64,000 nt of DNA from Methanoculleus bourgensis MS2 (GTDB taxonomy: Archaea > Halobacteriota > Methanomicrobia > Methanomicrobiales > Methanoculleaceae). Both the position numbers and the translations under genes were made by a program. The stretch lies in contig NC_018227.2 in NCBI RefSeq assembly GCF_000304355.2, positions 2,666,001 to 2,730,000 of the forward strand, read 5' to 3'. This document shows positions 1 to 64,000 of this stretch, in pieces. Under the pieces are notes generated by a model that saw only the letters and a program-made list of their open reading frames with translations, made no database searches and was not told the DNA's origin. The number at the start of each line of letters is the position of its first letter. Within the stretch, counting starts at the first letter, position 1.

Positions 1-1
1 A

Positions 2-328
2 AAATACCGGAGCCTCGACGAAATCCCCGTAGAAGAACGGCGGTACAAGTGCCACACGTGCCACTTCGTCGTGGACGAGACCCCCTGTCCTCACTGCGGC
101 GAGAGGTCGCTTGAGACCATGTGCCCGCTCGACCACTGCGACTGCCACCACTCCATCGTCGAGAGTATCGAGTACTGCCCGCTCTGTGGCCATGCCGTCT
201 GTCCCGAGTGCGGGAGCCACGACGTCGTGCAGATCAGCAGAGTGACCGGGTATCTCCAGGATGTCGCGGGCTGGAACGCGGGCAAACAGCAGGAACTGAA
301 AGATAGAACCCGCTACCCGGTCGTATGA
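2..328 (+). CDS. nrdD: anaerobic ribonucleoside-triphosphate reductase, C-terminal end (partial)
   Basis: The gene is cut by the left edge; only the last 108 codons are visible. Class III ribonucleotide reductase makes deoxynucleotides anaerobically with a glycyl radical. Visible signs are pairs of cysteines that would bind zinc (CHTC, CPHCG, CPLCG, CPECG) followed by ISRVTGYLQD, the region of the glycyl-radical glycine (the G of TGY) close to the C-terminus, as in the family. The spacing of the terminal motif from the stop (about 30 residues) is usual. The stop overlaps the next start by 4 bases (ATGA), so the two genes are probably co-translated. Confidence 0.9.
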   Translation, partial: KYRSLDEIPVEERRYKCHTCHFVVDETPCPHCGERSLETMCPLDHCDCHHSIVESIEYCPLCGHAVCPECGSHDVVQISRVTGYLQDVAGWNAGKQQELKDRTRYPVV

Positions 329-1212
329 GATATTTCATCCGGGACACCACTCTTTTCCTCCGCGGCCGGTTCCGGGCTGCCAGCACCGGCATCAACGGCG
401 GTATCGCCGACGTCACGACAGTCCTGAACCACACAGTGCCGCGCGACTTTGATGACGACCCGCCGCGTTACCTTGACCTTCTCACTGCCCGGCACGGCCT
501 CTCGCGAGAGTATTTCGGGCTCCTGACCGCCGTTCGGATGCGCCACCTCTGCGTGCTCCAGTACGACTTCGTCACGGTCTTTATCACAGCGGGAGTGACC
601 AACCCGACGCGTCATGATCCTGACAGCCCGCATACCATCAACATCATCGTCTACAGCCGGGAGGGGATGAGTGATGCGGCGCTTCTTGAGACGATCATCA
701 CGACAACCGGGGCAAAGGCCCAGGCGCTCCACGATCTCGGATACGATTTCCCCGGCACCACCACCGATGCGGTCGCCGTCGCATGTGACCGTGACACCGC
801 GAGCGCGCACACCTATGCCGGGACGCTGACCGAGGTCGGCCGGCGCGTCCATGCGGCAGTCCTCTACGGCGTCCCGGAGGCCCTCGCGCGGCAACAGGGG
901 AAAGTCCGCCGGAGCGAACCGTCGTTCTTCATCTACAGCCGCTACGGCGGAGACCACTGGGTGGAGTGGCAGAAAGAGGGGTGCCCCTACTACCCCTGCC
1001 ATTTTCCGGGGCAGCGGTGCGATTACTGTTACTGTCCCTACTACCCCTGCGTCGATGAGGAACTCGGGGAATGGGTTGAGAGTTCAAGCGGCGGCAGGGT
1101 TTGGGGCTGTGCCGGATGTACGCTCCTGCACGTCCCGGAGGTCGCAGACTACCTAAAAAGAAATCCCGAGGCCACCCTTGCTGAGCTCAAGCGCCTCCGG
1201 GACAAACGGTAA
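325..1212 (+). CDS. cbiZ: adenosylcobinamide amidohydrolase CbiZ with Cys-rich C-terminal domain
   Basis: CbiZ hydrolyses adenosylcobinamide to adenosylcobyric acid, allowing salvage of incomplete or foreign cobamides for B12 synthesis. Residues 20-200 carry family motifs: INGG, TAGVTNP, the TIN segment (residues near 105) and GTTTDAVAVAC. Residues about 215-295 form a separate cysteine-rich small domain (CPYYPCHFPGQRCDYCYCPY, then CAGC) that probably binds metal; such a tail is known on archaeal CbiZ proteins. The ATG overlaps the upstream nrdD stop. 295 aa. The amidohydrolase call is firm; the tail's role is unknown. Confidence 0.85.
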   Translation: MRYFIRDTTLFLRGRFRAASTGINGGIADVTTVLNHTVPRDFDDDPPRYLDLLTARHGLSREYFGLLTAVRMRHLCVLQYDFVTVFITAGVTNPTRHDPDSPHTINIIVYSREGMSDAALLETIITTTGAKAQALHDLGYDFPGTTTDAVAVACDRDTASAHTYAGTLTEVGRRVHAAVLYGVPEALARQQGKVRRSEPSFFIYSRYGGDHWVEWQKEGCPYYPCHFPGQRCDYCYCPYYPCVDEELGEWVESSSGGRVWGCAGCTLLHVPEVADYLKRNPEATLAELKRLRDKR

Positions 1213-1227
1213 TCAATCTGTCGTGCT

Positions 1228-1422
1228 TCAGGCTTCGGCGATGCCAAGAGCTGAGAGCATCTCTTCAAGAGGGACGCCGTGAACCTGAGCGGCTTCCCGG
1301 ATCGTCTCGCTGTTTGCGATGGCACAGCCAAGGCAACCCATCCCAAACCGGAAGAGTACCTGTGCCGATTCGGGCTTCTCCCGGAGGAGGTCCGCGATTG
1401 TACTGTCCGCATTTAATACCAT
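1228..1422 (-). CDS. DUF1858-type small protein
   Basis: A 64-residue cytoplasmic protein. The segment STIADLLREKPESAQVLFRF followed by GMGCLGCAIANSETI matches the DUF1858 / hybrid-cluster-associated disulfide family, in which a short helical domain carries a CxxC (here CLGC). The start at 1422 is chosen because a TATA-like box lies about 24 bases upstream and the family begins at this point; the longer open frame to 1584 has no support. It is convergent with cbiZ. The function is not established; a redox or metal role is a guess from the CxxC. Confidence 0.8.
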   Translation of the reverse strand: MVLNADSTIADLLREKPESAQVLFRFGMGCLGCAIANSETIREAAQVHGVPLEEMLSALGIAEA

Positions 1423-1445
1423 ACACCTGATGTTGTCCCTGCCTC

Positions 1446-1453
1446 TATATATA
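1446..1453 (-). promoter_or_regulatory. TATA box of the DUF1858 gene
   Basis: An alternating TATATATA stands 24 bases upstream of the start at 1422, which is the spacing expected for an archaeal promoter giving a very short leader. Confidence 0.6.
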
Positions 1454-1735
1454 CGTTGAAGGAGCGGGCGCGCATATCCCCTGATTCTGCCGCGGACTGC
1501 AAAACGGCGCATCCGGCCGCCTCTGCCGGCGACGGCGCAACCCTGCCGCGGCCCATGCCCCGTCACCGGGCCGGGCCCACACATCCCGGCATCACCGCCG
1601 CACGCATGCCGCGCTCTCGCCGGGTCGGCCGCACACCCCGGTCTTCAGAGCAGGTGATCCCGGGAGTTCACTTTCACCCCGCACGCCCCAGTCTTAATAC
1701 TGTATTGATGTCAACTACAGACTGGAGATGTATGT
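1454..1735. other. intergenic stretch without a gene
   Basis: This is the gap between the divergent DUF1858 and RPA genes. No convincing reading frame is seen. Close to 1736 there is a Shine-Dalgarno-like GGAG eight bases before the RPA ATG and a T/A-rich cttaatactgtatt that could hold the RPA promoter. The rest is GC-rich with no repeat found elsewhere in the window. Confidence 0.5.
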
Positions 1736-2962
1736 ATGAACCTATCAGAGGTAACAGAGAGAATCTCCCGGAAACTTGAAGCAAAAGGCGCACAGCCCGA
1801 TCGGCAGAAGATCGAATCACGCCTCCGCCGTCTTGTCGAGGAGTTTGGTGTCAATATCACCGAGGCCGAACGGACAGTGACGAGTGATCTCGCGCGCGAA
1901 TACAACCTCACCGGTGTCGGGGGTTCCTCCACGGAACTCCGCCCGATAAACGAGATCGTTCCCGGTGAGTGGGTAACGATCGAGGGGAAGATCGTTTCCC
2001 TGACCCCGTCGCTCTCACCCTCGATCGCGCAGAGCGGGATCATCGCCGACTCGAGCGGCGCCATACGCTTCGTGACCTGGACCCGGGCAAACGCCCCCGC
2101 GATGGAGTACGGCCACTGGTACCGGATCGAGTCAGCGGTCGTCGATGAGTACAAAGGCTCGCCGAACCTGAAGATCCACTCGGGCACCACCATCTCGCAG
2201 ATGGAGAAGGATATCCCGCTCCTCCCTTCGATCACACCAACTGCGGAGCTGAAACCCGGGGTGGGGAGTGTGCGGGCCAAGGTCATCCAGGACTGGGAAG
2301 TCTCCCACGAACGGATGCTCCAGACCGGGCTGCTCGGCGATGAGAGCGGCACCATCAAGTTCGTCATCTGGAAAGACGAGGGCAAGGAGAAACTGGAGCT
2401 CGATACCGTCTACAATATCTTCTACGCTACCGTCGATGAGTACAACGGCAGGCTCTCCCTCTCCCTGAACACCGCCATGTACATCGCAGATGAGGGCGAT
2501 ATCGAGGTCGGGCGGAACAAGACCGAGATCCAGGGTGCTCTCGTCCATGTTGCGCCCGGGTCGGGCCTCATTAAGCGCTGCCCTGTTGAGGGGTGCAACC
2601 GGACCCTCTCCCGGCAGAACTACTGCCCGGTGCACGAGATCCAGCCCAACTTCCGGTACGACCTCCGCCTGAAAGGAGTCCTGGACGATGGGCAGCGTGC
2701 CAGGAACGTCCTGATGCAGCGTGACCTCGTTGAGAAACTGGTCGGGATCACCCTCGACGAGGCTATCGGTATCGCGGAGTCAAACCCGCTCGGCATGGAC
2801 GAGATCTTCTACCGCGTCAGGAACGCGGTGCTCGGGCGTTACTACACCTGCAGCGGTGGTGAGTTCGCCGGCAGGCTGCTTGTCGACTCCTGTATTCCGG
2901 TCACGTTCAAGCCCGAGGAACTGGCTGCACTGCTGAACCGTGCCGGGGGTGAGGCAGCATGA
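1736..2962 (+). CDS. replication protein A (single-stranded DNA-binding protein)
   Basis: RPA coats single-stranded DNA in replication and repair. The 408-residue protein contains repeated OB folds: one around residues 75-160 (GEWVTIEGKIVSL), one around 175-265 (GSVRAKVIQDWEV), and a third near 285-400 interrupted by a zinc-binding module C-x4-C-x8-C-x2-H (CPVEGC, YCPVHE). This multi-OB plus zinc finger layout is that of euryarchaeal RPA. GGAG lies eight bases upstream of the ATG. The stop overlaps the following gene (ATGA), forming a two-gene operon with its partner. Confidence 0.9.
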   Translation: MNLSEVTERISRKLEAKGAQPDRQKIESRLRRLVEEFGVNITEAERTVTSDLAREYNLTGVGGSSTELRPINEIVPGEWVTIEGKIVSLTPSLSPSIAQSGIIADSSGAIRFVTWTRANAPAMEYGHWYRIESAVVDEYKGSPNLKIHSGTTISQMEKDIPLLPSITPTAELKPGVGSVRAKVIQDWEVSHERMLQTGLLGDESGTIKFVIWKDEGKEKLELDTVYNIFYATVDEYNGRLSLSLNTAMYIADEGDIEVGRNKTEIQGALVHVAPGSGLIKRCPVEGCNRTLSRQNYCPVHEIQPNFRYDLRLKGVLDDGQRARNVLMQRDLVEKLVGITLDEAIGIAESNPLGMDEIFYRVRNAVLGRYYTCSGGEFAGRLLVDSCIPVTFKPEELAALLNRAGGEAA

Positions 2963-3525
2963 AACCGCAGAGCGCATTCGAGCGTGAGCCGGCGCGCAGG
3001 GTCTTCGCATCCGAGTTCCGCGAGACGCGGTACCAGTTCAAGGAGAGCGACGACGAAAAAAGCCCGAACTACGTCATCTTCCCAACCGGTATCAGGAGCA
3101 ACCGCATCTTCATCGTGGGAACTCTCACCGAGAAGCAGCGGCAGGGCGACCAGAACATCTTCTACCGTGGACGGGTGGTCGACCCGACGGGCACCTTCTT
3201 CATCATGGCAGGGTCGTACCGGCCCGAGGCGATGCAGCAGCTTGCCCGGATCGAGCCGCCTGCATTCGTCGCCGTCGTCGGCAAGCCGAACCTCTACACG
3301 ACACCGGACGGGACCTGCCTGGTCTCGGTCAGTGCGGAGTCGATATCGGTTGTGGACCGGGAGACCCGCGACCTCTGGGTGCTGGATACCGCCCGCGAGA
3401 CGCTGGACCGCCTGGATGTCTTTGGGACCACCGAGGATTCCCGCAAGGCCCTGGAGGAGTACGGGACGCAGCCTGATATCTACAGGAAGATCGTCTACGA
3501 CGCGCTCACCCAGGTCCAGTTATAG
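2959..3525 (+). CDS. RPA-associated protein (COG3390 type)
   Basis: This 188-residue protein is the partner usually encoded directly after archaeal RPA. It has an OB-like N-terminal part (YVIFPTGIRSNRIFIVGTLT, then FYRGRVVDPTGTFFIMAG), resembling a single-domain binding module, and an acidic C-terminal helix region. Start and upstream stop overlap by four bases, so the products are probably made in fixed ratio. In related archaea such proteins form a complex with RPA; that is family knowledge, and no contact residues can be assigned here. Confidence 0.85.
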   Translation: MKPQSAFEREPARRVFASEFRETRYQFKESDDEKSPNYVIFPTGIRSNRIFIVGTLTEKQRQGDQNIFYRGRVVDPTGTFFIMAGSYRPEAMQQLARIEPPAFVAVVGKPNLYTTPDGTCLVSVSAESISVVDRETRDLWVLDTARETLDRLDVFGTTEDSRKALEEYGTQPDIYRKIVYDALTQVQL

Positions 3526-3819
3526 ACCGCGCTCTTACTCCCAAAAACTTATTTTTGACCGGATTCCCGGCAGAGGAACCTCATCGCCGCCCTCCGGCCC
3601 GGTAGTGCTCCAGCATATAACCGATAATTGATCTCAGAGGATCCGACTGAATTACGTTGCGCACCAACCCACGTTCATGACAAAAAATAACCCGGGGAGA
3701 AGATTTCCATTATCGGGTTCTGGCGAAGCCCTATTCTGGCTGTCATTCTTCCCTGACGAGATTGGTGCCGGACCTGGCCTGAAGTTCGACCTTTTTCTTC
3801 TCAAGCATGTCCTCATGCC
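3526..3819. other. gene-free spacer after the RPA operon
   Basis: A T-rich tract (3545-3557) just after the operon could serve as a transcription terminator. The remainder has only short frames without family resemblance. It leads into the dispersed G-rich repeat that starts near 3820. Confidence 0.4.
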
Positions 3820-3990
3820 GTGGACCGTGGTGGCTATCGCCATGGGGGTGGGGCTGACGGGGAGGGGTCTCCCCCCCCATCTTGCGCAAAGAACCGCACA
3901 CTCATCACCCCACCCCGCCCGGCCTCCGGCCTCCTCCCCCGCCCCCTGGGGCGGGGGCAGTCATGGCGATACCCAAGGGAAAGCCGTGCC
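3820..3990. repeat. dispersed G-rich repeat (type A), partial copy
   Basis: The copy begins with GTGGACCGTGGTGGCTATC and goes through a run of G/C blocks that can fold on themselves (cccccgccccctggggcgggg). The same modules recur at 26957-27345, including the CCGGCCTCCGGCCTCC stretch, and in part at 5178, 13326 and 26038. Frames through it give only low-complexity proline/arginine peptides, so it is treated as non-coding. Confidence 0.75.
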
Positions 3991-4061
3991 CCGGATTGCA
4001 ATCAATCGGGAACACCCAGACGAGATCTCAACAAAGTTTGGTATCAGTTGTTTCGTAGGGC

Positions 4062-4241
4062 ACTACTGTATCATTTCATCTAATATTGTCCATGCAATAC
4101 CATCTCACGCGAAGGGCGCGAAGCCGCGAAGTTCGGTTGCTGGGCGGCAGAGTCCCCTTCGCGTTCTTCGCGTCTTCGCGCGAGGTGGCGATCGCTCGCC
4201 CCGCATCAGGACCCGCAACATAAGGTGAAACGGTCCACTAC
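4062..4241. mobile_element. MITE-like element, copy 1, with CTAC target duplication
   Basis: Copy 1 is nearly identical, in reverse orientation, to 26652-26821. Ends: CTAC then TGTATCATTTCATCT on the left, and (reverse complement) TGGACCGTTTCACCT then CTAC on the right. So imperfect terminal inverted repeats of about 15 bases are flanked by an exact 4-bp direct repeat (4063-4066 and 4238-4241). The interior is a long imperfect palindrome of TTCGCG/CGCGAA boxes. No transposase is inside, so it would be moved in trans. Confidence 0.8.
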
Positions 4242-4272
4242 CCTCCTGCCCTGATGGACGAACCACCGGGAC

Positions 4273-4923
4273 TTACTCCGTGGGTTCCTCCGCCGCCTCC
4301 TGTCTGGCCCTCTTCCACGTCCCCTTCAATTCAGGATAGTCATTGAGGATCTTGCTGACCGTGCTCCTGCTCACGCCAAACATCCTGCAGATCTGGCTGA
4401 TGCTCGTCCCGGAGCGCCGTATTGTGATGAGGGCTTCCACCTGGCCGTCGTTGAGCGCCCGCGGACGCCCTATGGGCCGCCCTCCTTCCTTCTTCGCCTT
4501 CTTCGACGCCGGGACGACGGTCTTCAAGGCGCTCTCCCGGTACCGGTCCATATACGCGATGAAGTTACCGATGGCCTCCCTCCGGAGTTCCGGGTCGTCC
4601 CGGGACCCGAAGAAATCATCGCTCACGAAGTAAACCGTATATTGCTCGTTGAGGTCTTTGAGCGTTGCAAGCCCGATATCCATATCCCTGGCAAGGCTGG
4701 CAAGGTCGTAGATGATGATGGCAGAACAGTTGTTGGCGGTGCAGTACTCCAGCATCTCCGTAAAGGCCTTTCTCTTCCCGGGAGGCGTTGCATTCGCCCG
4801 GTGATCATGGAAGATCTCGACGACCTGAAAGCGGTATTTAGAGTAGTTTTCGACTTCATTCTTTTGTGCTGCAAAATCTCCCTTCTTTCTTGTATTCAAG
4901 TATGCCACGGCATCTTTTTTCAT
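4273..4923 (-). CDS. serine-recombinase-like DNA-binding protein lacking the catalytic serine
   Basis: A 216-residue protein with the resolvase/invertase layout: an N-terminal domain (about 1-125, with CSAIIIYDLASLARD matching the conserved D-x-L-x-R strand and helix) and a C-terminal helix-turn-helix (about 160-200, GRPRALNDGQ then ISQICRMFGVSRSTVSKIL). In active enzymes the first strand reads Y-x-R-x-S-T; here it is AYLNTRKKGD, so the nucleophilic serine position holds another residue. The start at 4923 is the first ATG that gives this domain; the open frame to 5343 is an extension without similarity. It sits among repeats. It may be an inactive recombinase or a regulator. Confidence 0.7.
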   Translation of the reverse strand: MKKDAVAYLNTRKKGDFAAQKNEVENYSKYRFQVVEIFHDHRANATPPGKRKAFTEMLEYCTANNCSAIIIYDLASLARDMDIGLATLKDLNEQYTVYFVSDDFFGSRDDPELRREAIGNFIAYMDRYRESALKTVVPASKKAKKEGGRPIGRPRALNDGQVEALITIRRSGTSISQICRMFGVSRSTVSKILNDYPELKGTWKRARQEAAEEPTE

Positions 4924-5177
4924 CAGTTTATGATACCATATAATCGTATAAATGGTTTTTGAAGGTGCATAAATGGTGCTTTTCCAGTGCACATCATACG
5001 ATTTGGCGTGTTTACGGGCACTTTGTCGATGATGTATGAAAACGGATCCGGAGACAACCTCCCCTGAGGCGATCGCACGGGGATGGACCCTCTGGTAGCG
5101 CCCCGGCATATGCCCAACAATCCACCTCAGGATTCTGGACAATAGGAGGTTCCGGACTGTTCCCCGCCTCACCCGGG

Positions 5178-5240
5178 CAGTGGACCGTGGTGGGAATCGC
5201 CCCGGGGGTGGGGACCGGCGAGGGGGCTCGCCCCCATGAG
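5178..5240. repeat. type A dispersed repeat, short copy
   Basis: It shares CAGTGGACCGTGGTGG followed by a G-rich stretch and GAGGGGGCTCGCCCCC with 26038 and 26957. The downstream parts of the longer copies are missing or diverged here. Confidence 0.65.
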
Positions 5241-5276
5241 CGCTAACTTTAGCCATGAGAATTCGAGCGGATAATG

Positions 5277-5317
5277 CCCTATTCGGTGAAATAGGGCCGA
5301 TTTGGTGAGATATCGGC
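5277..5317. repeat. two adjacent perfect hairpins with GGTGA loops
   Basis: Hairpin one is CCCTATT / AATAGGG (7 bp) with loop CGGTGA. Hairpin two is GCCGAT / ATCGGC (6 bp) with loop TTGGTGAGAT and shares its first base with the end of hairpin one. Both loops carry GGTGA. The pair is not part of the other repeats in the window. Confidence 0.6.
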
Positions 5318-5640
5318 CACACGATCCCGGTGGTGTGCGGCAATGGTCCTCCTCCGCTGAAAACGATAGGGATCAGGGAAATCTCATGGGAAACGGATTG
5401 CCTTGGGGCAGAGATGAGAACTCGCCGATTGCCTGGTACTTGCCGGTATCACCGAGAATGCATTCCACCCAGCTGGTAAGTTAACGCCTATGGGGCTTGC
5501 CCCCTCCCCGCAGGCGGCGGAAACCGTGACAGAAACCACTGGAGAACTACTGCACAAACCGCGATCAGGTGACCTCCCGGGCACGGGTTCCCGCGGGGTG
5601 AGGGGCTCGAAGAGCGCCGCAGGCAAAAAGAGAGACGAGA

Positions 5641-6321
5641 TTACTTCTGCAGGGCCCCGGGAGACTCCCACCGGTCGAGCACGTCCTGCCCTTCGACGAA
5701 GACGAGCCCGTGCTTCCGTGCGTAGTCCATCGCATCCTCCTTCGTGAGCGCAAGCCCGGTCTCGTCGTCCAGCATCTCGCAGATGGTGACCGCGGGGGTG
5801 ATCCCGGCCATGACTGCGAGCGCGATCGAGAGTTCGGTCTGCCCGCGCCGTTCATCGAGCAGCCGGTCGGCCGCCCGCAGGAGTGCAACGTGACCGGGCG
5901 TCCGGAAGTGCGCCGCGAAGTTGTGCCCGCCACCGTTGAGCGACCGCTTCACCTCATCTGCAACAGCGGTGATCGTCAGGGCGCGATCCCGGTCCGTGAT
6001 ACCGGTGTAGGTCTCCCGGTGGTTCACCCAGAGCGAGAACGACGAATGGTTCTTCTTATCATACGGGATCTCGCCGTCCTTCTCGACGAGGCCGCAGCCG
6101 CGCAGGACATCGTGCGCGAACGGGAGGCCGAGCTTTTTTGCGGCATCGGGGTGCACCGCGGTGCAGATCAATCCGCCGCCGTCTTTACGCATCTGCCTGA
6201 TGTGGGCGGGCGTGACAGCGTCTGAGCGGATCGCGAAATCAGTCTCGCGTTCCCGGTTGTCAAAGTCGTACAACAGGATGAATTCGCCCTTTGCCAGGGC
6301 CTCTATGGCTGCATCAATCAT
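5641..6321 (-). CDS. ribB: 3,4-dihydroxy-2-butanone-4-phosphate synthase
   Basis: RibB turns ribulose 5-phosphate into 3,4-dihydroxy-2-butanone 4-phosphate plus formate, supplying the four-carbon unit of riboflavin. The 226-residue protein shows the metal/substrate motif DFDNRERETDF near residue 22, the GGGLICTAV strand, and near residue 143 the GHVALLRAADRLLDERRGQTE region with the catalytic H and E. Length is normal for the stand-alone archaeal enzyme. It overlaps the riboflavin kinase gene upstream by 8 bases, so riboflavin synthesis and its phosphorylation are encoded as a pair. Confidence 0.95.
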   Translation of the reverse strand: MIDAAIEALAKGEFILLYDFDNRERETDFAIRSDAVTPAHIRQMRKDGGGLICTAVHPDAAKKLGLPFAHDVLRGCGLVEKDGEIPYDKKNHSSFSLWVNHRETYTGITDRDRALTITAVADEVKRSLNGGGHNFAAHFRTPGHVALLRAADRLLDERRGQTELSIALAVMAGITPAVTICEMLDDETGLALTKEDAMDYARKHGLVFVEGQDVLDRWESPGALQK

Positions 6322-6982
6322 AGGTAATCTCCACCTCGATCATATCGTTATCGTTCAGGTCCAGGGCTTTGCGGAGTTCGCACCCGGCAATGACCTCGAT
6401 GATATCCTCAGGGTAGTGGGTGCGAGAGGGCTCGACGATCGCGCAGACTTCGCCCCTGATCCGGCAGGGGAGTGTCCTGACACCACCAAACGTCCTCTCA
6501 TCAGCGGTGAACCCTGGAACCTCGATCCACCCGATGTGTTCGAGTTGTTTGCGGACCTGAATGCTTGCCGGATCGAGCCTGATGTTCAGGGTGCCGGGGA
6601 AGGGTTCAAAATCGAGATGCTTGCCGAACTGCTCTTTGTAGTGGGGGATGCTCATGTAGTAGCGCCCCTCCCCAAGCCCGCTGATCACGGTCCCGGTCAG
6701 GGAATACTGCTTGCGTTTCGGGTTGAATATCCTGATATAATCTGCATACTCCCGCCTCAGTTCCTGCTCGCCCGCCCTCGTGACGGCGACATGCTGGCCG
6801 TCGGGCTTCATCGACCTGATGATGAACTGCTGCCGCTCAAGCGCGATCAGGCGCCGTGAGGCGGTCTGGGGACTGATGCCCAGTTCATTGCCAAGCGACT
6901 GCGATGAGAGCCATATCGGACCTTTGCACCCGCCAAGCAGGGCGATCGTTTTCAAGGACTGCAGATCTTCCGCTTCAACCAT
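6314..6982 (-). CDS. ribK: CTP-dependent riboflavin kinase with N-terminal HTH
   Basis: The archaeal riboflavin kinase makes FMN using CTP instead of ATP. Residues about 1-85 form a winged helix (LGISPQTASRRLIALERQQ), and about 95-220 the DUF120 kinase fold (GEGRYYMSIPHYKEQFG, FEPFPGTLNIRLD, and a late CRIRGEVCAIVEPSRTHYP). The start at 6982 (MVEAEDLQ) matches where homologues begin; an ATG at 7003 would add seven residues. The HTH fusion suggests self-regulation of riboflavin genes. It is divergent from the COG1709 regulator at 7104. Confidence 0.92.
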   Translation of the reverse strand: MVEAEDLQSLKTIALLGGCKGPIWLSSQSLGNELGISPQTASRRLIALERQQFIIRSMKPDGQHVAVTRAGEQELRREYADYIRIFNPKRKQYSLTGTVISGLGEGRYYMSIPHYKEQFGKHLDFEPFPGTLNIRLDPASIQVRKQLEHIGWIEVPGFTADERTFGGVRTLPCRIRGEVCAIVEPSRTHYPEDIIEVIAGCELRKALDLNDNDMIEVEITYD

Positions 6983-7103
6983 TGTACCATAATTGAGATG
7001 CATACTATATACGGGTTGCGCAACGATACCGGACCGGCGGTCTTCGTGAAATGTCGAAGTCTGATACGCTAATTTTATAAGTCCGGGTGTTAACCTTACC
7101 TGC

Positions 7104-7814
7104 ATGAAATCCGGGGTGCGGCATCAACTTGCCGAGAAGATGGCAGGCGAGATCACACTTTCGGACTCACCGGGACAGGCCTTGAAGAAGTGGCGGCAGA
7201 GTTTCGACATCCCCCAGGGATTGCTCGCCGAGCGTCTTGAGGTCTCTCCCTCTGTTATCAGCGACTACGAAAGCGGACGGCGAAAGAGTCCGGGAACCGC
7301 CATCGTCGGCAAGATTGTCGACACGATCCTCGCGATCGACGAGGACAACGGTGGCCGGTTCATCAAAAAATTTGCGAAAATTCTGTACAGCGAATTTGAC
7401 GAAGACGTCATTTACGACATCCACGAGTATGCATCCCCCGTTGGCCTCCCTGACTTTGCAGGCGTCATCGGTGCAGTCACACTCTGCGGCCCGATGGACC
7501 AGACCATCTACGGGTATACGGTGATCAACAGCCTCAATGCGATCCTCCAGCTCTCTTCGAGCGAGTTCAACCGCATCTACGGCTGGAGCACGGAACGTGC
7601 TCTCATCTTCACCGATGTCTCAACCGGGAAGTCACCCATGGTGGCGATCCGGGTCACGCCCTTCAAGCCGCGTTGCGTCGTGCTGCAGGGCATCAGACCG
7701 GAAGAGGTGCATCCACTGATCCCGGGCCTTGCAGAGCGCGACCGGATCACGGTTCTCTGCACACAGATGGATGTCGAGACGATCATCAGTTCTCTACGAG
7801 GAGAGTTATGGTAG
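7104..7814 (+). CDS. COG1709-type HTH regulator of the mevalonate operon
   Basis: A 236-residue predicted transcription regulator. Residues 25-75 are a Cro/XRE-like helix-turn-helix ([30 protein letters not shown]). The remainder is the domain typical of COG1709, a family regularly found beside archaeal HMG-CoA synthase. The gene overlaps the HMG-CoA synthase start by 7 bases, which supports control of the mevalonate pathway. A TATA-like ATTTTATAAG lies roughly 28 bases upstream. The ligand is unknown. Confidence 0.85.
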
Positions 7815-8860
7815 GTATTTATTCGTACGGCGTCTACATCCCGCGATACCGGATAAAAGTCCCGGAGATCGCTCGGGTATGGGGCGGCAATGCAGACGAC
7901 ATCACCAGGGGCCTTGGGGTCTTTGAGAAATCTGTCCCCGACCTGGATGAGGATACCGCAACGATCGCTGTCGAGGCGGCCCGTGCAGCCCTCCGGCGGA
8001 GGACCATCGACCCAGAGGCGATCGGCGCCATCTACGTGGGAAGCGAGTCGCACCCCTACGCGGTCAAACCCACCGCATGCACGGTCGGCGAGGCGATCGG
8101 GGCGACGCCCAACATGACCGCCGCTGACTACGAGTTTGCGTGCAAGGCGGGGACTGCAGGCCTCCAGACCTGTATGGGGCTTGTCAGGAGCGGCATGATC
8201 CCGTTCGGGATCGCAATCGGTGCTGATGTGGCACAGGGTGCTCCCGGAGACGCGCTTGAGTATACGGCGGCGGCCGGCGGGGCTGCGTTCGTCATCGGTG
8301 AGGGAGAGACCATCGCCGATATCAACCAGACCTGCTCCTACACCACCGATACCCCCGACTTCTGGCGGCGCGAGGGGCAGAGTTACCCCCGGCACGGCGG
8401 CCGGTTCACCGGCGACCCTGGCTACTTCAAGCACGTCCAGGGTGCAGCCAGGCTGATGTTTGATGCGGTGGGCACGAGCCCAAACGACTACGACTACGCG
8501 GTCTTCCACCAGCCGAACGCAAAGTTCCCGCAGCGGGTGGCAAAGGCACTCGGGTTTACCCAGGAGCAGATCAGGCCCGGGCTCGTCGTCCCGAGGCTCG
8601 GCAACACCTACTCAGGGGCGTCGATGATCGGGCTTGCCGCAACGCTTGATGTCGCAAAACCGGGCGACCGGATCTTTGTCACCTCGTTTGGGTCGGGAGC
8701 GGGGAGCGACGCCTTCGATATCACAGTCACTGATGCGATCGGGTCCGGGGCGTTTGACCGGGCAGCGGCGCCGACCGTGGAGCAACTGCTCGCAAACCCG
8801 ATCTACCTCGACTACGCACTGTATGCCAAACACAAAGGAAAGATCGTGATGCAGAGATGA
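7808..8860 (+). CDS. hydroxymethylglutaryl-CoA synthase
   Basis: It condenses acetoacetyl-CoA with acetyl-CoA to HMG-CoA in the mevalonate route to archaeal isoprenoid lipids. The 350-residue protein has the thiolase-fold signature with catalytic cysteine in [11 protein letters not shown] (about residue 113) and the histidine in [10 protein letters not shown] (about 234). The start is the ATG at 7808 because homologues begin with the same [12 protein letters not shown]; a longer upstream frame has no similarity. It overlaps the thiolase gene by 4 bases. In methanogens synthase, thiolase and a DUF35 protein form one complex. Confidence 0.95.
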
Positions 8861-10017
8861 GAGACGTAGCAGTAATCGGAGTCGGGTGCACGGAGTTCGG
8901 GGAGCACTGGAGCACCTCGTTCCGCGACCTCTTCGTCAAGGCAGGAACCCTGGCGCTTGAGGATGCCGGGGTCTCGGGCGAGAAACTTGACGCCCTCTAC
9001 GTGGGGAACATGAGCGCGGGCAGGTTCGTCGAGCAGGAGCACATCGGGGCTCTCATCGCGGATTACGCCGGGCTCGCCAGCAACCATGTCCCCTCGACCA
9101 GGGTGGAGGCGGCCTGCGCCTCCGGCGGGCTTGCCTTCCGGCAGGCGGTGATCGCGGTCGCAAGCGGCATGGAGGACGTTGTGGTCGCTGCGGGTGTTGA
9201 GAAGATGACCGATGTCGGGACCGGGGCGAGCGTGGATATGCTTGCGAGCGCCGCGGACCGCGAGTGGGAGGGGTTCGCCGGGGCGACCTTTCCCGGGCTC
9301 TACGCCATGATCGCAAACGACTACATGCACCGCTACCCGCTCACCCGCGAGCAGCTTGCAGAGGTTGCGGTGAAGAACCACGAGAACGGTTCGAAGAACC
9401 CGATCGCGCAGTTCAGGAACCGCATCACGGTTGATACGGTCCTCTCCTCCTCATTGGTCGCCGACCCCCTGCGGCTCTTCGACTGCTCGCCGATCACCGA
9501 CGGTGCGGCGGCGGTCGTGGTGGTGCCGCTCGAGCGCGCCCACGAGTTCACCGATTCACCGGTCAAGGTGCTTGCGAGCGCCCAGGCGAGCGACACCATC
9601 GCGCTCCACGACCGGCGGGACATCTCCACCCTGGACGCCACCGTGGCGGCAGGGAAACGGGCGTTTGCGCGGGCAGGCCTCACTCACAAGGACATCGACC
9701 TCGTCGAGGTCCACGACTGCTTCACGATCGCCGAGATATGCGCGATTGAAGACCTCGGGTTCTGCAAGAAGGGCGAGGCTGGGAGGCTCACCGCGGAAGG
9801 GGCCACTGCTCTCAACGGTGACCTCCCCGTGAACACGAGCGGCGGCCTGAAGGCCTGTGGCCACCCGGTCGGCGCGACCGGGATCAAGCAGATCTGCGAG
9901 GTTGTCACCCAGCTCCGCGGCGAGGCCGCGGGCAGGCAGGTGGACGCGGAGGTCGGTATGGCTCATAACGTCGGCGGCACCGGCGCGACGGTCGTCGTGC
10001 ACATCCTGGGGGCGTAA
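8857..10017 (+). CDS. acetyl-CoA C-acetyltransferase (thiolase)
   Basis: The thiolase makes acetoacetyl-CoA from two acetyl-CoA, the first mevalonate step. 386 residues. The acyl-carrying cysteine is in [12 protein letters not shown] (near residue 87), and the catalytic histidine in [14 protein letters not shown] (near 331). In the C-terminal motif the usual cysteine is replaced (AHNVGGTG), as in archaeal members of this subgroup. It stands between HMG-CoA synthase and the DUF35 gene, matching the known three-protein complex that passes acetoacetyl-CoA directly to the synthase. Confidence 0.94.
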
Positions 10018-10021
10018 AAGT

Positions 10022-10414
10022 ATGTCGGTATCACGGTTCTGGAGAAAGATCCCGCAGCGGTATAACCTTATCGGGACGCAGTGCACGAACTGCGGGCGCT
10101 ACTTCTTCCCGCCCCGGTCGCTCTGCCCCGACTGCCGGAGGAGCGGCAATATCGTCGACCACAAGTTCAACGGCGAGGGAACGGTCGTCACCTACACGGT
10201 GATTCGGTCGGCAAGCGACCAGTTCGAGAACACCACTCCGTACGTTCTCGCGATTGTCGAGCTCGACGAGGGGCCGAGGCTCACCGCCCAGGTCGCCTGC
10301 TCACCCGAGGAGGCGAAGATCGGGATGCGGGTAAGAAGCGTCTTCCGCCGGGTGACGGCGGACGGCGAGAGCGGTACCATCCACTACGGCACGAAGTTCG
10401 TGCCGGTGGAGTGA
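10022..10414 (+). CDS. DUF35 OB-fold/zinc ribbon scaffold protein
   Basis: A 130-residue protein with a rubredoxin-like zinc ribbon at residues 20-38 (CTNCGRY, CPDC) and an OB fold behind it (GEGTVVTYTVIRS). In methanogen thiolase/HMG-CoA synthase complexes the DUF35 protein bridges the two enzymes and helps form the shared CoA tunnel. It starts 4 bases after the thiolase stop. It is the last gene of the mevalonate operon; a mobile repeat follows downstream at 10485. Confidence 0.92.
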   Translation: MSVSRFWRKIPQRYNLIGTQCTNCGRYFFPPRSLCPDCRRSGNIVDHKFNGEGTVVTYTVIRSASDQFENTTPYVLAIVELDEGPRLTAQVACSPEEAKIGMRVRSVFRRVTADGESGTIHYGTKFVPVE

Positions 10415-10484
10415 ATTTTTCTTTTTTTGTGACTGCTTCCCCGACTGGAGCACAGAGGCCAGTCGAAAGCCGCGTCCGGGGAAC

Positions 10485-10712
10485 CTACTGCATCGTGTCA
10501 TCTTATTTTAGAAACTTTTGTCGCGTGTTGGGACGGGCACTCTGGTCTCACGCGGGAGTGCGCGAAGGTTGGTATAATCCCCTGCAACGCCCCTTCGCGC
10601 CCTTCGCGTCTTCGCGTGAGGGGTACTAGAGAGTATCGAAGTCTCACGCGAAGCCGCGAAGACGCGAAGAGAGACGGGAGATCTCTACATTGAAGATGAC
10701 AACAAGCACTAC
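10485..10712. mobile_element. MITE-like element, longer type, inserted at the hmgA stop
   Basis: Left end CTAC then TGCATCGTGTCATCTTATTT; right end, read inward on the other strand, TGCTTGTTGTCATCTTCAAT, preceded by the same CTAC (10485-10488 and 10709-10712). So about 18-base imperfect terminal inverted repeats are flanked by an exact 4-bp duplication. The inside holds TTCGCGTCTTCGCG palindromes shared with the shorter elements. The right duplication overlaps the TAG stop of hmgA. A near-identical inverted copy lies at 13027-13245. Confidence 0.8.
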
Positions 10713-11917
10713 CCCCGGCCGAGGTCCTTGTGCGCACGGGCCAGGTGCTGGGCCGCGAGGGCGCCGAGGAGGGAGAGCTCACCGGCGAGCACCCCGGCGG
10801 CGACGACCTCAGCAAACGCCTTTGCGTGGGTGCCCGGCGGGTCACCGCCCCCGGCGACGCCGAGCATCGCAAGGCACTCCCGCTGGGTATCGACCCCAGT
10901 GCCGCCGCCGACCGTCCCCACCGGGAGCGACGGGAGGGTGACCGAGACGTAGACCCCGCCGTCCACCCGGTCGACGGTGGTGATTGCGCTGCTCCCCTCA
11001 ACGACGTGGGCGGCGTCCTGCCCGCAGGCGATGAAGATGGCGGCGATGACGTTCGCCGCATGGGCGTTGAACCCGAACGAGGCCGCCCGGGCCGAGCCTA
11101 CCAGGTTCTTCCGGTAGTTAACCGCGGTGAGGGTCTCGGCATCGGTCTTCAAGAGGTCGGCGATCATCGCATCGGTGAGCCGCACTCCCGCAACCACGGT
11201 CTTCCCCCGACCCCTGACCAGGTTGATCGCCGCTGGTTTCTTGTCGGTGCACATGTTTCCCGAGAGGGCAACCAGGCGTGCCCCGGTCTCCCGCTCGATG
11301 AGTTCACCCACCTTCTGGCTTGCGATCGTCACCATGTTCATGCCCATGGCGTCCTTCGTATCGAACTCCAGGCGGACGAAGACGCTCGTCCCGGCCACGT
11401 AGGTGACGACGTCCAGGAACTCCCCGTGCTTCGTGGTACTCTCCGCGACCTCCCGGATCTCAGGGGTGTGCCCCTCGACCCAGGCGACCACCTTTTGGGC
11501 GTGGACAACGTCGCGGGCGGCAAAGACCGGCGCCCGGGTCATCCCGTCCCGCATGATCCGCACATCCGCACCCCCCGCCCGCGTGATCAGGGAGCACCCG
11601 CGGTTCACCGACGCAACAAGCGCCCCCTCGGTCGTCGCCAGCGGGAGGTAGCAGGACCCGGCGGCGTACTCCCCGTTCACCTTGAGCGGTCCTGCAACAC
11701 CGAGCGGCACCTGCACCGTGCCGATCATGTTCTCGATGTTACGCTTCACCACCCGGTCAATCCCGATGGAGAACGACCCCACGGCGGGGAGACGGGTCCC
11801 GGTCTCGCCCTCGATGAACGTCCGCCGCACCCGGACCGCCTCCTCCGGCGGGAGTTCCTTCTCGAGCGCGTAGAGTTTGAGGGAGCCCTCTTTCAGCCTC
11901 CTGATATACTCATCCAT
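10709..11917 (-). CDS. hmgA: 3-hydroxy-3-methylglutaryl-CoA reductase
   Basis: It reduces HMG-CoA to mevalonate with NADPH, committing carbon to isoprenoid lipids. The 402-residue class I-like enzyme shows all key elements: ENMIGTVQVPLGVAGPL with catalytic Glu (about 66), CTDKKPAAINLVRGRGK with catalytic Lys, the nucleotide-binding GTVGGGTGVDTQ, and a late HLARAH with the catalytic histidine region. It is in opposite orientation to the synthase operon. Its TAG stop lies in the 4-bp target duplication of a mobile repeat, but the protein ends intact with the usual tail. Confidence 0.96.
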   Translation of the reverse strand: MDEYIRRLKEGSLKLYALEKELPPEEAVRVRRTFIEGETGTRLPAVGSFSIGIDRVVKRNIENMIGTVQVPLGVAGPLKVNGEYAAGSCYLPLATTEGALVASVNRGCSLITRAGGADVRIMRDGMTRAPVFAARDVVHAQKVVAWVEGHTPEIREVAESTTKHGEFLDVVTYVAGTSVFVRLEFDTKDAMGMNMVTIASQKVGELIERETGARLVALSGNMCTDKKPAAINLVRGRGKTVVAGVRLTDAMIADLLKTDAETLTAVNYRKNLVGSARAASFGFNAHAANVIAAIFIACGQDAAHVVEGSSAITTVDRVDGGVYVSVTLPSLPVGTVGGGTGVDTQRECLAMLGVAGGGDPPGTHAKAFAEVVAAGVLAGELSLLGALAAQHLARAHKDLGRG

Positions 11918-11951
11918 GAATAGTATGAGGACTCATACCTAAAGATGGCTG

Positions 11952-12884
11952 GTGGTCAGGGTGCGAAGAGAACAGTGGTGCCTTGCGGTGCCGAAACGAG
12001 AGGCCGAGCAGACACGGCGACGGCTGCTTGAAGAAGGGCTCCTCGACCGGCGCTTAAAGCCGCGCCCCGAGGGGGACGCCGTCCTGCTTCCGGTGACGGA
12101 AGAGGTCGCAGGCGCCGTCCGGTGCGGTTTCGAGCCCGTGCCGGAACAGGTCGTTCTCCCCCGCCACGAACTCGTGGGCGGGATCGCCATCATGCAGGAC
12201 GACGACCCGGAGGCCGCCCGGGTGTTGCTTGCGTCCCGGCCGTCGCTGCACACAGTGCTCTTCCCGGAGAGCCCGGTCGAGGGGGAGTACCGCACCCGCC
12301 GGTTCGCCGTCCTCGCCGGGATCCCCACCACCCGCACCCGGGTGACCGAGTACGGGCTCCGCTTCGACGTGGACCTTGCGCTCGCCTACTTCTCGGCCCG
12401 GCTCGCCACCGAGCGGCAGCGGATCCTCGAAGATATGGAGGAGGGGGAGCGGGTGCTCGATATGTTCGCCGGCGTCGGGCCGTTCGCGATCACCCTCGCA
12501 CGCAAGGCAGGGATCGTTGTTGCCGCGGACCTCAACCCCGCCGCGGTCCACCTCCTGGTCCACAACATAGCGCTCAACCGGGCAGCAAACGTCATCCCAA
12601 TGCTCGCTGACGCCGCGCACCTCGCCCGGCTCGGTTTCGCCCCCTTCGACCGGATCATCATGAACCTCCCCATGGCCGCGCCGCAGTTCCTCGCGACGGC
12701 CGCAGGGCTCTGCCGGGGTGGCGGGACGATCCACCTCTACGCGCTCCAGGAAGAGGAGGGCGAGTACCTCCCCCTGATCCGGGCCGTCACCTCCGGGGAG
12801 GTCACCGAACGAGTGGTCAGGACCTACTCGCCCGGGAAGTGGCACGCGGTCTATGATATTACCGTGAAAAAAGAGGGATGCTGA
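11952..12884 (+). CDS. Trm5-type tRNA (guanine37-N1)-methyltransferase
   Basis: A COG2520-family methyltransferase that puts a methyl on G37 next to the tRNA anticodon, preventing frameshifts. 310 residues: an N-terminal recognition part, then a Rossmann domain with the SAM motif DMFAGVGPFAITLARKAG (about 170), ADLNPAAV, and a NLP-type motif (IIMNLPMAAPQFL) in place of NPP. GTG at 11952 is taken as start; another in-frame GTG follows at 11961. It lies divergent from hmgA with only 34 bases between. Confidence 0.88.
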   Translation: MVRVRREQWCLAVPKREAEQTRRRLLEEGLLDRRLKPRPEGDAVLLPVTEEVAGAVRCGFEPVPEQVVLPRHELVGGIAIMQDDDPEAARVLLASRPSLHTVLFPESPVEGEYRTRRFAVLAGIPTTRTRVTEYGLRFDVDLALAYFSARLATERQRILEDMEEGERVLDMFAGVGPFAITLARKAGIVVAADLNPAAVHLLVHNIALNRAANVIPMLADAAHLARLGFAPFDRIIMNLPMAAPQFLATAAGLCRGGGTIHLYALQEEEGEYLPLIRAVTSGEVTERVVRTYSPGKWHAVYDITVKKEGC

Positions 12885-13026
12885 GTTTTCCCGGGCCGCC
12901 CTCCTTAGAAACCGCACAATACTAACTTAAGCGTAATTTGAAGAAACAGTAGGGTTCCATTCACCATGAAACCACCATGAGGCTAGTGCCGAGTCAATCA
13001 TTCAACGTCGGATATGGGCGTGCTCG
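12885..13026. other. spacer before the inverted MITE copy
   Basis: No gene seen. An A/T-rich patch at 12920-12950 follows the methyltransferase gene. The stretch ends at the left end of the inverted mobile repeat. Confidence 0.4.
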
Positions 13027-13245
13027 TGCTTGTTGTCATCTTCAACGTAGAGATCTCCCGTCTCTCTTCGCGTCTTCGCGGCTTCGCGTGAGACTTCGGT
13101 ACTCTCTAGTACCCCTCACGCGAAGCCGCGAAGACGCGAAGGGGCGTTGCAGGGGATTATACCGAACATCGCGCTCTCCCGCGTGAGACCAGAGTGCCCA
13201 TCCTGGCACGTTCCAAAAATCTCTAAAATAAGATGACACGATGCA
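13027..13245. mobile_element. MITE-like element, longer type, inverted copy
   Basis: It is the reverse complement of 10489-10708 with few differences: it starts TGCTTGTTGTCATCTTCAAC and ends GTCATC-type on the other strand (AAGATGACACGATGCA). Flanking tetranucleotides are CTCG and CTAT, so no exact target duplication is left here. With the copy at 10485 it brackets hmgA and the trm5-like gene as a 2.7-kb inverted pair. Confidence 0.8.
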
Positions 13246-13324
13246 CTATTGCGACAATTCGTCGTTGACATGACACTAGCGAGAGGCGGCACAAAGCAGG
13301 ATTTTCCCCGGGCTCACCTCATGC

Positions 13325-13362
13325 AGTGGACCGTGGTGGCAATCGAGCCGGGGGGGATCTAG
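13325..13362. repeat. type A dispersed repeat, short copy
   Basis: It contains CAGTGGACCGTGGTGGCAATC and a following G run, as in the copies at 5178, 26038 and 26957. The remainder of the long form is absent. It lies directly downstream of rimI's stop. Confidence 0.6.
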
Positions 13363-13366
13363 GTCC

Positions 13367-13831
13367 TTAAAACCGGAACCACTTCATCATCACCAGGGCG
13401 TCTTCCTCATTCGCGTAGTAGCAGGCGATCTGGAAGACCTCCCGGTAACCGAGACGCCGGTAGAACTCCTGCGCCCCGGTGTTGGTGATCCGGACCTCCA
13501 GCTGGACCCCACTTGCGCCAGCAAGCATAAACTCCTTCTCCAGGCGGCGGATGAGCCGCTTCCCGATCCCGCGGCGCCGGTATTCGGGGGCGACCGCGAT
13601 GTTCATGATATGCCCATAGAGTTCGTCGCCGGTATCCTCAAGGCCCGCGGCGACGAACCCGGCCAGATCCCCGTTGCTCTGGGCTACAAAGAACGTATCC
13701 GGGTAGAGGGCGAGCGACTCCCGGAGCGTCCTCTCATCCCAGGGATCGATGAACGCTATCCTCTCGATGGCAACTATCTGCGGAATGTCTGCGGGCTGCG
13801 CCCTGCGAATAGTGAGTTGAAGCGGCATCAT
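13367..13831 (-). CDS. rimI: RimI-like protein N-acetyltransferase
   Basis: A 154-residue GNAT enzyme that moves an acetyl group from acetyl-CoA to a protein N-terminus. The acetyl-CoA loop is VAPEYRRRGIGKRL (residues 88-101), preceded by the beta strand GHIMNIAV and followed by the family's LEVRITNTGAQEFYRRLGY. Two ATG codons stand together at 13826-13831; the longer frame upstream overlaps the DUF1015 gene and has no similarity. In archaea such proteins acetylate many N-termini. It is divergent from the DUF1015 gene. Confidence 0.88.
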   Translation of the reverse strand: MMPLQLTIRRAQPADIPQIVAIERIAFIDPWDERTLRESLALYPDTFFVAQSNGDLAGFVAAGLEDTGDELYGHIMNIAVAPEYRRRGIGKRLIRRLEKEFMLAGASGVQLEVRITNTGAQEFYRRLGYREVFQIACYYANEEDALVMMKWFRF

Positions 13832-13915
13832 AGTTACCAGATCTCTTACTTTGAGTACCCCACCTAATATAGTGCCAGAAGACAAAATAATAGGCACATA
13901 CGAGTGGCGGTTTCT

Positions 13916-15178
13916 ATGGTTCAGATCTATCGTTTTGCTGCGGTCCGTCCGGGACAGCAATACTCCGAAAAAATTCCCTCCGTGCCGTACGATGTCGTGA
14001 CGGCAGAGGAGGCCCGGGAATGTATCGAGAAGAATCCGCTGAGTTTCCTGCGCGTCAGCCGGCCTGACGCCGAACTCCCGGACATCGCCCCGAACGATGA
14101 CCGGGTCTACCAGCGGGCGCGGGAGGTCTTCGATGCCATGCTTGCCGACGGCCGGATGCAGCGCGACCCCGAGCCCGGGATGTACGTCTACCGGGCCGTC
14201 CAGGACGGTGAAGAGTTCATCGGGCTGGTCTGCTGCGTGGCGACGGAGGATTACGAGAACCGGCGGATCCGGCGGCACGAACTCACCCGATACGACAAGG
14301 AGGAAGACCGGACCCGGCACATCGACACTGTCGGCGCAAACACCGGCCTCGTCTTCCTGCTCTACCGTGACCCCGGCGAGATCTTCCCCAGCATCCGCTC
14401 CCTCATCGACGGGGCGGAGCCTGACGGAAGCACCACAACCGGCCAGGGGGTGCTCCACCAGGTCTACCGGGTCACCGATGATGCGGCGCTCTCGCGCCTT
14501 GAAGAACTCTTCTCTGCCGTGCCGGAGACCTACATTGCAGACGGTCACCACCGGGCCAAGTCGGCGGTGAACGTGGCCGAGCGGCGGAGGAGCGAAGGAC
14601 GGTTCACCGAAGAGGCGGGGAAGTTCATGGTGGTCCTCTTTGCCCACGACCGCGTCCGCATCCACGGCTACAGCCGGCTTGTTGCGGACCTCGGCGACTA
14701 CACCCTCCCGGGATTCATCGGTGCCCTCTTAAAGGCGGGCTGGAACGTCCGGCCCTACGGGGAGATCGACACCTCAGGCTACCAGGTCCCGCCGCTCGCG
14801 ACCACTGATGCGCCGATGCACGTCATGCACTTCTACCTGGAGAAGACCTGGTACGAGGTCTCCCGACCGGTTGCAGACCCGGCCGACCTTGTCGGGTCGC
14901 TGGACGTCTCGGTGCTGCAGAAGGAGATCCTCGAAGGGATGCTCGGCATCACCGATCCCAGGGGCGACCCGAGGCTCCACTACATGGGCGGGGCAAAACC
15001 GCTCTCCGGGCTTGAGCGCCTCGTGGACTCCGGTGAGTATGCTCTCGCGATAGCCATGCAGCCGGTAGCGGTCGAGACAGTGCTTGCGATCGCGGACGCG
15101 GATGGCGTCATGCCCCCGAAGTCCACCTGGTTCGAGCCAAAACTCCTCTCAGGGCTCGTCGTCCACACAATCGACTAA
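13916..15178 (+). CDS. DUF1015 family protein
   Basis: A 420-residue cytoplasmic protein of the DUF1015/COG4198 family, common in archaea and bacteria but of uncertain function. Recognisable parts are the N-terminal VPYDVVTAEEARE, the central ETYIADGHHRAKSAV (residues around 205), and the C-terminal PPKSTWFEPKLLSGLVVH. The conserved DGHHR suggests an active or ligand site. The ATG at 13916 is preferred over GTG at 13904 because homologues start with a similar short hydrophobic strand. It is followed 47 bases later by hisG. Confidence 0.8.
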   Translation: MVQIYRFAAVRPGQQYSEKIPSVPYDVVTAEEARECIEKNPLSFLRVSRPDAELPDIAPNDDRVYQRAREVFDAMLADGRMQRDPEPGMYVYRAVQDGEEFIGLVCCVATEDYENRRIRRHELTRYDKEEDRTRHIDTVGANTGLVFLLYRDPGEIFPSIRSLIDGAEPDGSTTTGQGVLHQVYRVTDDAALSRLEELFSAVPETYIADGHHRAKSAVNVAERRRSEGRFTEEAGKFMVVLFAHDRVRIHGYSRLVADLGDYTLPGFIGALLKAGWNVRPYGEIDTSGYQVPPLATTDAPMHVMHFYLEKTWYEVSRPVADPADLVGSLDVSVLQKEILEGMLGITDPRGDPRLHYMGGAKPLSGLERLVDSGEYALAIAMQPVAVETVLAIADADGVMPPKSTWFEPKLLSGLVVHTID

Positions 15179-15225
15179 AAACCCATATCACCATCTTTAA
15201 CTCTTTTTCTGCCCGATCAACTCTT

Positions 15226-16098
15226 ATGATCACGATTGCTCTTCCCAAGGGAAGCCTTGAAGCGCAGACGTTCCAGCTCTTCAAGGAGGCAGACCTCGAG
15301 GTCAGGCGGACCGACCGCGACTACAACCCCCGCATCAACGACCCGAGGATCGGGAAGGTGAAGATCCTCCGCCCGCAGGAGATCCCGCTCTACGTCCAGA
15401 TGGGCTACTTCGACCTCGGGATATCGGGGCTTGACTGGGTCCAGGAGAGCGGCGCCGACGTCGCCGAGGTCGCAAACCTCTCCTACAGCAAGACCGGCGA
15501 CGGGAACGTGAAGATCGTGGTCGCGGTCCACCGCGACGAGCCGATCGACGACGTCACCGCTATTCGGCCCGGCAGCCGGGTGACGACCGAGTATCCCCGG
15601 ATCACGGAGCGGTTCTTCAACGAGATCGAGGTTCCCGTCAGGCTCTTTGCCTCCTACGGCGCGTCGGAGGCAAAGGTTCCCGACCTGATGGACGTCGTCG
15701 TCGACCTCACCGAGACCGGGAGCACGCTCAAGAAGAACGGGTTAAAGATCATCGGCCAGATCATGGAGTCGCATACCGCGCTCCTCGCGAACCACGAGTC
15801 CCTCCGGGACCCGGAGAAGCGAAAGGCGATCGAGGAGATCACGACGCTTCTCCTCGGCGTGATCGAGGCGCGCCACCAGGCGCTCCTGACGATGAACGTG
15901 CCGTCGGCGGCGCTCGACCGGGTCATTGAGGTCCTCCCCGCGATGAAGAAGCCCACCGTCAGCAGGCTGCACGGCATCGACTACTTCAGTATCCAGACGG
16001 TGGTGCAGAAAGGGCTTGTCAACGGTCTCATCCCGCACCTGAAGGATGCGGGCGCCGAGGATATCCTCGAGATCCCGATCGCAAAAATTGTGCGGTGA
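15226..16098 (+). CDS. hisG: ATP phosphoribosyltransferase, long form
   Basis: HisG starts histidine synthesis by joining ATP and PRPP. The 290-residue protein is the long form with a C-terminal regulatory domain (about 215-290) that binds histidine for feedback inhibition, so no HisZ is needed. Motifs: IALPKGSLE at the start, DLGISGLDWV (about 66), and the PRPP-binding DVVVDLTETGSTLKKNGLK (about 150). A short A/T-rich gap upstream (15181-15225) may hold its own promoter. Confidence 0.94.
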   Translation: MITIALPKGSLEAQTFQLFKEADLEVRRTDRDYNPRINDPRIGKVKILRPQEIPLYVQMGYFDLGISGLDWVQESGADVAEVANLSYSKTGDGNVKIVVAVHRDEPIDDVTAIRPGSRVTTEYPRITERFFNEIEVPVRLFASYGASEAKVPDLMDVVVDLTETGSTLKKNGLKIIGQIMESHTALLANHESLRDPEKRKAIEEITTLLLGVIEARHQALLTMNVPSAALDRVIEVLPAMKKPTVSRLHGIDYFSIQTVVQKGLVNGLIPHLKDAGAEDILEIPIAKIVR

Positions 16099-16109
16099 GG
16101 GGACCGCCC

Positions 16110-16754
16110 TCACCAGCGCCGGGAGTATTCCTTCGAGCAGGCGCGGCAGACGAACTTGCCGTCCTCGACCCTGACCCGGGACTCTGCGGTCAGCTCACCG
16201 CATTTTTCGCACGGCACCGACCGGAATATCCGGGCCCGCTCCGGGATCTCGACATTGAGATCCTGGATGGAGAAGAGGGTCTCGGCAGGCAGGTCGAGGA
16301 TTGCCTCGACGAGCCGGTCTGTACGCCTGCGGTACTCGGCCCACTCCTCGTCGGGGACCTGGCCCTGCATCACCCGCGTCCGGAGCGACGCAAGACCGGG
16401 ATCGAGCGTATCGGTGTCGAATGACGGGTTTCCGGTGATCCGGACGGCGTCGCCTGTCCGGCGACTGATGAACGTGAAGGCGTGCTTGCCGTAGTCCTTA
16501 AAGAAGAGGTTTCCCTTCCCGACGGTGCATCCCGTCAGGACCTGGATGGCATCGACGCCACAGGCGTCGGTCTCGGCGATGGTGACGAGTTCCTCGTCCT
16601 CGGCCCGGCCTGAGCGGAGCCGTTCAAGCGCGGTCTCGGCCGCCCGGTACCCCAGCGCGAGGCCGGGGCAGGTGTGGCCGTGGAACCTGACTACTTCGGC
16701 GAACCGGTCGTGTCTGTCTGCCGGCCTGCTGTCTTTCTGTGCGGTGCTACACAT
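16110..16754 (-). CDS. FmdE family protein
   Basis: A 214-residue protein of the formylmethanofuran dehydrogenase subunit E family. Residues 20-40 contain RFHGHTCPGLALGYRAAE, whose His/Cys bind metal in this family, followed by TDACGVDAIQVLTGCT. The C-terminus has a zinc finger (CEKCGE, CRAC). FmdE proteins occur with molybdenum or tungsten formylmethanofuran dehydrogenase but also stand alone, as here; a role in metal or cofactor handling is inferred. The ATG at 16754 (MCST) is preferred over 16769. Confidence 0.85.
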   Translation of the reverse strand: MCSTAQKDSRPADRHDRFAEVVRFHGHTCPGLALGYRAAETALERLRSGRAEDEELVTIAETDACGVDAIQVLTGCTVGKGNLFFKDYGKHAFTFISRRTGDAVRITGNPSFDTDTLDPGLASLRTRVMQGQVPDEEWAEYRRRTDRLVEAILDLPAETLFSIQDLNVEIPERARIFRSVPCEKCGELTAESRVRVEDGKFVCRACSKEYSRRW

Positions 16755-16969
16755 ATGCTTACCCTGCATGAGCTGTTGTTACAAATTGATAGATATATGT
16801 TATGGCAACCTGCCGGGGGATGTGCCGGGCGGTCCCATGGTATATAACAGCCGAACGCCCGGCGATGCGGTTCTGCACAGGCGGTGAAATATCTTTGCTG
16901 TCGGTCGTCTGCACGTTTCCAATATCCGGTTTAGACGGCACATTTTTGATGATGCAGGAGAGGTGGTTA

Positions 16970-16977
16970 TTTATATG
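16970..16977 (+). promoter_or_regulatory. TATA box of the pilin-like operon
   Basis: TTTATATG lies 26 bases before the ATG at 17003 and would start transcription at or near the ATG, driving the lipoprotein gene and the closely packed pilin-like genes after it. Confidence 0.6.
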
Positions 16978-17002
16978 CCCTGGTGTATAATGACTGCTTT
17001 GC

Positions 17003-17560
17003 ATGAAAATCCCCGGGGAAGTCCTGGTCCTTCTTGCCGCGGCCTGTATGATCTGCGGCTGTCTCGGCGCGCCCGCACCGTCGCCTACCGGCGGGGGTAT
17101 CACCCCCGTCGACCTGCCTGAACCGCCGGAGGCGTACACGCTCACGGAGGCGCTTGCGGAACTTGATCTGCTCAAGGCCGAAGGAGGCCTGAACGTCACC
17201 GGGGCGGCGGTTCACCAGGTTCTCGGCAGCGGCGTTGGGCTCGACGGCCGGGCTGCCTCCTGGGCCCTCGGCCTCCAGGATGGGAAAGAGGTGCGGTGGC
17301 TCACGTTCGGCGCCGGGGGCTGGAAGGAGATCTCGCTTCGTGCTCCCCTGCCCACGGAGGAGGTGAATATCACCGCTGTTCTCCCCCCTGAGGATCTGCT
17401 TCGCAGCCAGGAGGGGGCGCTCTCGCCGGTGATGGACCGGCTGGGTGCGGATACGGTAGATATCGCGCTCGCGGAGGGGGTTTATTCGGTCACCATTCGA
17501 ACGGATGCAGGGATGGAGACCCTCACGTTCCGGGCGGATTCCGGGGAGGTGGTCGTATAA
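17003..17560 (+). CDS. predicted lipoprotein, first gene of the pilin-like cluster
   Basis: A 185-residue exported protein. The N-terminus MKIPGEVLVLLAAACMICGC is a signal peptide with a lipobox-like CMICGC, giving a lipid-anchored or cell-surface product, followed by a Pro/Gly-rich linker. The rest shows two beta-rich halves with no family recognised. It is the first gene after a clear promoter and runs straight into the pilin-like genes (21 bases to the next possible start), so it probably works with them at the envelope. Confidence 0.75.
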   Translation: MKIPGEVLVLLAAACMICGCLGAPAPSPTGGGITPVDLPEPPEAYTLTEALAELDLLKAEGGLNVTGAAVHQVLGSGVGLDGRAASWALGLQDGKEVRWLTFGAGGWKEISLRAPLPTEEVNITAVLPPEDLLRSQEGALSPVMDRLGADTVDIALAEGVYSVTIRTDAGMETLTFRADSGEVVV

Positions 17561-17580
17561 GACCGCTGGCTGACGACGGG

Positions 17581-18642
17581 GTGCTGTCGCTTGACTTCCT
17601 CGCAGGCTTCACGATCTTCCTGCTCGCCCTGATCATGGTGGTGAGCATGGTGCCGGGTCTCCTCGCCGGGCTCGAGAGCAGCGGCATCGACTACGACGCG
17701 GTCGCCTACAGGACCGGGGTGATCCTTGTCGAGGACCCTGGGTGGCCGGTCAATCCCCCGTGGGAACAGTACGGCCGGGACCATAAAGACGAGATCCAGC
17801 GGATGGGGCTTGCTGTTTCGAAGGATACCCCGAATATCCTCCTCTCGACAAAGGTTGAGAGGTTTTTTGAGAATGCATCCACAGAAGACCCGTTTTTCAC
17901 CGAGGACGATTACCACAACAAGGTGATCTTCGGCGACTACCCCTACTCCTATAACATCTCGCTCTCCAGCGGTAACGACCTCTGGCAGACCGGCGACCCC
18001 CTCCCTCCAGGCTACGGCTACATCCGCCGGGTGGTGAAGATCAAGGAGCCGAGCGTGGCGGAGATTAATGAGAGTATCAGTTCGGCATATACCATTGATC
18101 CGTCGGCCCCTGAATGGCAGAATTCTACCGCGAGAAACTTCACTGTTCGGCTCGACTTCGGCCACCTTCTGGACCCGACCGTCAGCCCGGCCTATCGGAT
18201 CGATCCGAGGATAGAGCCAGTGAATGTGACGATCACGAATTTTGATGCCTATCTCAACAATACCTCCTACGATAGTGCCACGCTCAAGAACGTAACGTTC
18301 TGGAAGCGGGATACGACAAAACCGGGTGCCGATCCTGCTCCTATTCCGTTTCCGTATGGCACGGTAGACTCAGACCTCTACACCCTGAACGTCAACGGCA
18401 CCCAAGCCCTGCACTCGCTCAAACCGGAAGTGTCGGTCAACTCCAGCATCTCTCTGGTCCTAAAACCATCGGCAACCTCGCTCCTCCCCCTGGACCAGAA
18501 CAGTATCCTGGATATCCGGTTTAACTTCGAGGACGACCCCCCGCACACCAACATCACCGGTATCCACCACTACGACTACAACATGACAAACGTCACCTGC
18601 ACCGACCTCAAGACCGGCGTCCTGGAGGTGGCGATATGGTGA
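17581..18642 (+). CDS. pilin-like protein 1 (large, DUF7287-like)
   Basis: About 353 residues: an N-terminal hydrophobic helix (SLDFLAGFTIFLLALIMVV) and a large extracellular domain rich in N-x-S/T sites. The layout is that of archaeal minor pilins. The start is uncertain. GTG at 17581 is the only standard start, but it falls exactly where a prepilin cleavage site would lie: the codons just before read L-A-D-D-G, and an aspartate stands at +5. A CTG at 17566 would yield a leader M-A-D-D-G. The end overlaps the next gene by 7 bases. Confidence 0.7.
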   Translation: MLSLDFLAGFTIFLLALIMVVSMVPGLLAGLESSGIDYDAVAYRTGVILVEDPGWPVNPPWEQYGRDHKDEIQRMGLAVSKDTPNILLSTKVERFFENASTEDPFFTEDDYHNKVIFGDYPYSYNISLSSGNDLWQTGDPLPPGYGYIRRVVKIKEPSVAEINESISSAYTIDPSAPEWQNSTARNFTVRLDFGHLLDPTVSPAYRIDPRIEPVNVTITNFDAYLNNTSYDSATLKNVTFWKRDTTKPGADPAPIPFPYGTVDSDLYTLNVNGTQALHSLKPEVSVNSSISLVLKPSATSLLPLDQNSILDIRFNFEDDPPHTNITGIHHYDYNMTNVTCTDLKTGVLEVAIW

Positions 18643-19148
18643 TGAACGATACGGGGCAGCTCTACACGATGGAGGGTGTCGCGGCAGGGCTCATCATGCT
18701 CCTGACCGCGTATATCGTCATCAGCACGACGAGCATCTACACCACCGGGGATACGCACATCCCGGATATGCAGCTTGAGCAGCTCGGGAGTGACGTGCTC
18801 GCGATGATGGATACACCTAATAGTGTGGGTGGGGAGAGCCAGCTGGTCAGATTGGTCAATAAAGATAGAGGCAACGAATTCGAGAAGACATTCCTAAAAT
18901 ACTGCAACGCAAGGACAAGCGGCGATGACGACAACTTGCACATGAGTGCAAACGTTACCTACCGGGAAGGGGATTTGATTAAAGAGCACCCGTTCGTTGA
19001 ACCACCTGATGACGGCTCCTGGACGGGAAGGGAGTCTGCCGTGCGGGTAACCCGGTGGGTGCAACTAGACCAGAACTCCCCTTCGAGGGATCCCTATGGA
19101 TCAAGAGCCCAGGCCGTCCTCGTGGAGGTGCTCTTATGGCGCGCATGA
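18636..19148 (+). CDS. pilin-like protein 2 (DUF7288-like)
   Basis: 170 residues. The short leader MVMNDTG is followed by QLYTMEGVAAGLIMLLTAYI, a hydrophobic segment with glutamate at +6 after the glycine, then a hydrophilic outer part with N-linked glycosylation-type sites. GGAGG stands seven bases before the ATG at 18636. The start overlaps the preceding gene and the end overlaps the following one, indicating one translational unit. Function is inferred from layout: a minor pilin or pseudopilin. Confidence 0.72.
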   Translation: MVMNDTGQLYTMEGVAAGLIMLLTAYIVISTTSIYTTGDTHIPDMQLEQLGSDVLAMMDTPNSVGGESQLVRLVNKDRGNEFEKTFLKYCNARTSGDDDNLHMSANVTYREGDLIKEHPFVEPPDDGSWTGRESAVRVTRWVQLDQNSPSRDPYGSRAQAVLVEVLLWRA

Positions 19149-19522
19149 ATGAAGATGGCCAGTGGATCGTGTTGATGGGGCTCCTGGTCGCCGTGGCGCT
19201 GTTCTTCCTTGCGCTGATCGTCAACCAGTCAGCGCTCGTCGGGCAGACGACCGCAGAAGCGGTGCTTGAGTTCCCGAAGAACGATATCAGGGACCTGCGG
19301 GAGGCGGTATTCGATTATGTTCGCGACTATGAGGCCCTTCGCAATAACGGATACGATGACGACGTGAAGAATGATGTCATCGCAATATCGCTCGAACGAA
19401 AGAACGCCGTGGTCAATTTCACTGTCGGTGAAAAGCGGGACGTCTCCGGGCGACAACTGCACCCGGTGACCATCCACTACAACAACGGGGTGACGGAGTA
19501 TGATGAGACTGTGTATTACTGA
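19136..19522 (+). CDS. pilin-like protein 3
   Basis: 128 residues from ATG 19136 (GGAGGTG five bases upstream); an ATG at 19145 would give MNEDG and an ATGA overlap with the previous stop. The leader ending NEDG is followed by QWIVLMGLLVAVALFFLALI, a transmembrane helix, and a small outer domain that ends with a tyrosine-rich DETVYY. No glutamate at +5 is present. It belongs with its neighbours by leader type and gene overlap. Confidence 0.7.
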   Translation: MARMNEDGQWIVLMGLLVAVALFFLALIVNQSALVGQTTAEAVLEFPKNDIRDLREAVFDYVRDYEALRNNGYDDDVKNDVIAISLERKNAVVNFTVGEKRDVSGRQLHPVTIHYNNGVTEYDETVYY

Positions 19523-19526
19523 GTCA

Positions 19527-19949
19527 ATGAACGAGGAGGGGGTCACCCGGCTCATGGAGTACATCATCATCACCGGCGTGCTGCTCCTGCTGATGATTGT
19601 TATGATGTTTTCCGTGAACGCCTCGCTCATGGAGGGGCCGGCGGACAAACTCCGTTACCACGCCTTCGTGGATATCGGGAACGGGATCAGCACCCGGATC
19701 GTCGACCTCTACGTCATCTCCCCCGACAACGGGACCATCGCCACGAAGTTCGATATCCCCGACGACGTCGCGGGGAGGGGCTACTTCGTGGATGCCGCGC
19801 TGGAAGGCGCCGACCAGGTTATCCAGGTGCAGGCCGGCGATATCCAGAGCAAAATCGCCATCGCCGGCATCGGGGCAACGAAGGGTGTGACCGGAAGCAC
19901 CACCGGCGCAGGATGGAACATGATCCAGTACGACTCAAAAGGATTCTAG
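19527..19949 (+). CDS. pilin-like protein 4
   Basis: 140 residues from ATG 19527. The leader MNEEG precedes VTRLMEYIIITGVLLLLMIV with glutamate at +6, the same spacing as protein 2. The outer domain is beta-rich (GNGISTRIVDLYVISPDNG). The longer frame from 19500 overlaps the preceding gene and gives a poor N-terminus. Four bases separate it from the previous stop. Confidence 0.72.
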   Translation: MNEEGVTRLMEYIIITGVLLLLMIVMMFSVNASLMEGPADKLRYHAFVDIGNGISTRIVDLYVISPDNGTIATKFDIPDDVAGRGYFVDAALEGADQVIQVQAGDIQSKIAIAGIGATKGVTGSTTGAGWNMIQYDSKGF

Positions 19950-19957
19950 GGAGAGGG

Positions 19958-20728
19958 ATGACCGTGAAGATAAATGATAAGGCGGTTTCAGAGGCGATCG
20001 GGTTTATCCTGATCCTGGGGCTCGTGCTCACCGGCATCGGCCTGGTTACGCTCTACGGCTACCCCGTACTTGTAAAAGAGCAGAGCAGCACCGACGTGAA
20101 GAACATGGAGCGGGCGATGATTGTCATCCAGAACGATATGAAGAGCCTCTGCTTCAAGAACGTGCCCTACAAGGAGTCAACACTGCAGGTGAGCGGGGGG
20201 ACACTTGAGGTGATCGACGCTAGCAGTTATCAGGGCTCAATTGAGATCTCGATTGGTGGGAGTCACGTTAAGCAGTTCTCCCCCGGCGCACTGATCTACC
20301 GGTCCGACCGTAGCACCGAGGTGATCACCCTCGAGAACGGTGCGGTGATGACACGCCAGGAGGGGGCGACAGGTTCGGCGATGCTCGCCGAGCCGCGGTG
20401 GTTCTGCGACGTCGACCCGACAACAAACCCGCCCACAAAGACGTTCGTCATCTACCTCATGAACATCACTACCGATGAACCGATGGCGAAGTCAGGGATG
20501 GCGACGGTGAGGATGAGCCTGGAAAAGACGAATACGCAGCCATACACACCTGCCGGCGATGTCAAGGTCACATACAACGAAGACACCAATAACGACCATT
20601 CCGTGGCATGGGAGAACTACCTGACCGGCAGTTCGCTGGATATGAGCCGTTCAGGCGGCACCTATACCATGTCAGGGGTAAACAAAATCGTCATAAAAGA
20701 GTACGAGATCAAAATCCTCGGCATCTAA
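19958..20728 (+). CDS. pilin-like protein 5 (DUF7289-like, PilA-type N-terminus)
   Basis: 256 residues from ATG 19958. The N-terminus MTVKINDKAVSEAIGFILIL closely follows the archaeal type IV pilin motif (basic residue, A-V-S, then a hydrophobic helix). The outer domain is long and beta-rich. It begins 8 bases after the previous stop and ends the cluster. No PilB ATPase, PilC platform or PibD peptidase gene is in the window, so the assembly machine must be elsewhere. Confidence 0.78.
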   Translation: MTVKINDKAVSEAIGFILILGLVLTGIGLVTLYGYPVLVKEQSSTDVKNMERAMIVIQNDMKSLCFKNVPYKESTLQVSGGTLEVIDASSYQGSIEISIGGSHVKQFSPGALIYRSDRSTEVITLENGAVMTRQEGATGSAMLAEPRWFCDVDPTTNPPTKTFVIYLMNITTDEPMAKSGMATVRMSLEKTNTQPYTPAGDVKVTYNEDTNNDHSVAWENYLTGSSLDMSRSGGTYTMSGVNKIVIKEYEIKILGI

Positions 20729-20950
20729 TCTTTTTTGGACCTGGCACCCAGGGGAGGGGAGATAGCCCTCTCTCCCTGCCCCCCACGGTGAAGCCCTCCG
20801 ATTTTCCCGCACACCTCCAGTGCTCAAACTCTGCTCCTGTGGGGACAATCGTCCCTCACGTGAGGCGATAATCGGAGGGGCCTTATGCCGCGGCGTGGTG
20901 AACTGAGCCCAAGGAATCTTTGAACGCCCGGCCCGGATCGACTCTCACAA
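20729..20950. other. spacer with terminator-like T-run
   Basis: A TCTTTTTTGG run follows the last pilin-like gene directly and probably ends that transcript. The rest is GC-rich with no gene seen. Confidence 0.4.
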
Positions 20951-20973
20951 AAAAGTATGTTCAAAAATAGGTA

Positions 20974-21234
20974 TCAGAGATACCGGTTCCTCCGGAGCCA
21001 CTCCACCTGAGGCCTCGTGTAGCGGTATATGATATCGCACTTCTCGTCCTGGAAACTCCAGGGAACGACGATCAGGATATCCCCCTCCCGGATCCAGACC
21101 TTCTTCTTGATCTTGCCTTTGATCCGCCCGATGCGGGTCACCCCGTCGAAACAGCGGATCCTGATGTGGTTTGCGCCCAGCATCAGTTCAGCGCTGCCAA
21201 ACATCTCCCGGTTCCTCTTGTTCGGCAGGCGCAC
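20974..21234 (-). CDS. translation initiation factor aIF1A (start uncertain)
   Basis: aIF1A binds the ribosomal A site during initiation. The OB-fold core is clear: RLPNKRNREMFGSAELMLGA, IRIRCFDGVTRIGRIKGKIK, VWIREGDILIVVPW. The GTG at 21232-21234 is the only usual start codon in frame, yet the family's conserved lead-in (GGEEIIRV, after a KPEPK-type basic stretch) is encoded directly upstream, from about 21285, with no ATG, GTG or TTG before the stop at 21349-21351. The true start is therefore not visible; see findings. Confidence 0.88.
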   Translation of the reverse strand: MRLPNKRNREMFGSAELMLGANHIRIRCFDGVTRIGRIKGKIKKKVWIREGDILIVVPWSFQDEKCDIIYRYTRPQVEWLRRNRYL

Positions 21235-21494
21235 GCGGATGATCTCCTCTCCCCCGTCCCCTCCTTTGGGTTCGGGTTTGCGCTTTGTAGGCTCAGTCAG
21301 TTCATCAACCCCATCGTCCAGAGTATGTGGTTCTTTCGTGCGTCCTATTTATACAACTTCTAGCTTATCAAGTATTCTCCCGGGGTACGGGCCCGGTCGC
21401 AAAGGCCGGCAGCCCTGCCCCCATTGGCCACGGTGCCGCCCGGAAGGAGCGGGGATGGAATCGCCCCCATCGTCGGGAACCGCCACCGCGGGGG

Positions 21495-21504
21495 TTAGAT
21501 ATAT
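21495..21504 (+). promoter_or_regulatory. TATA box of the DUF2238-like gene
   Basis: TTAGATATAT stands about 35 bases before the ATG at 21537 in an otherwise GC-rich spacer. Confidence 0.5.
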
Positions 21505-21536
21505 TGCCAGAATTATAGTACCATGCAGATACACCC

Positions 21537-22202
21537 ATGGCATGCCCGGACCCGTCACGCGGAGTCTACCTCACCTACCTCATCCAGGCGCTTATCCTCC
21601 TCTCCGTAGCCTACAGCCTCACGGCAGGCGAGTACTTCCTCGGCTTTTCGGCGGGCATCGCCTTCCTCCTGACGCTGGTCCCCTCCCTCATGACGAGGAA
21701 CATGCGCCTCTGCCTGCCCTGGGAGGTCAACCTCTTCATCGCCGTCTCCCTCTACCTCCACGTCATGGGACACGTCGGGGGCTACTACGTCCTCTTTGCG
21801 CCTTACTACGACAAACTGACCCACCTCGTCTCCTCAGTCACCGTTGCCCTCCTCGCCTTCTTTGCAGCGGTCCTTGCCGAGCACCAGGGGGATATTCGGC
21901 TGACCAGAGCGGCGATCGTCATCTTCATCCTGACGTTCACGCTGGCAGCCGGAGCAGCATGGGAGATCTACGAGTTCACCTTTGACCAGACCCTCGGCAC
22001 GGACCTCCAGCATGGGAACACCGACACCATGGTCGACCTCATCGTCGATCTCATTGGTGCGGTTATCGTGGCCATCTTCGCCGCTATTGCGCTTGCTAGG
22101 GAGGAGAGGGTGCAGTTTATCCGGCTCTTCGCCGATCCCTCCTCAAACCCGGGCCGGGGTGACGTCGGGGGCGATCCAGCCGACCCGGCAGAGGAGCGCT
22201 GA
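21537..22202 (+). CDS. DUF2238/YjdF-like membrane protein
   Basis: 221 residues with about six transmembrane helices. Conserved positions of the YjdF/DUF2238 family are visible: YYDKLTHLVSS (about 95), a WEIYEFTFDQ after a helix (about 145), and DTMVDLIVDLIGA (about 163). These polar residues lie inside or next to helices. The family's function is unknown; a channel or lipid-related enzyme has been guessed. It has its own promoter and stands ahead of the phosphoesterase gene. Confidence 0.75.
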   Translation: MACPDPSRGVYLTYLIQALILLSVAYSLTAGEYFLGFSAGIAFLLTLVPSLMTRNMRLCLPWEVNLFIAVSLYLHVMGHVGGYYVLFAPYYDKLTHLVSSVTVALLAFFAAVLAEHQGDIRLTRAAIVIFILTFTLAAGAAWEIYEFTFDQTLGTDLQHGNTDTMVDLIVDLIGAVIVAIFAAIALAREERVQFIRLFADPSSNPGRGDVGGDPADPAEER

Positions 22203-22241
22203 TCCGTCTGGTCCCGGCGGTTGCCGGCCCACCGGATCCTA

Positions 22242-22249
22242 TTTATATT
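22242..22249 (+). promoter_or_regulatory. TATA box of the metallophosphoesterase gene
   Basis: TTTATATT lies 21-28 bases upstream of the GTG start at 22270, followed by a GGTGA that could act as ribosome binding site. Confidence 0.55.
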
Positions 22250-22269
22250 CGGGACGGTGAATAAATATC

Positions 22270-23190
22270 GTGCTCCCTAAGGTTCCTTCCACAAAATATC
22301 TGGCCCTCTTCATACTCATCCTGCTCCCCTCCATGACCGGCTACATGGCCTGGGAGGCAAGGACGGTCGATGTGACCGTCCTCGAGATCGAGGGAGCTCC
22401 TGAAGGTATTATCTATATCACCGACCCCCACGTCAGGGCGTCCAACATCGACCATGTCCAGATGGTTATCAGGGAGGTCAACCGCTTAAACCCGTCCCTC
22501 GTCCTGATCGGCGGCGACTTTGCCACCGGCGATGAGACCGGCTTTGCCTCCCAGTCAGTCTGGCGCTCGCTTGACGCACCGGCCTACGCCGTGCTCGGGA
22601 ACCACGACTACCGGGTGGGAACCGATGCCCCGACCGGCCTTGAGAGGCTGTTTGCCGTCCGCACGTCTGCCGACGTCACCGCTGCCGGGTACGACCTCTC
22701 GGCCCTGAAGGACGGTTCCGCCGACACCGCGTTTGCCGACGGGCTCACCGCGACGCTGGAGGAGAACGGCGTGCACGTCCTCAGGAACGAGTACGCCCGG
22801 ATCTCTGCCGGGGACGGAGAGGTTGTCATCGTCGGCGTCGACGACGGGTGGGCCGGGATGGCAGACCCACCGGACGTGCCGGCAACCGATGCGTTCACCG
22901 TCTACCTCATCCACGAGCCCTCCTGCAGGGCCGACTGGGACGCCGACCTCATCCTCGCCGGCCACACCCACGGCGGCCAGTTCCTCTTCCCGGTCATCGA
23001 CCAGTTGAACGACCACGGCGTCGTCGAGCTTGCAGGGATGTTTGATACAAACGGAACGCCGACCTACGTCTCCCGGGGCGTCTGCAGCGCGAGCTTTGCC
23101 GGGGTGGACCTCCGGTTCAACTGCCGGCCCGAGATCGTTCTGATCAACCCGACCGAGGAGCAGCTCCAGGTTATCGGCGGGTCCACCTGA
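22270..23190 (+). CDS. membrane-anchored metallophosphoesterase
   Basis: A calcineurin-type phosphoesterase of the YkuE/YaeI kind, 306 residues, with one N-terminal membrane anchor (YLALFILILLPSMTGYMA). The binuclear metal site is visible: TDPHV (a variant of the usual D-x-H), GGDFATGDE, LGNHDYR, and HEP plus GHTHGGQ near the end. The first metal motif reads ITDPH instead of xSDxH but keeps Asp and His. Family members act on phosphodiesters at the outer membrane face; the substrate here is not known. Confidence 0.85.
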   Translation: MLPKVPSTKYLALFILILLPSMTGYMAWEARTVDVTVLEIEGAPEGIIYITDPHVRASNIDHVQMVIREVNRLNPSLVLIGGDFATGDETGFASQSVWRSLDAPAYAVLGNHDYRVGTDAPTGLERLFAVRTSADVTAAGYDLSALKDGSADTAFADGLTATLEENGVHVLRNEYARISAGDGEVVIVGVDDGWAGMADPPDVPATDAFTVYLIHEPSCRADWDADLILAGHTHGGQFLFPVIDQLNDHGVVELAGMFDTNGTPTYVSRGVCSASFAGVDLRFNCRPEIVLINPTEEQLQVIGGST

Positions 23191-23193
23191 GTA

Positions 23194-24024
23194 TCACGGT
23201 TCAAGGATGGCACGTGCCCGTCCGGCGATCAGCAGCACCTCCCGGAGGGGGATACCCGCGGCGCGCGAGATGGCTGTAGCATCGCCGTAAGCGACCTGCT
23301 TTGCCGTGAGGAACCCTCCAGTGGCCAGCCGTGTGGCGATCGAGGGGTTCACCCCCGCAACGATGGTGACCGGGTAGGACTGCGTCTCCTGGATCATCGC
23401 CTTCAGGTTCTGCTCCTCCGGGTAGTCCCACCCGATATGCCCGATTCCGCGGCAGGTCGCGTAGCGTTTCGCGTGCTCCGAGAGTTTGGTGTTGCAGACG
23501 ATCAGGGCATTATCAATGGCGACGGTACACCTCCCGGACCGGAACCCCTCCTGGAGGTCCTCGACGATCGCCCGGGCGATCCGCCCTTCGTCAAGCCCGG
23601 TCATCCGGTGATAACTCCGGTGATGCTTCACCTCGACGAACGTGGTTACGCCGTCTTTCTGCGCGATGGCATCCACCTCGTGCTCCCCGCACCGCCCGGC
23701 AAGGACGCACCCGGTCTCCACCTGGTAGCCGTGCTCCCGGAGGAGGACCCGCACGAACTCCTCGAAGTCAGGTTTCGGGCGGATGAGGGCGAGGGCTCTT
23801 CTGAGGTTGGTCCGGTGCGCGACGGCGGGGCGGACGGCACTGGCCCGGGTGCGGATCATCCGGAAGACCGCGGCCGTCTTCACCCCATCCGGTACCGCCT
23901 CCTCGATCTCCGCGGCGATCCGGTCGGCATCCTCCGCCCCGAGGCCCATGTTCCTGAGCGTCCGCCGCACCTTCCCCCGGTCGAACGGCTGCAGGCTGCC
24001 GTCGGCCTTCGTGACGTATTTCAT
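23194..24024 (-). CDS. ATP-cone / PD-(D/E)XK nuclease fusion protein
   Basis: 276 residues in three parts. Residues 1-88 are an ATP-cone (KYVTKADGSLQPFDRGKVRR), the nucleotide-sensing domain of ribonucleotide reductases and NrdR. Residues 90-210 are an Mrr-like nuclease core with HEVDAIAQKD and TFVEVKHHRS, the D and E-x-K expected for metal-dependent DNA cleavage. Residues 215-276 look like a helix-hairpin-helix type tail (NPSIATRLATGGFLT). ATG 24024 is the first start giving the ATP-cone; the frame to 24105 is not supported. The known family is archaeal; its target is unclear. Confidence 0.8.
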   Translation of the reverse strand: MKYVTKADGSLQPFDRGKVRRTLRNMGLGAEDADRIAAEIEEAVPDGVKTAAVFRMIRTRASAVRPAVAHRTNLRRALALIRPKPDFEEFVRVLLREHGYQVETGCVLAGRCGEHEVDAIAQKDGVTTFVEVKHHRSYHRMTGLDEGRIARAIVEDLQEGFRSGRCTVAIDNALIVCNTKLSEHAKRYATCRGIGHIGWDYPEEQNLKAMIQETQSYPVTIVAGVNPSIATRLATGGFLTAKQVAYGDATAISRAAGIPLREVLLIAGRARAILEP

Positions 24025-24155
24025 CAGATACGATCTCTCGTTCGCCGGGTATGAATAGCGTTCGTTGTCGTATCCCCACGTGATCGAGACGACGGGCGCC
24101 GACACCCCGGTGCCGCACCCTTATCTTCTCGCGGGCCCAACAGAGTTACAAGAGA

Positions 24156-25100
24156 ATGGAAGCGTTACAACGCCCGAATGTCCTGATCCTCGGTGCAGGG
24201 GCGGTCGGCCTCTCCTTCGCCGGCAGACTCGCCCGGGTTGCGACGGTCTATGCGGCATGCCGACCGGTGCATGCCGGTGCCATCCGGGAGCGGGGTCTCG
24301 TGATGGAGGGGGTCTGGGGGACCGGCACCGTCAAAGGGGTAACCCCCATTACGGGGCCGGAGGAGGTTCCGGCCGGGGTTGACTATATTATCATCACTGC
24401 GAAGGGCACCGATACCCTGGCGATCTCTCGGGAGTATGCCGGGGTGATCCGGGGCCGGCCGGTGGCAAGCCTCCAGAACGGCATCGGAAACGAGGATATC
24501 ATCGCCCGCTACACAGATACCGTCATCGGCGGGACCGTGACGACGAACTTCTCGGTGGTGGGACCGGGGCACGTCCGGGTGCTGAGCGAGAGCGCCCCCG
24601 CCTGCTTTGGGGTCTGGTCGGGGGACGGCGGCGAAGTGCTCGACCGGCTCATCGCCATCATCGGGTCGGCCGGCATCCCGGTCGAGGTGAGCCCTGATAT
24701 CAGGGCCGGAAAGTGGACCAAGGCGCTCCTCAACATAGCGGTGAACCCGATATGCGCCATCCTCAGGGCCCCGGTCGGGGCGGCCGCCGACGCGGATATC
24801 CGCGAGATCGTCACCGCCCTCATCCGTGAGACCTTCGCTGTCGCCGGGGCAGAAGGGGTCCGGCTCCCCTGGGCGACCGCCGACGACTACCTTGCCCATC
24901 TCTTCGGGGTGCAGGTCCCGGACTTTGCCGCGGTCTACCCCTCCATGTACTACGACATCACGCTCGGCCGCCAGACCGAGATCGACCTCCTCAACGGCTA
25001 CGTGGCACGCCTCGGGGAGCGCCACGGCATCCCGACACCGCAGAACCAGTGCATCGCCGGTCTCGTCCGCTACATCCAGGCGCACCCGGACGCACCGTGA
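24156..25100 (+). CDS. panE: 2-dehydropantoate 2-reductase (ketopantoate reductase)
   Basis: It reduces ketopantoate to pantoate with NAD(P)H for coenzyme A synthesis. 314 residues: N-terminal Rossmann domain with ILGAGAVGLSFAGRLAR, TAKGTDT and the ASLQNGIGNED strand, then the helical C-terminal domain with the catalytic lysine in AGKWTKALLNIAVNPI (about 187). The first ATG fits the start of homologues. It is divergent from the ATP-cone nuclease gene. Archaea usually make pantoate this way. Confidence 0.9.
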   Translation: MEALQRPNVLILGAGAVGLSFAGRLARVATVYAACRPVHAGAIRERGLVMEGVWGTGTVKGVTPITGPEEVPAGVDYIIITAKGTDTLAISREYAGVIRGRPVASLQNGIGNEDIIARYTDTVIGGTVTTNFSVVGPGHVRVLSESAPACFGVWSGDGGEVLDRLIAIIGSAGIPVEVSPDIRAGKWTKALLNIAVNPICAILRAPVGAAADADIREIVTALIRETFAVAGAEGVRLPWATADDYLAHLFGVQVPDFAAVYPSMYYDITLGRQTEIDLLNGYVARLGERHGIPTPQNQCIAGLVRYIQAHPDAP

Positions 25101-25104
25101 GGGA

Positions 25105-25284
25105 CTACACCCCGCTCAGTTTTTCCGCAAGTTTCCTGGCCGCTTCACGCGCCTTCGCCTCGGTCCTCCAGAGCCCCGTCCTGCCGACGGAAGTTCCTTC
25201 CCGGTCGTACAACACCACGTAGTAGCCGCCGTCCTGGCGGGCGAACCTGACCTCACCGACGATGCCGGGAGCATACTCATGCAT
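25105..25284 (-). CDS. small conserved-looking protein, 59 aa
   Basis: A short gene found by reading the minus strand in the gap after panE. It encodes MHEYAPGIVGEVRFARQDGG, a beta-rich stretch YYVVLYDREG, and a helical Lys/Ala-rich end (EAKAREAARKLAEKL). A strand-strand-helix order and good codon use support it. The other frames over this stretch give unlike peptides. No family is recognised. It is convergent with panE (4 bases between the stops). Confidence 0.65.
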   Translation of the reverse strand: MHEYAPGIVGEVRFARQDGGYYVVLYDREGTSVGRTGLWRTEAKAREAARKLAEKLSGV

Positions 25285-25382
25285 GCCCTGAGGTTACGGG
25301 CGACGAGGATATGAGGTCTTCGGGTTCCGGCCCTGTCATGAATATATAGGATGAGCCTGGTATGTCGCACGGAGTGATGGTG

Positions 25383-25868
25383 ATGGTTCTCATTGTCTAC
25401 TACTCATGGCAGGGACATACTGAGAAGGTGGCGAGGGCACTCGCGGAGCGGGTCGGCGGCAGGCTTGCAAGGATTGAACCGGTTTCTGAGGTGGGGACGC
25501 TCAGGAAGGCCATGATGGCGACGTTTGGGATTCGGGCAGCGATCCGCCCGACAGAGACCGACCTTTCGGGCGTCAACTTCCTGATTGTCGCAACCCCGGT
25601 CTGGGCGCAAAAGGCTCCGCCTTATGTCAACGAGTATCTCTCCCGGGTCACGAACGCCTCTGGAAAACCCTTCTCGGTGCTCGTGGAGATGGGAAATTCC
25701 GGGGCGGAGAAGGTGGTCGCAATCGTGAGGAAGAGCCTTGAGGCGAAAGGGATGCGGTTCGTCTCATCCGCCACCACGCTCGAGAGCGACGTCGATGCCG
25801 GGAGATTTGACCGGACGGTTGAGGAGTTCGCCCGGACGATCGTGGAGGCCGCTGCGCCGGCGGCGTAA
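25383..25868 (+). CDS. flavodoxin family protein
   Basis: 161 residues with the flavodoxin fold: phosphate-binding loop YYSWQGHTEKVARALAE at residues 6-22, the second flavin loop VATPVWAQKAPPYVNEYL at about 69-86, and a final helix. It would carry electrons or act as an NAD(P)H-flavin reductase in the cytoplasm. ATG 25383 is picked since GGAG lies eight bases upstream; ATGs at 25362 and 25377 are also in frame. A TATA-like AATATATAGG lies near 25340. Confidence 0.85.
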   Translation: MVLIVYYSWQGHTEKVARALAERVGGRLARIEPVSEVGTLRKAMMATFGIRAAIRPTETDLSGVNFLIVATPVWAQKAPPYVNEYLSRVTNASGKPFSVLVEMGNSGAEKVVAIVRKSLEAKGMRFVSSATTLESDVDAGRFDRTVEEFARTIVEAAAPAA

Positions 25869-26037
25869 GGGGGGGCTCCCCCCATTGGCGTGAACGCAAC
25901 CACGGGTGCACTGCGTTCCGGGTTGGCTATCGGGGAGGTTCAAGCTCGGTTACCCCCATGTCGGTTCTGATGATCCCGTCCCCACCCACCTCAGCATGGA
26001 TGGAGAACGCGGAGTACCCCCCGGCTCACCCGGGCAG
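25869..26037. other. spacer after the flavodoxin gene
   Basis: GC-rich stretch with an early GGGGGGCTCCCCCC self-complementary run close to the stop that may terminate transcription. No gene is seen. It leads into a long type A repeat. Confidence 0.4.
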
Positions 26038-26330
26038 TGGACCGTGGTGGCTATCACCCCAGGGGTGGGGGCAGGGGAGGGGGCAAGCCCCCTCCCCGCA
26101 GGCGGCGGAACTCGCAGAACCCCCACTCCGCCCGGGGACGATGAACTCCCGGAGCGAACCGGTCGGGCTCTCACCGATTGCCCCCCGACAAGGATCAAGA
26201 CCGTTTTCCGAGGCGGTGGACGATTGACCACAGACCGGTCAATAATACCCGAAACCGACGTTTGTCTCCTGAATTGGACGATATCCTCACGAGTCTCCAT
26301 ACCGAACGTTAGCGCGTATGGGGCTCCCCC
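26038..26330. repeat. type A dispersed repeat, long copy 1
   Basis: It starts with CAGTGGACCGTGGTGGCTATC, passes the CCCCTCCCCGCAGGCGGCGG block and a long unique part (CCCCCCGACAAGGATC, GACCGTTTTCCGAGG, CTCCTGAATTGGACG, ATCCTCACGAGTCTCC) and ends with a GTATGGGGCTC. The same order recurs at 26957-27345 with about 90 added bases. Frames through it differ between copies, so it is taken as non-coding or as a decayed element. Confidence 0.8.
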
Positions 26331-26606
26331 TCACAACGTCAGCGGGATCCCGAGGAGGTGCAGCACCACCGTGATCAGCACGCCGAAGACCCCGCCGATG
26401 GCGCAGATAAGAACGGTGATCAGGTTGATCGGGATGTCGGGCCGCCCGACGATGCTCATCAGGTCGAGGAGATTGATGAGCCAGAGGAGGACCACACCCA
26501 CGACGGCGTTGATGATGAGTGTGGTGACGCTTTTGACCACCTTATAGAGGACAAAGGCGATAACGACCACCAGGATCAGGGCAAGGAGCGCTGCAAGTAA
26601 GCTCAT
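26331..26606 (-). CDS. BofA-like small membrane protein
   Basis: 91 residues, almost wholly hydrophobic, with two or three membrane helices (LLAALLALILVVVIAFVLYK; LIINAVVGVVLLWLINLL) and a late glycine-rich helix (ICAIGGVFGVLITVVLHLLG). This pattern is that of the pro-sigma-K inhibitor BofA family, which also occurs widely in methanogens where there is no sigma K. Its role there is unknown. The ATG at 26606 is preferred over 26624. Repeats lie on both sides. Confidence 0.75.
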   Translation of the reverse strand: MSLLAALLALILVVVIAFVLYKVVKSVTTLIINAVVGVVLLWLINLLDLMSIVGRPDIPINLITVLICAIGGVFGVLITVVLHLLGIPLTL

Positions 26607-26651
26607 ACAGCCCGTATGTTGCACCAGGTATTGAAACCTTCCCGGACACCT

Positions 26652-26821
26652 CTAGTGGACCATTTCACCTTATGTTGCGGGTCCTGATGCGTAGTAGCGA
26701 TCGCCACCTCACGCGAAGAACGCGAAGGGGACTCTGCCGCCCAGCAACCGAACTTCGCGGCTTCGCGCCCTTCGCGTGAGATGGTATTGCATGGACAATA
26801 TTAGATGAAATGCTCCACTAG
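26652..26821. mobile_element. MITE-like element, copy 2, with CTAG target duplication
   Basis: A 170-base element bounded by CTAG at 26652-26655 and 26818-26821. Terminal inverted repeats: TGGACCATTTCACCTTA on the left and, from the other strand, TGGAGCATTTCATCTAA on the right. It is nearly identical in reverse to 4062-4241. The interior is two palindromic blocks of TCACGCGAA / TTCGCGTGA. It has no coding capacity. Confidence 0.85.
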
Positions 26822-27426
26822 TAGAGCGTTGCATCTTATTTTGCGGGTTCTGGCGTGGATCACGCGGAAGATCGCGAAGGGGTGTGGAGCGTTCATGGGG
26901 CAGAGCGAGCGGCTGGACGCAGGAAAACAACCTATCCCCCAGGCTCTCACCCCATGTTGTGGACCGTGGTGGCTATCACCCCGGGGGTGGGGACAGGGGA
27001 GGGGGCGAGCCCCCTCTCCGCAGGCGGCGGAACCTGTCGGTCCTTCCTCGTAGCCCCCACCCCGCCCGGCCTCCGGCCTCCTCCCCCGCCCCCTCAGGGG
27101 GCGGGGGTAGTGCGAGGCGATACCCAGGGGCAAACCCTGCCCGGGCACGATGAACTTCTGGTGCGAACCGGTTGGGCTCTCGCTGATTGCCCCCCGACAA
27201 GGATCCAGACCGTTTTCCGAGGAGGTGGACGATTGACCGCAGACCGGCCAATGGTGCCCGAAACCGACCCTCATCTCCTGAATTGGACGGTATCCTCACG
27301 AGTCTCCCTACCAAACGTTAACGCCAATGGGGCTCGCCTCCTCCCCCCGTACGGAAGCCATGCCCGGGGCACGACGCCAAACCGGGGATATCTTCACGGG
27401 AAATGTTAGTTGAAATACTCCACTAG
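26818..27426. mobile_element. composite MITE-like element sharing its CTAG with copy 2
   Basis: Its left end CTAG then TAGAGCGTTGCATCTTATTT resembles the left ends of the other elements, and its right end, read inward, is CTAG then TGGAGTATTTCAACTAAC. CTAG lies on both sides (26818-26821, 27423-27426), the first shared with the end of copy 2. The interior is mainly a long type A repeat. It may be a larger relative that carried the type A sequence. Confidence 0.6.
26957..27345. repeat. type A dispersed repeat, long copy 2
   Basis: It repeats 26038-26330 in direct orientation with high identity, plus an inserted block (CCCGCCCGGCCTCCGGCCTC, then a C/G hairpin and GGCGATACCCAGGG) that is also present at 3895-3990. 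So the three long copies are mosaics of shared modules. Confidence 0.8.
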
Positions 27427-27983
27427 AGGTAGCCCAGAGTCTCGAAGACCCGCTGGAAGCAGACGCCGTTCCCGGTCTTTACACACTGTATCCCGGACCA
27501 CCCTTCGTAGGCGCCCATCGTCCGGCCGTCATCGAGTTCGACCCAGTCGTGGACGGCAACGCCCCTCCCGAAGACCTCCACGTGGAGCGCATCGGTCCGG
27601 AACGCATCCGCATCCCAGACCATGAGGCCGTGGACCGGCTGGGCCGGTATCCCGTTCCGGCGCAGGACCTCGACCCTGAGAAGCGCAAGGTCGGTGCAGT
27701 CGCCCACCCCGCGGGCGAGGGTGGCGTTGAGACCCACTGGAAAGAGGCGGGGAGTACCGTCGACACAGGCGTACGTCGCCCGTTCCACCCTGGCAAGGAG
27801 GATGTCGGAGGAGGATTCCGTATCGCAGATCTCCGGCGGTTCTGAAAGACCGGCGATATCGTCGGGCAGGACCGGTTCATGGGCGCTGACCCCGGCAGCA
27901 TCATATCCGGAATCGTAGACGAGGTGCCCTTGTGGAACCAGGATGGAGAGGAGAAGAATGGCGCGAATAATACTCCAAACCAC
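27423..27983 (-). CDS. exported transglutaminase-like protein
   Basis: 186 residues from a GTG start, with an N-terminal hydrophobic signal (IIRAILLLSILVPQG). The papain-like catalytic triad of transglutaminase-like proteins is present in order: Cys in GVGDCTDLALLRVE (about 94), His in DALHVEVFGRG or VHDWVEL and Asp in DWVELDDGR (about 145-152). It may cleave or crosslink surface peptides; the substrate is unknown. The stop region abuts the right end of the composite mobile element. Confidence 0.75.
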   Translation of the reverse strand: MVWSIIRAILLLSILVPQGHLVYDSGYDAAGVSAHEPVLPDDIAGLSEPPEICDTESSSDILLARVERATYACVDGTPRLFPVGLNATLARGVGDCTDLALLRVEVLRRNGIPAQPVHGLMVWDADAFRTDALHVEVFGRGVAVHDWVELDDGRTMGAYEGWSGIQCVKTGNGVCFQRVFETLGYL

Positions 27984-28168
27984 GTTATTATCTCAATAAT
28001 CTTTAATGAAGGTGAGAGTATAATAGAATTCCTATTTTATTCGGGCCATTTATATATGAGATATGCTGTTTGTACGGTACAGGCAGGCCAGAACAGAGGA
28101 AGCGCATCTTCAGAAGAGTTGGCCTCGCCAGTGGCCGGAAAAAAGTCCTGGAACCCGTGCCCGGAGGG

Positions 28169-29398
28169 TCAGGGCGTACGGGCTATCTCTCGTGCGGCGA
28201 GGGCCGCGGTGGAGAACGCGGCCTGGAGGTTGTAGCCCCCGGTATCGCCGTCGATATCGAGCACCTCACCAATGCAGTAGAGGTTCGGGATGGTCCGTGA
28301 CTCCATCGTCTTTGGGTTGACCCCATCGAGAGCGACCCCGCCTCTTGTCACCATCGCCTCACCAAACCCCCCGAGCCTCTCCACGGTGAACGGGAACTCT
28401 GCAACGGATGCCGCGATGGCGTTTCGGGCCTTCTTTCCGAGGTGCGCACAGGTCTCTCCCGGTGAGATGCCCGCAAGGTCAAGGAGCCGCCGGACAAACC
28501 GCTCCGGGAGGCCGAGGTCGCCGAGGACGGTCTTTACCTGGCGAACTCCGCCCGCCATGAGCGCGCCTGCGACCTGCTTGCGCACCGCCTCAGTGTTCGC
28601 CTCCGGGAGGAACGCGACCCTGAGCACATCGCCAGGGAGGATGTAGCGCGAGGCGTCGAGTATGCCCGGGCCCGAGAGCCCGGTGTGGGTCAGGAGCAGG
28701 TCGCCGGTATGCCGGTGGACCCGCTTCCCGTCCCGGTAGACTGTGATCGCGAGGTTCTCGAAGGATATCCCCGCAAGGTCGGCGAGCGGGTAGTCCCTGA
28801 CATACACTGGGGCAAGCGCCGGGGCAACCTCGGTGACCGGCTGCCCGAGAGCCCGGGCAAAGGAGTAGCCGTCCCCGGTCGAGCCGGTGGCGGGGTAGGA
28901 GGCCCCACCGGTGGCTATGACGAGCGCGTCGGCCCGCAAGACCACCGTCTCCGACCTGACGAGGAATCCGTCCCCGTCCCGCCCTACGTGCTGCACGGCC
29001 TCGCCGCATTGGATATCTACCCCCCGGCGGGCGCACTCAGCAAGGAGGATGGCGAGGACGTCGGCTGACCTCCGCGTCTCCGGGAAGACCTTCCCGCCGG
29101 GTTCGACCTTCAGCGCCAGTCCGCGGGCGGCGAAGAAGTCGATGAGATCCCGGTTCGTGAAGTTCATGAGCGCGGGCCTGAGGAACGCCCCGTGGTCGCC
29201 GTAGTGGGAGAGGAACGCGGTGATCTCGCCATCGTGGGTGATGTTGCACTGCCCTGACCCTGCAAGGAGGAGCTTCCTGCCCGGGGAGGATTTCTTCTCA
29301 AAGAGGACCACCCGCCTCCCTTCTCCTGCCGCCTGCAGGGCGCAGAAGAGTCCGGCAGGCCCTCCCCCGATGATCGCGATGGTGATGGCGTCGTTCAC
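28169..29398 (-). CDS. HI0933/YhiN-type FAD-dependent oxidoreductase
   Basis: 409 residues from GTG 29398. The N-terminal dinucleotide-binding motif is IIGGGPAGLFCALQAAGEGR followed by the acidic end VVLFEKK; later come GGASYPATGSTGDGYSFARA (about 170) and the C-terminal GEVLDIDGDTGGYNLQAAFS motif that binds FAD in this family. Members are flavoproteins of poorly known function; BaiN is one. The same frame stays open far upstream, but that part lies antisense to the gene at 29600 and is not coding. Confidence 0.85.
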   Translation of the reverse strand: MNDAITIAIIGGGPAGLFCALQAAGEGRRVVLFEKKSSPGRKLLLAGSGQCNITHDGEITAFLSHYGDHGAFLRPALMNFTNRDLIDFFAARGLALKVEPGGKVFPETRRSADVLAILLAECARRGVDIQCGEAVQHVGRDGDGFLVRSETVVLRADALVIATGGASYPATGSTGDGYSFARALGQPVTEVAPALAPVYVRDYPLADLAGISFENLAITVYRDGKRVHRHTGDLLLTHTGLSGPGILDASRYILPGDVLRVAFLPEANTEAVRKQVAGALMAGGVRQVKTVLGDLGLPERFVRRLLDLAGISPGETCAHLGKKARNAIAASVAEFPFTVERLGGFGEAMVTRGGVALDGVNPKTMESRTIPNLYCIGEVLDIDGDTGGYNLQAAFSTAALAAREIARTP

Positions 29399-29599
29399 GG
29401 CAATCGTCCGTATACCCGTGCTTCCCGGGTGAGCATCAGCATTGGGGTGCGGCGGGCCGGTATGCATAGAGGGACCGGGTTTCCTGGAAGGGGCGATACC
29501 ATGTGCTACGCGGGGCCACCGGGGGAGGCGAAACGATTCCTCGGCGGCGGGATGACCGGCCAGATATGCATATATCCCGGGAAGGTGCACCGTTCCGGC

Positions 29600-30079
29600 A
29601 TGTGGCGCGCCGCCATCATCCTCCTCATCCTGCTCTGCAGCGCCGGGTGCGTGGCACCCCGGCTCCAGGAGCCGACCGTCACTGTCGACGGGGTTGGTAT
29701 CGAGAATGTCACGCTGGGGAGCATGGACCTCTCCCTGCACCTCACCATCAATAACCCGAATCCAATCGGCGCCACCCTGACCCAGGTCTCGTTCGACGTC
29801 TACTTCCTCGACGACGGGCAGCCGGTCTTCCTCGCGCACGGGGAGCGGGGAGAGTTTGAGGTCAGGCCCCGCGGGAACACCACCATCTCCGTCCCGGTGA
29901 CCGTCGATAACCTCCGGCTCGTCCAGGCACTCCTCCTGACCCTGCGGGATGGGGCGGTCACGCTCCAGGTGAACGGCTCGGGGGTCCTCGATTACGGGAT
30001 CGCGACCTTCGAGGTCCCGTTCAACCGGACGGTGGAGGTGCGGCCCGGTCAGGGTGCAACGGCGACCAGGATGAAGTAG
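29600..30079 (+). CDS. LEA2/WHy-domain lipoprotein
   Basis: 159 residues. A signal peptide with lipobox-like LLCSAGC (residues 1-17) is followed by one LEA14/WHy beta-sandwich domain: SMDLSLHLTINNPNPIGATL with the N-P-N-P motif, and ISVPVTVDN. Such proteins guard against desiccation or stress in plants and bacteria; in archaea they are small surface lipoproteins. The ATG at 29600 starts the signal peptide. The last 31 bases overlap the convergent UbiA gene. Confidence 0.8.
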   Translation: MWRAAIILLILLCSAGCVAPRLQEPTVTVDGVGIENVTLGSMDLSLHLTINNPNPIGATLTQVSFDVYFLDDGQPVFLAHGERGEFEVRPRGNTTISVPVTVDNLRLVQALLLTLRDGAVTLQVNGSGVLDYGIATFEVPFNRTVEVRPGQGATATRMK

Positions 30080-30972
30080 AGGACAACCAGTCCCTGGAAG
30101 AGGAAGTAGCCCGCAATGTTCGCGGTCGCGTAGCGGAGGGCGAACGCCCGTTCCGCGCACCGGTTCGAGAACCCCCACAACGCTATCCCGAGCGGGATAC
30201 AGGAGACCAGGGCGATTGGCCGGAAGTCCACGGGAGAGAAGATGCCGCTATACGCAAAGAGGAGGAGCGTCGCGGTCGCAAGCGCCGCCGCGACGGCGAT
30301 GAGCCCGAAGCCGTAGATACGGCCCTTCCTTGCGACGAGCGTCGGCTTCCCACCGGCGATGTCGCCCTCCATATCCGGGATCTCGACGCTCACGATGAAG
30401 ATAAGCCCGTAGAGAAGGAGCGGGAGAGCGAACGCGAAGAAAGGGGGGTCGAGCGCCCCCTTTGCGACGAAGTAGCCTGCGCCCGGCATCAGGAGGCCGA
30501 AGGTGATCATGTTCGTGACCTCACCGAGTTTCCGGTACGCGAGCGCGAGTGGCGGCGCCGTGTAGAACCACCCGAGGAGGTTGCCTGCGACGGCGAAGGC
30601 GAGGAAGATGGCAGGGTAGGCGTAGACGGCGACGAAGAGATACCCGATCAGGACCGAGACAAACATCAGGGCGACGGCCGCCCGGAGCGCGGCGGGTTTG
30701 AGACCGGGGTTCTCGACGAGGACCCCGCTCCCGCCGGAGATGGCCGTCGGTTCGACGAACCGGTCGGCGTCGGCGTCAAAGTAGTCGTTACTGTAGTGGA
30801 CTGAGAGGTGAGCCGCGGCCATGGCCGCATACCCGAGGAGAAACTGTGCCGGGGTGAACCGTGCCCCGAGGAGGAGCGCAAGCAGCGCTCCGGCAGAGAA
30901 CGGGATGAACCCCGAGAGGAGGAACCGGAACCTCCCGAGCCTGATGAACTGCAGGAGTTCGCGGGTATCCAT
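30049..30972 (-). CDS. UbiA/MenA-like prenyltransferase
   Basis: 307 residues with about eight or nine membrane helices. The two aspartate motifs that bind the prenyl diphosphate through Mg are NDYFDADADR (about 68) and DMEGDIAGG (about 196). The first one resembles MenA, which prenylates a naphthoate ring, so a quinone-like or other aromatic acceptor is possible; methanogens also use UbiA proteins for lipid (DGGGP synthase) and tetrahydromethanopterin-related steps. The acceptor cannot be told. Its 3' end overlaps the LEA2 gene on the other strand. Confidence 0.82.
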   Translation of the reverse strand: MDTRELLQFIRLGRFRFLLSGFIPFSAGALLALLLGARFTPAQFLLGYAAMAAAHLSVHYSNDYFDADADRFVEPTAISGGSGVLVENPGLKPAALRAAVALMFVSVLIGYLFVAVYAYPAIFLAFAVAGNLLGWFYTAPPLALAYRKLGEVTNMITFGLLMPGAGYFVAKGALDPPFFAFALPLLLYGLIFIVSVEIPDMEGDIAGGKPTLVARKGRIYGFGLIAVAAALATATLLLFAYSGIFSPVDFRPIALVSCIPLGIALWGFSNRCAERAFALRYATANIAGYFLFQGLVVLYFILVAVAP

Positions 30973-31027
30973 AGCGGTCTCCCGCTCCGGAAAAGGGGGA
31001 ACCGGTATGTATACCTTTCCTCTGCCA

Positions 31028-31687
31028 CTACCCAGTCGGGCCGCACGCGAGCAGCGGCACCGCGGCCCGCAATGCATCGATGCCCCCCTCGACGTAGAGA
31101 AGGCCGAGGACGGCCCCGGCGAGGGTCTCCTTCTCCTGCGCGAGGTCATCTCCGGTCGGGCGGTGACGGCATTCGAGACCGAGTTTGCTCTCGTGGAGTT
31201 CCCACCGGTCAGAGAGGGCCGCAAGCCCTGCCACCTCTGCATGCGGGCCGGGCAGGACCTTCAGCCGCAGGGTGACGTCGCCGATGAGGGCGAGGGCCCG
31301 GGCGTCGTCGGGGAACCTCCCGAGCATATCAAGGTCTTTCGCCGGGACCGGGAGGGCATCTTCCGGGAACCCGGTGAGTATCCCAAAAAAGAGCCGTCTC
31401 GTGGAGTTATCCATCAGGATCCGGAGGAGCCCGTCCTGGTCCCGGAAGGTGTGCCCGGTATCCCGCTCGATGCGAGGGAGCGTCTCCCGCTTCACCCGAC
31501 CGATCCCTGATACCAGGCGGCCGGTCTCCCTGCTCCACCCGCGTATCCGCCGGAGTCTCCTCGTCCTCCGGGACGACCGCCGGTGGGCGGGCAGGAGTTC
31601 CGCCCGGTACTCACGCATGAGGCCTTCCTGTATCGCCATGAGGGTCTCTTCGATCGGGCAGGAGGGAGGGCCGTATTCGTATGTCAT
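31028..31687 (-). CDS. RNase III-fold-like protein, probably without catalytic residues
   Basis: 219 residues. The N-terminal third is Arg-rich (RRSSRRTRRLRRIRG), the rest resembles the RNase III helical fold: ALALIGDVTLRL stands where RNase III has E-x-L-E-F-L-G-D-x-V-L, and ETLAGAVLGLLYVEGG where it has A-D-x-V-E-A-x-I-G-A-x-Y-x-D-G-G. Only the aspartate of the first motif is kept; the acidic residues of the second are Thr/Gly. An RNA-binding or scaffolding role would fit better than cleavage. The assignment rests on two short motifs and is tentative. It runs 55 bases upstream of the UbiA gene. Confidence 0.45.
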   Translation of the reverse strand: MTYEYGPPSCPIEETLMAIQEGLMREYRAELLPAHRRSSRRTRRLRRIRGWSRETGRLVSGIGRVKRETLPRIERDTGHTFRDQDGLLRILMDNSTRRLFFGILTGFPEDALPVPAKDLDMLGRFPDDARALALIGDVTLRLKVLPGPHAEVAGLAALSDRWELHESKLGLECRHRPTGDDLAQEKETLAGAVLGLLYVEGGIDALRAAVPLLACGPTG

Positions 31688-31748
31688 ACGATCTACGGTT
31701 GGGTCAAAGGAATGTTTTTAACTTTCCCTTTAAGGCAATCCCTGAAAA

Positions 31749-32021
31749 TTACACGAGGAACAGGACGAGCGCGGCGAAGAGCCCGATCTGCAGGCAGAGG
31801 AAGATGGGGACGAGCCAGAACTTCGTCTTCCGGGTCTTATGCCGGAAGGCACGCATCGCCCCCAGAGCACCGAACGGCCCGAGCAGAGCGAGGAAGAGGA
31901 GCCTCCTCTCCGGCGTCCTCCATGTACCCTTCTGTGCGGCCGCTTTGTCGCGAAAGAAGGCGAAGAACGAGAGGGCGTTCAGAAAGACGAGCAGAATCAC
32001 AGCATATACGAGAACATCCAC
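31749..32021 (-). CDS. DUF1294 membrane protein
   Basis: 90 residues, with helices at 1-22, about 40-55 and 68-88. The family hallmark FFRDKAAAQKGTWRTPERRLL (a membrane helix, a K-rich link with WR-x-PE) followed by GGxxGA-like GPFGALGAM and RHKTRKTKF is intact. DUF1294 proteins are small membrane proteins of unknown role, sometimes fused to cold-shock domains in bacteria. Confidence 0.85.
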   Translation of the reverse strand: MDVLVYAVILLVFLNALSFFAFFRDKAAAQKGTWRTPERRLLFLALLGPFGALGAMRAFRHKTRKTKFWLVPIFLCLQIGLFAALVLFLV

Positions 32022-32150
32022 CGTAGAGAACTCTCCAAACCCTCAATTCTCTGCTCTCCCCCCACTTAGCCTGTTCTATCTGGTGGCGCGAGAGGGGCAT
32101 ACCGGAGATCGAAGCGCCGCTGCTCATCCCGAGGGGCCCAAAAGACGGTG

Positions 32151-32159
32151 AAAAAAAAG
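32151..32159 (-). terminator. T-run after the DUF7282-like gene
   Basis: On the minus strand a run of eight T follows the gene's stop by about 30 bases, the typical archaeal termination signal. Confidence 0.5.
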
Positions 32160-32186
32160 GTAGAGTCAGAACCGACAACCGTTCCA

Positions 32187-32669
32187 TCAGGTGCTGTTGC
32201 CCGGACAGAGCGAAGTCAGGTTCAACAGGGTGGCGTTCTCTGCCGTGACGTTGAAAGGCACGATCACGATCTCGCCCTCCACCTTCTGCTCGATGTCGGG
32301 GATGGGGTACTCAAAGACACCCACCTTCCCGGCATCGTGGTGCAGGACGGCAAAGAGGGTGTCGGTGGCGACGAAGGTATGGATGGTGACCGTGACGTTC
32401 CGGTTCGTCCCGGACTCAACCGGTGTATATCCGATGACCCCGCCGGGATGCCCGAAGAGGTTGTTGTGGATGACGATCCATCCGGTGCCGTTGCTCACAA
32501 CCTCATCAACCGTGACGTTCCCGACGACCGCGTCGCCCTCGACCATCTGATCAGTCACCGTGATTGAGGCGTTTGTTGTCTCGTTCGTCCCCGCGTCGGT
32601 CTGGGCGGAGACGAGCCCGATGCAGCAGGCTGCCAGAACCGCCGCAATAACCAGCCAGTGCTTCTGCAT
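32187..32669 (-). CDS. secreted DUF7282-like protein
   Basis: 160 residues: a signal peptide (HWLVIAAVLAACCIGLVSA) followed by a beta-rich extracellular domain with NVTVDEVVSNGTGWIVIHNN, an ATDTLFAVLHHDAG stretch and many N-x-T/S sites. This resembles the DUF7282 domain found repeated in haloarchaeal surface proteins. No C-terminal membrane anchor is seen, so it may be released. A TATA box lies at 32714-32722. Function unknown. Confidence 0.75.
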   Translation of the reverse strand: MQKHWLVIAAVLAACCIGLVSAQTDAGTNETTNASITVTDQMVEGDAVVGNVTVDEVVSNGTGWIVIHNNLFGHPGGVIGYTPVESGTNRNVTVTIHTFVATDTLFAVLHHDAGKVGVFEYPIPDIEQKVEGEIVIVPFNVTAENATLLNLTSLCPGNST

Positions 32670-32713
32670 GTTGTTTGACCTCCCCCATGGGGGGGCGCAG
32701 ATACTCCCGGCAA

Positions 32714-32722
32714 CATATATAG
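32714..32722 (-). promoter_or_regulatory. TATA box of the DUF7282-like gene
   Basis: CTATATATG on the minus strand, about 45-53 bases before the ATG at 32669, in a GC-rich region. Confidence 0.5.
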
Positions 32723-32841
32723 GTTGGGCAGATCCGGGAGGGATCTGCACGATCATACCCCTGAGGGCAGCAAACCGGACAACGCTGCCGGATCTGCTAC
32801 GGGTCCTACGAAAGATGACGGGGGTGGATATACGTGAAGGA

Positions 32842-33021
32842 TCAGAGCCCAAGCCTGCTGAGAGGCGACGCAAACAGGGAGAACTTGCTCTTCTCGGCAA
32901 GGCAGACCGGGCAGCGCCAGTCGGTGGGGAGGTCCTCAAACGCGGTTCCCGGCGGAGTATTTGCACTACCGGTCTTCGGGTCGTAGATATGCCCGCATAT
33001 CGAGCAACGGCAGGACTGCAT
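32842..33021 (-). CDS. rubredoxin
   Basis: 59 residues with the two iron-binding loops C-x2-C-G: CSICGHIYDPKTG (residues 6-18) and CPVCLAEKSKF (about 37-47), and the usual PPGTAFEDLPTDWRCP between. Rubredoxin is a one-electron carrier, used by methanogens in oxygen and superoxide defence with flavoproteins. The second knuckle reads CPVCL instead of CPxCG, and the chain ends with a short non-standard tail. The start at 33021 matches the usual length. Confidence 0.93.
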   Translation of the reverse strand: MQSCRCSICGHIYDPKTGSANTPPGTAFEDLPTDWRCPVCLAEKSKFSLFASPLSRLGL

Positions 33022-33112
33022 CGTCGTCACCGGTGAGAGGTGGCCCGGCAGCATACTTAACCCCTGCTGCAACCTTTTTTGGGTGGGAGCACACAACCCG
33101 GGCATAACGACC

Positions 33113-33994
33113 ATGAGAGAGACCCTTGCGGCGCTCGCCGACCTGACCCGCATCCATTTCTTCTTCGTCTGGCCTCTGCTCTTCTGCTCGGGGCTTGCAC
33201 TTGCGTTCCAGAACTACGGCGGGTTTTCGTGGGCGCTTGTCGGAAGGGCGGCGCTCATCGGATTCCTCGGGTTCGAGGCCGGGCTCGTCTTGAACGACTA
33301 CATCGACCGGGAGTATGACCGGCGTGAGATCAACGGCTCGCTCACCCGCTACTGGCGGCCGTTCGGGGAGCGCCCGATACCGGCAGGGAAGATCTCACCC
33401 CGGGCAGCATTCGCAGTCTTCCTCGCCCTCGCCGTGCCTGCGGCCGTGCTCGCCGCGACCCTCCCTGCTCCCCACAACCTCTACGTCCTCGGGATCATGG
33501 GCTACTCCTACGCGGTCGAGTGGTTCTACCAGACAAAGAAACGACACCAGACCCTCCCGGTCGCCCAGGTGGTCGGGAGGACGGACCTCGCCCTCTTCCC
33601 GGTCGCCGGGTATCTCGTCTACGGCAGTCCCGACGCGACCGCCCTCCTCTGTTTCCTCTTCTTCTACCCCTGGGCGCTTGCGCACCTCGCGGTCAACGAC
33701 ATCGCCGACATCGAGAACGATCGTGCCCGGGGGATGGCGACGATACCGGTCCTCTACGGGATGCGGGGAGCGGCACGGTGGGTCCTCGGCTTTTCCGCAG
33801 TCCATGGAGTTATAGCGCTCGTCTTCGGCCTCGCCCTTGGGCCGGTCGCACTCGCCGGGTTTGCCGCCGGGATCATCCTCCTCGGGGTTGCAAACTACCT
33901 GGTGTTCGCCGGAGCGGCGATGCGGGCCCTCCCGCTCGTCCACGCAACACTGATCATCTATGCGGTGGCGATCATCGCGGCCGCCGTTCTCTGA
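33113..33994 (+). CDS. UbiA family prenyltransferase 2
   Basis: 293 residues with about eight membrane helices. The prenyl diphosphate/Mg motifs are NDYIDREYDRREING (about 62) and NDIADIENDRARGM (about 197). It differs clearly from the MenA-like copy at 30049. The second motif ND-x2-D-x3-D resembles the 4-hydroxybenzoate polyprenyltransferase/DGGGP synthase side of the family, though the acceptor cannot be named. Start at 33113 (MRETLAALADLTRIHF), as the upstream 10 codons are not family-like. Confidence 0.82.
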   Translation: MRETLAALADLTRIHFFFVWPLLFCSGLALAFQNYGGFSWALVGRAALIGFLGFEAGLVLNDYIDREYDRREINGSLTRYWRPFGERPIPAGKISPRAAFAVFLALAVPAAVLAATLPAPHNLYVLGIMGYSYAVEWFYQTKKRHQTLPVAQVVGRTDLALFPVAGYLVYGSPDATALLCFLFFYPWALAHLAVNDIADIENDRARGMATIPVLYGMRGAARWVLGFSAVHGVIALVFGLALGPVALAGFAAGIILLGVANYLVFAGAAMRALPLVHATLIIYAVAIIAAAVL

Positions 33995-34050
33995 CCCGGG
34001 ATCGAAAGCCTCATCCTCTGATCCGGCGACCCCATCATCGGGAGGGGCTC

Positions 34051-34902
34051 ATGAACCGGATAATCGTTCTGGACGGCGTTAAGGCTGCTGCAATCCTGCT
34101 CATCGTCTTCATCCACCTCTACAACTACCTCATGCACCATCCCTTCACCGGCCACCATGATCTCATCGCGCTCCTCTCGTTCCTGGCGCTTGCCGGGTTC
34201 ACATTTGTATCCGGGTACACGATCTACGCAAACAACAGTGTGCTACAGACACATGAGGACGTCACCCGGTTCTACAGGAAACGGGTGCTCCGGGTCTACC
34301 CGCTCTACCTCGTCGCGCTGGCAACGTTCTTCATCTGCTTCCAGGTCCTCCGGCTCGCCCCCTCGCTGGATCTCTCCCCCATCGGGTGGTTGATCAACGC
34401 ATTCTGCCTGCAGGTGCTGCTCGCACCGGCATTCACAGACCCAATCTTCACGCTCTGGTTTATCGGGTTTATCGTTCTGCTCTACCTCCTCTACCCGGCG
34501 ATCATCATGTTTTCGAGGACAACGAGGGGCATAGTCCTCATTTCGGGGGGTATCTTCGCTCTCCTCGCGGCCCTGCATCTCCTCCTCGGGATCGTCGATG
34601 ACCGCCTCCTCCAGTACTACATCTTCTTCATCGCAGGCATCCTCGCGGCGCGGTCAGGCATCACATTTTCCCGGCCTGAGGCAGGACTCCAGGGACAGGG
34701 AGCCGGGATTGTGGCAGTCTCGTATGCCGCATACGGGGTATACCTCTTCCACATGCCCGCATTCGCGGTGGCGGCCGCGATCATCGGGAGGCTGGCCCTA
34801 CCCTGGTACCTTCACGATGCAGTGATGTATGTGGTCGTCCCGGCACTCTTCGCGGTAGCGTACGGCATACAGAGGAGCTACGATCTGCGCATCAGGACAT
34901 AA
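34051..34902 (+). CDS. acyltransferase 3 family membrane protein
   Basis: 283 residues with about ten hydrophobic helices, of the OafA-type acyltransferase 3 family that O-acylates sugars at the membrane. It opens with IVLDGVKAAAILLIVFIHLYNY, with the conserved histidine in the first helix (H23), and has RFYRKRVLRVYPLYL (about 72) with the conserved R-R-x-x-R-I-x-P-like motif. It starts at ATG 34051 after GGAGG. The target could be a surface glycan. It follows the UbiA gene by 56 bases. Confidence 0.78.
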   Translation: MNRIIVLDGVKAAAILLIVFIHLYNYLMHHPFTGHHDLIALLSFLALAGFTFVSGYTIYANNSVLQTHEDVTRFYRKRVLRVYPLYLVALATFFICFQVLRLAPSLDLSPIGWLINAFCLQVLLAPAFTDPIFTLWFIGFIVLLYLLYPAIIMFSRTTRGIVLISGGIFALLAALHLLLGIVDDRLLQYYIFFIAGILAARSGITFSRPEAGLQGQGAGIVAVSYAAYGVYLFHMPAFAVAAAIIGRLALPWYLHDAVMYVVVPALFAVAYGIQRSYDLRIRT

Positions 34903-34937
34903 ACAGGGCAGGAAAAATAAGGGGGTTTGGGCCCCCT

Positions 34938-35320
34938 CTACTCCACGACAAACCCCCCGTTCATGGAGGGGTGCACGTCACACCTGAAGAAGTAGGTTCC
35001 GGGCTCCTCCGGCGCGGTGAAGGTGTAGGTGACCTCTGCCGGACCGGTGATGATCTCGCCCCTGAATATCACCCGGCTGGCGGAGGAGTCTGTGTAGACC
35101 GCGACGTTGTGCGGGATACCGTCATCCCGGTTCTCAAAGTTCATGGTCACCCCCGCACCCGCCGGGACGGTGATCGTGTCCGTATCGAAGGCCACATGCT
35201 CGGCCGCGATCTCAACGGTCACGCTCCGGCCCTCTGCGGCGCGGGACGGGGTCGTGGTCACCCTCGGAGTCACGTTCGCACCTCCGCAGTGGCGTTCAAC
35301 AGAAGGGTTGCTGGCGTCAT
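34938..35320 (-). CDS. cupredoxin with a seemingly frameshifted signal peptide
   Basis: The plastocyanin-like domain is intact: HNVAVYTDSS gives the first histidine, and FFRCDVHPSMNGG near the end gives Cys, His and Met of a type 1 copper site. The N-terminus is odd. The domain frame runs back through HCGGANVTPRVTTTP, which looks like a lipoprotein cysteine plus linker, but has no signal peptide. In another frame, ATG at 35320 starts MTPATLLLNATAE, a signal-like piece that hits a stop. A frameshift or small deletion near 35285-35300 would explain it. Ends are set for the combined gene. Confidence 0.65.
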
Positions 35321-35352
35321 GAGCCCACCCTCCTACCCCGGACATATATAGG

Positions 35353-37392
35353 TTACCTCTCCTGACCCGGGTAAGCCGCCGGCAGCCGCTCATAGATCTG
35401 CACCCCGTCCTCGTCGTAGATGAGGGTAAGCCCCCGGTCCGGGAGCCGGACGCTGTAGCGCTCACGCTCAGGCTCGCCCACGTAGAGGAGGGTCGCGTTA
35501 TACTTCGCCATGAGCGCGAGGCTCTCATCAGGGTTCTCGTAGATCGCCCGGATCTCTGCCGGCCGTTCGGCGTACCAGGCTCCGTTCCCCCGCCACGTCA
35601 GTTCGTGGCTGATCTGCCCGAGGATCGTGGGGATGCCGGTGAACGCCGATACCCGGGAGTAGTACCCGTAGTCCCCGTTCTCGGCCTCCACGATACAGTG
35701 GTCGCCTTCGAGCGAGCGCAGGTAGTCGATCGCCGCGGCCTCCCCGGGGCGTGAGGCGTCGAGGTAGGCGAGCCCGTCAAGGGTATGGTAGCCGGCCGGG
35801 GGGTAGCCGATGCCGAGGAGGCCCCGCCCGATGTCAACGTTGAGGGCGAACGGGGCGACGAGGAGCGCGGCCACCACGATGACCACAGCTCCCCGACGGA
35901 GACTCATCGGGAGGACCGGCTGCCGGGCTGCAAGCCACTGCCCGGCGAGGAGCAGGGAGCCGGTGCCGAGGAGGATCCAGGCATCGAAGTAGAACTTAAA
36001 GATGGTGTTAAAGCGGCTGTAGTCGCCCCCAAGCATCTCCTGAAGGTAGAAGAGGTCGCAGAAGGCGAGCACAAGGAGCCCCGCGATGCAGAGGAGGTCA
36101 GGGAATGAGTGATTCCTCCGGAGGATCAGGTAGGCGAGCGGGACCGCGACAATCCCGAGGGCGACGTAGCCGGTGGCGATGAACGGGAGGGCAACGGCAA
36201 GGTAGACCGGGGATCTCCAGATGTCCCGGGCGACAGCGGCATAGAGGAGGGCGAGGAACCCGCCCCAGATCGCGACAAAGACGAGGGGGTCGGTGGGGGG
36301 GAACCCCCATCCGATCCCGCCCACGCCCGCAGGCTCGAGGAGGAGGTAGTAGGGGAGGTAGATGAGGAAGGCGGCCGCCGGGACCGCTATGACTGCCGCC
36401 CGGGAAACGCTCTCCCGCTCCCTGGCCCAGAGGGCGATGAGAAAAATGGCGACCGCCGGGCCGTAAACGAGAGCGTCCCAGGAACTCAAGGGCGGCATCG
36501 AGCCTACGCTCAAGCCGATGAGGAGGGCAAGCCCCCGCCGTCCTCGGGTGTCAAGCCCGCCCCACAGCAGCCACGCAAACCCGAGGAGGAAGATGAGGAG
36601 GAACTGGTTGAACGCGGCCATCTCGAACGCATGGGCGTTCCCGAGGAAGAGGGAGAAGACCGGGAACTCGAACCTGGCCCCGGGGATGATCCAGTTGGTC
36701 TCCTGGAAGGCCCCGTAGAGGTTCCGGCCGGTAGCGAGGAACCAGGGGACCGATGGTGGGACAAGGAGGAGGACCGTGAGCGGAACCCACCGCCACCGTC
36801 TAAGGAAGAGGCTTCCTATGGCGTAGAGCATCACAAACGACGTCCCGTAGACCGTGGCCGGGATGAGGTTGAAGACCACCTCCGGAGGAACGCCGGTGAC
36901 AAACCCAAGACAGCCCATCAGCCAGTGGCCGAGGTAGTAGTAGACGGTGAGGTGCCCGCCCGCAAACCAGGGGTCGAGCGGCGGCACCACGGGGTTCCTC
37001 ATGATGGCCGCGAGGAAGGCGTGGTTCATGTACTGCTCGCTGAAGTAGTTGATGGGCGGGTTTACGAACCTGACAGAGAGCGCAAACAAAAAGCCGACCA
37101 GGAAGATTGCGTCCCAGGAGAGCAGGGGCCGGAGTTCCGCGAGCCGGTAGTCGCCCCGCCGGAGGCCCCACGCTCCGAGGGCGACGAAGACCAGGAGGGC
37201 GAGGGCAACCGGGATGCGGAGGAGGCCGCAGTACCAGGTCGCGAGGGCGAAGAGGAGGAGGGAGGCCGGGTATGCCGCCGGGTAGGCGTAGTCCCCGAGC
37301 GCGGGGCGGAGGTGGGGCCAGAGGGCCAGCTGAAGGCCTTTCAGGAGCCCGGCCCAGAGCAGGAGGTAGCACGCCTGCAGGATGAGGTCCAC
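35353..37392 (-). CDS. DUF2298 (Chlor_Arch_YYY) polytopic membrane protein
   Basis: 679 residues with about 14 membrane helices. The family name-giving tyrosines appear in HLTVYYYLGHWLMG (about 148), with the NPPINYFSEQYMNHAF loop (about 110) and DAIFLVGFLFALSV before it. The C-terminal part is soluble (LEGDHCIVEAENGDYGYYSR) and lies outside the membrane. The family is believed to contain glycosyltransferase-like enzymes with a GT-C fold; the substrate is unknown. GTG at 37392 is the start. Confidence 0.85.
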   Translation of the reverse strand: MDLILQACYLLLWAGLLKGLQLALWPHLRPALGDYAYPAAYPASLLLFALATWYCGLLRIPVALALLVFVALGAWGLRRGDYRLAELRPLLSWDAIFLVGFLFALSVRFVNPPINYFSEQYMNHAFLAAIMRNPVVPPLDPWFAGGHLTVYYYLGHWLMGCLGFVTGVPPEVVFNLIPATVYGTSFVMLYAIGSLFLRRWRWVPLTVLLLVPPSVPWFLATGRNLYGAFQETNWIIPGARFEFPVFSLFLGNAHAFEMAAFNQFLLIFLLGFAWLLWGGLDTRGRRGLALLIGLSVGSMPPLSSWDALVYGPAVAIFLIALWARERESVSRAAVIAVPAAAFLIYLPYYLLLEPAGVGGIGWGFPPTDPLVFVAIWGGFLALLYAAVARDIWRSPVYLAVALPFIATGYVALGIVAVPLAYLILRRNHSFPDLLCIAGLLVLAFCDLFYLQEMLGGDYSRFNTIFKFYFDAWILLGTGSLLLAGQWLAARQPVLPMSLRRGAVVIVVAALLVAPFALNVDIGRGLLGIGYPPAGYHTLDGLAYLDASRPGEAAAIDYLRSLEGDHCIVEAENGDYGYYSRVSAFTGIPTILGQISHELTWRGNGAWYAERPAEIRAIYENPDESLALMAKYNATLLYVGEPERERYSVRLPDRGLTLIYDEDGVQIYERLPAAYPGQER

Positions 37393-37490
37393 ACCATGAT
37401 ATCAGGGAGAGGGTATATGCGGTTTTTGTTCTCTCCCGGGCAGCGGGTGATTTAACACCGATTCATCCCATATCCTAAGGCAGGAACCAT

Positions 37491-38345
37491 ATGACCGATG
37501 GGAAGAAGAGCAAAAAGCAGGGGGTCATCCGCCTCCGGGAGAAGGGGAAGGTCGCCGTGCGGGGGCGGATACCCGCCGGCGTGATGACCGCATCGCAGAT
37601 GGCGGCGGTGGCCCGGATTGCAGAGGAGTTCGGGAACGGGGAGGTCGCCATGACGGCCCGGCTCAACGTGGAGATCCCCTTCGTCGACCGCAGGGACGCT
37701 GAGGAGGTCGCGGAGAGGCTCCGGGAGGCTGGGATCGAGCCCGGGAGCACCGGGGCCACGCTCAGGTCGGTCGTCGCCTGCAAGGGCACGGTCTGCAGGC
37801 ACGGGTGCTGCGACACGCAGGGGCTTGCCCGGGCCATCGAGGAGCGGTACGGGGGATGCGTTCTCCCGAGGAAACTGAAGATCTCGATCGCGGGGTGCCC
37901 GAACAACTGCGCAAGGGTCCAGCTCAATGATATCGGGATTGCGGGCCGGAGGTTCCCGGCGTTCCATGCCGGGGACTGCGAGGGCTGCGGGGCGTGCGAG
38001 AAGGTCTGCCGGGAGGGGGCGATCAGGGTCGCTGATGACAGAGTCAGCTTCTCAGGAGAGGACTGCGTCGGGTGCGGCGACTGTATCGCAGTCTGCCCGA
38101 AGGACGCAATCGGAATCACTTCGGAGGGACTGTGCCTCTCTATCGGCGGGAGGTCGGGCCGGGTTCTCCAGGTCGGGACTGAGGCAGAAGGGCTGGTCAC
38201 CGAAGATGAGGTCCCGGGGATCGTCGGGAGGCTGCTCGACTACTTCAGGGAGAACGCACAACCGGGCGAGAGGCTCGGGGAACTGATGGGGCGGGTTGGA
38301 GAGGATAAGGTCTTTGCGGCTGCCGGGCTAAGGCCGCGGAGGTGA
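37491..38345 (+). CDS. small siroheme/4Fe-4S sulfite-reductase-like protein with ferredoxin domain
   Basis: 284 residues. Residues 20-80 form the ferredoxin-like half of the sulfite/nitrite reductase repeat. Then come the cysteines that bind a coupled siroheme and 4Fe-4S cluster: CKGTVCRHGC (about 98) and CPNNC (about 138). Residues 160-210 add two ferredoxin motifs (CEGCGACEKVC, CVGCGDCIAVC). This is the Dsr-like protein type widespread in methanogens, which lack the full dissimilatory enzyme. A role in sulfite or other anion reduction is inferred only. It stands alone. Confidence 0.85.
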   Translation: MTDGKKSKKQGVIRLREKGKVAVRGRIPAGVMTASQMAAVARIAEEFGNGEVAMTARLNVEIPFVDRRDAEEVAERLREAGIEPGSTGATLRSVVACKGTVCRHGCCDTQGLARAIEERYGGCVLPRKLKISIAGCPNNCARVQLNDIGIAGRRFPAFHAGDCEGCGACEKVCREGAIRVADDRVSFSGEDCVGCGDCIAVCPKDAIGITSEGLCLSIGGRSGRVLQVGTEAEGLVTEDEVPGIVGRLLDYFRENAQPGERLGELMGRVGEDKVFAAAGLRPRR

Positions 38346-38760
38346 GCGGGCTCCGGGTCCGATTTCCCCGGTAACTTTTTTGATGGCCGGTGAACCGGGA
38401 CCGGCCGGGTGCTGGCGGGGGTATTCCTGACTGGAAGGAGGATCCGGACTGGATGCCGGTTGATGGGGTGCCGGAGGTACAGCGCCCTGATCCCGGTCGA
38501 TCTGCCAGGGTTGGGAACGATCCAGGACAGCTTCTACAGAGGAGCGGAGTGAGGTTCAGAAAAGCTGTTTTTCCGAAGATATGGGATGGGGAACAGCAGG
38601 CGGTGCTCCCCGAGACAGAAGAACCGGTCCCCCGGATCGGTGAAAAATTATTCAGTCGGGGATCTATAGGCAGATCTGCCATAAAGGAGTGATATAACGA
38701 GGACATTCGCCTAAATCGAGCCCCATCATCACCCGAAACCCCCCAGCCACCTGAAAAATA
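38346..38760. other. gene-free region after the Dsr-like gene
   Basis: A GTAACTTTTTTGATGG T-run near 38370 may terminate transcription. An open frame at 38390-38692 has no start signal or family and is not accepted as a gene. No repeat shared with other regions is seen. Confidence 0.4.
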
Positions 38761-38993
38761 AAATTTATATAGAAGAACGTTACTGGCGCTGCCATCGCAC
38801 CCCTCCCGCGAGCGATGAAATCGCAAGCGTTGGCAAGCATGAAACACCAGAATGAAAGAACAACCGCCAACCGTTCCATGAACACCGCCCCGCCACCCCC
38901 TCACTCCCGGACCTTGCGCCGGAGGGGGGCGTTGCCGGGCAATCAGTTCTCCGCACGGGGAAGGGTGTGAAGAAGAGGAACGAGGTGAGATAA
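38761..38993 (+). promoter_or_regulatory. promoter and possible long 5' leader of the secreted protein gene
   Basis: AATTTATATAGA at about 38762-38773 is the best TATA box in the region, but the ATG lies 220 bases further at 38994, preceded by a strong GAGGTGA. If this box is used the mRNA has a leader of about 190 bases. It contains a short frame (38814-38966) without clear support. Confidence 0.45.
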
Positions 38994-39926
38994 ATGACAG
39001 TAACAAAGGCACTTTCGATCCTGGGGGCGGTTCTCCTCGCCCTCATGGTGCTTGCGCTGCCGGCGGCAGCTGCTGATGCACCGTATAACATTCCGACAGC
39101 AAACGAAATCTATCCCACGTATACCGGGGGGAATGATGACCCGTGTAGTCTCGATCCTGCCGCGGATAACGTAGTATCGTTCAGGATTGAAGATGAGGAT
39201 GGCATCTGGGTCCTTGATCTTGACGATAAGCCCCCTGCAGATGGGTCCTACGAGATCTATGCCGGTGGAGAGCAGGTCGGCACTCTCTACTATGGAGGTC
39301 AGTACCGATCCGATGACGGAAGGTGGATGATTGACTGGTCTGTTACCGGGGGTACATTTACCGGTGAGATTCGCGTCAAGGGAGGCCCGGGTTACTTAAC
39401 ATACGTGTATGAGGACGGTATCGCCGGCGATCAGGGCCTCTACAGTCCGAAGAACGAGGCTGGACAATGGGCGGAGATCAGCCATGTCACCTTCTGCGGC
39501 TACTTCACGCCCGATGAGCAGGAAGAATGCTGGGATGACGAGACCGCCTGGGCAGAAGGCTCCCGCTACGTCAGCAAGGGGAACTGGGCCATGTATGTCC
39601 CGTACGATGATACTGGGATGACCGTGGACATCCTGGCGGGTCAAACGTTAAAGGCAGGCACGGCCACGTTCTCGGCCCCGGTTGACGGCGAGGTTACGAT
39701 CACCATCAACCTCAATGACGGCTTCAGATTCGCCGACGTTTCGGAAAACATCAAGGTCCAGGACTACGACCAAGCCCCAAGCGGGAATCCAAGCCCCGGC
39801 TTATTCGCCTACAAGAATACGGTCGGAGTAGATATCAAGTCGTACACCATCACCGTTCCGGAGAACAACTTCTACGGTGTCCACCTGGACGTGCAGCACC
39901 GGGTCTCCTGCCCCATAGAAACCTGA
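38994..39926 (+). CDS. secreted protein of unknown family
   Basis: 310 residues with a clear signal peptide (ALSILGAVLLALMVLALPAAAA) and an acidic, beta-rich mature part with aromatic patches (DGRWMIDWSVTGGTFTGEIR; SRYVSKGNWAMYVPYDD). It has cysteines at about 47, 166, 177 and 306 and no membrane anchor at the C-terminus, so it may be free or held by the S-layer. No known family is recognised. GAGGTGA six bases upstream supports the start. Confidence 0.75.
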   Translation: MTVTKALSILGAVLLALMVLALPAAAADAPYNIPTANEIYPTYTGGNDDPCSLDPAADNVVSFRIEDEDGIWVLDLDDKPPADGSYEIYAGGEQVGTLYYGGQYRSDDGRWMIDWSVTGGTFTGEIRVKGGPGYLTYVYEDGIAGDQGLYSPKNEAGQWAEISHVTFCGYFTPDEQEECWDDETAWAEGSRYVSKGNWAMYVPYDDTGMTVDILAGQTLKAGTATFSAPVDGEVTITINLNDGFRFADVSENIKVQDYDQAPSGNPSPGLFAYKNTVGVDIKSYTITVPENNFYGVHLDVQHRVSCPIET

Positions 39927-40458
39927 AAGCTGCCCTTATCGGCGCACGGGTCCCAACGGACCCCGTGCAATCTTTTATCCCCTCGCTTTTTAGTGCGAGT
40001 TGCCAAAACCTCTTCTGCTCAATCACTCCGCCCTCCCATCCACCGGCACCCAAATTACCTCTCCCTGAATACCAGCATAGGGCGTGTCGTTGCTGGTGGC
40101 GATGACGGCCTGACAATGATCCGGCAGAGGCGGCGCATCCGGACCATGTCGGCATTCACCAGCCGGTCAATCGATGACGACAAGGTTTGCGCTCACCGTT
40201 ACTCCAGAGGACGCCCATAAGCAAGACCCAGGAGGGCGATGACTTGTTCGCGGGTTCCGTAACTCAGGCAACCAAGGGGTAACACTTCGCCATACTGCGG
40301 ATTTAAGTCCCTACGGGGAGACGACACCCACGGAGGCCCTCAACTTCGGTGCGGAGCGGATCCTACCGGGGCGGAACGTGAAAAACAGTGTTTGCCAGGG
40401 TAAGCGGGGCACCCAGGACAGGGGAACCGCCCCGGGGATCAGGGTCTTTGACCCCTCA
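39927..40458. other. decayed or non-coding stretch with coding-like fragments
   Basis: No intact gene. On the minus strand two fragments look protein-like but lack starts: one ending YGTREQVIALLGLAYGRPLE just before 40190, and one ending AVIATSNDTPYAGIQG then VIWVPVDGRAE near 40022. They lie in different frames. They could be remains of broken genes; none is assigned. Confidence 0.35.
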
Positions 40459-40719
40459 CTACAGGGGCACCTCCACCTTCTTCTTCGCACGATGCCCTCT
40501 CTCGTAGCGGTCCCAGTCCCCGCACTCGGTGAGAACCTCCCACCTCTGCTGGATACCCTCCTCCTCCAGCCGCACAATCCGGGCTGTCCCACCTAAACTC
40601 TCCTCGACCTCGAAGAATTCCCGTGCTTTCTGCTCGTTGAACGGGCCATAGCGCTTGATGTCACCATTGTCGCCGAGAACCTCGACCCTGTACTTCAGAC
40701 GGGAGATGTCCATCATCAT
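40459..40719 (-). CDS. small hypothetical protein, 86 aa
   Basis: A basic, beta-plus-helix cytoplasmic protein (KYRVEVLGDNGDIKRYGPF; WEVLTECGDWDRYERG; ending in a lysine-rich KKKVEV). Three ATG codons stand in a row at 40711-40719; a GGTGA is six bases before the third, so translation may begin at 40713. A TATA-like TTTATAGA lies near 40750 on the minus strand. No family is recognised. It is divergent from the MNT/HEPN pair. Confidence 0.6.
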   Translation of the reverse strand: MMMDISRLKYRVEVLGDNGDIKRYGPFNEQKAREFFEVEESLGGTARIVRLEEEGIQQRWEVLTECGDWDRYERGHRAKKKVEVPL

Positions 40720-40839
40720 TCACCGGTCCAGAGAATCGCCTGCAGATCTATAAACCTTGGGATCCCTCATAGGCACAGCGTGGGGGAAACCAATAAACAA
40801 TTCTTCCACCCACATACCATTCAAAGGAGGCGTTTGGAA

Positions 40840-41166
40840 GTGCCGCGAAGGCCCGAGGATATCCCCCCGCACTGGACCGTACGGTCAATCATTGTCGCTT
40901 TGAGGAAGGCAAAACCCTACCTTGAGCAAAGGTATCATGTCCGCGAGATCGGCATCTTCGGTTCCTACGCTTGAGGCGAGCAGGGTCCGGAGAGTGATCT
41001 GGACATCCTGGTCGATCTCGACAGACCCCTCGGGTGGGATGTCGTGGACCTCAAAGAGGACCTGGAAAGGATGCTCGGCGTCTCCGTGGACCTCGCCCTG
41101 AAGGGAGGGGTCGCCAGGCGACCGGGGCTTTTCCGTGCCATCGAGGAGGACGCGGTGTATGTCTAA
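40840..41166 (+). pseudogene. mntA: MntA-like nucleotidyltransferase antitoxin with in-frame TGA
   Basis: Minimal nucleotidyltransferase antitoxins neutralise HepT by adding AMP. The frame reads through VREIGIFGSYA, then TGA at 40972-40974, then GEQGPESDLDILVDLDRPLG in the same frame. The active-site motif is G-S-Y-x-R-G-E followed by D-x-D, so TGA replaces the arginine codon; CGA to TGA is a single transition. The rest, to the stop at 41164, is intact. GTG 40840 follows GGAGG by nine bases (TTG 40834 is an alternative). Unless the stop is read through, the product is 44 residues with no active site. Confidence 0.85.
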
Positions 41167-41512
41167 GCGCGACGAAACCCTCCTCTTTGAAGATGTTCTG
41201 GAGGCCATCGGCCGCATCAGGGAATATACCAGAGGATACTCAAAGGAGGACTTCTTCCGGGACCAGAAAACCATCGATGCAGTGATACGTAACCTCGAGA
41301 TCATCGGGGAGGCATGCGGACAGGTGCCCGGGCCGGTTCGGGAGAGGTACCCCCAAATCCCCTGGAGGAAAATTGTGGGAGTCAGAAATATTGTCATTCA
41401 CCACAATTTCGGTGTCGACCTCGAGACAGTCTGGTTCATCATCACCCGGCAGCTCCCCGACCTCCAGTCCAGTCTTCGCGCAATCCTCGCCAGGAGAGAA
41501 ACGGAAGATTAA
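41159..41512 (+). CDS. hepT: HepT-like HEPN toxin
   Basis: 117 residues of the HepT (DUF86) family, which act as RNases when not held by MntA. Alpha-helical throughout: LLFEDVLEAIGRIREYTRGY, FFRDQKTIDAVIRNLEIIGE, and the HEPN motif in VGVRNIVIHHNFGVD. The active R and H are kept (R-x4-H). The tyrosine of R-x4-H-x-Y, which MntA modifies, is Asn here (codon 41405-41407). The ATG overlaps the antitoxin end by 8 bases, the usual coupling of this pair. Confidence 0.88.
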   Translation: MSKRDETLLFEDVLEAIGRIREYTRGYSKEDFFRDQKTIDAVIRNLEIIGEACGQVPGPVRERYPQIPWRKIVGVRNIVIHHNFGVDLETVWFIITRQLPDLQSSLRAILARRETED

Positions 41513-41636
41513 CTCCGGTCGCAAGTGGCAGGCAACGTTAATGGCCACTGCGCTTCCGGGACCAGCCTTCGCCGACCCCGGCACACAACGTGGAACTCGT
41601 TATCCGGCTGGAGGATGAGAACCGGGGATATCCCCT

Positions 41637-42875
41637 TTACCTCTGCTCCCTGAGCCGCTTCATCATGGCCACCGCACAGAAATCGCCGCACATCGTGCAC
41701 GGTCCCGGTTCGGGAGCGAGAGCCCGTGCGGTCTCAGGGTCGATGGCATGGACGACCTGCCCTTCCCAGTCGAGGCGGGAGCGGGAACGGGCGAGGGCGA
41801 GATCCTCGTCGTCCATGCCGTACTTGATCGAGTCGCCGATGTGGGCCGCGATCCGAAAGGCGATGAGCCCCGCCCTGACCTGGTCGGGGGTCGGGAGGCT
41901 GAGGTGCTCGGCCGGGGTGAGGTAGCAGAGGTAATCAGCGCCTGCGCCGCTCGCGATGCTTGCGCCGACACACCCGGCGATGTGGTCATACCCGACAGCG
42001 GTATCGGTTGGAAGGGGGCCGGCGACAAACAGCGGCGCAGGGGAGTGCTCCCGGTAACGCCGGAGGTAGACCGGGATCCGGTCGGCCCTGACATGGCCGC
42101 CGAGCCCCTCGACGATCGTCTGGACGCCATGTTCATGAGCGTAGGCAGCAAGCCGCGCGTTCTGGCGCATCTCCCCCTTCTGGGCCTCGTCCATCTCGTC
42201 GTGGATGCACCCGCTCCGCATCGTGTTGCCGAGGGAGAGGACGATATCATGCTCCCTGAGGATGGCGAGGACCTCGTCAAAGTGCTCGACGAAGGGGTTC
42301 TCGGCGTCGTGGGTGAGCATGTAGGCGGCGGTCATCGACCCACCCTTCGAGACAACCCCCATGATCCGCTCCCCGTCCCAGGCGGCGTCGATCATCTCCC
42401 TGCTGACGACATGGAGGACGAACGAGGAGACCCCCTCCTCGGCCTGGTGCCTGAGGGTGGCAAGGATATCCTCCGCGGTCATATCACCGACCCCGATCTC
42501 CGCAGCGGTCTGGTAGATCGGCACCGTGGTCACCGGGAGGGTGGTGGCGGCAAAGATATCCTGCCGGATCGCTGTGATGTCGCCCCCGGTTGAGAGGTCG
42601 GTGATGGTGTCAGCGCCGTGCAGCGCGGCGATCCTGGCCTTCTCGACCTCCTCTTCGGGGTGAACCCGGGAGGTTGAGGTCCCGAGGTTGACATTGACCT
42701 TCGTCCGCATACCGTGACCAATGCCGACCGAGCATCTTCCTCGTGTCATAATGACTGCTTCGCCGACGGCGACGGAGTAGCGGAGGTCTTCGGCCTCGAT
42801 CCCTTCAGCTGCTGCGACCGCTTCCATCCGGGGGGTTATTGTTCCCTCCCGGGCCTCTTCGATCTGGGTCTTCAT
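41637..42875 (-). CDS. thiC: ThiC-family radical SAM enzyme (HMP-P synthase)
   Basis: ThiC rearranges aminoimidazole ribotide to the pyrimidine of thiamine. 412 residues beginning MKTQIEEAREG as in archaeal homologues (an ATG at 42887 would add four). Motifs: ADTITDLSTGGDI (about 86), the SKGGS loop (about 190), SGAGADYLCYLTPAEHL (about 312) and, at the C-terminus, the special cluster motif CTMCGDFC that binds the 4Fe-4S cluster for radical SAM chemistry. Methanogens often hold two ThiC versions, of which this is one. Confidence 0.93.
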   Translation of the reverse strand: MKTQIEEAREGTITPRMEAVAAAEGIEAEDLRYSVAVGEAVIMTRGRCSVGIGHGMRTKVNVNLGTSTSRVHPEEEVEKARIAALHGADTITDLSTGGDITAIRQDIFAATTLPVTTVPIYQTAAEIGVGDMTAEDILATLRHQAEEGVSSFVLHVVSREMIDAAWDGERIMGVVSKGGSMTAAYMLTHDAENPFVEHFDEVLAILREHDIVLSLGNTMRSGCIHDEMDEAQKGEMRQNARLAAYAHEHGVQTIVEGLGGHVRADRIPVYLRRYREHSPAPLFVAGPLPTDTAVGYDHIAGCVGASIASGAGADYLCYLTPAEHLSLPTPDQVRAGLIAFRIAAHIGDSIKYGMDDEDLALARSRSRLDWEGQVVHAIDPETARALAPEPGPCTMCGDFCAVAMMKRLREQR

Positions 42876-43021
42876 CTCCCTATACATTGAGCTGCAAACC
42901 AAAAAAAGACCGTGATGAGGGGATTGTCGGGGGGCCGCCCTCCCGTGCTTGAGACTCCCGGAGACCCGTCCTCCCGGCGTGGAAGCAAACCCGGAACACC
43001 CCACCCCGCGGGTGAATCACC

Positions 43022-43029
43022 TTATATAC
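43022..43029 (+). promoter_or_regulatory. TATA box of the small zinc-ribbon gene
   Basis: TTATATAC lies 38-45 bases before the ATG at 43067; the leader would be about 15 bases. Confidence 0.55.
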
Positions 43030-43066
43030 TATACCCCCATAACTCTACAGGCAGTGTTCTATCTGC

Positions 43067-43261
43067 ATGAGCAATCCAATGGATTATAACAGAGGCAACA
43101 GAAATTTCGGCGGTTCGAGGAGCTACGGCGGGCCCCGTGAAATGACGAAGACTATTTGTTCGGACTGCGGAAAAGAGTGCGAAGTGCCCTTCAAGCCGAC
43201 CGAAGGCAGACCTGTTTACTGTCAGGACTGCCTCCCCAAACACAGAAAACCCCGGTTCTAA
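43067..43261 (+). CDS. small zinc-ribbon protein with Gly/Arg-rich start
   Basis: 64 residues. The first 25 are Gly/Arg/Asn/Tyr-rich (NRGNRNFGGSRSYGG), like RNA-binding tails; residues 30-60 hold two CxxC pairs (CSDCGKECEV, CQDCLPKHRK) that would make a zinc ribbon. Such proteins are common in methanogens and are also known as fusions with other RNA-related domains. A nucleic-acid-binding role is inferred. Strong own promoter. Confidence 0.82.
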   Translation: MSNPMDYNRGNRNFGGSRSYGGPREMTKTICSDCGKECEVPFKPTEGRPVYCQDCLPKHRKPRF

Positions 43262-43376
43262 ACCGATAAAAACCCTTTTTTCGCGAAAACGGGCACGATG
43301 CCCTTCCGCCGGGACGCCCGGTAATCACGATTCGTCTTCCCGGAGCGGAGCGGTTTAAGAGCACGGGGGCGCGGGC

Positions 43377-44246
43377 TCAGATGAGCCCGAGCCCGGAGAA
43401 GAGGCTCTCCCGGATCTCCCGGAGCGCCTCCGCGGCCGGAGAATCGCCCCGGGTCACAGGCCGCCCCGCCCGCACTGCCGCAACAACCGCCGGGTCGAAC
43501 GGGATCTTCCCGACCACGGTGAGTCCCTCCTTCGCGCAGTAGTCCTCGATCTCTCTGCAGATATCCTCCGCAAGGTCAAACCGGTTGATCACGACAAATA
43601 TCCGGACACCGAACCGCCGGCAGACCGTCACCAGTCGCGCGAGGTCATGGAGCGCCGAGATGCCCGGTTCCGTCACGACGAGGACCGCGTCCATACCGCT
43701 GACCGTCGCGATCAGCGGGCAGCCGATCCCCGGGGGACCGTCGGCAAGCATCAGGTCGGCACCCTCCGAGAGGGCCACGGCCCGTTTCTTCACCTCGGTG
43801 ACGAGCAGCCCAGAGTTCCCGGAACCTGGGAAGAGCCGGGCATGGGCAAGATTCCCACGATCAGTCACCGAGGTGTAGATCTCTCCGCAGACGTGCGGCT
43901 CCATCCGGACCGCCCCCATGGGACAGACGTAGGCACAGACACCGCAGCCCTCGCAGTGGAGGGGCTCCACCGTCCAGGCATCGTCCCGTCGAACGATCGC
44001 CCCGAACCGGCAGCGGTCCGCGCAGATCCCGCAGTCGCGGCAGAGGTCCGGATCGATCCGGGCCACCTCCATCCCCCGGAACTCCTCAGTGGTGAGCTGC
44101 CGGGGCGCGAGGAGGAGAGCCAGGTTCGCGGCATCCACGTCGCAGTCGGCGAGGACCTGCGGCACCCCGCTGATATCCGCGAGCGCCGCCGCTACCATCG
44201 TCTTCCCGGTGCCGCCCTTGCCGCTCACGACCGCGAGCCGGATCAT
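43377..44246 (-). CDS. MinD-type ATPase with inserted ferredoxin domain (B)
   Basis: 289 residues of the COG1149 type. The deviant Walker A is SGKGGTGKTMVAAALAD at 8-24. The insertion at about 62-112 has two 4Fe-4S motifs (CRDCGICADRC, CEGCGVCAYVC). The ATPase half resumes with LLVTEVKKRA and ADGPPGIGCP. Such proteins are related to scaffold and carrier ATPases of iron-sulfur or other metal clusters. Its ATG overlaps the stop of the sister gene (ATGA), so both are made together. Last gene of the ORP-like operon. Confidence 0.88.
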   Translation of the reverse strand: MIRLAVVSGKGGTGKTMVAAALADISGVPQVLADCDVDAANLALLLAPRQLTTEEFRGMEVARIDPDLCRDCGICADRCRFGAIVRRDDAWTVEPLHCEGCGVCAYVCPMGAVRMEPHVCGEIYTSVTDRGNLAHARLFPGSGNSGLLVTEVKKRAVALSEGADLMLADGPPGIGCPLIATVSGMDAVLVVTEPGISALHDLARLVTVCRRFGVRIFVVINRFDLAEDICREIEDYCAKEGLTVVGKIPFDPAVVAAVRAGRPVTRGDSPAAEALREIRESLFSGLGLI

Positions 44247-45085
44247 GGGCTCACCCCCGGAACCGCTTCGAAGAGACCGGCAAACCGCTCCTCCCACCCG
44301 GGGAGGAGCGCGGCGATGAGCCCGCCCCGGTTCTGGACGGCGGCGATCTCCCGGGAGAACGGGATGGTCATCAGGACCGGAAGGCCGTGTTCCCGGCAGA
44401 ACGCAACGGTCGCCTCATCCTGCCCGTCGCTCCGGTTGATCACGACGCCGGCACTGATGCCGAGCGTCTCAGCCACCTCCACCGCAAGACGGAGATCGTG
44501 CAGCCCGAACGGCGTCGACTCGGTGACCAGGATGCAGGCATCGCTCCCCTCGAGGGTCTCGATGACCGGGCAGGCGATCCCGGGGGAGGCGTCGTAGAGG
44601 GTGAGCGGGTGCCCCTCCGCGAGCGTCTTTGCCGCCCTGATGACCGCCGGGGCCTGCACCTCCCCCTCGTTCAGGATCCCGCTGATCAGCACAAGGCGGG
44701 GCAGCGGGCGGGAGCAGGTGACCCGGCCGATGGTGCGCGGGACTTCCCGGACAGCCCCCTGCGGGCAGACGAGGGTACACCCGCCGCAGGAGTGGCAGAG
44801 GTGCGGGAAGGTGAGGACACTGTCCTTCAGCACCGCAAGCGCCCCGAACCGGCAGAACTTCCCGCATTCTCCGCAGAGAGTGCAGCGCTCGGCGTCGATC
44901 TCCGGGACCGGGGTCGTCACCGGCATCTCCGTCGCCGGGGCCGGGAAGAAGAGGTGGAGGTTCGGCTCCTCGACGTCGCAGTCGACGAGCGCGACGTCCC
45001 TGGAGCGGGCGAGCGCCCAGGCGAGGTTTGCCGCCACCGTGCTCTTCCCGGTCCCGCCTTTGCCGCTTGCAATCGCGATTTTCAT
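44243..45085 (-). CDS. MinD-type ATPase with inserted ferredoxin domain (A)
   Basis: 280 residues with the same plan as its neighbour: KGGTGKSTVAANLAWAL, an inserted two-cluster ferredoxin (CTLCGECGKFC, CHSCGGCTLVC), and DASPGIACPVIE as Walker B-like segment. The two differ enough to suggest a heterodimer. It follows a NifX-like gene by 13 bases. In Desulfovibrio two such ATPases are co-encoded with the orange protein ORP, which holds a Mo-Cu-S cluster; the same set occurs here. Confidence 0.88.
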   Translation of the reverse strand: MKIAIASGKGGTGKSTVAANLAWALARSRDVALVDCDVEEPNLHLFFPAPATEMPVTTPVPEIDAERCTLCGECGKFCRFGALAVLKDSVLTFPHLCHSCGGCTLVCPQGAVREVPRTIGRVTCSRPLPRLVLISGILNEGEVQAPAVIRAAKTLAEGHPLTLYDASPGIACPVIETLEGSDACILVTESTPFGLHDLRLAVEVAETLGISAGVVINRSDGQDEATVAFCREHGLPVLMTIPFSREIAAVQNRGGLIAALLPGWEERFAGLFEAVPGVSP

Positions 45086-45098
45086 GCCGGACCCCGCT

Positions 45099-45440
45099 TC
45101 AGGCGAGGGGGATCGGCTGCAGGTTCCCGGCGGTATACGCCGCGAGGGCATCGGCAACGCTGCCGCTCCCGCGGTAGGCATAAACCTTAATCCCGCCCGC
45201 CTCAAGCGCACGGGCGGCGTTTCCACCGACCTGCCCGGTGATGAGGACCGTTGCGCCATGCTCCGAGAGCATCTGGACCGCCCGGGGCCCGACCCCGCCG
45301 GCAGCATCAATGAGGGGATTCTCAACCGATTCCGACTTCCCCGTCTCCGTATCGACGAAGACAAAGTACGGTGCCCGGGCGAACCGCTGTTCGGCCGGAG
45401 CGTCCGTGTCCTTGGTGCGTGCTGTGATGCAGACTATCAT
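45099..45440 (-). CDS. NifX/NafY-like cluster-binding protein 2
   Basis: 113 residues of the dinitrogenase Fe-Mo cofactor biosynthesis family (IVCITARTKDTDAPAEQRFA, NPLIDAAGGVGPRAVQMLSE, TVLITGQVGGNAARALEAGG). The ORP-type fold binds sulfido-metal clusters. The last residues (GNLQPIPLA) lack a Cys/His tail. ATG 45440 is chosen; the frame to 45470 adds ten non-family residues. Third or second gene in the operon going down from 45858. Confidence 0.87.
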   Translation of the reverse strand: MIVCITARTKDTDAPAEQRFARAPYFVFVDTETGKSESVENPLIDAAGGVGPRAVQMLSEHGATVLITGQVGGNAARALEAGGIKVYAYRGSGSVADALAAYTAGNLQPIPLA

Positions 45441-45501
45441 ACTGAATACCTCATGGGAATTATTACTCATATGGGCATAATCCTATGGGTAGGTGCACCG
45501 C

Positions 45502-45858
45502 TCAGTGGCCGCCGCACTCCCCGCCGTCTTCGTGGTGGCAGGAACTCTCACCCGGCGAGAGGCGGCCGGCGATGTAGTCCTGTGCCACATAATCAACGTT
45601 CCCGCTGATACCGAGGAGCACCTCAATCCCGTTCGCATGGAAGAGGTCGACGGCCCGCGGCCCCATCCCACCGGCGATGATCAGGTCGATCTTATGACCC
45701 GCAAGGAAGACCGGGAGACGTCCGGGTTCGTGGCCGGGGTTCGGGAGGTCGTCTCTCCGGTAGATGATCGAACCCTCGACATCAAAGATCGCATACCCTT
45801 CGCAGTGCCCGAAGTGCCCGGACACCTGGTTTCCGTCCTGTGCAATTGCAATTCTCAT
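45502..45858 (-). CDS. NifX/NafY-like cluster-binding protein 1 with His/Cys tail
   Basis: 118 residues of the same family: MRIAIAQDGNQVSGHFGHCE, a DLIIAGGMGPRAVDLFHANG core and a C-terminal SSCHHEDGGECGGH that could bind metal. NifX-like proteins of methanogens without nitrogenase are thought to carry other metal-sulfur clusters. It is the first gene of the group; the 61-base gap to the next start has an A/T-rich patch that might be a second promoter. ATG 45858 starts the canonical MRIAIA. Confidence 0.87.
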   Translation of the reverse strand: MRIAIAQDGNQVSGHFGHCEGYAIFDVEGSIIYRRDDLPNPGHEPGRLPVFLAGHKIDLIIAGGMGPRAVDLFHANGIEVLLGISGNVDYVAQDYIAGRLSPGESSCHHEDGGECGGH

Positions 45859-46023
45859 AGGGACACCTGTTTCTCGCGGTCTTATGCAGGGAAGACCGCA
45901 CACAAACATACTACACATAAGCGCGAATTGGGTTAAAACCATCCATCATGACACCCGGGGTATCTTTTTTAAGGCGGGCGACACCCTGCGGTATACCTGC
46001 GACCAGAAACTGGGGTGAGACTG

Positions 46024-48420
46024 ATGATTCAGCCTTTGGATATTGAATACTACCGGAACGTCTACGAGCCGGAAAAGGTGCAGTGCGCCAGCACCGAAGA
46101 GATGCGGCCAATGGAGGAGATCATAGGTCAGGAACGGGCGCTTCGGGCGCTGCGGTTCGGCCTTGAGATCCGTGAATCGGGGTTTAACGTCTACACCGCG
46201 GGCGCCCAGGGCACCGGGCGGATGACCGCCGTCCGGAGTTTCCTTGACGAGCTCGCGAAGGCCAAACCCCGGGCGAGCGACTGGGTCTATGTCCACAATT
46301 TCGAGAACCAGTACGAACCAGACGCCATCGCCCTCCCGGCGGGGAGGGGCGTCCGGTTCAGAGAGGACATGAAACGGTTCATCGAAGAGGCACGTCGGGC
46401 GCTCCCGAGAGCGTTTGAGAGCGAAGAGTATGCCAAACGGCGCGATGAGACCCTCAAGACGCTCCAGGGGCGGAGGACCGATCTTGTCGCCCGGATCAAC
46501 CAGCGCGCCCAGGAACAAGGCTTCGTCATCCAGATGAGCCCCATCGGCCTCCTGACCATCCCGGTCATCAACGGGAGGCCGGTCCCCGAGGAGGAGTTCA
46601 TCAGCCTCCCCGATGAGATGCGGGCTGAGGTCCAGCGGCGGCGGGACGCCCTCAACACCGAACTTCGGAGCGTGCTCCGGCAGGTGCAGGACATCGAGCG
46701 CCAGGGCGCCGAGGCGGTCAGGGACCTGAACCACGACATCGCCCTCTACGCGATAGGAAACCTCGTCGCCGAACTCAAGGAGAATTACGCCGGCGTCCCG
46801 GAGATCCCGGAGTACATCGACGCCGTCCAGAACGACATCCTCGAGAACCTCCAGACCTTCCTTGGGGTCGCCGAGCAGCCGGAGGTTCCGCCCCAGTTCC
46901 AGGCCTTTATCCGGGAACTCCCGTTCCGGAAGTACGACGTGAACGTCGTCGTGGACAACGCCGACATCAAAGGGGCCCCGGTGATCGTCGAGCAGAACCC
47001 CACCTTCCAAAACCTCCTCGGGAAGATCGAGAAAGAGGTCCAGTTCGGGATCTTCACGACCGATTTCACGATGATCAGGCCGGGATCGCTGCATATGGCC
47101 AACGGAGGCTACCTCGTCCTCAGCGTCGAAGATCTCCTGCGAAACCCCTTCTCCTGGGACGGGCTCAAGACGGCCTTGAAGACCGGGAAAGCCGTCATCG
47201 AGGAACCGGGAGAGCGGATGGGGTTCGTCACGGCAAAGACCATCAAGCCCGAGGCCATCGCCCTCGATATCAAGGTGACCCTCATCGGGACACCGATGCT
47301 CTACCAGCTCCTCTACCGGCTGGACCCCGACTTCAAGGAGCTCTTCAAGGTCAAGGCCGACTTTGATATCGTGATGGAGAGGAACAACGAGAATGCCGGG
47401 AAGTACGCCGACTTCATGTGCAACCTCATCAGGGAGGAAAACCTCCGGCACCTCGACCGGGACGCGATCGCCCGGGTGATCGAGTATGGGTCAAGGCTCG
47501 CCGAGGATCAGCAGAAACTCTCGACCCGGTTCGCCGCCATTGCAGACCTCATCAGGGAGGCGAACTTCTACGCCGTGCAGGAAGGATCGGATCAGATCGC
47601 GAAGCAACATGTCACGAAGGCGATCGAGGAGAAGGTCTACCGCTCGAACCTGATCCAGCAAAAGATCGAGGAGTACATCCAGCGGGGGATCTTCCTCATC
47701 GAGACCGAAGGAGAGAAGGTCGGCCAGGTGAACGGCCTCTCGGTTATTGGTCTTGGTGACTTCGCCTTCGGCCGGCCGTCGAAGGTGACCGCGAGCATCG
47801 GGGTCGGGCGCGAGGGGATCGTGGATATCGAGCGGGAGGCGGCGCTCGGCGGGCCGATCCACACAAAAGGTGTCCTGATCATCAATGGATACCTCAACAA
47901 CAACTACGCGCGCGACAAACCGCTCTCCCTCTCAGCGAGGCTCGTCTTCGAGCAGAGTTACGAGGGGATCGAGGGCGACTCCGCGTCGAGCACCGAACTC
48001 TACGCCCTCCTCTCGGCGCTCTCGGGCCTCCCCTTAAAACAGTACCTCGCCGTCACCGGCTCGGTGAACCAGAAGGGCGAGGTCCAGGCAATCGGGGGCG
48101 TCAACGAGAAACTGGAGGGGTTCTATGAGGTCTGCAAGGCCAAAGGCCTCAACGGCAACCAGGGAGTGCTGATACCGGCAAGCAACGTCCAGAACCTGAT
48201 GCTCAAGGAGGAGGTCGTCGAGGCCGCGAAGGCCGGGAAGTTCCGGATCTACCCGGTGCGGACGATCGATGAGGGGATCGAGATCCTCACTGGCATCCCG
48301 GCGGGCACTCGCCGGGAGGACGGGACCTACGAGGAAGGGACGGTGAACTACCTTGTGGACCGGCGCCTTGGGGAGATGGCGGAGACGATGCGCGGGTTCC
48401 AGCCGATGATGGCGAAGTGA
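46024..48420 (+). CDS. LonH/YcbZ-type ATP-dependent protease-like protein
   Basis: 798 residues: an N-terminal AAA_32-type ATPase region and a C-terminal Lon protease domain. The nucleotide loop reads GAQGTGRMTAV, with Arg in place of the Walker A Lys, as in this subgroup. The helical insert (about 110-250) is long. The protease part has the Ser in EGDSASSTELYALLSALSG (about 642) and the Lys in NQKGEVQAIGGVNEKLEG (dyad). It differs from the membrane-bound archaeal LonB: no transmembrane helices. ATG 46024 follows GGTGAG; GTG 46015 is weaker. First of three tightly linked genes. Confidence 0.87.
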   Translation: MIQPLDIEYYRNVYEPEKVQCASTEEMRPMEEIIGQERALRALRFGLEIRESGFNVYTAGAQGTGRMTAVRSFLDELAKAKPRASDWVYVHNFENQYEPDAIALPAGRGVRFREDMKRFIEEARRALPRAFESEEYAKRRDETLKTLQGRRTDLVARINQRAQEQGFVIQMSPIGLLTIPVINGRPVPEEEFISLPDEMRAEVQRRRDALNTELRSVLRQVQDIERQGAEAVRDLNHDIALYAIGNLVAELKENYAGVPEIPEYIDAVQNDILENLQTFLGVAEQPEVPPQFQAFIRELPFRKYDVNVVVDNADIKGAPVIVEQNPTFQNLLGKIEKEVQFGIFTTDFTMIRPGSLHMANGGYLVLSVEDLLRNPFSWDGLKTALKTGKAVIEEPGERMGFVTAKTIKPEAIALDIKVTLIGTPMLYQLLYRLDPDFKELFKVKADFDIVMERNNENAGKYADFMCNLIREENLRHLDRDAIARVIEYGSRLAEDQQKLSTRFAAIADLIREANFYAVQEGSDQIAKQHVTKAIEEKVYRSNLIQQKIEEYIQRGIFLIETEGEKVGQVNGLSVIGLGDFAFGRPSKVTASIGVGREGIVDIEREAALGGPIHTKGVLIINGYLNNNYARDKPLSLSARLVFEQSYEGIEGDSASSTELYALLSALSGLPLKQYLAVTGSVNQKGEVQAIGGVNEKLEGFYEVCKAKGLNGNQGVLIPASNVQNLMLKEEVVEAAKAGKFRIYPVRTIDEGIEILTGIPAGTRREDGTYEEGTVNYLVDRRLGEMAETMRGFQPMMAK

Positions 48421-48425
48421 CCGGA

Positions 48426-49595
48426 ATGGAGCAGAGGCGAACGGTCTACATGGATCATGCGGCGACGACGCCGGTGCGGCAGGAGGTCGTCGAGGCGATG
48501 CTCCCCTACTTCTCGGAACGGTTCGGGAACCCCTCCTCGCTCTACGCCCTCGCCCGTGAGGCGAAGGAGGCGGTGGAAGAGGCCAGGGGGCGGGTGGCGG
48601 CGGCGATCGGGGGCCGGCCGGAGGAGGTCTTCTTCACCTCCGGGGGAACGGAGTCCGACAACTGGGCGGTCAAGGGGGTGGCGGCGGCCCTCCGGAAGCG
48701 CGGGGACCACATCATCACCTCTGCAATCGAGCACCACGCCGTCCTCCACCCCTGCGAGGCGCTCGAGAAGCAGGGCTACCGGGTCACCTACCTGCCCGTC
48801 GACGAGTTCGGGCGCGTGGACCCGGGCGCCGTCGAGGATGCCGTCACCGACCGGACCATCCTCGTCTCGGTGATGGCAGCGAACAACGAGATCGGGACCG
48901 TCCAGCCAGTCGCAGAGATCGGCCGGATCGCGCACGACCACGGCGTCCTCTTCCACACCGACGCCGTGCAGGCGATTGGGGCCTACCCGGTGGATGTGGA
49001 CGGGATGGGGGCCGACCTCCTCGCGCTCTCGGCCCACAAGTTCGGCGGCCCGAAGGGGACGGGAGCACTCTACATCAGGCGGGGGACCAGGGTCGCGACG
49101 TTCATGGACGGCGGGGCACAGGAGCAGGGGAGGCGGGCCGGGACCGAGAACGTTCCCGGGATCGTGGGGCTCGGCCGGGCGATCGAACTCGCGGTTGGTG
49201 AGATGCCCCGGAGTTCTGCCAGGATTGCCGCGATGCGGGATCGAATGATCCGGGGGATCCTCGATGCTATCCCGGATACCAGGCTCAACGGCCACCCGAC
49301 CGAGCGGCTCCCGAACAACGTGAACGTCGCGTTCCGCTACGTCGAGGGGGAATCGATCCTTCTCCTGCTCGACAGCCTCGGGATTGCCGCCTCCACGGGG
49401 AGCGCCTGCACCTCGGCGTCGCTTGAACCCTCGCACGTCCTCACCGCCTGCGGTCTCCCGCCCGAGCACGCCCACGGGTCGCTCCGGCTCACCCTGGGAC
49501 CGGGGAACACCGGAGACGACGCCGAATACGTCCTCACGGTCCTCCCCGGGGTCATCGAGCGCCTGCGGCAGATGTCGCCGCTTGGGGGGCGGTGA
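48426..49595 (+). CDS. nifS: cysteine desulfurase (NifS/IscS type)
   Basis: A PLP enzyme that takes sulfur from cysteine for iron-sulfur clusters and thiolation. 389 residues: MDHAATTPVRQEV at the N-terminus, FTSGGTESDNWAVKG (about 72), the PLP lysine in SAHKFGGPKGTG (about 205), and the catalytic cysteine in TGSACTSASLEPSHVL (about 325). No obvious IscU gene lies beside it. The start is 6 bases after the Lon-type gene; stop and next start overlap. The MinD/NifX set encoded divergently could use its sulfur. Confidence 0.93.
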   Translation: MEQRRTVYMDHAATTPVRQEVVEAMLPYFSERFGNPSSLYALAREAKEAVEEARGRVAAAIGGRPEEVFFTSGGTESDNWAVKGVAAALRKRGDHIITSAIEHHAVLHPCEALEKQGYRVTYLPVDEFGRVDPGAVEDAVTDRTILVSVMAANNEIGTVQPVAEIGRIAHDHGVLFHTDAVQAIGAYPVDVDGMGADLLALSAHKFGGPKGTGALYIRRGTRVATFMDGGAQEQGRRAGTENVPGIVGLGRAIELAVGEMPRSSARIAAMRDRMIRGILDAIPDTRLNGHPTERLPNNVNVAFRYVEGESILLLLDSLGIAASTGSACTSASLEPSHVLTACGLPPEHAHGSLRLTLGPGNTGDDAEYVLTVLPGVIERLRQMSPLGGR

Positions 49596-49597
49596 GA

Positions 49598-50950
49598 ATG
49601 GCAGGTATCTTCAAGGCATACGATATCAGGGGGCGTTACCCAGACGAACTGAGCGAGGCGACGGCACGCAGTATCGGGAACGCGTTCATCCGTCTCCTCG
49701 GGGCGGAGCGGATCGTCGTCGGGCGGGATATGCGGCTCTCGTCGGCGTCACTTGCCGGTGCGTTCGCCGAAGGCGCGGTTGAGGCCGGGGCAGATGTCGC
49801 TGACGCCGGAGAGGTGAGCACGCCGCTCCTCAACTATGCCATTATCATGGGGGAGTTCGACGGCGGGGCGATGGTGACGGCTTCCCACCTCCCAGGGGAG
49901 ATGAACGGGCTCAAACTTGCGGGCAGGGACGCGGTCCCCCTCTCCGGCGACCGGGGGCTGCCGCTCCTCGAGACGATGACCGGGGAGGAGCCGGTGGCGA
50001 GGTGGCCAGCCGCCGGAATCCACTATCGGGTCGATATGCTCGATGACTACATTGGAAAGGTGGCCGGGTTTGTCCGGGCACCAAAACCGATCAGGATCAT
50101 GGTGGACGCGGGAAACGGTATGGCCGGACCGGAGATACCTCGCCTCTTTGCGCGGGTTCCGGCATGGCGGCTGATACCGATGTACCTCGAGCCCGACGGG
50201 AGGTTCCCCCACCACCACGCTAACCCGCTCGACCCCGCGACCACCCGCGAGCTCCAGGACCGGGTCGTGGCGGAGGGCGCGGACTTCGGGGTCGCGTTCG
50301 ACGGCGATGCGGACCGGTGCGGGTTCATCGATGAGCGGGGCGAGCGGGTCAGGGAGGACCTGGTGACCGGGCTCATCGCGGAGTTCCTGCTTGAAGGGAA
50401 CCCGGGAGCGACCGTCCTCTACGACCTGCGATCGAGCCGGGCCGTGGTGGAGGCGATCGCCCGGGCCGGAGGGCGTGGTGTCCGGTCCCGGGTGGGCCAT
50501 GCCTTCATCAAGACCAGGATGCGGGAGGAGGACGCGGTATTCGCCGGGGAACTCTCCGGGCACTACTACTACCGGGATATGGGGTTTACGGATAACGGGC
50601 TCCTCACGCTGGTCCAGGTGGCAAACATCATTGCGGCCAGGGGCCGGCCCCTCTCCGAGCTCGTCGGGCCGCTGGACCGCTACCCTTCGACCGGGGAGAT
50701 CAACCTCCGGGTGCGCGAACCCGATATCGTGCTTGCGGCGCTTGCGGCGCGCTACGGGGACGCTGACCTCGACTACCTGGACGGGCTGACGTTGGGCTAT
50801 CCGGCGTGGTGGTTCAACATTCGTCGTTCCCACACCGAGCCGGTGGTGCGGTTGAACCTCGAAGCGGATACAGCGAGCCTGATGGACGAGAAGCGGCAGG
50901 AGGTGCTCGGGGTCATCCGGGATGCCGACCCGGGCGCGAAGGTGGTGTAG
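49598..50950 (+). CDS. phosphomannomutase/phosphoglucomutase
   Basis: 450 residues of the alpha-D-phosphohexomutase superfamily, which moves phosphate between C6 and C1 of hexose phosphates for glycan precursors. Signs: FKAYDIRGRYPDELS, the phosphoserine loop VTASHLPGEMNGLKL (Ser near 100), the metal loop AFDGDADRCGFID (about 232), the sugar loop GELSGHYYYRD (about 313) and the late RRSHTEPVVRLNLEA (about 410). The loop has SHLP where many have SHNP. Third gene of the run; its ATG follows the desulfurase stop by two bases. Confidence 0.92.
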   Translation: MAGIFKAYDIRGRYPDELSEATARSIGNAFIRLLGAERIVVGRDMRLSSASLAGAFAEGAVEAGADVADAGEVSTPLLNYAIIMGEFDGGAMVTASHLPGEMNGLKLAGRDAVPLSGDRGLPLLETMTGEEPVARWPAAGIHYRVDMLDDYIGKVAGFVRAPKPIRIMVDAGNGMAGPEIPRLFARVPAWRLIPMYLEPDGRFPHHHANPLDPATTRELQDRVVAEGADFGVAFDGDADRCGFIDERGERVREDLVTGLIAEFLLEGNPGATVLYDLRSSRAVVEAIARAGGRGVRSRVGHAFIKTRMREEDAVFAGELSGHYYYRDMGFTDNGLLTLVQVANIIAARGRPLSELVGPLDRYPSTGEINLRVREPDIVLAALAARYGDADLDYLDGLTLGYPAWWFNIRRSHTEPVVRLNLEADTASLMDEKRQEVLGVIRDADPGAKVV

Positions 50951-51095
50951 TCCGGCGCAGAAGGCCGCCGATCGGCCCGCACAACGTATTTATCGTAAAA
51001 GGGAGATGTTTATATGCACCGGAGATCCCCGGGATCCGGGAAAACGCAGCAATACGCGGCGCTTCCATATCCCTGGTACTTAAGCGGTTGTTTTG

Positions 51096-51173
51096 GGGCC
51101 CGTAGCTTAGTCCGGTCAGAGCGCCCGGCTCATAACCGGGCGGTCGTGGGTTCGAATCCCTCCGGGCCCACCA
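51096..51173 (+). tRNA. tRNA-Met (CAT), CCA end encoded
   Basis: A full cloverleaf can be drawn: acceptor GGGCCCG/CGGGCCC, D arm GCTTAGTCCGGTCAGAGC, anticodon stem CCCGG/CCGGG with loop CTCATAA (anticodon CAT), T arm with GGTTCGAATC, discriminator A and encoded CCA. The anticodon stem lacks the three G-C pairs of the initiator, so it is an elongator tRNA-Met or a tRNA-Ile whose C34 is modified to read AUA. Confidence 0.95.
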
Positions 51174-51271
51174 TTATTCCCTAAAAAGTTATAATAAAAG
51201 GCCATATTCGAGTTTTAGCACTCACGATGAGAGGTATCTGGATCCGGCCCGCCTCCCACGCGCCCACCATT

Positions 51272-51311
51272 TGTGACATATGGTTAACAAATGCTGAAAA
51301 ATTATGTCACA
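51272..51311. promoter_or_regulatory. operator-like palindrome TGTGACATA...TATGTCACA
   Basis: A perfect 9-bp inverted repeat (51272-51280 and 51303-51311), with 22 bases between, stands just upstream of a TATA-like TTAATATTTA (51315-51324) for the methyltransferase gene. The halves also lie in a direct repeat, ACATATGGTTAAC and ACATCGTTAAT. This would suit a dimeric regulator. Confidence 0.6.
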
Positions 51312-51352
51312 TCGTTAATATTTATCCGCTCATTCGGGAAGAGTATTCTATC

Positions 51353-52216
51353 ATGATCACAAAGAAGCGCAACCTGAAGTACAGAATCAACTGGAGAGAT
51401 GCGAGGGAAGCCATCCTGCGCGAGCGGATCTGCGGACCAAAACTGCGGTTTGACCCCGACATAACGACAAAAGCTGCCTCTGATTTTTCAAAAAGGATTC
51501 AAGAAGGCGAATACGAGTACGGCAGAAAGACCGCAGAAATCTTCTCAAACTTCCTCAATCCATCCTCGGAGGTGCTTGAGATCGGGCCCGGGCCGGGGAC
51601 GGTCACCGTTCCGCTCTCAAAGCGGGTCAAAAAGATCACCGCCGTTGACCTCTCACTCCGAAACATTGCCCACCTCGAAGAGAACCTGCGTGAAGAATCC
51701 TGTGACAACGTCGAGGTGATCCATACAAACTGGCTTCGTACCGATGATGAGGCACTCCGGGACCGCTACGACCTGGTCTTCTGTTCGCACTTTCTCTGGA
51801 TGATCCCGGACCTTGAAGAACACCTGGCGAAGATGGAGAACGCCTCCAGGAGATACTGTGCCATCGTGCAGCCCGCCGGGAGGGGCGATCTTGTCAAGGA
51901 AGTCTATTCCCGGATCACCGGCAGGGAGTATGGCGGCGAATTCGAACCCGACGGCGACTATTTCGCCTACGCCATTCTCAGGGAATGGGGCAGGCTGCTC
52001 GACGTCACGCATTTCTCGTTCACCAATACGATGACCCTGGAGGAGAAAGTCCGCTCGACGGCATCCTTCATCGGCCGGTTCGTCGAGGTCGATGAGGGCG
52101 TGGCTGAACGCATCCGCGACCTGATCCTCCCGCACGCCGATGAAGACGGTATGTTTGTCGAGACAAACAATGTGGTGGTCATGTGGTGGGAGGTGGCTTC
52201 ACCCACCTCCAGTTAA
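51353..52216 (+). CDS. class I SAM-dependent methyltransferase
   Basis: 287 residues. The SAM site is EVLEIGPGPGTVTVPLSKRV (motif I, about 73), followed by ITAVDLS and, later, YDLVFCSHFLWMIPDLEEHL. The N-terminal 55 residues are basic and helical. The substrate is not predictable from motifs; the YxGGEFEPDGDYFAY stretch is not one I recognise. The start at 51353 is preferred because the TATA box at 51315 is 29-38 bases before it; the frame to 51227 runs through the operator. GC is lower here than in neighbours. Confidence 0.8.
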   Translation: MITKKRNLKYRINWRDAREAILRERICGPKLRFDPDITTKAASDFSKRIQEGEYEYGRKTAEIFSNFLNPSSEVLEIGPGPGTVTVPLSKRVKKITAVDLSLRNIAHLEENLREESCDNVEVIHTNWLRTDDEALRDRYDLVFCSHFLWMIPDLEEHLAKMENASRRYCAIVQPAGRGDLVKEVYSRITGREYGGEFEPDGDYFAYAILREWGRLLDVTHFSFTNTMTLEEKVRSTASFIGRFVEVDEGVAERIRDLILPHADEDGMFVETNNVVVMWWEVASPTSS

Positions 52217-52257
52217 AATGGGTGGTTGTGCCTGGCGGGCGGGTCGGCACAACTCAA

Positions 52258-52629
52258 TTACAGGGAGGAGTCGCCCTCATCTTCCGGGCAGCCCTCCCCC
52301 CGCTCGCGGCCGCACCCGGCGATCCGGATCATCTTCCCGTGCACCAGGGCGTCGGCGACCTTCCCCCGCGCTTCGTGGAGGTCGCGCCAGAGGGTCTTTC
52401 TGGAGATGCCAAGGGCACGGGCGGCCTCTTCCTGTTCGAGCCCCGCAAGGTCGACGAGCCGGAGGGCCTCGACCTCCTCGGGGAGAAGGTCGACAACCGC
52501 GCCGGGCCTCCCGCAGAGGGGGCCGAAACAGCGGAAGGCCGCGCCTTCCCTGATCCTCCGGCGGACCCGCGGTCGTCCTCGCCCCCGCCCGTGGCGGCCA
52601 CAGCCTCCCCCGGGCTCTTTCTCGTTCAT
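52258..52629 (-). CDS. DUF134 predicted DNA-binding protein
   Basis: 123 residues. After a Gly/Arg-rich start comes CFGPLCGRPG, then a sigma-factor-like helix-turn-helix: DLLPEEVEALRLVDLAGLEQ, EEAARALGISRKTLWRDLHE. This is the DUF134 pattern. In bacteria DUF134 regulators are often linked with NifX/ORP genes; such genes lie 7 kb away here. The C-terminus is acidic with an extra cysteine (GCGRERGEGCPED). Start at 52629. Confidence 0.85.
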   Translation of the reverse strand: MNEKEPGGGCGRHGRGRGRPRVRRRIREGAAFRCFGPLCGRPGAVVDLLPEEVEALRLVDLAGLEQEEAARALGISRKTLWRDLHEARGKVADALVHGKMIRIAGCGRERGEGCPEDEGDSSL

Positions 52630-52694
52630 TCCAGCACCATCTCCTGATTGAGAGATCCGCTCCCTATGAAGATAGTGCCTTCGATCCGGCGGGG

Positions 52695-52892
52695 TCACCA
52701 CCGGCGCCGTGCCCGGCCGCCGCGGAAGCCGCGGCCGCATCCCCACGGGATACCGCCCCGGCCGACGCCGCGGAGCACCGGTGCGGCGCCTTCTTCCGTC
52801 GCCGCCGACGTTTCGGGCAGGACGCACCGGCCCCGGCGGCCGCCCGTCAGGGGGCCACGGCCGGATGGTCCGGTTCCATCAAAACCTGGCAT
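52695..52892 (-). CDS. DUF5320-like Gly/Arg-rich protein
   Basis: 65 residues beginning MPGFDGTGPSGRGPLTGGRR, the signature of DUF5320 (MPGGDGTGP-x-G-x-GP-x-TG-x-x-x-G-x-C), here with the cysteine of RCVLP. The remainder is basic and low complexity. The family is typical of anaerobes and travels with DUF134 and NifX/ORP genes; its function is unknown. GAGGTGA six bases before the ATG marks a strong start; an A/T-rich promoter (atatttaaataat) is further up. Confidence 0.85.
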   Translation of the reverse strand: MPGFDGTGPSGRGPLTGGRRGRCVLPETSAATEEGAAPVLRGVGRGGIPWGCGRGFRGGRARRRW

Positions 52893-53003
52893 AGTGTATC
52901 ACCTCAATTATTACACATATGAGCGAAATTATTTAAATATTTTGGTTGCTTTCATGGTCACAGAATAGTTGGGTGGAGGCGGGGCCTCCTGCGCTAAAAA
53001 CAG

Positions 53004-54101
53004 TCAGCCTCGCTGCCGTATGTGGACAAGAAGGATTACCCCGACCAGGACCGCGATGACGCCAAGGCCAGCGAGCCATAGCAACGGCAGCCCGGCCCCC
53101 TCCGTGGCGGGCGCTGCTGCCGTGATCCCGGTAGTCGAGGATCCCGCATCTGTGCCAGTTGCCACCTCACCGGCTCCCAGAGTCTCCACCGGCACGGCCT
53201 CGATAAAGACCGCAACCAGAGTGAAGTGCGAGATCGTTGCGGTGACCGTGTGGGTCGCTGGATGAACCGTCGTAGTGAGGGGTTCCCACGCGCCGGTTTC
53301 ACTGTTGTACCACTGGACGACGAAACGCTCCCCGACCCCGGAACGCTCCCACTCGTCAGGGGTGAGCGTAAACGAGACCTCGATTGCCGGGTCAAAGGTC
53401 GCGCCATCGGGACCGCACCGGAGCGCCCGGGCGACCGGCTCTGCCCCCGAACCTGAGGCAGGAAGGTCTCCCTGGGAGGTACTTCTGACGCTCACCGCAT
53501 CAAGCGGTCTCCCGAAGCGGTCCTGTGCCAGAACTCCCTGACCTATGGAGAGGCTGGCGCCCCCCTCCACGGTGGCGATGACGGTCGTATACCGGACAAC
53601 ACCCTCCATATCGGTGTTCAGGGAACCGCTCCCGGTGTACTCCATCACCGGTGCTGCGGGCGCGGGAGGCATAAATGAGCTACCACTTGGACCACCGCCG
53701 CCACCGCCACCCCCCGACGGCCCGGATGAGGTGCCACCGGAAGAACCGCCCTTCGCCACCGCGAGAGCAAGGGAGGTTGAGGTGCCGGGGGTGTAGACCG
53801 CTGTTCCGGCAGCGAGAACACCGTCGACGAGGAAGGTGATCGACTTTCCGGCATCGCCGTCCTCCCCGCTGACGAGCAGGCGCTTGTCAAACGTGGAGTC
53901 CCCGCCGAAGGCCCCGGCAGTGGTGAGCGTGAGCGACCCGCAGTCGCGACCATCGAACCGGGCGGTGATGACGGTCCCTGCCGGCGCCGGGCTCCCGTCG
54001 ATCGTGACCGTGCCCGAGAACTCCGCGGGGAGAAGGGGGATGGCGGACGCAGGCCCGATAAGGGCGAAGAGGAGGATAAGGATCCAGGGAGTGTGTCTCA
54101 T
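53004..54101 (-). CDS. secreted, C-terminally anchored surface protein
   Basis: 365 residues: signal peptide (HTPWILILLFALIGPASA), an N-terminal domain ending at about 110, a Gly/Ser linker with eight Gly in a row (about 125-145), a second beta-rich domain with GATFDPAIEVSFTLTPDEWE and ATITHFT-like SHFTLVAVFI, and a C-terminal membrane helix (LLWLAGLGVIAVLVGVILLV) with a short basic tail. It looks like an outward-facing anchored protein. No enzyme motifs. ATG 54101 is used; GTG 54110 would overlap the upstream stop. Confidence 0.78.
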   Translation of the reverse strand: MRHTPWILILLFALIGPASAIPLLPAEFSGTVTIDGSPAPAGTVITARFDGRDCGSLTLTTAGAFGGDSTFDKRLLVSGEDGDAGKSITFLVDGVLAAGTAVYTPGTSTSLALAVAKGGSSGGTSSGPSGGGGGGGGPSGSSFMPPAPAAPVMEYTGSGSLNTDMEGVVRYTTVIATVEGGASLSIGQGVLAQDRFGRPLDAVSVRSTSQGDLPASGSGAEPVARALRCGPDGATFDPAIEVSFTLTPDEWERSGVGERFVVQWYNSETGAWEPLTTTVHPATHTVTATISHFTLVAVFIEAVPVETLGAGEVATGTDAGSSTTGITAAAPATEGAGLPLLWLAGLGVIAVLVGVILLVHIRQRG

Positions 54102-54106
54102 CGGTA

Positions 54107-57100
54107 TCACGCTCCTATGGCGTAGAGGGTACCCGGCCCGGACATGGAGAGCCAGTAGCCTTTGCCGGGGTAGACCAGCCGGGTATCGGCGTTTGCGCCG
54201 CTCCCGCCGTTGACGATCCCCGATTCAAAGGCCTGGGTCCTCGCGTCGTACCCGATCAGGGTCGTCCACTGGGCGTTGACCGAGTAGAGGGTATCCCTAG
54301 CCGTTGCTGGCGTCGTGCCGGTGGTCCCGACGGCATTCCAGCCCGCGGCGAGGATGCGCTCCGCCGGCGGGAGGAGGGGGTCGGTCGAAAAACTCAGGGG
54401 GACCGTCGCGGGGCCGGCCGAGTAGATCCAGAGCCCTTCGAGGGGGGCGATTCGGTCCTCTTTGTCGAGCTGCGTCCAGTCCCTTATGGTGGTATTGTAC
54501 CGGAGGACCGAGCGGCCGGTGGTATTGATACCGGAAAAGATCATTGCGGTGTCGTTCCCGGCCGCAAGCGGCCGGGGGACCGAGATGAAGTTCCAGCCGG
54601 GGGAGAGGGTGAGGTTGTCACCGAAAGGCTGGACCGGGTCGTTCCCGGAGGGCGTGAACGGGAGAGAATACTCGCTGTCCGGCACGGTCCCGCCGCTGGC
54701 GTCGCGCTGGAAGATCCTGAGGAGGGCCGGATCCTCTGCTCCAGTCCCCGGCACAGTGCCAGAGAGGTGGAGGAGGACGCGCACATCCTCCTCATCATAG
54801 TCGAGTTCAAACGCGGACAGCATGAACGACCCGGCGTTCTGCGATCCGGAGCGGATCACCTCCCGCTCAACCTCGATGGCATAGGACCATGCAGGAACCA
54901 GAAGGTCGGTGGAGAACCCGAGATCCTCCTGGCACCCGGCCCAGGGAGCATTGATGATCCCGTTGAGAGTCGCCCTCCCGCCGGGAGCGAGGTCGCCAAG
55001 GGAGGGGTTCACGGAGATGCGCTCCACCCGGTACGTAGCCCCTGCAGGAGGGACCGGGTTGACGACACCGTCACGGACGGTGAAGGATGCAGATGCCGAG
55101 GACTGATCGTCGAGGGACATGACCCGGACGATATACTCCCCCGGCCCAATCGCGGCCGTGTTCACGTCGAAACCCCATTCACCCCCATCGGTCACGATGA
55201 TATCACCAGAGAAGATATGTGCCCCATTCTTCCGTGAGGTTATCGTGTAGGCCAGTGTCGTCCCTGCCGGGTAGCAGGTTGTGCCAGTGATCGTGAAGGT
55301 CTCACCGCAGGTCCAGGTGCTTAGCCAGTCGAACCAGCTGATCAGGTCGATATTGCCAAACCAGTTGATCTTATCGGTTCTTTCGATAGGATCGATCCGG
55401 ATCATGGGCGCCCCGACGGTAAAGGTAAGTTTCGCGTAGGTATCATCAACGTGCGGGGATTCGAGAGCGCTGATCAGCGCGTTTGCCGCCTCGGACGGCT
55501 GCAGGCCGGCAAGGTCTGTCGGCGTCACACCGGGGCCGCTGATGGTGGTGCCATTGGCCGTGACGCCAAACCCATTGACCACCGGGTGCTGGACGACGAC
55601 GAAATATTGGCCCAGTGTAAGGTTGCTGGTCTCAGTGCCCGTGAGGAGGTATGTGAAATGGTTGCTAGAAGAGTACTCATTTCGTAACACAATCGGTACA
55701 CCGAGACTGAGGTAGTCCGGGCCGATGATCCAGATCTGGACGCTATCGGGGCGGCCCGTTACGGTCCCGTCGATCGCCAGAGCATCTCCCCGGGCAACAG
55801 TAGCTCTGCTCGTCGTCACTTTAATGGATGGGAGTTTCAGTTGAATATCTGTCGCACCATACTTGGCATCGCTGAGATTATCCCTGCTCCGGGGCTCCGC
55901 GGCCGCATAGACTGTGTAATTGCTGGCATTGAGGCGCCTGCCGATATCGGCGGTGTTCCACATGTAGGACCAGGTGTCGTCAGCCTCGACATGCACACAG
56001 GTGAATGTGCCCGGATTGCCATCCTCAACCGCGACCTTTATATCCGAGAGTTTGACGCCGCTGGCAGCGAGATCGGAACCGGTCAGGAAGAGATAAGTGG
56101 TCTCGCTGTCAGTGTTAATACCATAGAGAGTGACCTCCTCACCAAGGTAGCGGGTACCACCGTAGGTAGTAATAGTGACTGCACCCTCCTGGATCTTCAC
56201 CTTGACGTCGTCATAGGTAGTCGGGTCTGCCGGATCCTCTACACGGATCGTGAAGGTCTGGGCGTCAGTGCTCCGGTTCGTGTTGAACTGGATAGACCGG
56301 GTGCCGCCGGCGGTGGTCATAACGGTCGCGTTCCGCTCCGGGTTGATCATGCCAACCGTGCTAACTCCGTTCTGGCCGGCTACAATCCACGGGTAATCCG
56401 AGTCAGCAAGGCTTTCTTCCGGCTTGATGAACAGGTGGTAGGCCTTGGCCGATTCTCCAGTAATCGTCACGGTGAAACTGTTGCCGCGGATAACGCTGTC
56501 CTTGTTTGACGTAATGCCAAGTCCCTTAGGAACTGTCGGGGTCGGTGTTGGTGCCGAGGATTGTTTGAATACTCTAACGCAATGATCGCTGGTTACGTAG
56601 ACGGTGCCGTCAGCACCAACAGTTATGTCTTTTCCACTTCCTCCAAGAGATCTTGCGAGCAGATTCCCAAAACTATCAAACTTCAGAACGGATGTACTGG
56701 AAGCTGCTACAAGAACATCGCCAGCAGAATCAACTGTTATTCCATATGGGTATCCTACTTGCCACTTCAGAAGGAACGCGCCGGTACTGTTAAACATCTG
56801 AATACGGTTGTTGTAACAGTCCGCGACATAGACGTTTCCGGCAGCATCGACCACGACATCTACCGCGTTGTGAAACTCCCCATCATAGGTGCCAAACCCT
56901 CCCCATGAAGTGAGGAAGTTCCCATCGCTGTCGAACTTCTTGATGCCACCTCCAGCGATGACGTAGGCGTTGCCGTCGGCGTCAAAAGCAATGCTCTGGG
57001 GGTATTGGAGTTGCTCTTCGCCGGTGCCGTATGATCCCCATTTCTTAAGAAACGTTCCGTTGCTATCGAATACCTGTATGCGGTAATAATCTACCACATA

Positions 57101-57418
57101 CACCTTTCCATCGGCATCCAGCGCGATATTATCAGGTTGATAAAACTCTCCGTCACCAGAGCCCGAAGACCCCCACTGCAGAAGGAACGCGCCGGTACTG
57201 TCGAACTTCTGTATCCGATCGCAATAATCCGCCACGTAGACGTTCCCCTCGGCATCGACGGCTATCCCGGTCGGACGGTTGAACCGTCCGTCATCCGCGC
57301 CGAGAGATCCCCACGTGGCGATGAGTTCGTACTCGCCGAGCTCGGACGCCAGCACAGGCGGGCAGGCGAGAACCGCCAGCAGGGAAAATACAATGAATAA
57401 GCCATATTTTCCGATCAT
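54107..57418 (-). CDS. large secreted NHL-propeller and S-layer-like protein
   Basis: 1103 residues with a signal peptide (YGLFIVFSLLAVLACPPVLA). Residues about 30-290 are six NHL repeats, each with a form of GIAVDAEGNVYVADYCDRIQ, making a six-bladed propeller. Then follow several Ig-like modules of the kind found in Methanomicrobiales S-layer proteins (GLGITSNKDSVIRGNSFTVT; VARGDALAIDGTVTGRPDSV) and a C-terminal region (LSPGWNFISVPRPLAAG, GKGYWLSMSGPGTLYA) like those of exported archaeal proteins. GGAGGG before ATG 57418. It is directly followed by the anchored surface protein gene. Confidence 0.85.
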   Translation of the reverse strand: MIGKYGLFIVFSLLAVLACPPVLASELGEYELIATWGSLGADDGRFNRPTGIAVDAEGNVYVADYCDRIQKFDSTGAFLLQWGSSGSGDGEFYQPDNIALDADGKVYVVDYYRIQVFDSNGTFLKKWGSYGTGEEQLQYPQSIAFDADGNAYVIAGGGIKKFDSDGNFLTSWGGFGTYDGEFHNAVDVVVDAAGNVYVADCYNNRIQMFNSTGAFLLKWQVGYPYGITVDSAGDVLVAASSTSVLKFDSFGNLLARSLGGSGKDITVGADGTVYVTSDHCVRVFKQSSAPTPTPTVPKGLGITSNKDSVIRGNSFTVTITGESAKAYHLFIKPEESLADSDYPWIVAGQNGVSTVGMINPERNATVMTTAGGTRSIQFNTNRSTDAQTFTIRVEDPADPTTYDDVKVKIQEGAVTITTYGGTRYLGEEVTLYGINTDSETTYLFLTGSDLAASGVKLSDIKVAVEDGNPGTFTCVHVEADDTWSYMWNTADIGRRLNASNYTVYAAAEPRSRDNLSDAKYGATDIQLKLPSIKVTTSRATVARGDALAIDGTVTGRPDSVQIWIIGPDYLSLGVPIVLRNEYSSSNHFTYLLTGTETSNLTLGQYFVVVQHPVVNGFGVTANGTTISGPGVTPTDLAGLQPSEAANALISALESPHVDDTYAKLTFTVGAPMIRIDPIERTDKINWFGNIDLISWFDWLSTWTCGETFTITGTTCYPAGTTLAYTITSRKNGAHIFSGDIIVTDGGEWGFDVNTAAIGPGEYIVRVMSLDDQSSASASFTVRDGVVNPVPPAGATYRVERISVNPSLGDLAPGGRATLNGIINAPWAGCQEDLGFSTDLLVPAWSYAIEVEREVIRSGSQNAGSFMLSAFELDYDEEDVRVLLHLSGTVPGTGAEDPALLRIFQRDASGGTVPDSEYSLPFTPSGNDPVQPFGDNLTLSPGWNFISVPRPLAAGNDTAMIFSGINTTGRSVLRYNTTIRDWTQLDKEDRIAPLEGLWIYSAGPATVPLSFSTDPLLPPAERILAAGWNAVGTTGTTPATARDTLYSVNAQWTTLIGYDARTQAFESGIVNGGSGANADTRLVYPGKGYWLSMSGPGTLYAIGA

Positions 57419-57758
57419 ACCGCTCCCTCCAGGCTCCCGTGCCAGCATCCGCCCGGGGAGGCCTGCGGGAACCGTGATCAGAGATCGCATGTGGGACAGT
57501 GGTATTATAGGGGGCATAAGCCTTGCGATTGTTTCGCGGGCCACCCTGAAGCGTCTGTTTCTTTACGCAGAGGAGTTTTGAAGCGATAGACAAACCATGA
57601 TTTACCGGGCCGGCTCCCGGATCCTGAGGGTAAGCGGATCTGAAGACAGTCGTGCCCGCCGGAGGGGGTTACATATCCTCCGACCACCCCGCGCGCTGGT
57701 GGTGTCCCCCTCCGGATGCTCCTCAGTGTTCATCGACCAGATTCTGCCTCCCGGAGCA
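57419..57758. other. gene-free region upstream of the NHL protein
   Basis: Contains a TATA-like TATTATA at 57504-57510 (minus strand) which could start the NHL gene transcript about 60 bases before the ATG. No reading frame has support. Confidence 0.45.
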
Positions 57759-59567
57759 TCAGGAAGATTCAGGATATATAAGGTCGATGGTTGCATTAAT
57801 TGTCGGCACAATTTTCTTTCGCTCTTCCATCCCTATTTCAAATGATATCACCTTCGGGTGAACTGCTTCGTTGCGTATCTCTTCCACCAAACCGCATTTC
57901 TCCATCACCTCAATATACCTACCCGATGAGCCTTGGCCGAGTAGCTGACGCAATTTAATCGCAAAAGGATTCTCAGGGTATTTGATCAGATCATCTGATA
58001 GCCGGGCCCATTGACCCAGAGTAATCTGTTTCGCAGAGACTTGGTGCGAATACCAAAATGACTTCCAGAGTCTACCCTCCTCTCTGGGGCGATAGCGAAC
58101 GCTCTGAGGGATACCCCCTCCATATGCTCTTCTTAGTTGGCCCCCGACCTTTCGCGTGATCTCCTGATGCAGCAATTTCTCCAATCCTTTCCCATATTGC
58201 CAGATCAGAGATGAACCTGCATCCGGAGGGTTGTTCGGGTTCCGGTAGGAGTGGATCGTCGCCCGATCTGCACTTGCAAGGATCTTCTTCGCATCAGGAT
58301 CGGTGATTTTTTCGAGCGCGATCATAGGCTCATCGGTCGGAAAGTCGCTCACCAGACCCTCACGTGCCCCATGAATGGCCCGGAAGTACACATTCCCGAT
58401 GGAGTCCTCCGGATTGATTGAGCACAACTGTTCTTCGGTATAGTGGATGAGTTGCTGAGCGATGCTCTCGCCAAACGCAGGCAGAGCATTATCACCCGCA
58501 CCAACAGGAGAAAAGACGTGCAGGACGTCACACTCTACTCCATTTTCTGCAACCATCCCTTTGAAACACTGCCAGTTGATGAGATCCCGGTAGTAGTAGA
58601 TGCCTGTAAAATCGAAAATTCGCCGGATACTCAGGGATTTGACATAGTCGAAGAGAACCTCCGTCAGGAAGTCATCATCCCTCCATATTCGTTGAACCGG
58701 ATCATCGTCATAGAGTGGTATCGAATAGAGCTGCACCGGATCAACAGGTATTATGGCCCCATATAGGCCAGATAGAATCAGGAAATGGTGCCCGGAGTTC
58801 AGCACCACCCTTTTGCCACGAACTTTAAGGTTCTGGTAAAATCGCCCCTCATATCTCCAGAGCGCAGGGAGATAGAAACCCTCTTCAAAACCGCCAAAAT
58901 CCCTGCCGCGTACCAGATTTTGGTTATAGGGATGGTTTCTCTGGTCTGCCTTATCAAAAAGGATATCCCCCTGATGTAAAGCCTTTAAAACTTCCTTCCT
59001 TCTGGATACAATTTGATCACGACGATCCGGAAGGTATCTCGCGCAGATTGTATTATCCTCATTGTAGTATGGAAACCCCTCTTCCGCCTTCCCGAATGAA
59101 CAGATTGTAAGGAATAACACCCCACTCTGAGGATTGTAGACATCATCTATCCCATGGGCCAGAGAGGCGATATCACCAAGATCGTTGAAGAGAGTGATCT
59201 TGAGCCCGGCGTCTTTGAGCCTCTCTATAAGGTTCTGATGCAACGGATGGAACTTCGAATCGCCCGTGTCCCCGTAGAAGAATATCTCGTACTTCTCCAG
59301 ACTCTTCTCAGCCCTGGAGACGAGCTGCTCAAACTCTGCAGGAGTGACCTCATCGGGCGGTTTGTCGTACCATCCCCGCCGCTCTCCCGGAAACCACACC
59401 CCGTACTCGTCCGAAAAAATCGCCCAGAATGCCCCGGCCTCCTTGCACGCCTTGATAAATTTCTGGATCCGTTCGCTCGTATACAACTTGTCAGGGGTCA
59501 CCGCCTCGTTGGATTTTTTGAATGAGTCATTCTTCTGCCAGCTGCAATACGTAAGGAATATTCTCAT
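57759..59567 (-). CDS. YaaA/DUF6884-like accessory protein, 602 aa
   Basis: 602 residues, AT-richer than its neighbours. Residues 1-100 fit a DUF6884/YaaA-type domain: IFLTYCSWQKN, PDKLYTSERIQKFIKACKEA, FWAIFSDEYGVWFPGERRGWY. A second such segment occurs at about 255-345: VVLNSGHHFLILSGLYGAII, SIPLYDDD. The last 130 residues form a separate helical domain (WKSFWYSHQVSAKQITLGQW, CGLVEEIRNEAVHP). YaaA-fold proteins act on nucleobases or in DNA protection. A role in genome defence or nucleic-acid modification is a guess. It has its own TATA box at 59600. Confidence 0.6.
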   Translation of the reverse strand: MRIFLTYCSWQKNDSFKKSNEAVTPDKLYTSERIQKFIKACKEAGAFWAIFSDEYGVWFPGERRGWYDKPPDEVTPAEFEQLVSRAEKSLEKYEIFFYGDTGDSKFHPLHQNLIERLKDAGLKITLFNDLGDIASLAHGIDDVYNPQSGVLFLTICSFGKAEEGFPYYNEDNTICARYLPDRRDQIVSRRKEVLKALHQGDILFDKADQRNHPYNQNLVRGRDFGGFEEGFYLPALWRYEGRFYQNLKVRGKRVVLNSGHHFLILSGLYGAIIPVDPVQLYSIPLYDDDPVQRIWRDDDFLTEVLFDYVKSLSIRRIFDFTGIYYYRDLINWQCFKGMVAENGVECDVLHVFSPVGAGDNALPAFGESIAQQLIHYTEEQLCSINPEDSIGNVYFRAIHGAREGLVSDFPTDEPMIALEKITDPDAKKILASADRATIHSYRNPNNPPDAGSSLIWQYGKGLEKLLHQEITRKVGGQLRRAYGGGIPQSVRYRPREEGRLWKSFWYSHQVSAKQITLGQWARLSDDLIKYPENPFAIKLRQLLGQGSSGRYIEVMEKCGLVEEIRNEAVHPKVISFEIGMEERKKIVPTINATIDLIYPESS

Positions 59568-59599
59568 GTATGAGGCATCAACCCATTTTGGGATAAATG

Positions 59600-59606
59600 T
59601 ATATAC
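59600..59606 (-). promoter_or_regulatory. TATA box of the YaaA-like gene
   Basis: GTATATA on the minus strand lies 33-39 bases before the ATG at 59567, so this gene is transcribed apart from the RhuM gene. Confidence 0.55.
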
Positions 59607-59642
59607 CTCGATTTCCGGGATTCTTACACTCAGCCAACCAAT

Positions 59643-60395
59643 CTATAGTGAATTTCCCATCTCCCGCCGCCCCACGATCCCTGCAACAACCGTATCGAGA
59701 TCCCGTTCGAGCCAGGCCCTGCGCTCTCCGGTATAGTCCCCGCTTCCGTGGGAGTAACTCCGGATGAACCGCAGCGCACCAACAGGCCCGTGGATAGCCC
59801 AATGCAGTTTGTTCTGCACGGTTTTGAAGAACTCAAGCGTCAGCGGGTGCTTCGGATCATAGTCGACGCTCGTTGCATAGATATCGGTGATCTTCTGATA
59901 GAACCGCCGCTCCGACGCCCTGATATCACGGATCCGCTCCAGAAGTTCATCGAAGTAGTCCCGTCCGATCCCGCCGGACTCCTTCAGGCGCTCATCATCC
60001 AGAACAAAACCCTTCACCACGTACTCCGCTAGCTGCTTCGTCGCCCACTGCCGGAACCGGGTCCCCTGGTGCGAACGCACCCGGTAGCCCACGGCAAGGA
60101 TCACGTCGAGGTTGTAGAAGTCCACCAGGCGTTCGACCTGACGATCTCCCTCCTGTTGAACTATCCGGAATTTCCGGATAGTTGCCTGGGGGTGGAGTTC
60201 GCCTTCCTCGTAAATATTCTTGATATGCCCGTTAATTGTCTTGACAGACCTCTGATACAACTCCGCGATCAACCGTTGCGGCAGCCAGACCGTCCCGTCG
60301 AACAGGCGGACCTGCACACGGGTCTCACCTCCTTCAGTCTGGTAGAGGAGGAACTCAGACGCCCCCTCGAGCGGCACCGGCGTCTCCTCGCTCAT
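59643..60395 (-). CDS. RhuM-family protein with a replaced C-terminus
   Basis: 250 residues. Residues 1-200 match RhuM: VRLFDGTVWLPQRLIAELYQ, INGHIKNIYEEGEL, YNLDVILAVGYRVRSHQGTR and FRQWATKQLAEYVVKGFVLD, up to FFKTVQNKLHWAIHG. RhuM normally goes on for about 80 residues (HTAAE and a second helical region). Here it switches to GPVGALRFIRSYSHGSGDYT and ends ERDLDTVVAGIVGRREMGNS, which looks like an antitoxin tail. RhuM is a DNA-linked protein of pathogenicity and defence islands. The start at 60395 matches the family. Confidence 0.78.
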   Translation of the reverse strand: MSEETPVPLEGASEFLLYQTEGGETRVQVRLFDGTVWLPQRLIAELYQRSVKTINGHIKNIYEEGELHPQATIRKFRIVQQEGDRQVERLVDFYNLDVILAVGYRVRSHQGTRFRQWATKQLAEYVVKGFVLDDERLKESGGIGRDYFDELLERIRDIRASERRFYQKITDIYATSVDYDPKHPLTLEFFKTVQNKLHWAIHGPVGALRFIRSYSHGSGDYTGERRAWLERDLDTVVAGIVGRREMGNSL

Positions 60396-60564
60396 GCCGA
60401 TCCCCCCCCGGCACGTTCTGTATCGGGTTCCACGCCTCATCGGCCTTACCATAAAGGAGATTTGGCCGCATCCCGTTATCAAGATAGGACATGCGGGGCG
60501 AAAGTGAATAACTTTCCATCACATTTCGAAGGACTCATACCTCCATCCATCACATGATAACCAA

Positions 60565-61596
60565 ATGATCGACAGAGACTCCGGCATCGACCCCCTGACG
60601 CTGATCCTCGCCCTCCTCATCCTCATCGGGATCATCATCGCCTTCTGGCCCCTCCTCGACGCCGTGGTGCTCGCGTTCTCCCTTGCTGCCGTCCTCGTCC
60701 CGTTCAAACAGCGCCTGGCCGGCCGCTACTCCTCAGACCGCACCGCCGCCGTCATCATCACGACCCTCTCCTTCGCCGTAGTCTCAGGAATACTCGTCTT
60801 GACGGCGGCGATCATCTACACAAACCTCGACTACATCTTCGGCATGGCAAACACCATCATCCGCTGGGTGCAGACCTTCCCCGGCGCCGGCGCCCTCTCC
60901 CCCGAGATGCTCGCTGGAACCCTTCGGGCCGTCGTCGGTGCCCTCCGTGCCTACATCGAAGACATCGCCGTAGACCTCCCCATAATCCTCTTAAAGGCGT
61001 TCATCTTCTTCCTCGCGCTCTACCTCTTCGTCCTCTCCGGCGATCACGTTGCGCGGGAACTCCGGTCAGTCCTCCCCGGGCGCCTCGCAGCCTCAGTGAA
61101 CAGCCTCTCGGGAAAGACCGTCGACACCCTCTACGCCGTCTACATCGTCAACGTCCAGGTGGCCCTCATCACCTTCCTCGTCTCCATCCCCTTCTTCATA
61201 CTCTGGGGCTACGGCCACGTCCTCTTCTTCTCGGTCCTGATGGGCATCTTCCAGCTCGTCCCGTTCCTCGGACCCCAGCTCCTGATCATCTTCCTTGCCA
61301 TCTACGCCCTCGCCTGCGGCGACATCCCCCGAGCCGTCGCGATGCTTGCCGTCGGCTACCCCCTGATATCAGGGTCCGCCGACTTCTACTTCCGGCCCAA
61401 GATGATGGGGAAGCGGACGGCGATCCATCCCGTCCTGATGATGATCGGCCTCTTTGGGGGGCTTGCGCTCTTCGGGCTCCTCGGGGTGATCCTCGGCCCG
61501 CTCTTCGCCGCGCTCCTGGTCTCCGCCTACGAGCTCCTCATCGCGCAGCTCCGGTCCGGGAAAGAGGAGGCGATAGCGGTCAACGGTCAGGGGTAA
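60565..61596 (+). CDS. AI-2E family (PerM-like) permease 1
   Basis: 343 residues with eight membrane helices. It shows the AI-2E/PerM layout: three N-terminal helices, an outward loop with a helix (about 100-135), and the C-terminal set with FQLVPFLGPQLLIIF (the P-F-x-G-P motif, about 231), and a final LGVILGPLFAALLVSAYE. Family members export signalling molecules or act as sodium/proton antiporters; the substrate is not known. Stop of the RhuM side is 170 bases away and the genes diverge. Confidence 0.85.
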   Translation: MIDRDSGIDPLTLILALLILIGIIIAFWPLLDAVVLAFSLAAVLVPFKQRLAGRYSSDRTAAVIITTLSFAVVSGILVLTAAIIYTNLDYIFGMANTIIRWVQTFPGAGALSPEMLAGTLRAVVGALRAYIEDIAVDLPIILLKAFIFFLALYLFVLSGDHVARELRSVLPGRLAASVNSLSGKTVDTLYAVYIVNVQVALITFLVSIPFFILWGYGHVLFFSVLMGIFQLVPFLGPQLLIIFLAIYALACGDIPRAVAMLAVGYPLISGSADFYFRPKMMGKRTAIHPVLMMIGLFGGLALFGLLGVILGPLFAALLVSAYELLIAQLRSGKEEAIAVNGQG

Positions 61597-61627
61597 CTAT
61601 ATCCCGCGCTCCGCCCCCTTCCGGAGC

Positions 61628-63235
61628 ATGCCCGCCCGAAAGCAGCGGTGGAGGAGGAGCCTCCCGGCCGACCTCATGGCCGGGGCGACCACCGCCCTCG
61701 TCGGCATCCCGCAGGCGATGGGGTTTGCCATCGTCGCCGGCGTCAACCCCGTCTATGGCCTCTACGCCGCCACATTCGCGACAGCGATCGGGGCGCTCCT
61801 CACCGGCTCCTCCTATCTCAAGGTGATGCTCTCAAACATCCTCGCGGTCTCGATCTACTCGGTTCTCGCCCCCATCCCGGAGGCCGACATCCCCGCCACC
61901 CTCTTTGTCCTGACGCTCCTTGTCGGGATCTTCCAGCTCGGGTTTGGGCTCGTCCGGGCCGGCAGCCTGACCGGGTTCATATCAAACGCCGTCCTCACCG
62001 GGTTCATCATCGGGGGGGCGCTTCTCATCATCCTCGGGCAACTCGGGAACCTCACTGGGTACGAACTCGAGAGAGGCGGGATCAGGATCTTTGCGGCGGC
62101 TGACCTCCTCCGCCACACCGCCGAAATCAACCCCCAGGCTCTCGCGGTCGGCCTCCTCACCACCGGGCTCGTCCTTGCCTTCCGGCGGGTGCCGCATCTC
62201 CGCACCGCTGCCCTGCTCCTCCCGATCATCATAGCGACCCTCATCGTCCGGGCCGCGGAGATCGAGGTCGCGCTCGTCAGCGATATCAGCGCCATCCCGG
62301 CAGGCCTCCCCGCCCCCGTCATCCCCGACCTCGCCCTCGCACCCGGGCTCCTCGTCCCGGCGCTCGCCCTCGCCATCCTCGGGCTTGTGATGGCCGTCGG
62401 GGTCACGGAGAAGACCCCGGAACCTGACGGGACCATCGCCGACGTGAACCAGGACTTCCGGGGGCAGGGGATCACGAACATCCTCACGAGTCTCTTCCAG
62501 TGCGCACCGGCGAGCGGGTCACTCTCGGCGACAGCGCTCAACGTGAGTGCGGGGGCAGAGACCCGGGCAGCAAACCTCTTCTCAGGCGTCATCGTCGGAC
62601 TGCTCATCCTCCTTGCAGGACCGCTCGCGGAACTGATACCCCTCCCGGCTCTCGCCGGACTCCTGATTCTCATCGGGGCAGAACTCATGTACCGGCCTCA
62701 CGAGATCGCCTGTATCTGGAAGTACTCCCGCTCCGGACGCTGGGCGATGGTTGCAACCTTTCTCTCCACCCAGGTGCTCCCGCTCCAGTACAGCATCTAC
62801 ATCGGGGTCTTCCTCTCGCTTGCCATCTACCTGGTCACCTCCACCCGGGGGGCCTCCGTGGTACGCCTCGTGCCGGTGGGCGAAGGGATGTTCCGGGAAG
62901 AGCGGGCGCCGGACCGGCTCCCGGAGGGGCAGGTCACCGTCCTCTCGATCTCAGGCAACGTCTTCTTCGCCACACTCCAGGCCATCGAGCGATCGCTCCC
63001 GTCCCCCGAAGGAGCGAGGGGCGCCGTCGTGATCTTTGCCCTCCGGGGGCAGGTCGAGGCCGGGACCGGGCTCTTCCGGATGCTGGAGCGGTACGCCCGG
63101 CAGGTTCACGCCCACGGGAGCCGGCTCATCCTCGCTGAGGTCGACCCCGGGCTCCTTGCGGGCCTCAGCGAGACCGGAGCGACGCCGGTCATCGGCGAGT
63201 CGATCTTCGAGGCTATCCGGGCGGCCGACAGGTGA
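61628..63235 (+). CDS. SulP-family anion transporter with STAS domain
   Basis: 535 residues. Residues 1-410 are the SulP/SLC26 membrane part: DLMAGATTALVGIPQAMGFA, GLYAATFATAIGALLTGSS, and QCAPASGSLSATALNVSAGA at helix 8-9. The C-terminal STAS domain (about 435-530) begins VTVLSISGNVFFATL; the usual conserved D-S/T at the phosphorylation site is changed (FALRGQVEAG). Likely transports sulfate, molybdate, bicarbonate or another anion. It lies between two AI-2E permeases 31 bases after the first. Confidence 0.9.
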   Translation: MPARKQRWRRSLPADLMAGATTALVGIPQAMGFAIVAGVNPVYGLYAATFATAIGALLTGSSYLKVMLSNILAVSIYSVLAPIPEADIPATLFVLTLLVGIFQLGFGLVRAGSLTGFISNAVLTGFIIGGALLIILGQLGNLTGYELERGGIRIFAAADLLRHTAEINPQALAVGLLTTGLVLAFRRVPHLRTAALLLPIIIATLIVRAAEIEVALVSDISAIPAGLPAPVIPDLALAPGLLVPALALAILGLVMAVGVTEKTPEPDGTIADVNQDFRGQGITNILTSLFQCAPASGSLSATALNVSAGAETRAANLFSGVIVGLLILLAGPLAELIPLPALAGLLILIGAELMYRPHEIACIWKYSRSGRWAMVATFLSTQVLPLQYSIYIGVFLSLAIYLVTSTRGASVVRLVPVGEGMFREERAPDRLPEGQVTVLSISGNVFFATLQAIERSLPSPEGARGAVVIFALRGQVEAGTGLFRMLERYARQVHAHGSRLILAEVDPGLLAGLSETGATPVIGESIFEAIRAADR

Positions 63236-63290
63236 GGCCCCGCCTGGAAAACTCTTTCTTCCGGAAAGCCCCAATACCTGTTCTGTGGAT

Positions 63291-64000
63291 ATGACCGGCG
63301 AAAGTCTCTCCCCCCCTGCCCGCATCGCGATCGTCGGAGCGGCGGTCGTCATCGTCCTCGCAGGGGTCAGGGCGGCCACGCCGATCCTCGGTCCGTTCCT
63401 CGTCGCGGTCTTCTTCGCTATGATCACCGCGCCCGCCATGGCGTGGATGACACGCCGGGGGGTGCCGCCGGTCATCGCCGCCGGGACGGTGGTCGCGGGG
63501 CTCATCGGGATCCTCGTCGGGGCGGCCCTCTTCCTCGGGGCGGCCCTCACACAGTTTCTCCTCTCCCTGCCCCGTTACCGGGCGGCGCTCGAGGCGCAGG
63601 CGGCCGCCCTCGCCAGTTACGGCATCGACCCCGGCAGCATCCGGATCTGGGACTACATCGACCAGGGAACAGTGGTCAGGGAGGTCGCCGGACTCGCCCG
63701 GCAGGTCGGGAGCATCGCCTTCGACGCCTTCCTTGTCTTCATCGCTATCGGGTTCCTCCTCCTTGAGGCGCCCCGGCTCGCGGCGGGGCTCAGGCGGCAC
63801 CTCGGGGCGGAGAGCCCCCTCTACCGGCACTTCTCGCAGTCGGGCCGGCTCCTCATCGAGTACGTGATCGTCAGGACCAAAGTGAACCTGGTCACCGGTG
63901 TCGGGACCGGGCTCTTCCTCTACATCCTCGGGGTCGAGTTCGCTGCGCTCTGGGGGTTCGTCGCCTTCGTGCTCAGTTACGTCCCCTACATCGGTCTCGT
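63291..64000 (+). CDS. AI-2E family permease 2 (cut by the window edge)
   Basis: The first 236 residues are visible. Helices at about 10-28 and 30-50, then 60-82, a loop around 95-115 (YGIDPGSIRIWDYIDQGTVV), a helix at about 130-150, and the conserved TKVNLVTGVGTGLFLYILGV (about 190) leading to FVLSYVPYIG, the start of the family's P-x-I-G motif. It is a paralogue of the gene at 60565 but not a close copy. It has a different N-terminal part and is separated from it by the SulP gene. Confidence 0.88.
   Translation, partial: MTGESLSPPARIAIVGAAVVIVLAGVRAATPILGPFLVAVFFAMITAPAMAWMTRRGVPPVIAAGTVVAGLIGILVGAALFLGAALTQFLLSLPRYRAALEAQAAALASYGIDPGSIRIWDYIDQGTVVREVAGLARQVGSIAFDAFLVFIAIGFLLLEAPRLAAGLRRHLGAESPLYRHFSQSGRLLIEYVIVRTKVNLVTGVGTGLFLYILGVEFAALWGFVAFVLSYVPYIGL

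Follow-up and report, generated by a model that had tools for sequence, protein, structure and literature searches.

The genome of Methanoculleus bourgensis MS2 harbors an orphan MITE family, genuine and of an already known kind: its members are short and carry no transposase gene, end in terminal inverted repeats (TIRs), are flanked by a 4-bp target-site duplication (TSD) made on insertion, and are present in many dispersed copies. Our overall reading, to which we assign a probability of about 93%, is that a DDE transposase with a 4-bp stagger would have moved these MITEs in trans (both the enzyme class and the action in trans are what we infer), that they would have amplified in the MS2 lineage alone among the genomes searched, leaving near-identical copies, that regeneration of CTAG accounts for their arrays, and that the palindromic core within most of them is a separate repeat. 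These data document, with clean empty sites as evidence, a large MITE burst specific to one methanogen lineage, and indicate a simple route by which an element that duplicates its own target word comes to accumulate in arrays if that word is genomically rare. They also bring a cross-phylum palindromic repeat to attention. Our literature search found nothing specific on MITEs in Methanoculleus.

Elements in a 64-kb window

The window, meaning the whole 64-kb stretch of DNA that was analyzed, spans positions 2,666,001-2,730,000 of a single-contig genome (2,789,774 bp, 99.95% complete). Its features, in window coordinates, are as follows.

4063-4066, left TSD CTAC of element A1 (direct reading)
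4067-4237, plus strand, MITE A1, family A, 171 bp, TG...CA ends, TTCGCG hairpin core
4105-4186, plus strand, palindromic core of A1, CGCGAAG repeats opposite CTTCGCG repeats, hairpin (folding)
4238-4241, right TSD CTAC of element A1 (direct reading)
10485-10488, left TSD CTAC of element B1 (direct reading)
10489-10708, plus strand, MITE B1, family B, 220 bp, TIR motif as in A, hairpin core
10626-10629, internal CTAG of B1, intact here but occupied by a family A insertion in a B-like copy elsewhere (around genome position 1964578-1964748)
10709-10712, right TSD CTAC of B1, which includes the TAG stop of the minus-strand ORF 10709-11917
12983-12986, left TSD CTAG of element F1
12987-13275, plus strand, element F1, 289 bp, ends TGCCGAGTCAATCA / TGTCATGTCAACGA, with a B-like segment inside (13027-13245)
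13276-13279, right TSD CTAG of element F1
26652-26655, left TSD CTAG of element A2
26656-26817, minus strand, MITE A2, family A, 162 bp, inverted relative to A1
26818-26821, one CTAG common to A2 and the 601-bp element (array junction)
26822-27422, plus strand, 601-bp TIR element, ends TAGAGCGTTGCATCTTATTTTG / TGGAGTATTTCAACTAACATT, CTAG on each side, no transposase similarity
27423-27426, right TSD CTAG of the 601-bp element

A sequence-only reading of the window had described A1 and A2 as near-identical inverted copies with terminal repeats and exact 4-bp flanks. Direct reading agrees: the two are 92% identical across 166 columns, with a small deletion, and lie in opposite orientations. The TIRs of A1 are TGTATCATTTCATCTAATATTG and TGGACCGTTTCACCTTATGTTG, and the element ends are 5'-TG...CA-3'. 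The flanks and the element were correctly recognized, but the start had been placed one base early, at 4062, whereas CTAC begins at 4063. For B1, the reported CTAC flanks and palindromic core are present, but the description of its ends as different was overstated. B1, whose ends are TGCATCGTGTCATCTTATTTTAG and TGCTTGTTGTCATCTTCAATG, is a family distinct from A, and the two have TG-n5-TKKCAYCTT in common, with TKKCAYCTT equally far from the end in both. Two further elements, F1 and the 601-bp element, were absent from that reading, and both have CTAG duplications.

Several other features of the window were observed. B1 lies at the TAG stop codon of a minus-strand ORF (10709-11917), and the stop is preserved by the duplication. 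A special preference for stop codons was considered and rejected, as TSDs closing frames of at least 100 codons were found at 17 of 138 flanks versus 23 of 116 control CTAG sites. Adjoining A1 is a gene (4273-5343, minus strand) that encodes an N-terminal stretch of ~150 amino acids followed by a serine-recombinase domain and HTH, with weak similarity to CcrA. The 100 bp to the left of A1 (3967-4066) is a repeat that occurs in several Methanoculleus genomes and terminates at CACTAC; it is perhaps the end of another element. An intergenic repeat, GTGGACCGTGGTGGCTATCACC..., is dispersed genome-wide and occurs in the window at 3811-3853, 5177-5235, 13313-13354, 26034-26082, and 26950-27145, where it makes up a large share of the 601-bp element's interior. 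An Rfam search of the window gave tRNA as its sole match.

Copy number, families, and distribution

With A1 as the query, 45 near-full-length copies were recovered from the genome at 92 to 100% identity, many of them at 98 to 100%. The TIR pattern TG-n5-TKKCANCTWA matched the genome 310 times, versus once for a reversed-pattern control, giving ~155 elements; a stricter TIR pattern matched 203 times, versus once for its reversed control. We delimited 125 elements within 291 kb of sampled DNA, made up of stretches picked around matches and not of the whole genome. TIRs were paired in all 125, and the sizes were mostly 145 to 330 bp, with a maximum of 601 bp. Clustering after filtering yielded family A (150 to 179 bp, n = 56), family B (211 to 235 bp, n = 20), family C (145 to 153 bp, n = 8), a core-less family of 277 to 303 bp (n = 6), a family of 323 to 370 bp (n = 4), and smaller groups. 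A second ~290-bp type, recognized by TGCCRAGTCAAY at its ends, is bordered by CTAG left and right in 10 of 11 cases and encloses B-like segments, which explains why several B copies are without matching flanks.

Strict TIR matches numbered 203 in M. bourgensis MS2 versus 0 to 6 per genome in 34 congeners, and another TIR-pattern count gave 246 versus 0 to 4. Outside the genus, a single genome among 197 from the order matched the TIR pattern. In light of these counts, we conclude that the burst is lineage specific among the genomes searched. The lone extrageneric match (G227:C44, ~222954) is a genuine short element, A-like at its ends and flanked by TTAG and CTAG. Its genome comes from another family of the order, and its presence there may reflect horizontal transfer or assembly contamination.

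Target-site duplication

Identical 4-bp flanks were present in 85 of the 125 delimited elements (CTAG in 66, CTAC in 11, and others in 8, namely GTAG in two and GTAT, CTAT, ATAG, GGAG, TTAG, and CTGG in one each). The set therefore comprises CTAG and its single-base variants (CTAC, GTAG, CTAT, ATAG, TTAG, and CTGG), plus GTAT and GGAG. Identical flanks were missing in the other 40, of which ~8 are B segments within the ~290-bp type; the remainder may be mutated or recombined. Among elements not adjoining another element, 33 of 54 have identical 4-mers. CTAG/CTAG flanks say little by themselves, given the preference for CTAG as a site; the case is carried by pairs other than CTAG and by the empty sites. 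When CTAG/CTAG pairs were set aside, 13 of 34 isolated elements had matching flanks, compared with 2.7 expected from flank frequencies (P ~1e-6).

Empty sites were found both among paralogues within the genome and among orthologues in related species. A B-like copy is split at its internal CTAG by the element at 1964578-1964748; uninterrupted paralogues, up to 95% identical over the junction, have CTAG once. The TTAG into which the element at 1297711-1297930 has inserted, within another element, occurs once in a paralogue. At 1081185, the interrupted reading frame is contiguous in four relatives (81 to 97% identity), which have a single CTAG, CTGG, or CTTG. The insertion at 1019418 lies at a TAG stop codon, and the site is contiguous in four relatives; the site at 1107553 is likewise uninterrupted in relatives, with a slightly different junction in some species. 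Since the 4-mer is single at uninterrupted sites, the duplication arises on insertion. The earlier proposal of a MITE family with genuine 4-bp duplications thus holds on the two points at which it had been thought vulnerable: most delimited copies do carry TIRs and duplications, and the flanking repeats do not predate the element.

These observations bear on a rival explanation, in which recombination spread the copies as ordinary repeats, dispersed or tandem, and the CTAG flanks were already in place. The arrays at 73469-73989 and 1444296-1444809 consist of near-identical units in the same orientation, for which tandem amplification is possible. However, the 4-mer is single at empty sites, arrays mix families, and the TSDs vary (GTAT, GGAG, and TTAG among them), so that this explanation is very improbable. 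The empty sites refute recombination as a general account; for single arrays it may hold.

CTAG scarcity and arrays

CTAG occurs 16 times in the window, versus 62 expected from a trinucleotide Markov model or 223 from composition, and is thus ~4-fold underrepresented relative to the Markov expectation. Arrays of 2 to 5 elements, often of mixed families, contain 71 of the 125 delimited elements, and 43 neighboring pairs have one common 4-mer. Each MITE insertion adds one CTAG, so that two such sites stand where CTAG is scarce, and later elements would then land beside earlier ones, a sequential order that we infer. Target regeneration of this kind is enough to account for the arrays.

The palindromic CGCGAAG core

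An inverted TTCGCG core lies inside 83 of the 110 clustered elements. In the window, cores are located at 4105-4186, 10590-10670, and 26707-26784. The A1 core hairpin has a DNA minimum free energy of -25.1 kcal/mol (z = -2.8 versus shuffles), and the B1 core hairpin has a z of -7.3 versus shuffles.

The core is found genus-wide, without the MITE TIRs in many congeners. Furthermore, the exact motif TCACGCGAAGNCGCGAAGNNCGCGAAG (24 fixed bases) had at least 120 matches in the collection, versus ~0.002 expected by our own estimate under equal base frequencies. The matches include Verrucomicrobia, Sphingomonas, Acidobacteria, Gemmatimonadetes, Planctomycetes, Hydrogenedentota, and Desulfuromonadales, and at the loci inspected the motif is mostly an isolated piece, sometimes with an opposing inverted copy. 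In Methanoculleus, too, the core recurs for the most part away from these MITEs. Because it occurs in many congeners without these TIRs and in many bacterial phyla as an exact motif, the core extends beyond the MITE family; it is a separate, broader repeat that is housed in most of the elements. It is also unnecessary for mobility, since several TIR families with duplications are core-less. One orthologous comparison revealed a ~166-bp insertion that contains the core and has unclear boundaries. A rather doubtful suggestion, which we put forward tentatively, is that the core is a DNA module in its own right across Bacteria and Archaea, spread by mobile elements or bound by a widespread protein, with MITEs as one carrier. 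No published description of the core motif was found in the literature searched, which does not prove that there is none.

The hairpins could also suggest palindromes of the REP/BIME kind whose mover is a Y1 (RAYT/IS200-type) transposase, an enzyme that recognizes a GTAG/CTAC tetranucleotide next to a hairpin. Y1 enzymes are not known to duplicate their target. The many copies and the hairpin cores with adjoining CTAG, CTAC, or GTAG are consistent with such palindromes, but the 4-mer is external to the TIRs and becomes duplicated when an element inserts; REP/RAYT movement predicts no duplication and fails at the empty sites. The very presence of TIRs, and the duplication of the target by core-less families too, makes this explanation scarcely credible.

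Search for the mover

A MITE moves in trans through a partner whose ends match its own, and the survival of that partner in the genome is not required. The sequence-only reading had placed a transposase elsewhere in the genome, but DDE_Tnp_1, DDE_5, rve, and DUF772 searches gave no match with MITE ends. The search used PF01609, PF00665, PF13546, and PF05598, TIR pairing to ~3 kb at loci in MS2 and its congeners, and the ORFs of long elements; IS256, IS6, ISL3, IS66, IS1595, IS630, IS1380, and Y1 lay outside it, and rve was sought in the MS2 genome alone. The six DDE_Tnp_1 places in the genome (one IS5 type, two IS1634, one IS701 type, one IS1634-like, and one degenerate) have no MITE ends, and none were found at the DUF772 genes of the genus. 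The ORFs of the longest elements have no transposase similarity. No autonomous partner was found in the MS2 genome, in 35 Methanoculleus genomes, in the order, in viral contigs, or in phage records. No element was found that combines matching ends with a transposase gene, and the enzyme has therefore probably disappeared from MS2 or become inactive there. The mover was lost from the strain, or belongs to a family outside the search, or has ends too divergent to recognize.

Two candidate sources can be weighed against these results. The first is that the MITEs derive, as nonautonomous forms, from an element of IS5 or IS701 type that has a 4-bp target, in keeping with TSDs centered on TA. The attribution of the duplications to IS5-type transposases with YTAR targets, made from the sequence alone, is not supported: 67 of the 85 TSDs fit YTAR (CTAG 66 and TTAG 1), but CTAC, the second commonest, falls outside it, as do GTAG, GTAT, CTAT, ATAG, GGAG, and CTGG. 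The sole IS5-family element found, an IS5_2 gene at ~997.5 to 998.3 kb, ends in GGCTCTGTTGAA and has apparent 8-bp flanks, CAAGCATC. The IS701-type gene is the sole DDE_5 match among 35 Methanoculleus genomes and sits in the only genome with the burst, a suggestive coincidence. However, its inverted repeats are TAGGAGTTACGCA and its flanks TTCAG, and the published IS701 end consensus, ---YACT-Y--YR (PMC2266710), does not fit the MITE ends. We consider an origin from either type unlikely.

The second candidate is an rve-type element (IS481/IS3/IS21) that generated the MITEs and was lost afterwards. The ends of rve-type elements are typically 5'-TG...CA-3', and IS481 favors NCTAGN targets. The TG/CA ends of the MITEs and their preference for CTAG resemble these general family features, and the MS2 genome has no rve domain, leaving this origin possible if doubtful.

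Comparison with known systems

The IS701 family resembles the MS2 elements in its 4-bp direct repeats (PMC2266710), and one member is encoded in the MS2 genome. It differs in its ends, as both the published consensus (PMC2266710) and the ends of the MS2 IS701-type element are unlike those of the MITEs.

MITEPsy1 of Pseudomonas syringae pv. phaseolicola, an element resembling ISPsy2 that inserts behind CTAG or YTAA (PMC3189936), is similarly gene-less and short, with TIRs and a 4-bp CTAG/YTAA duplication, and its movement without a gene of its own has been demonstrated (PMC3189936). It differs in being 100 nt long, with ends GGAAGGTCTG... and GTATCCTCTG... like those of ISPsy2, and in having few copies (PMC3189936). 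The MS2 elements, in contrast, have TG...CA ends, ~150 copies, arrays, and an internal CGCGAAG hairpin, and no parent was found for them.

The MITEs of Haloquadratum walsbyi are likewise archaeal, some have no functional transposase in the genome, and CTAG is avoided in the chromosome (PMC3119063). There too, mobile elements are frequently targeted by other mobile elements (PMC3119063). The ends and the host are different, and mutual targeting there mainly involves SMRs on PATEs and IS605-type elements (PMC3119063), whereas in MS2 it follows from the duplicated CTAG.
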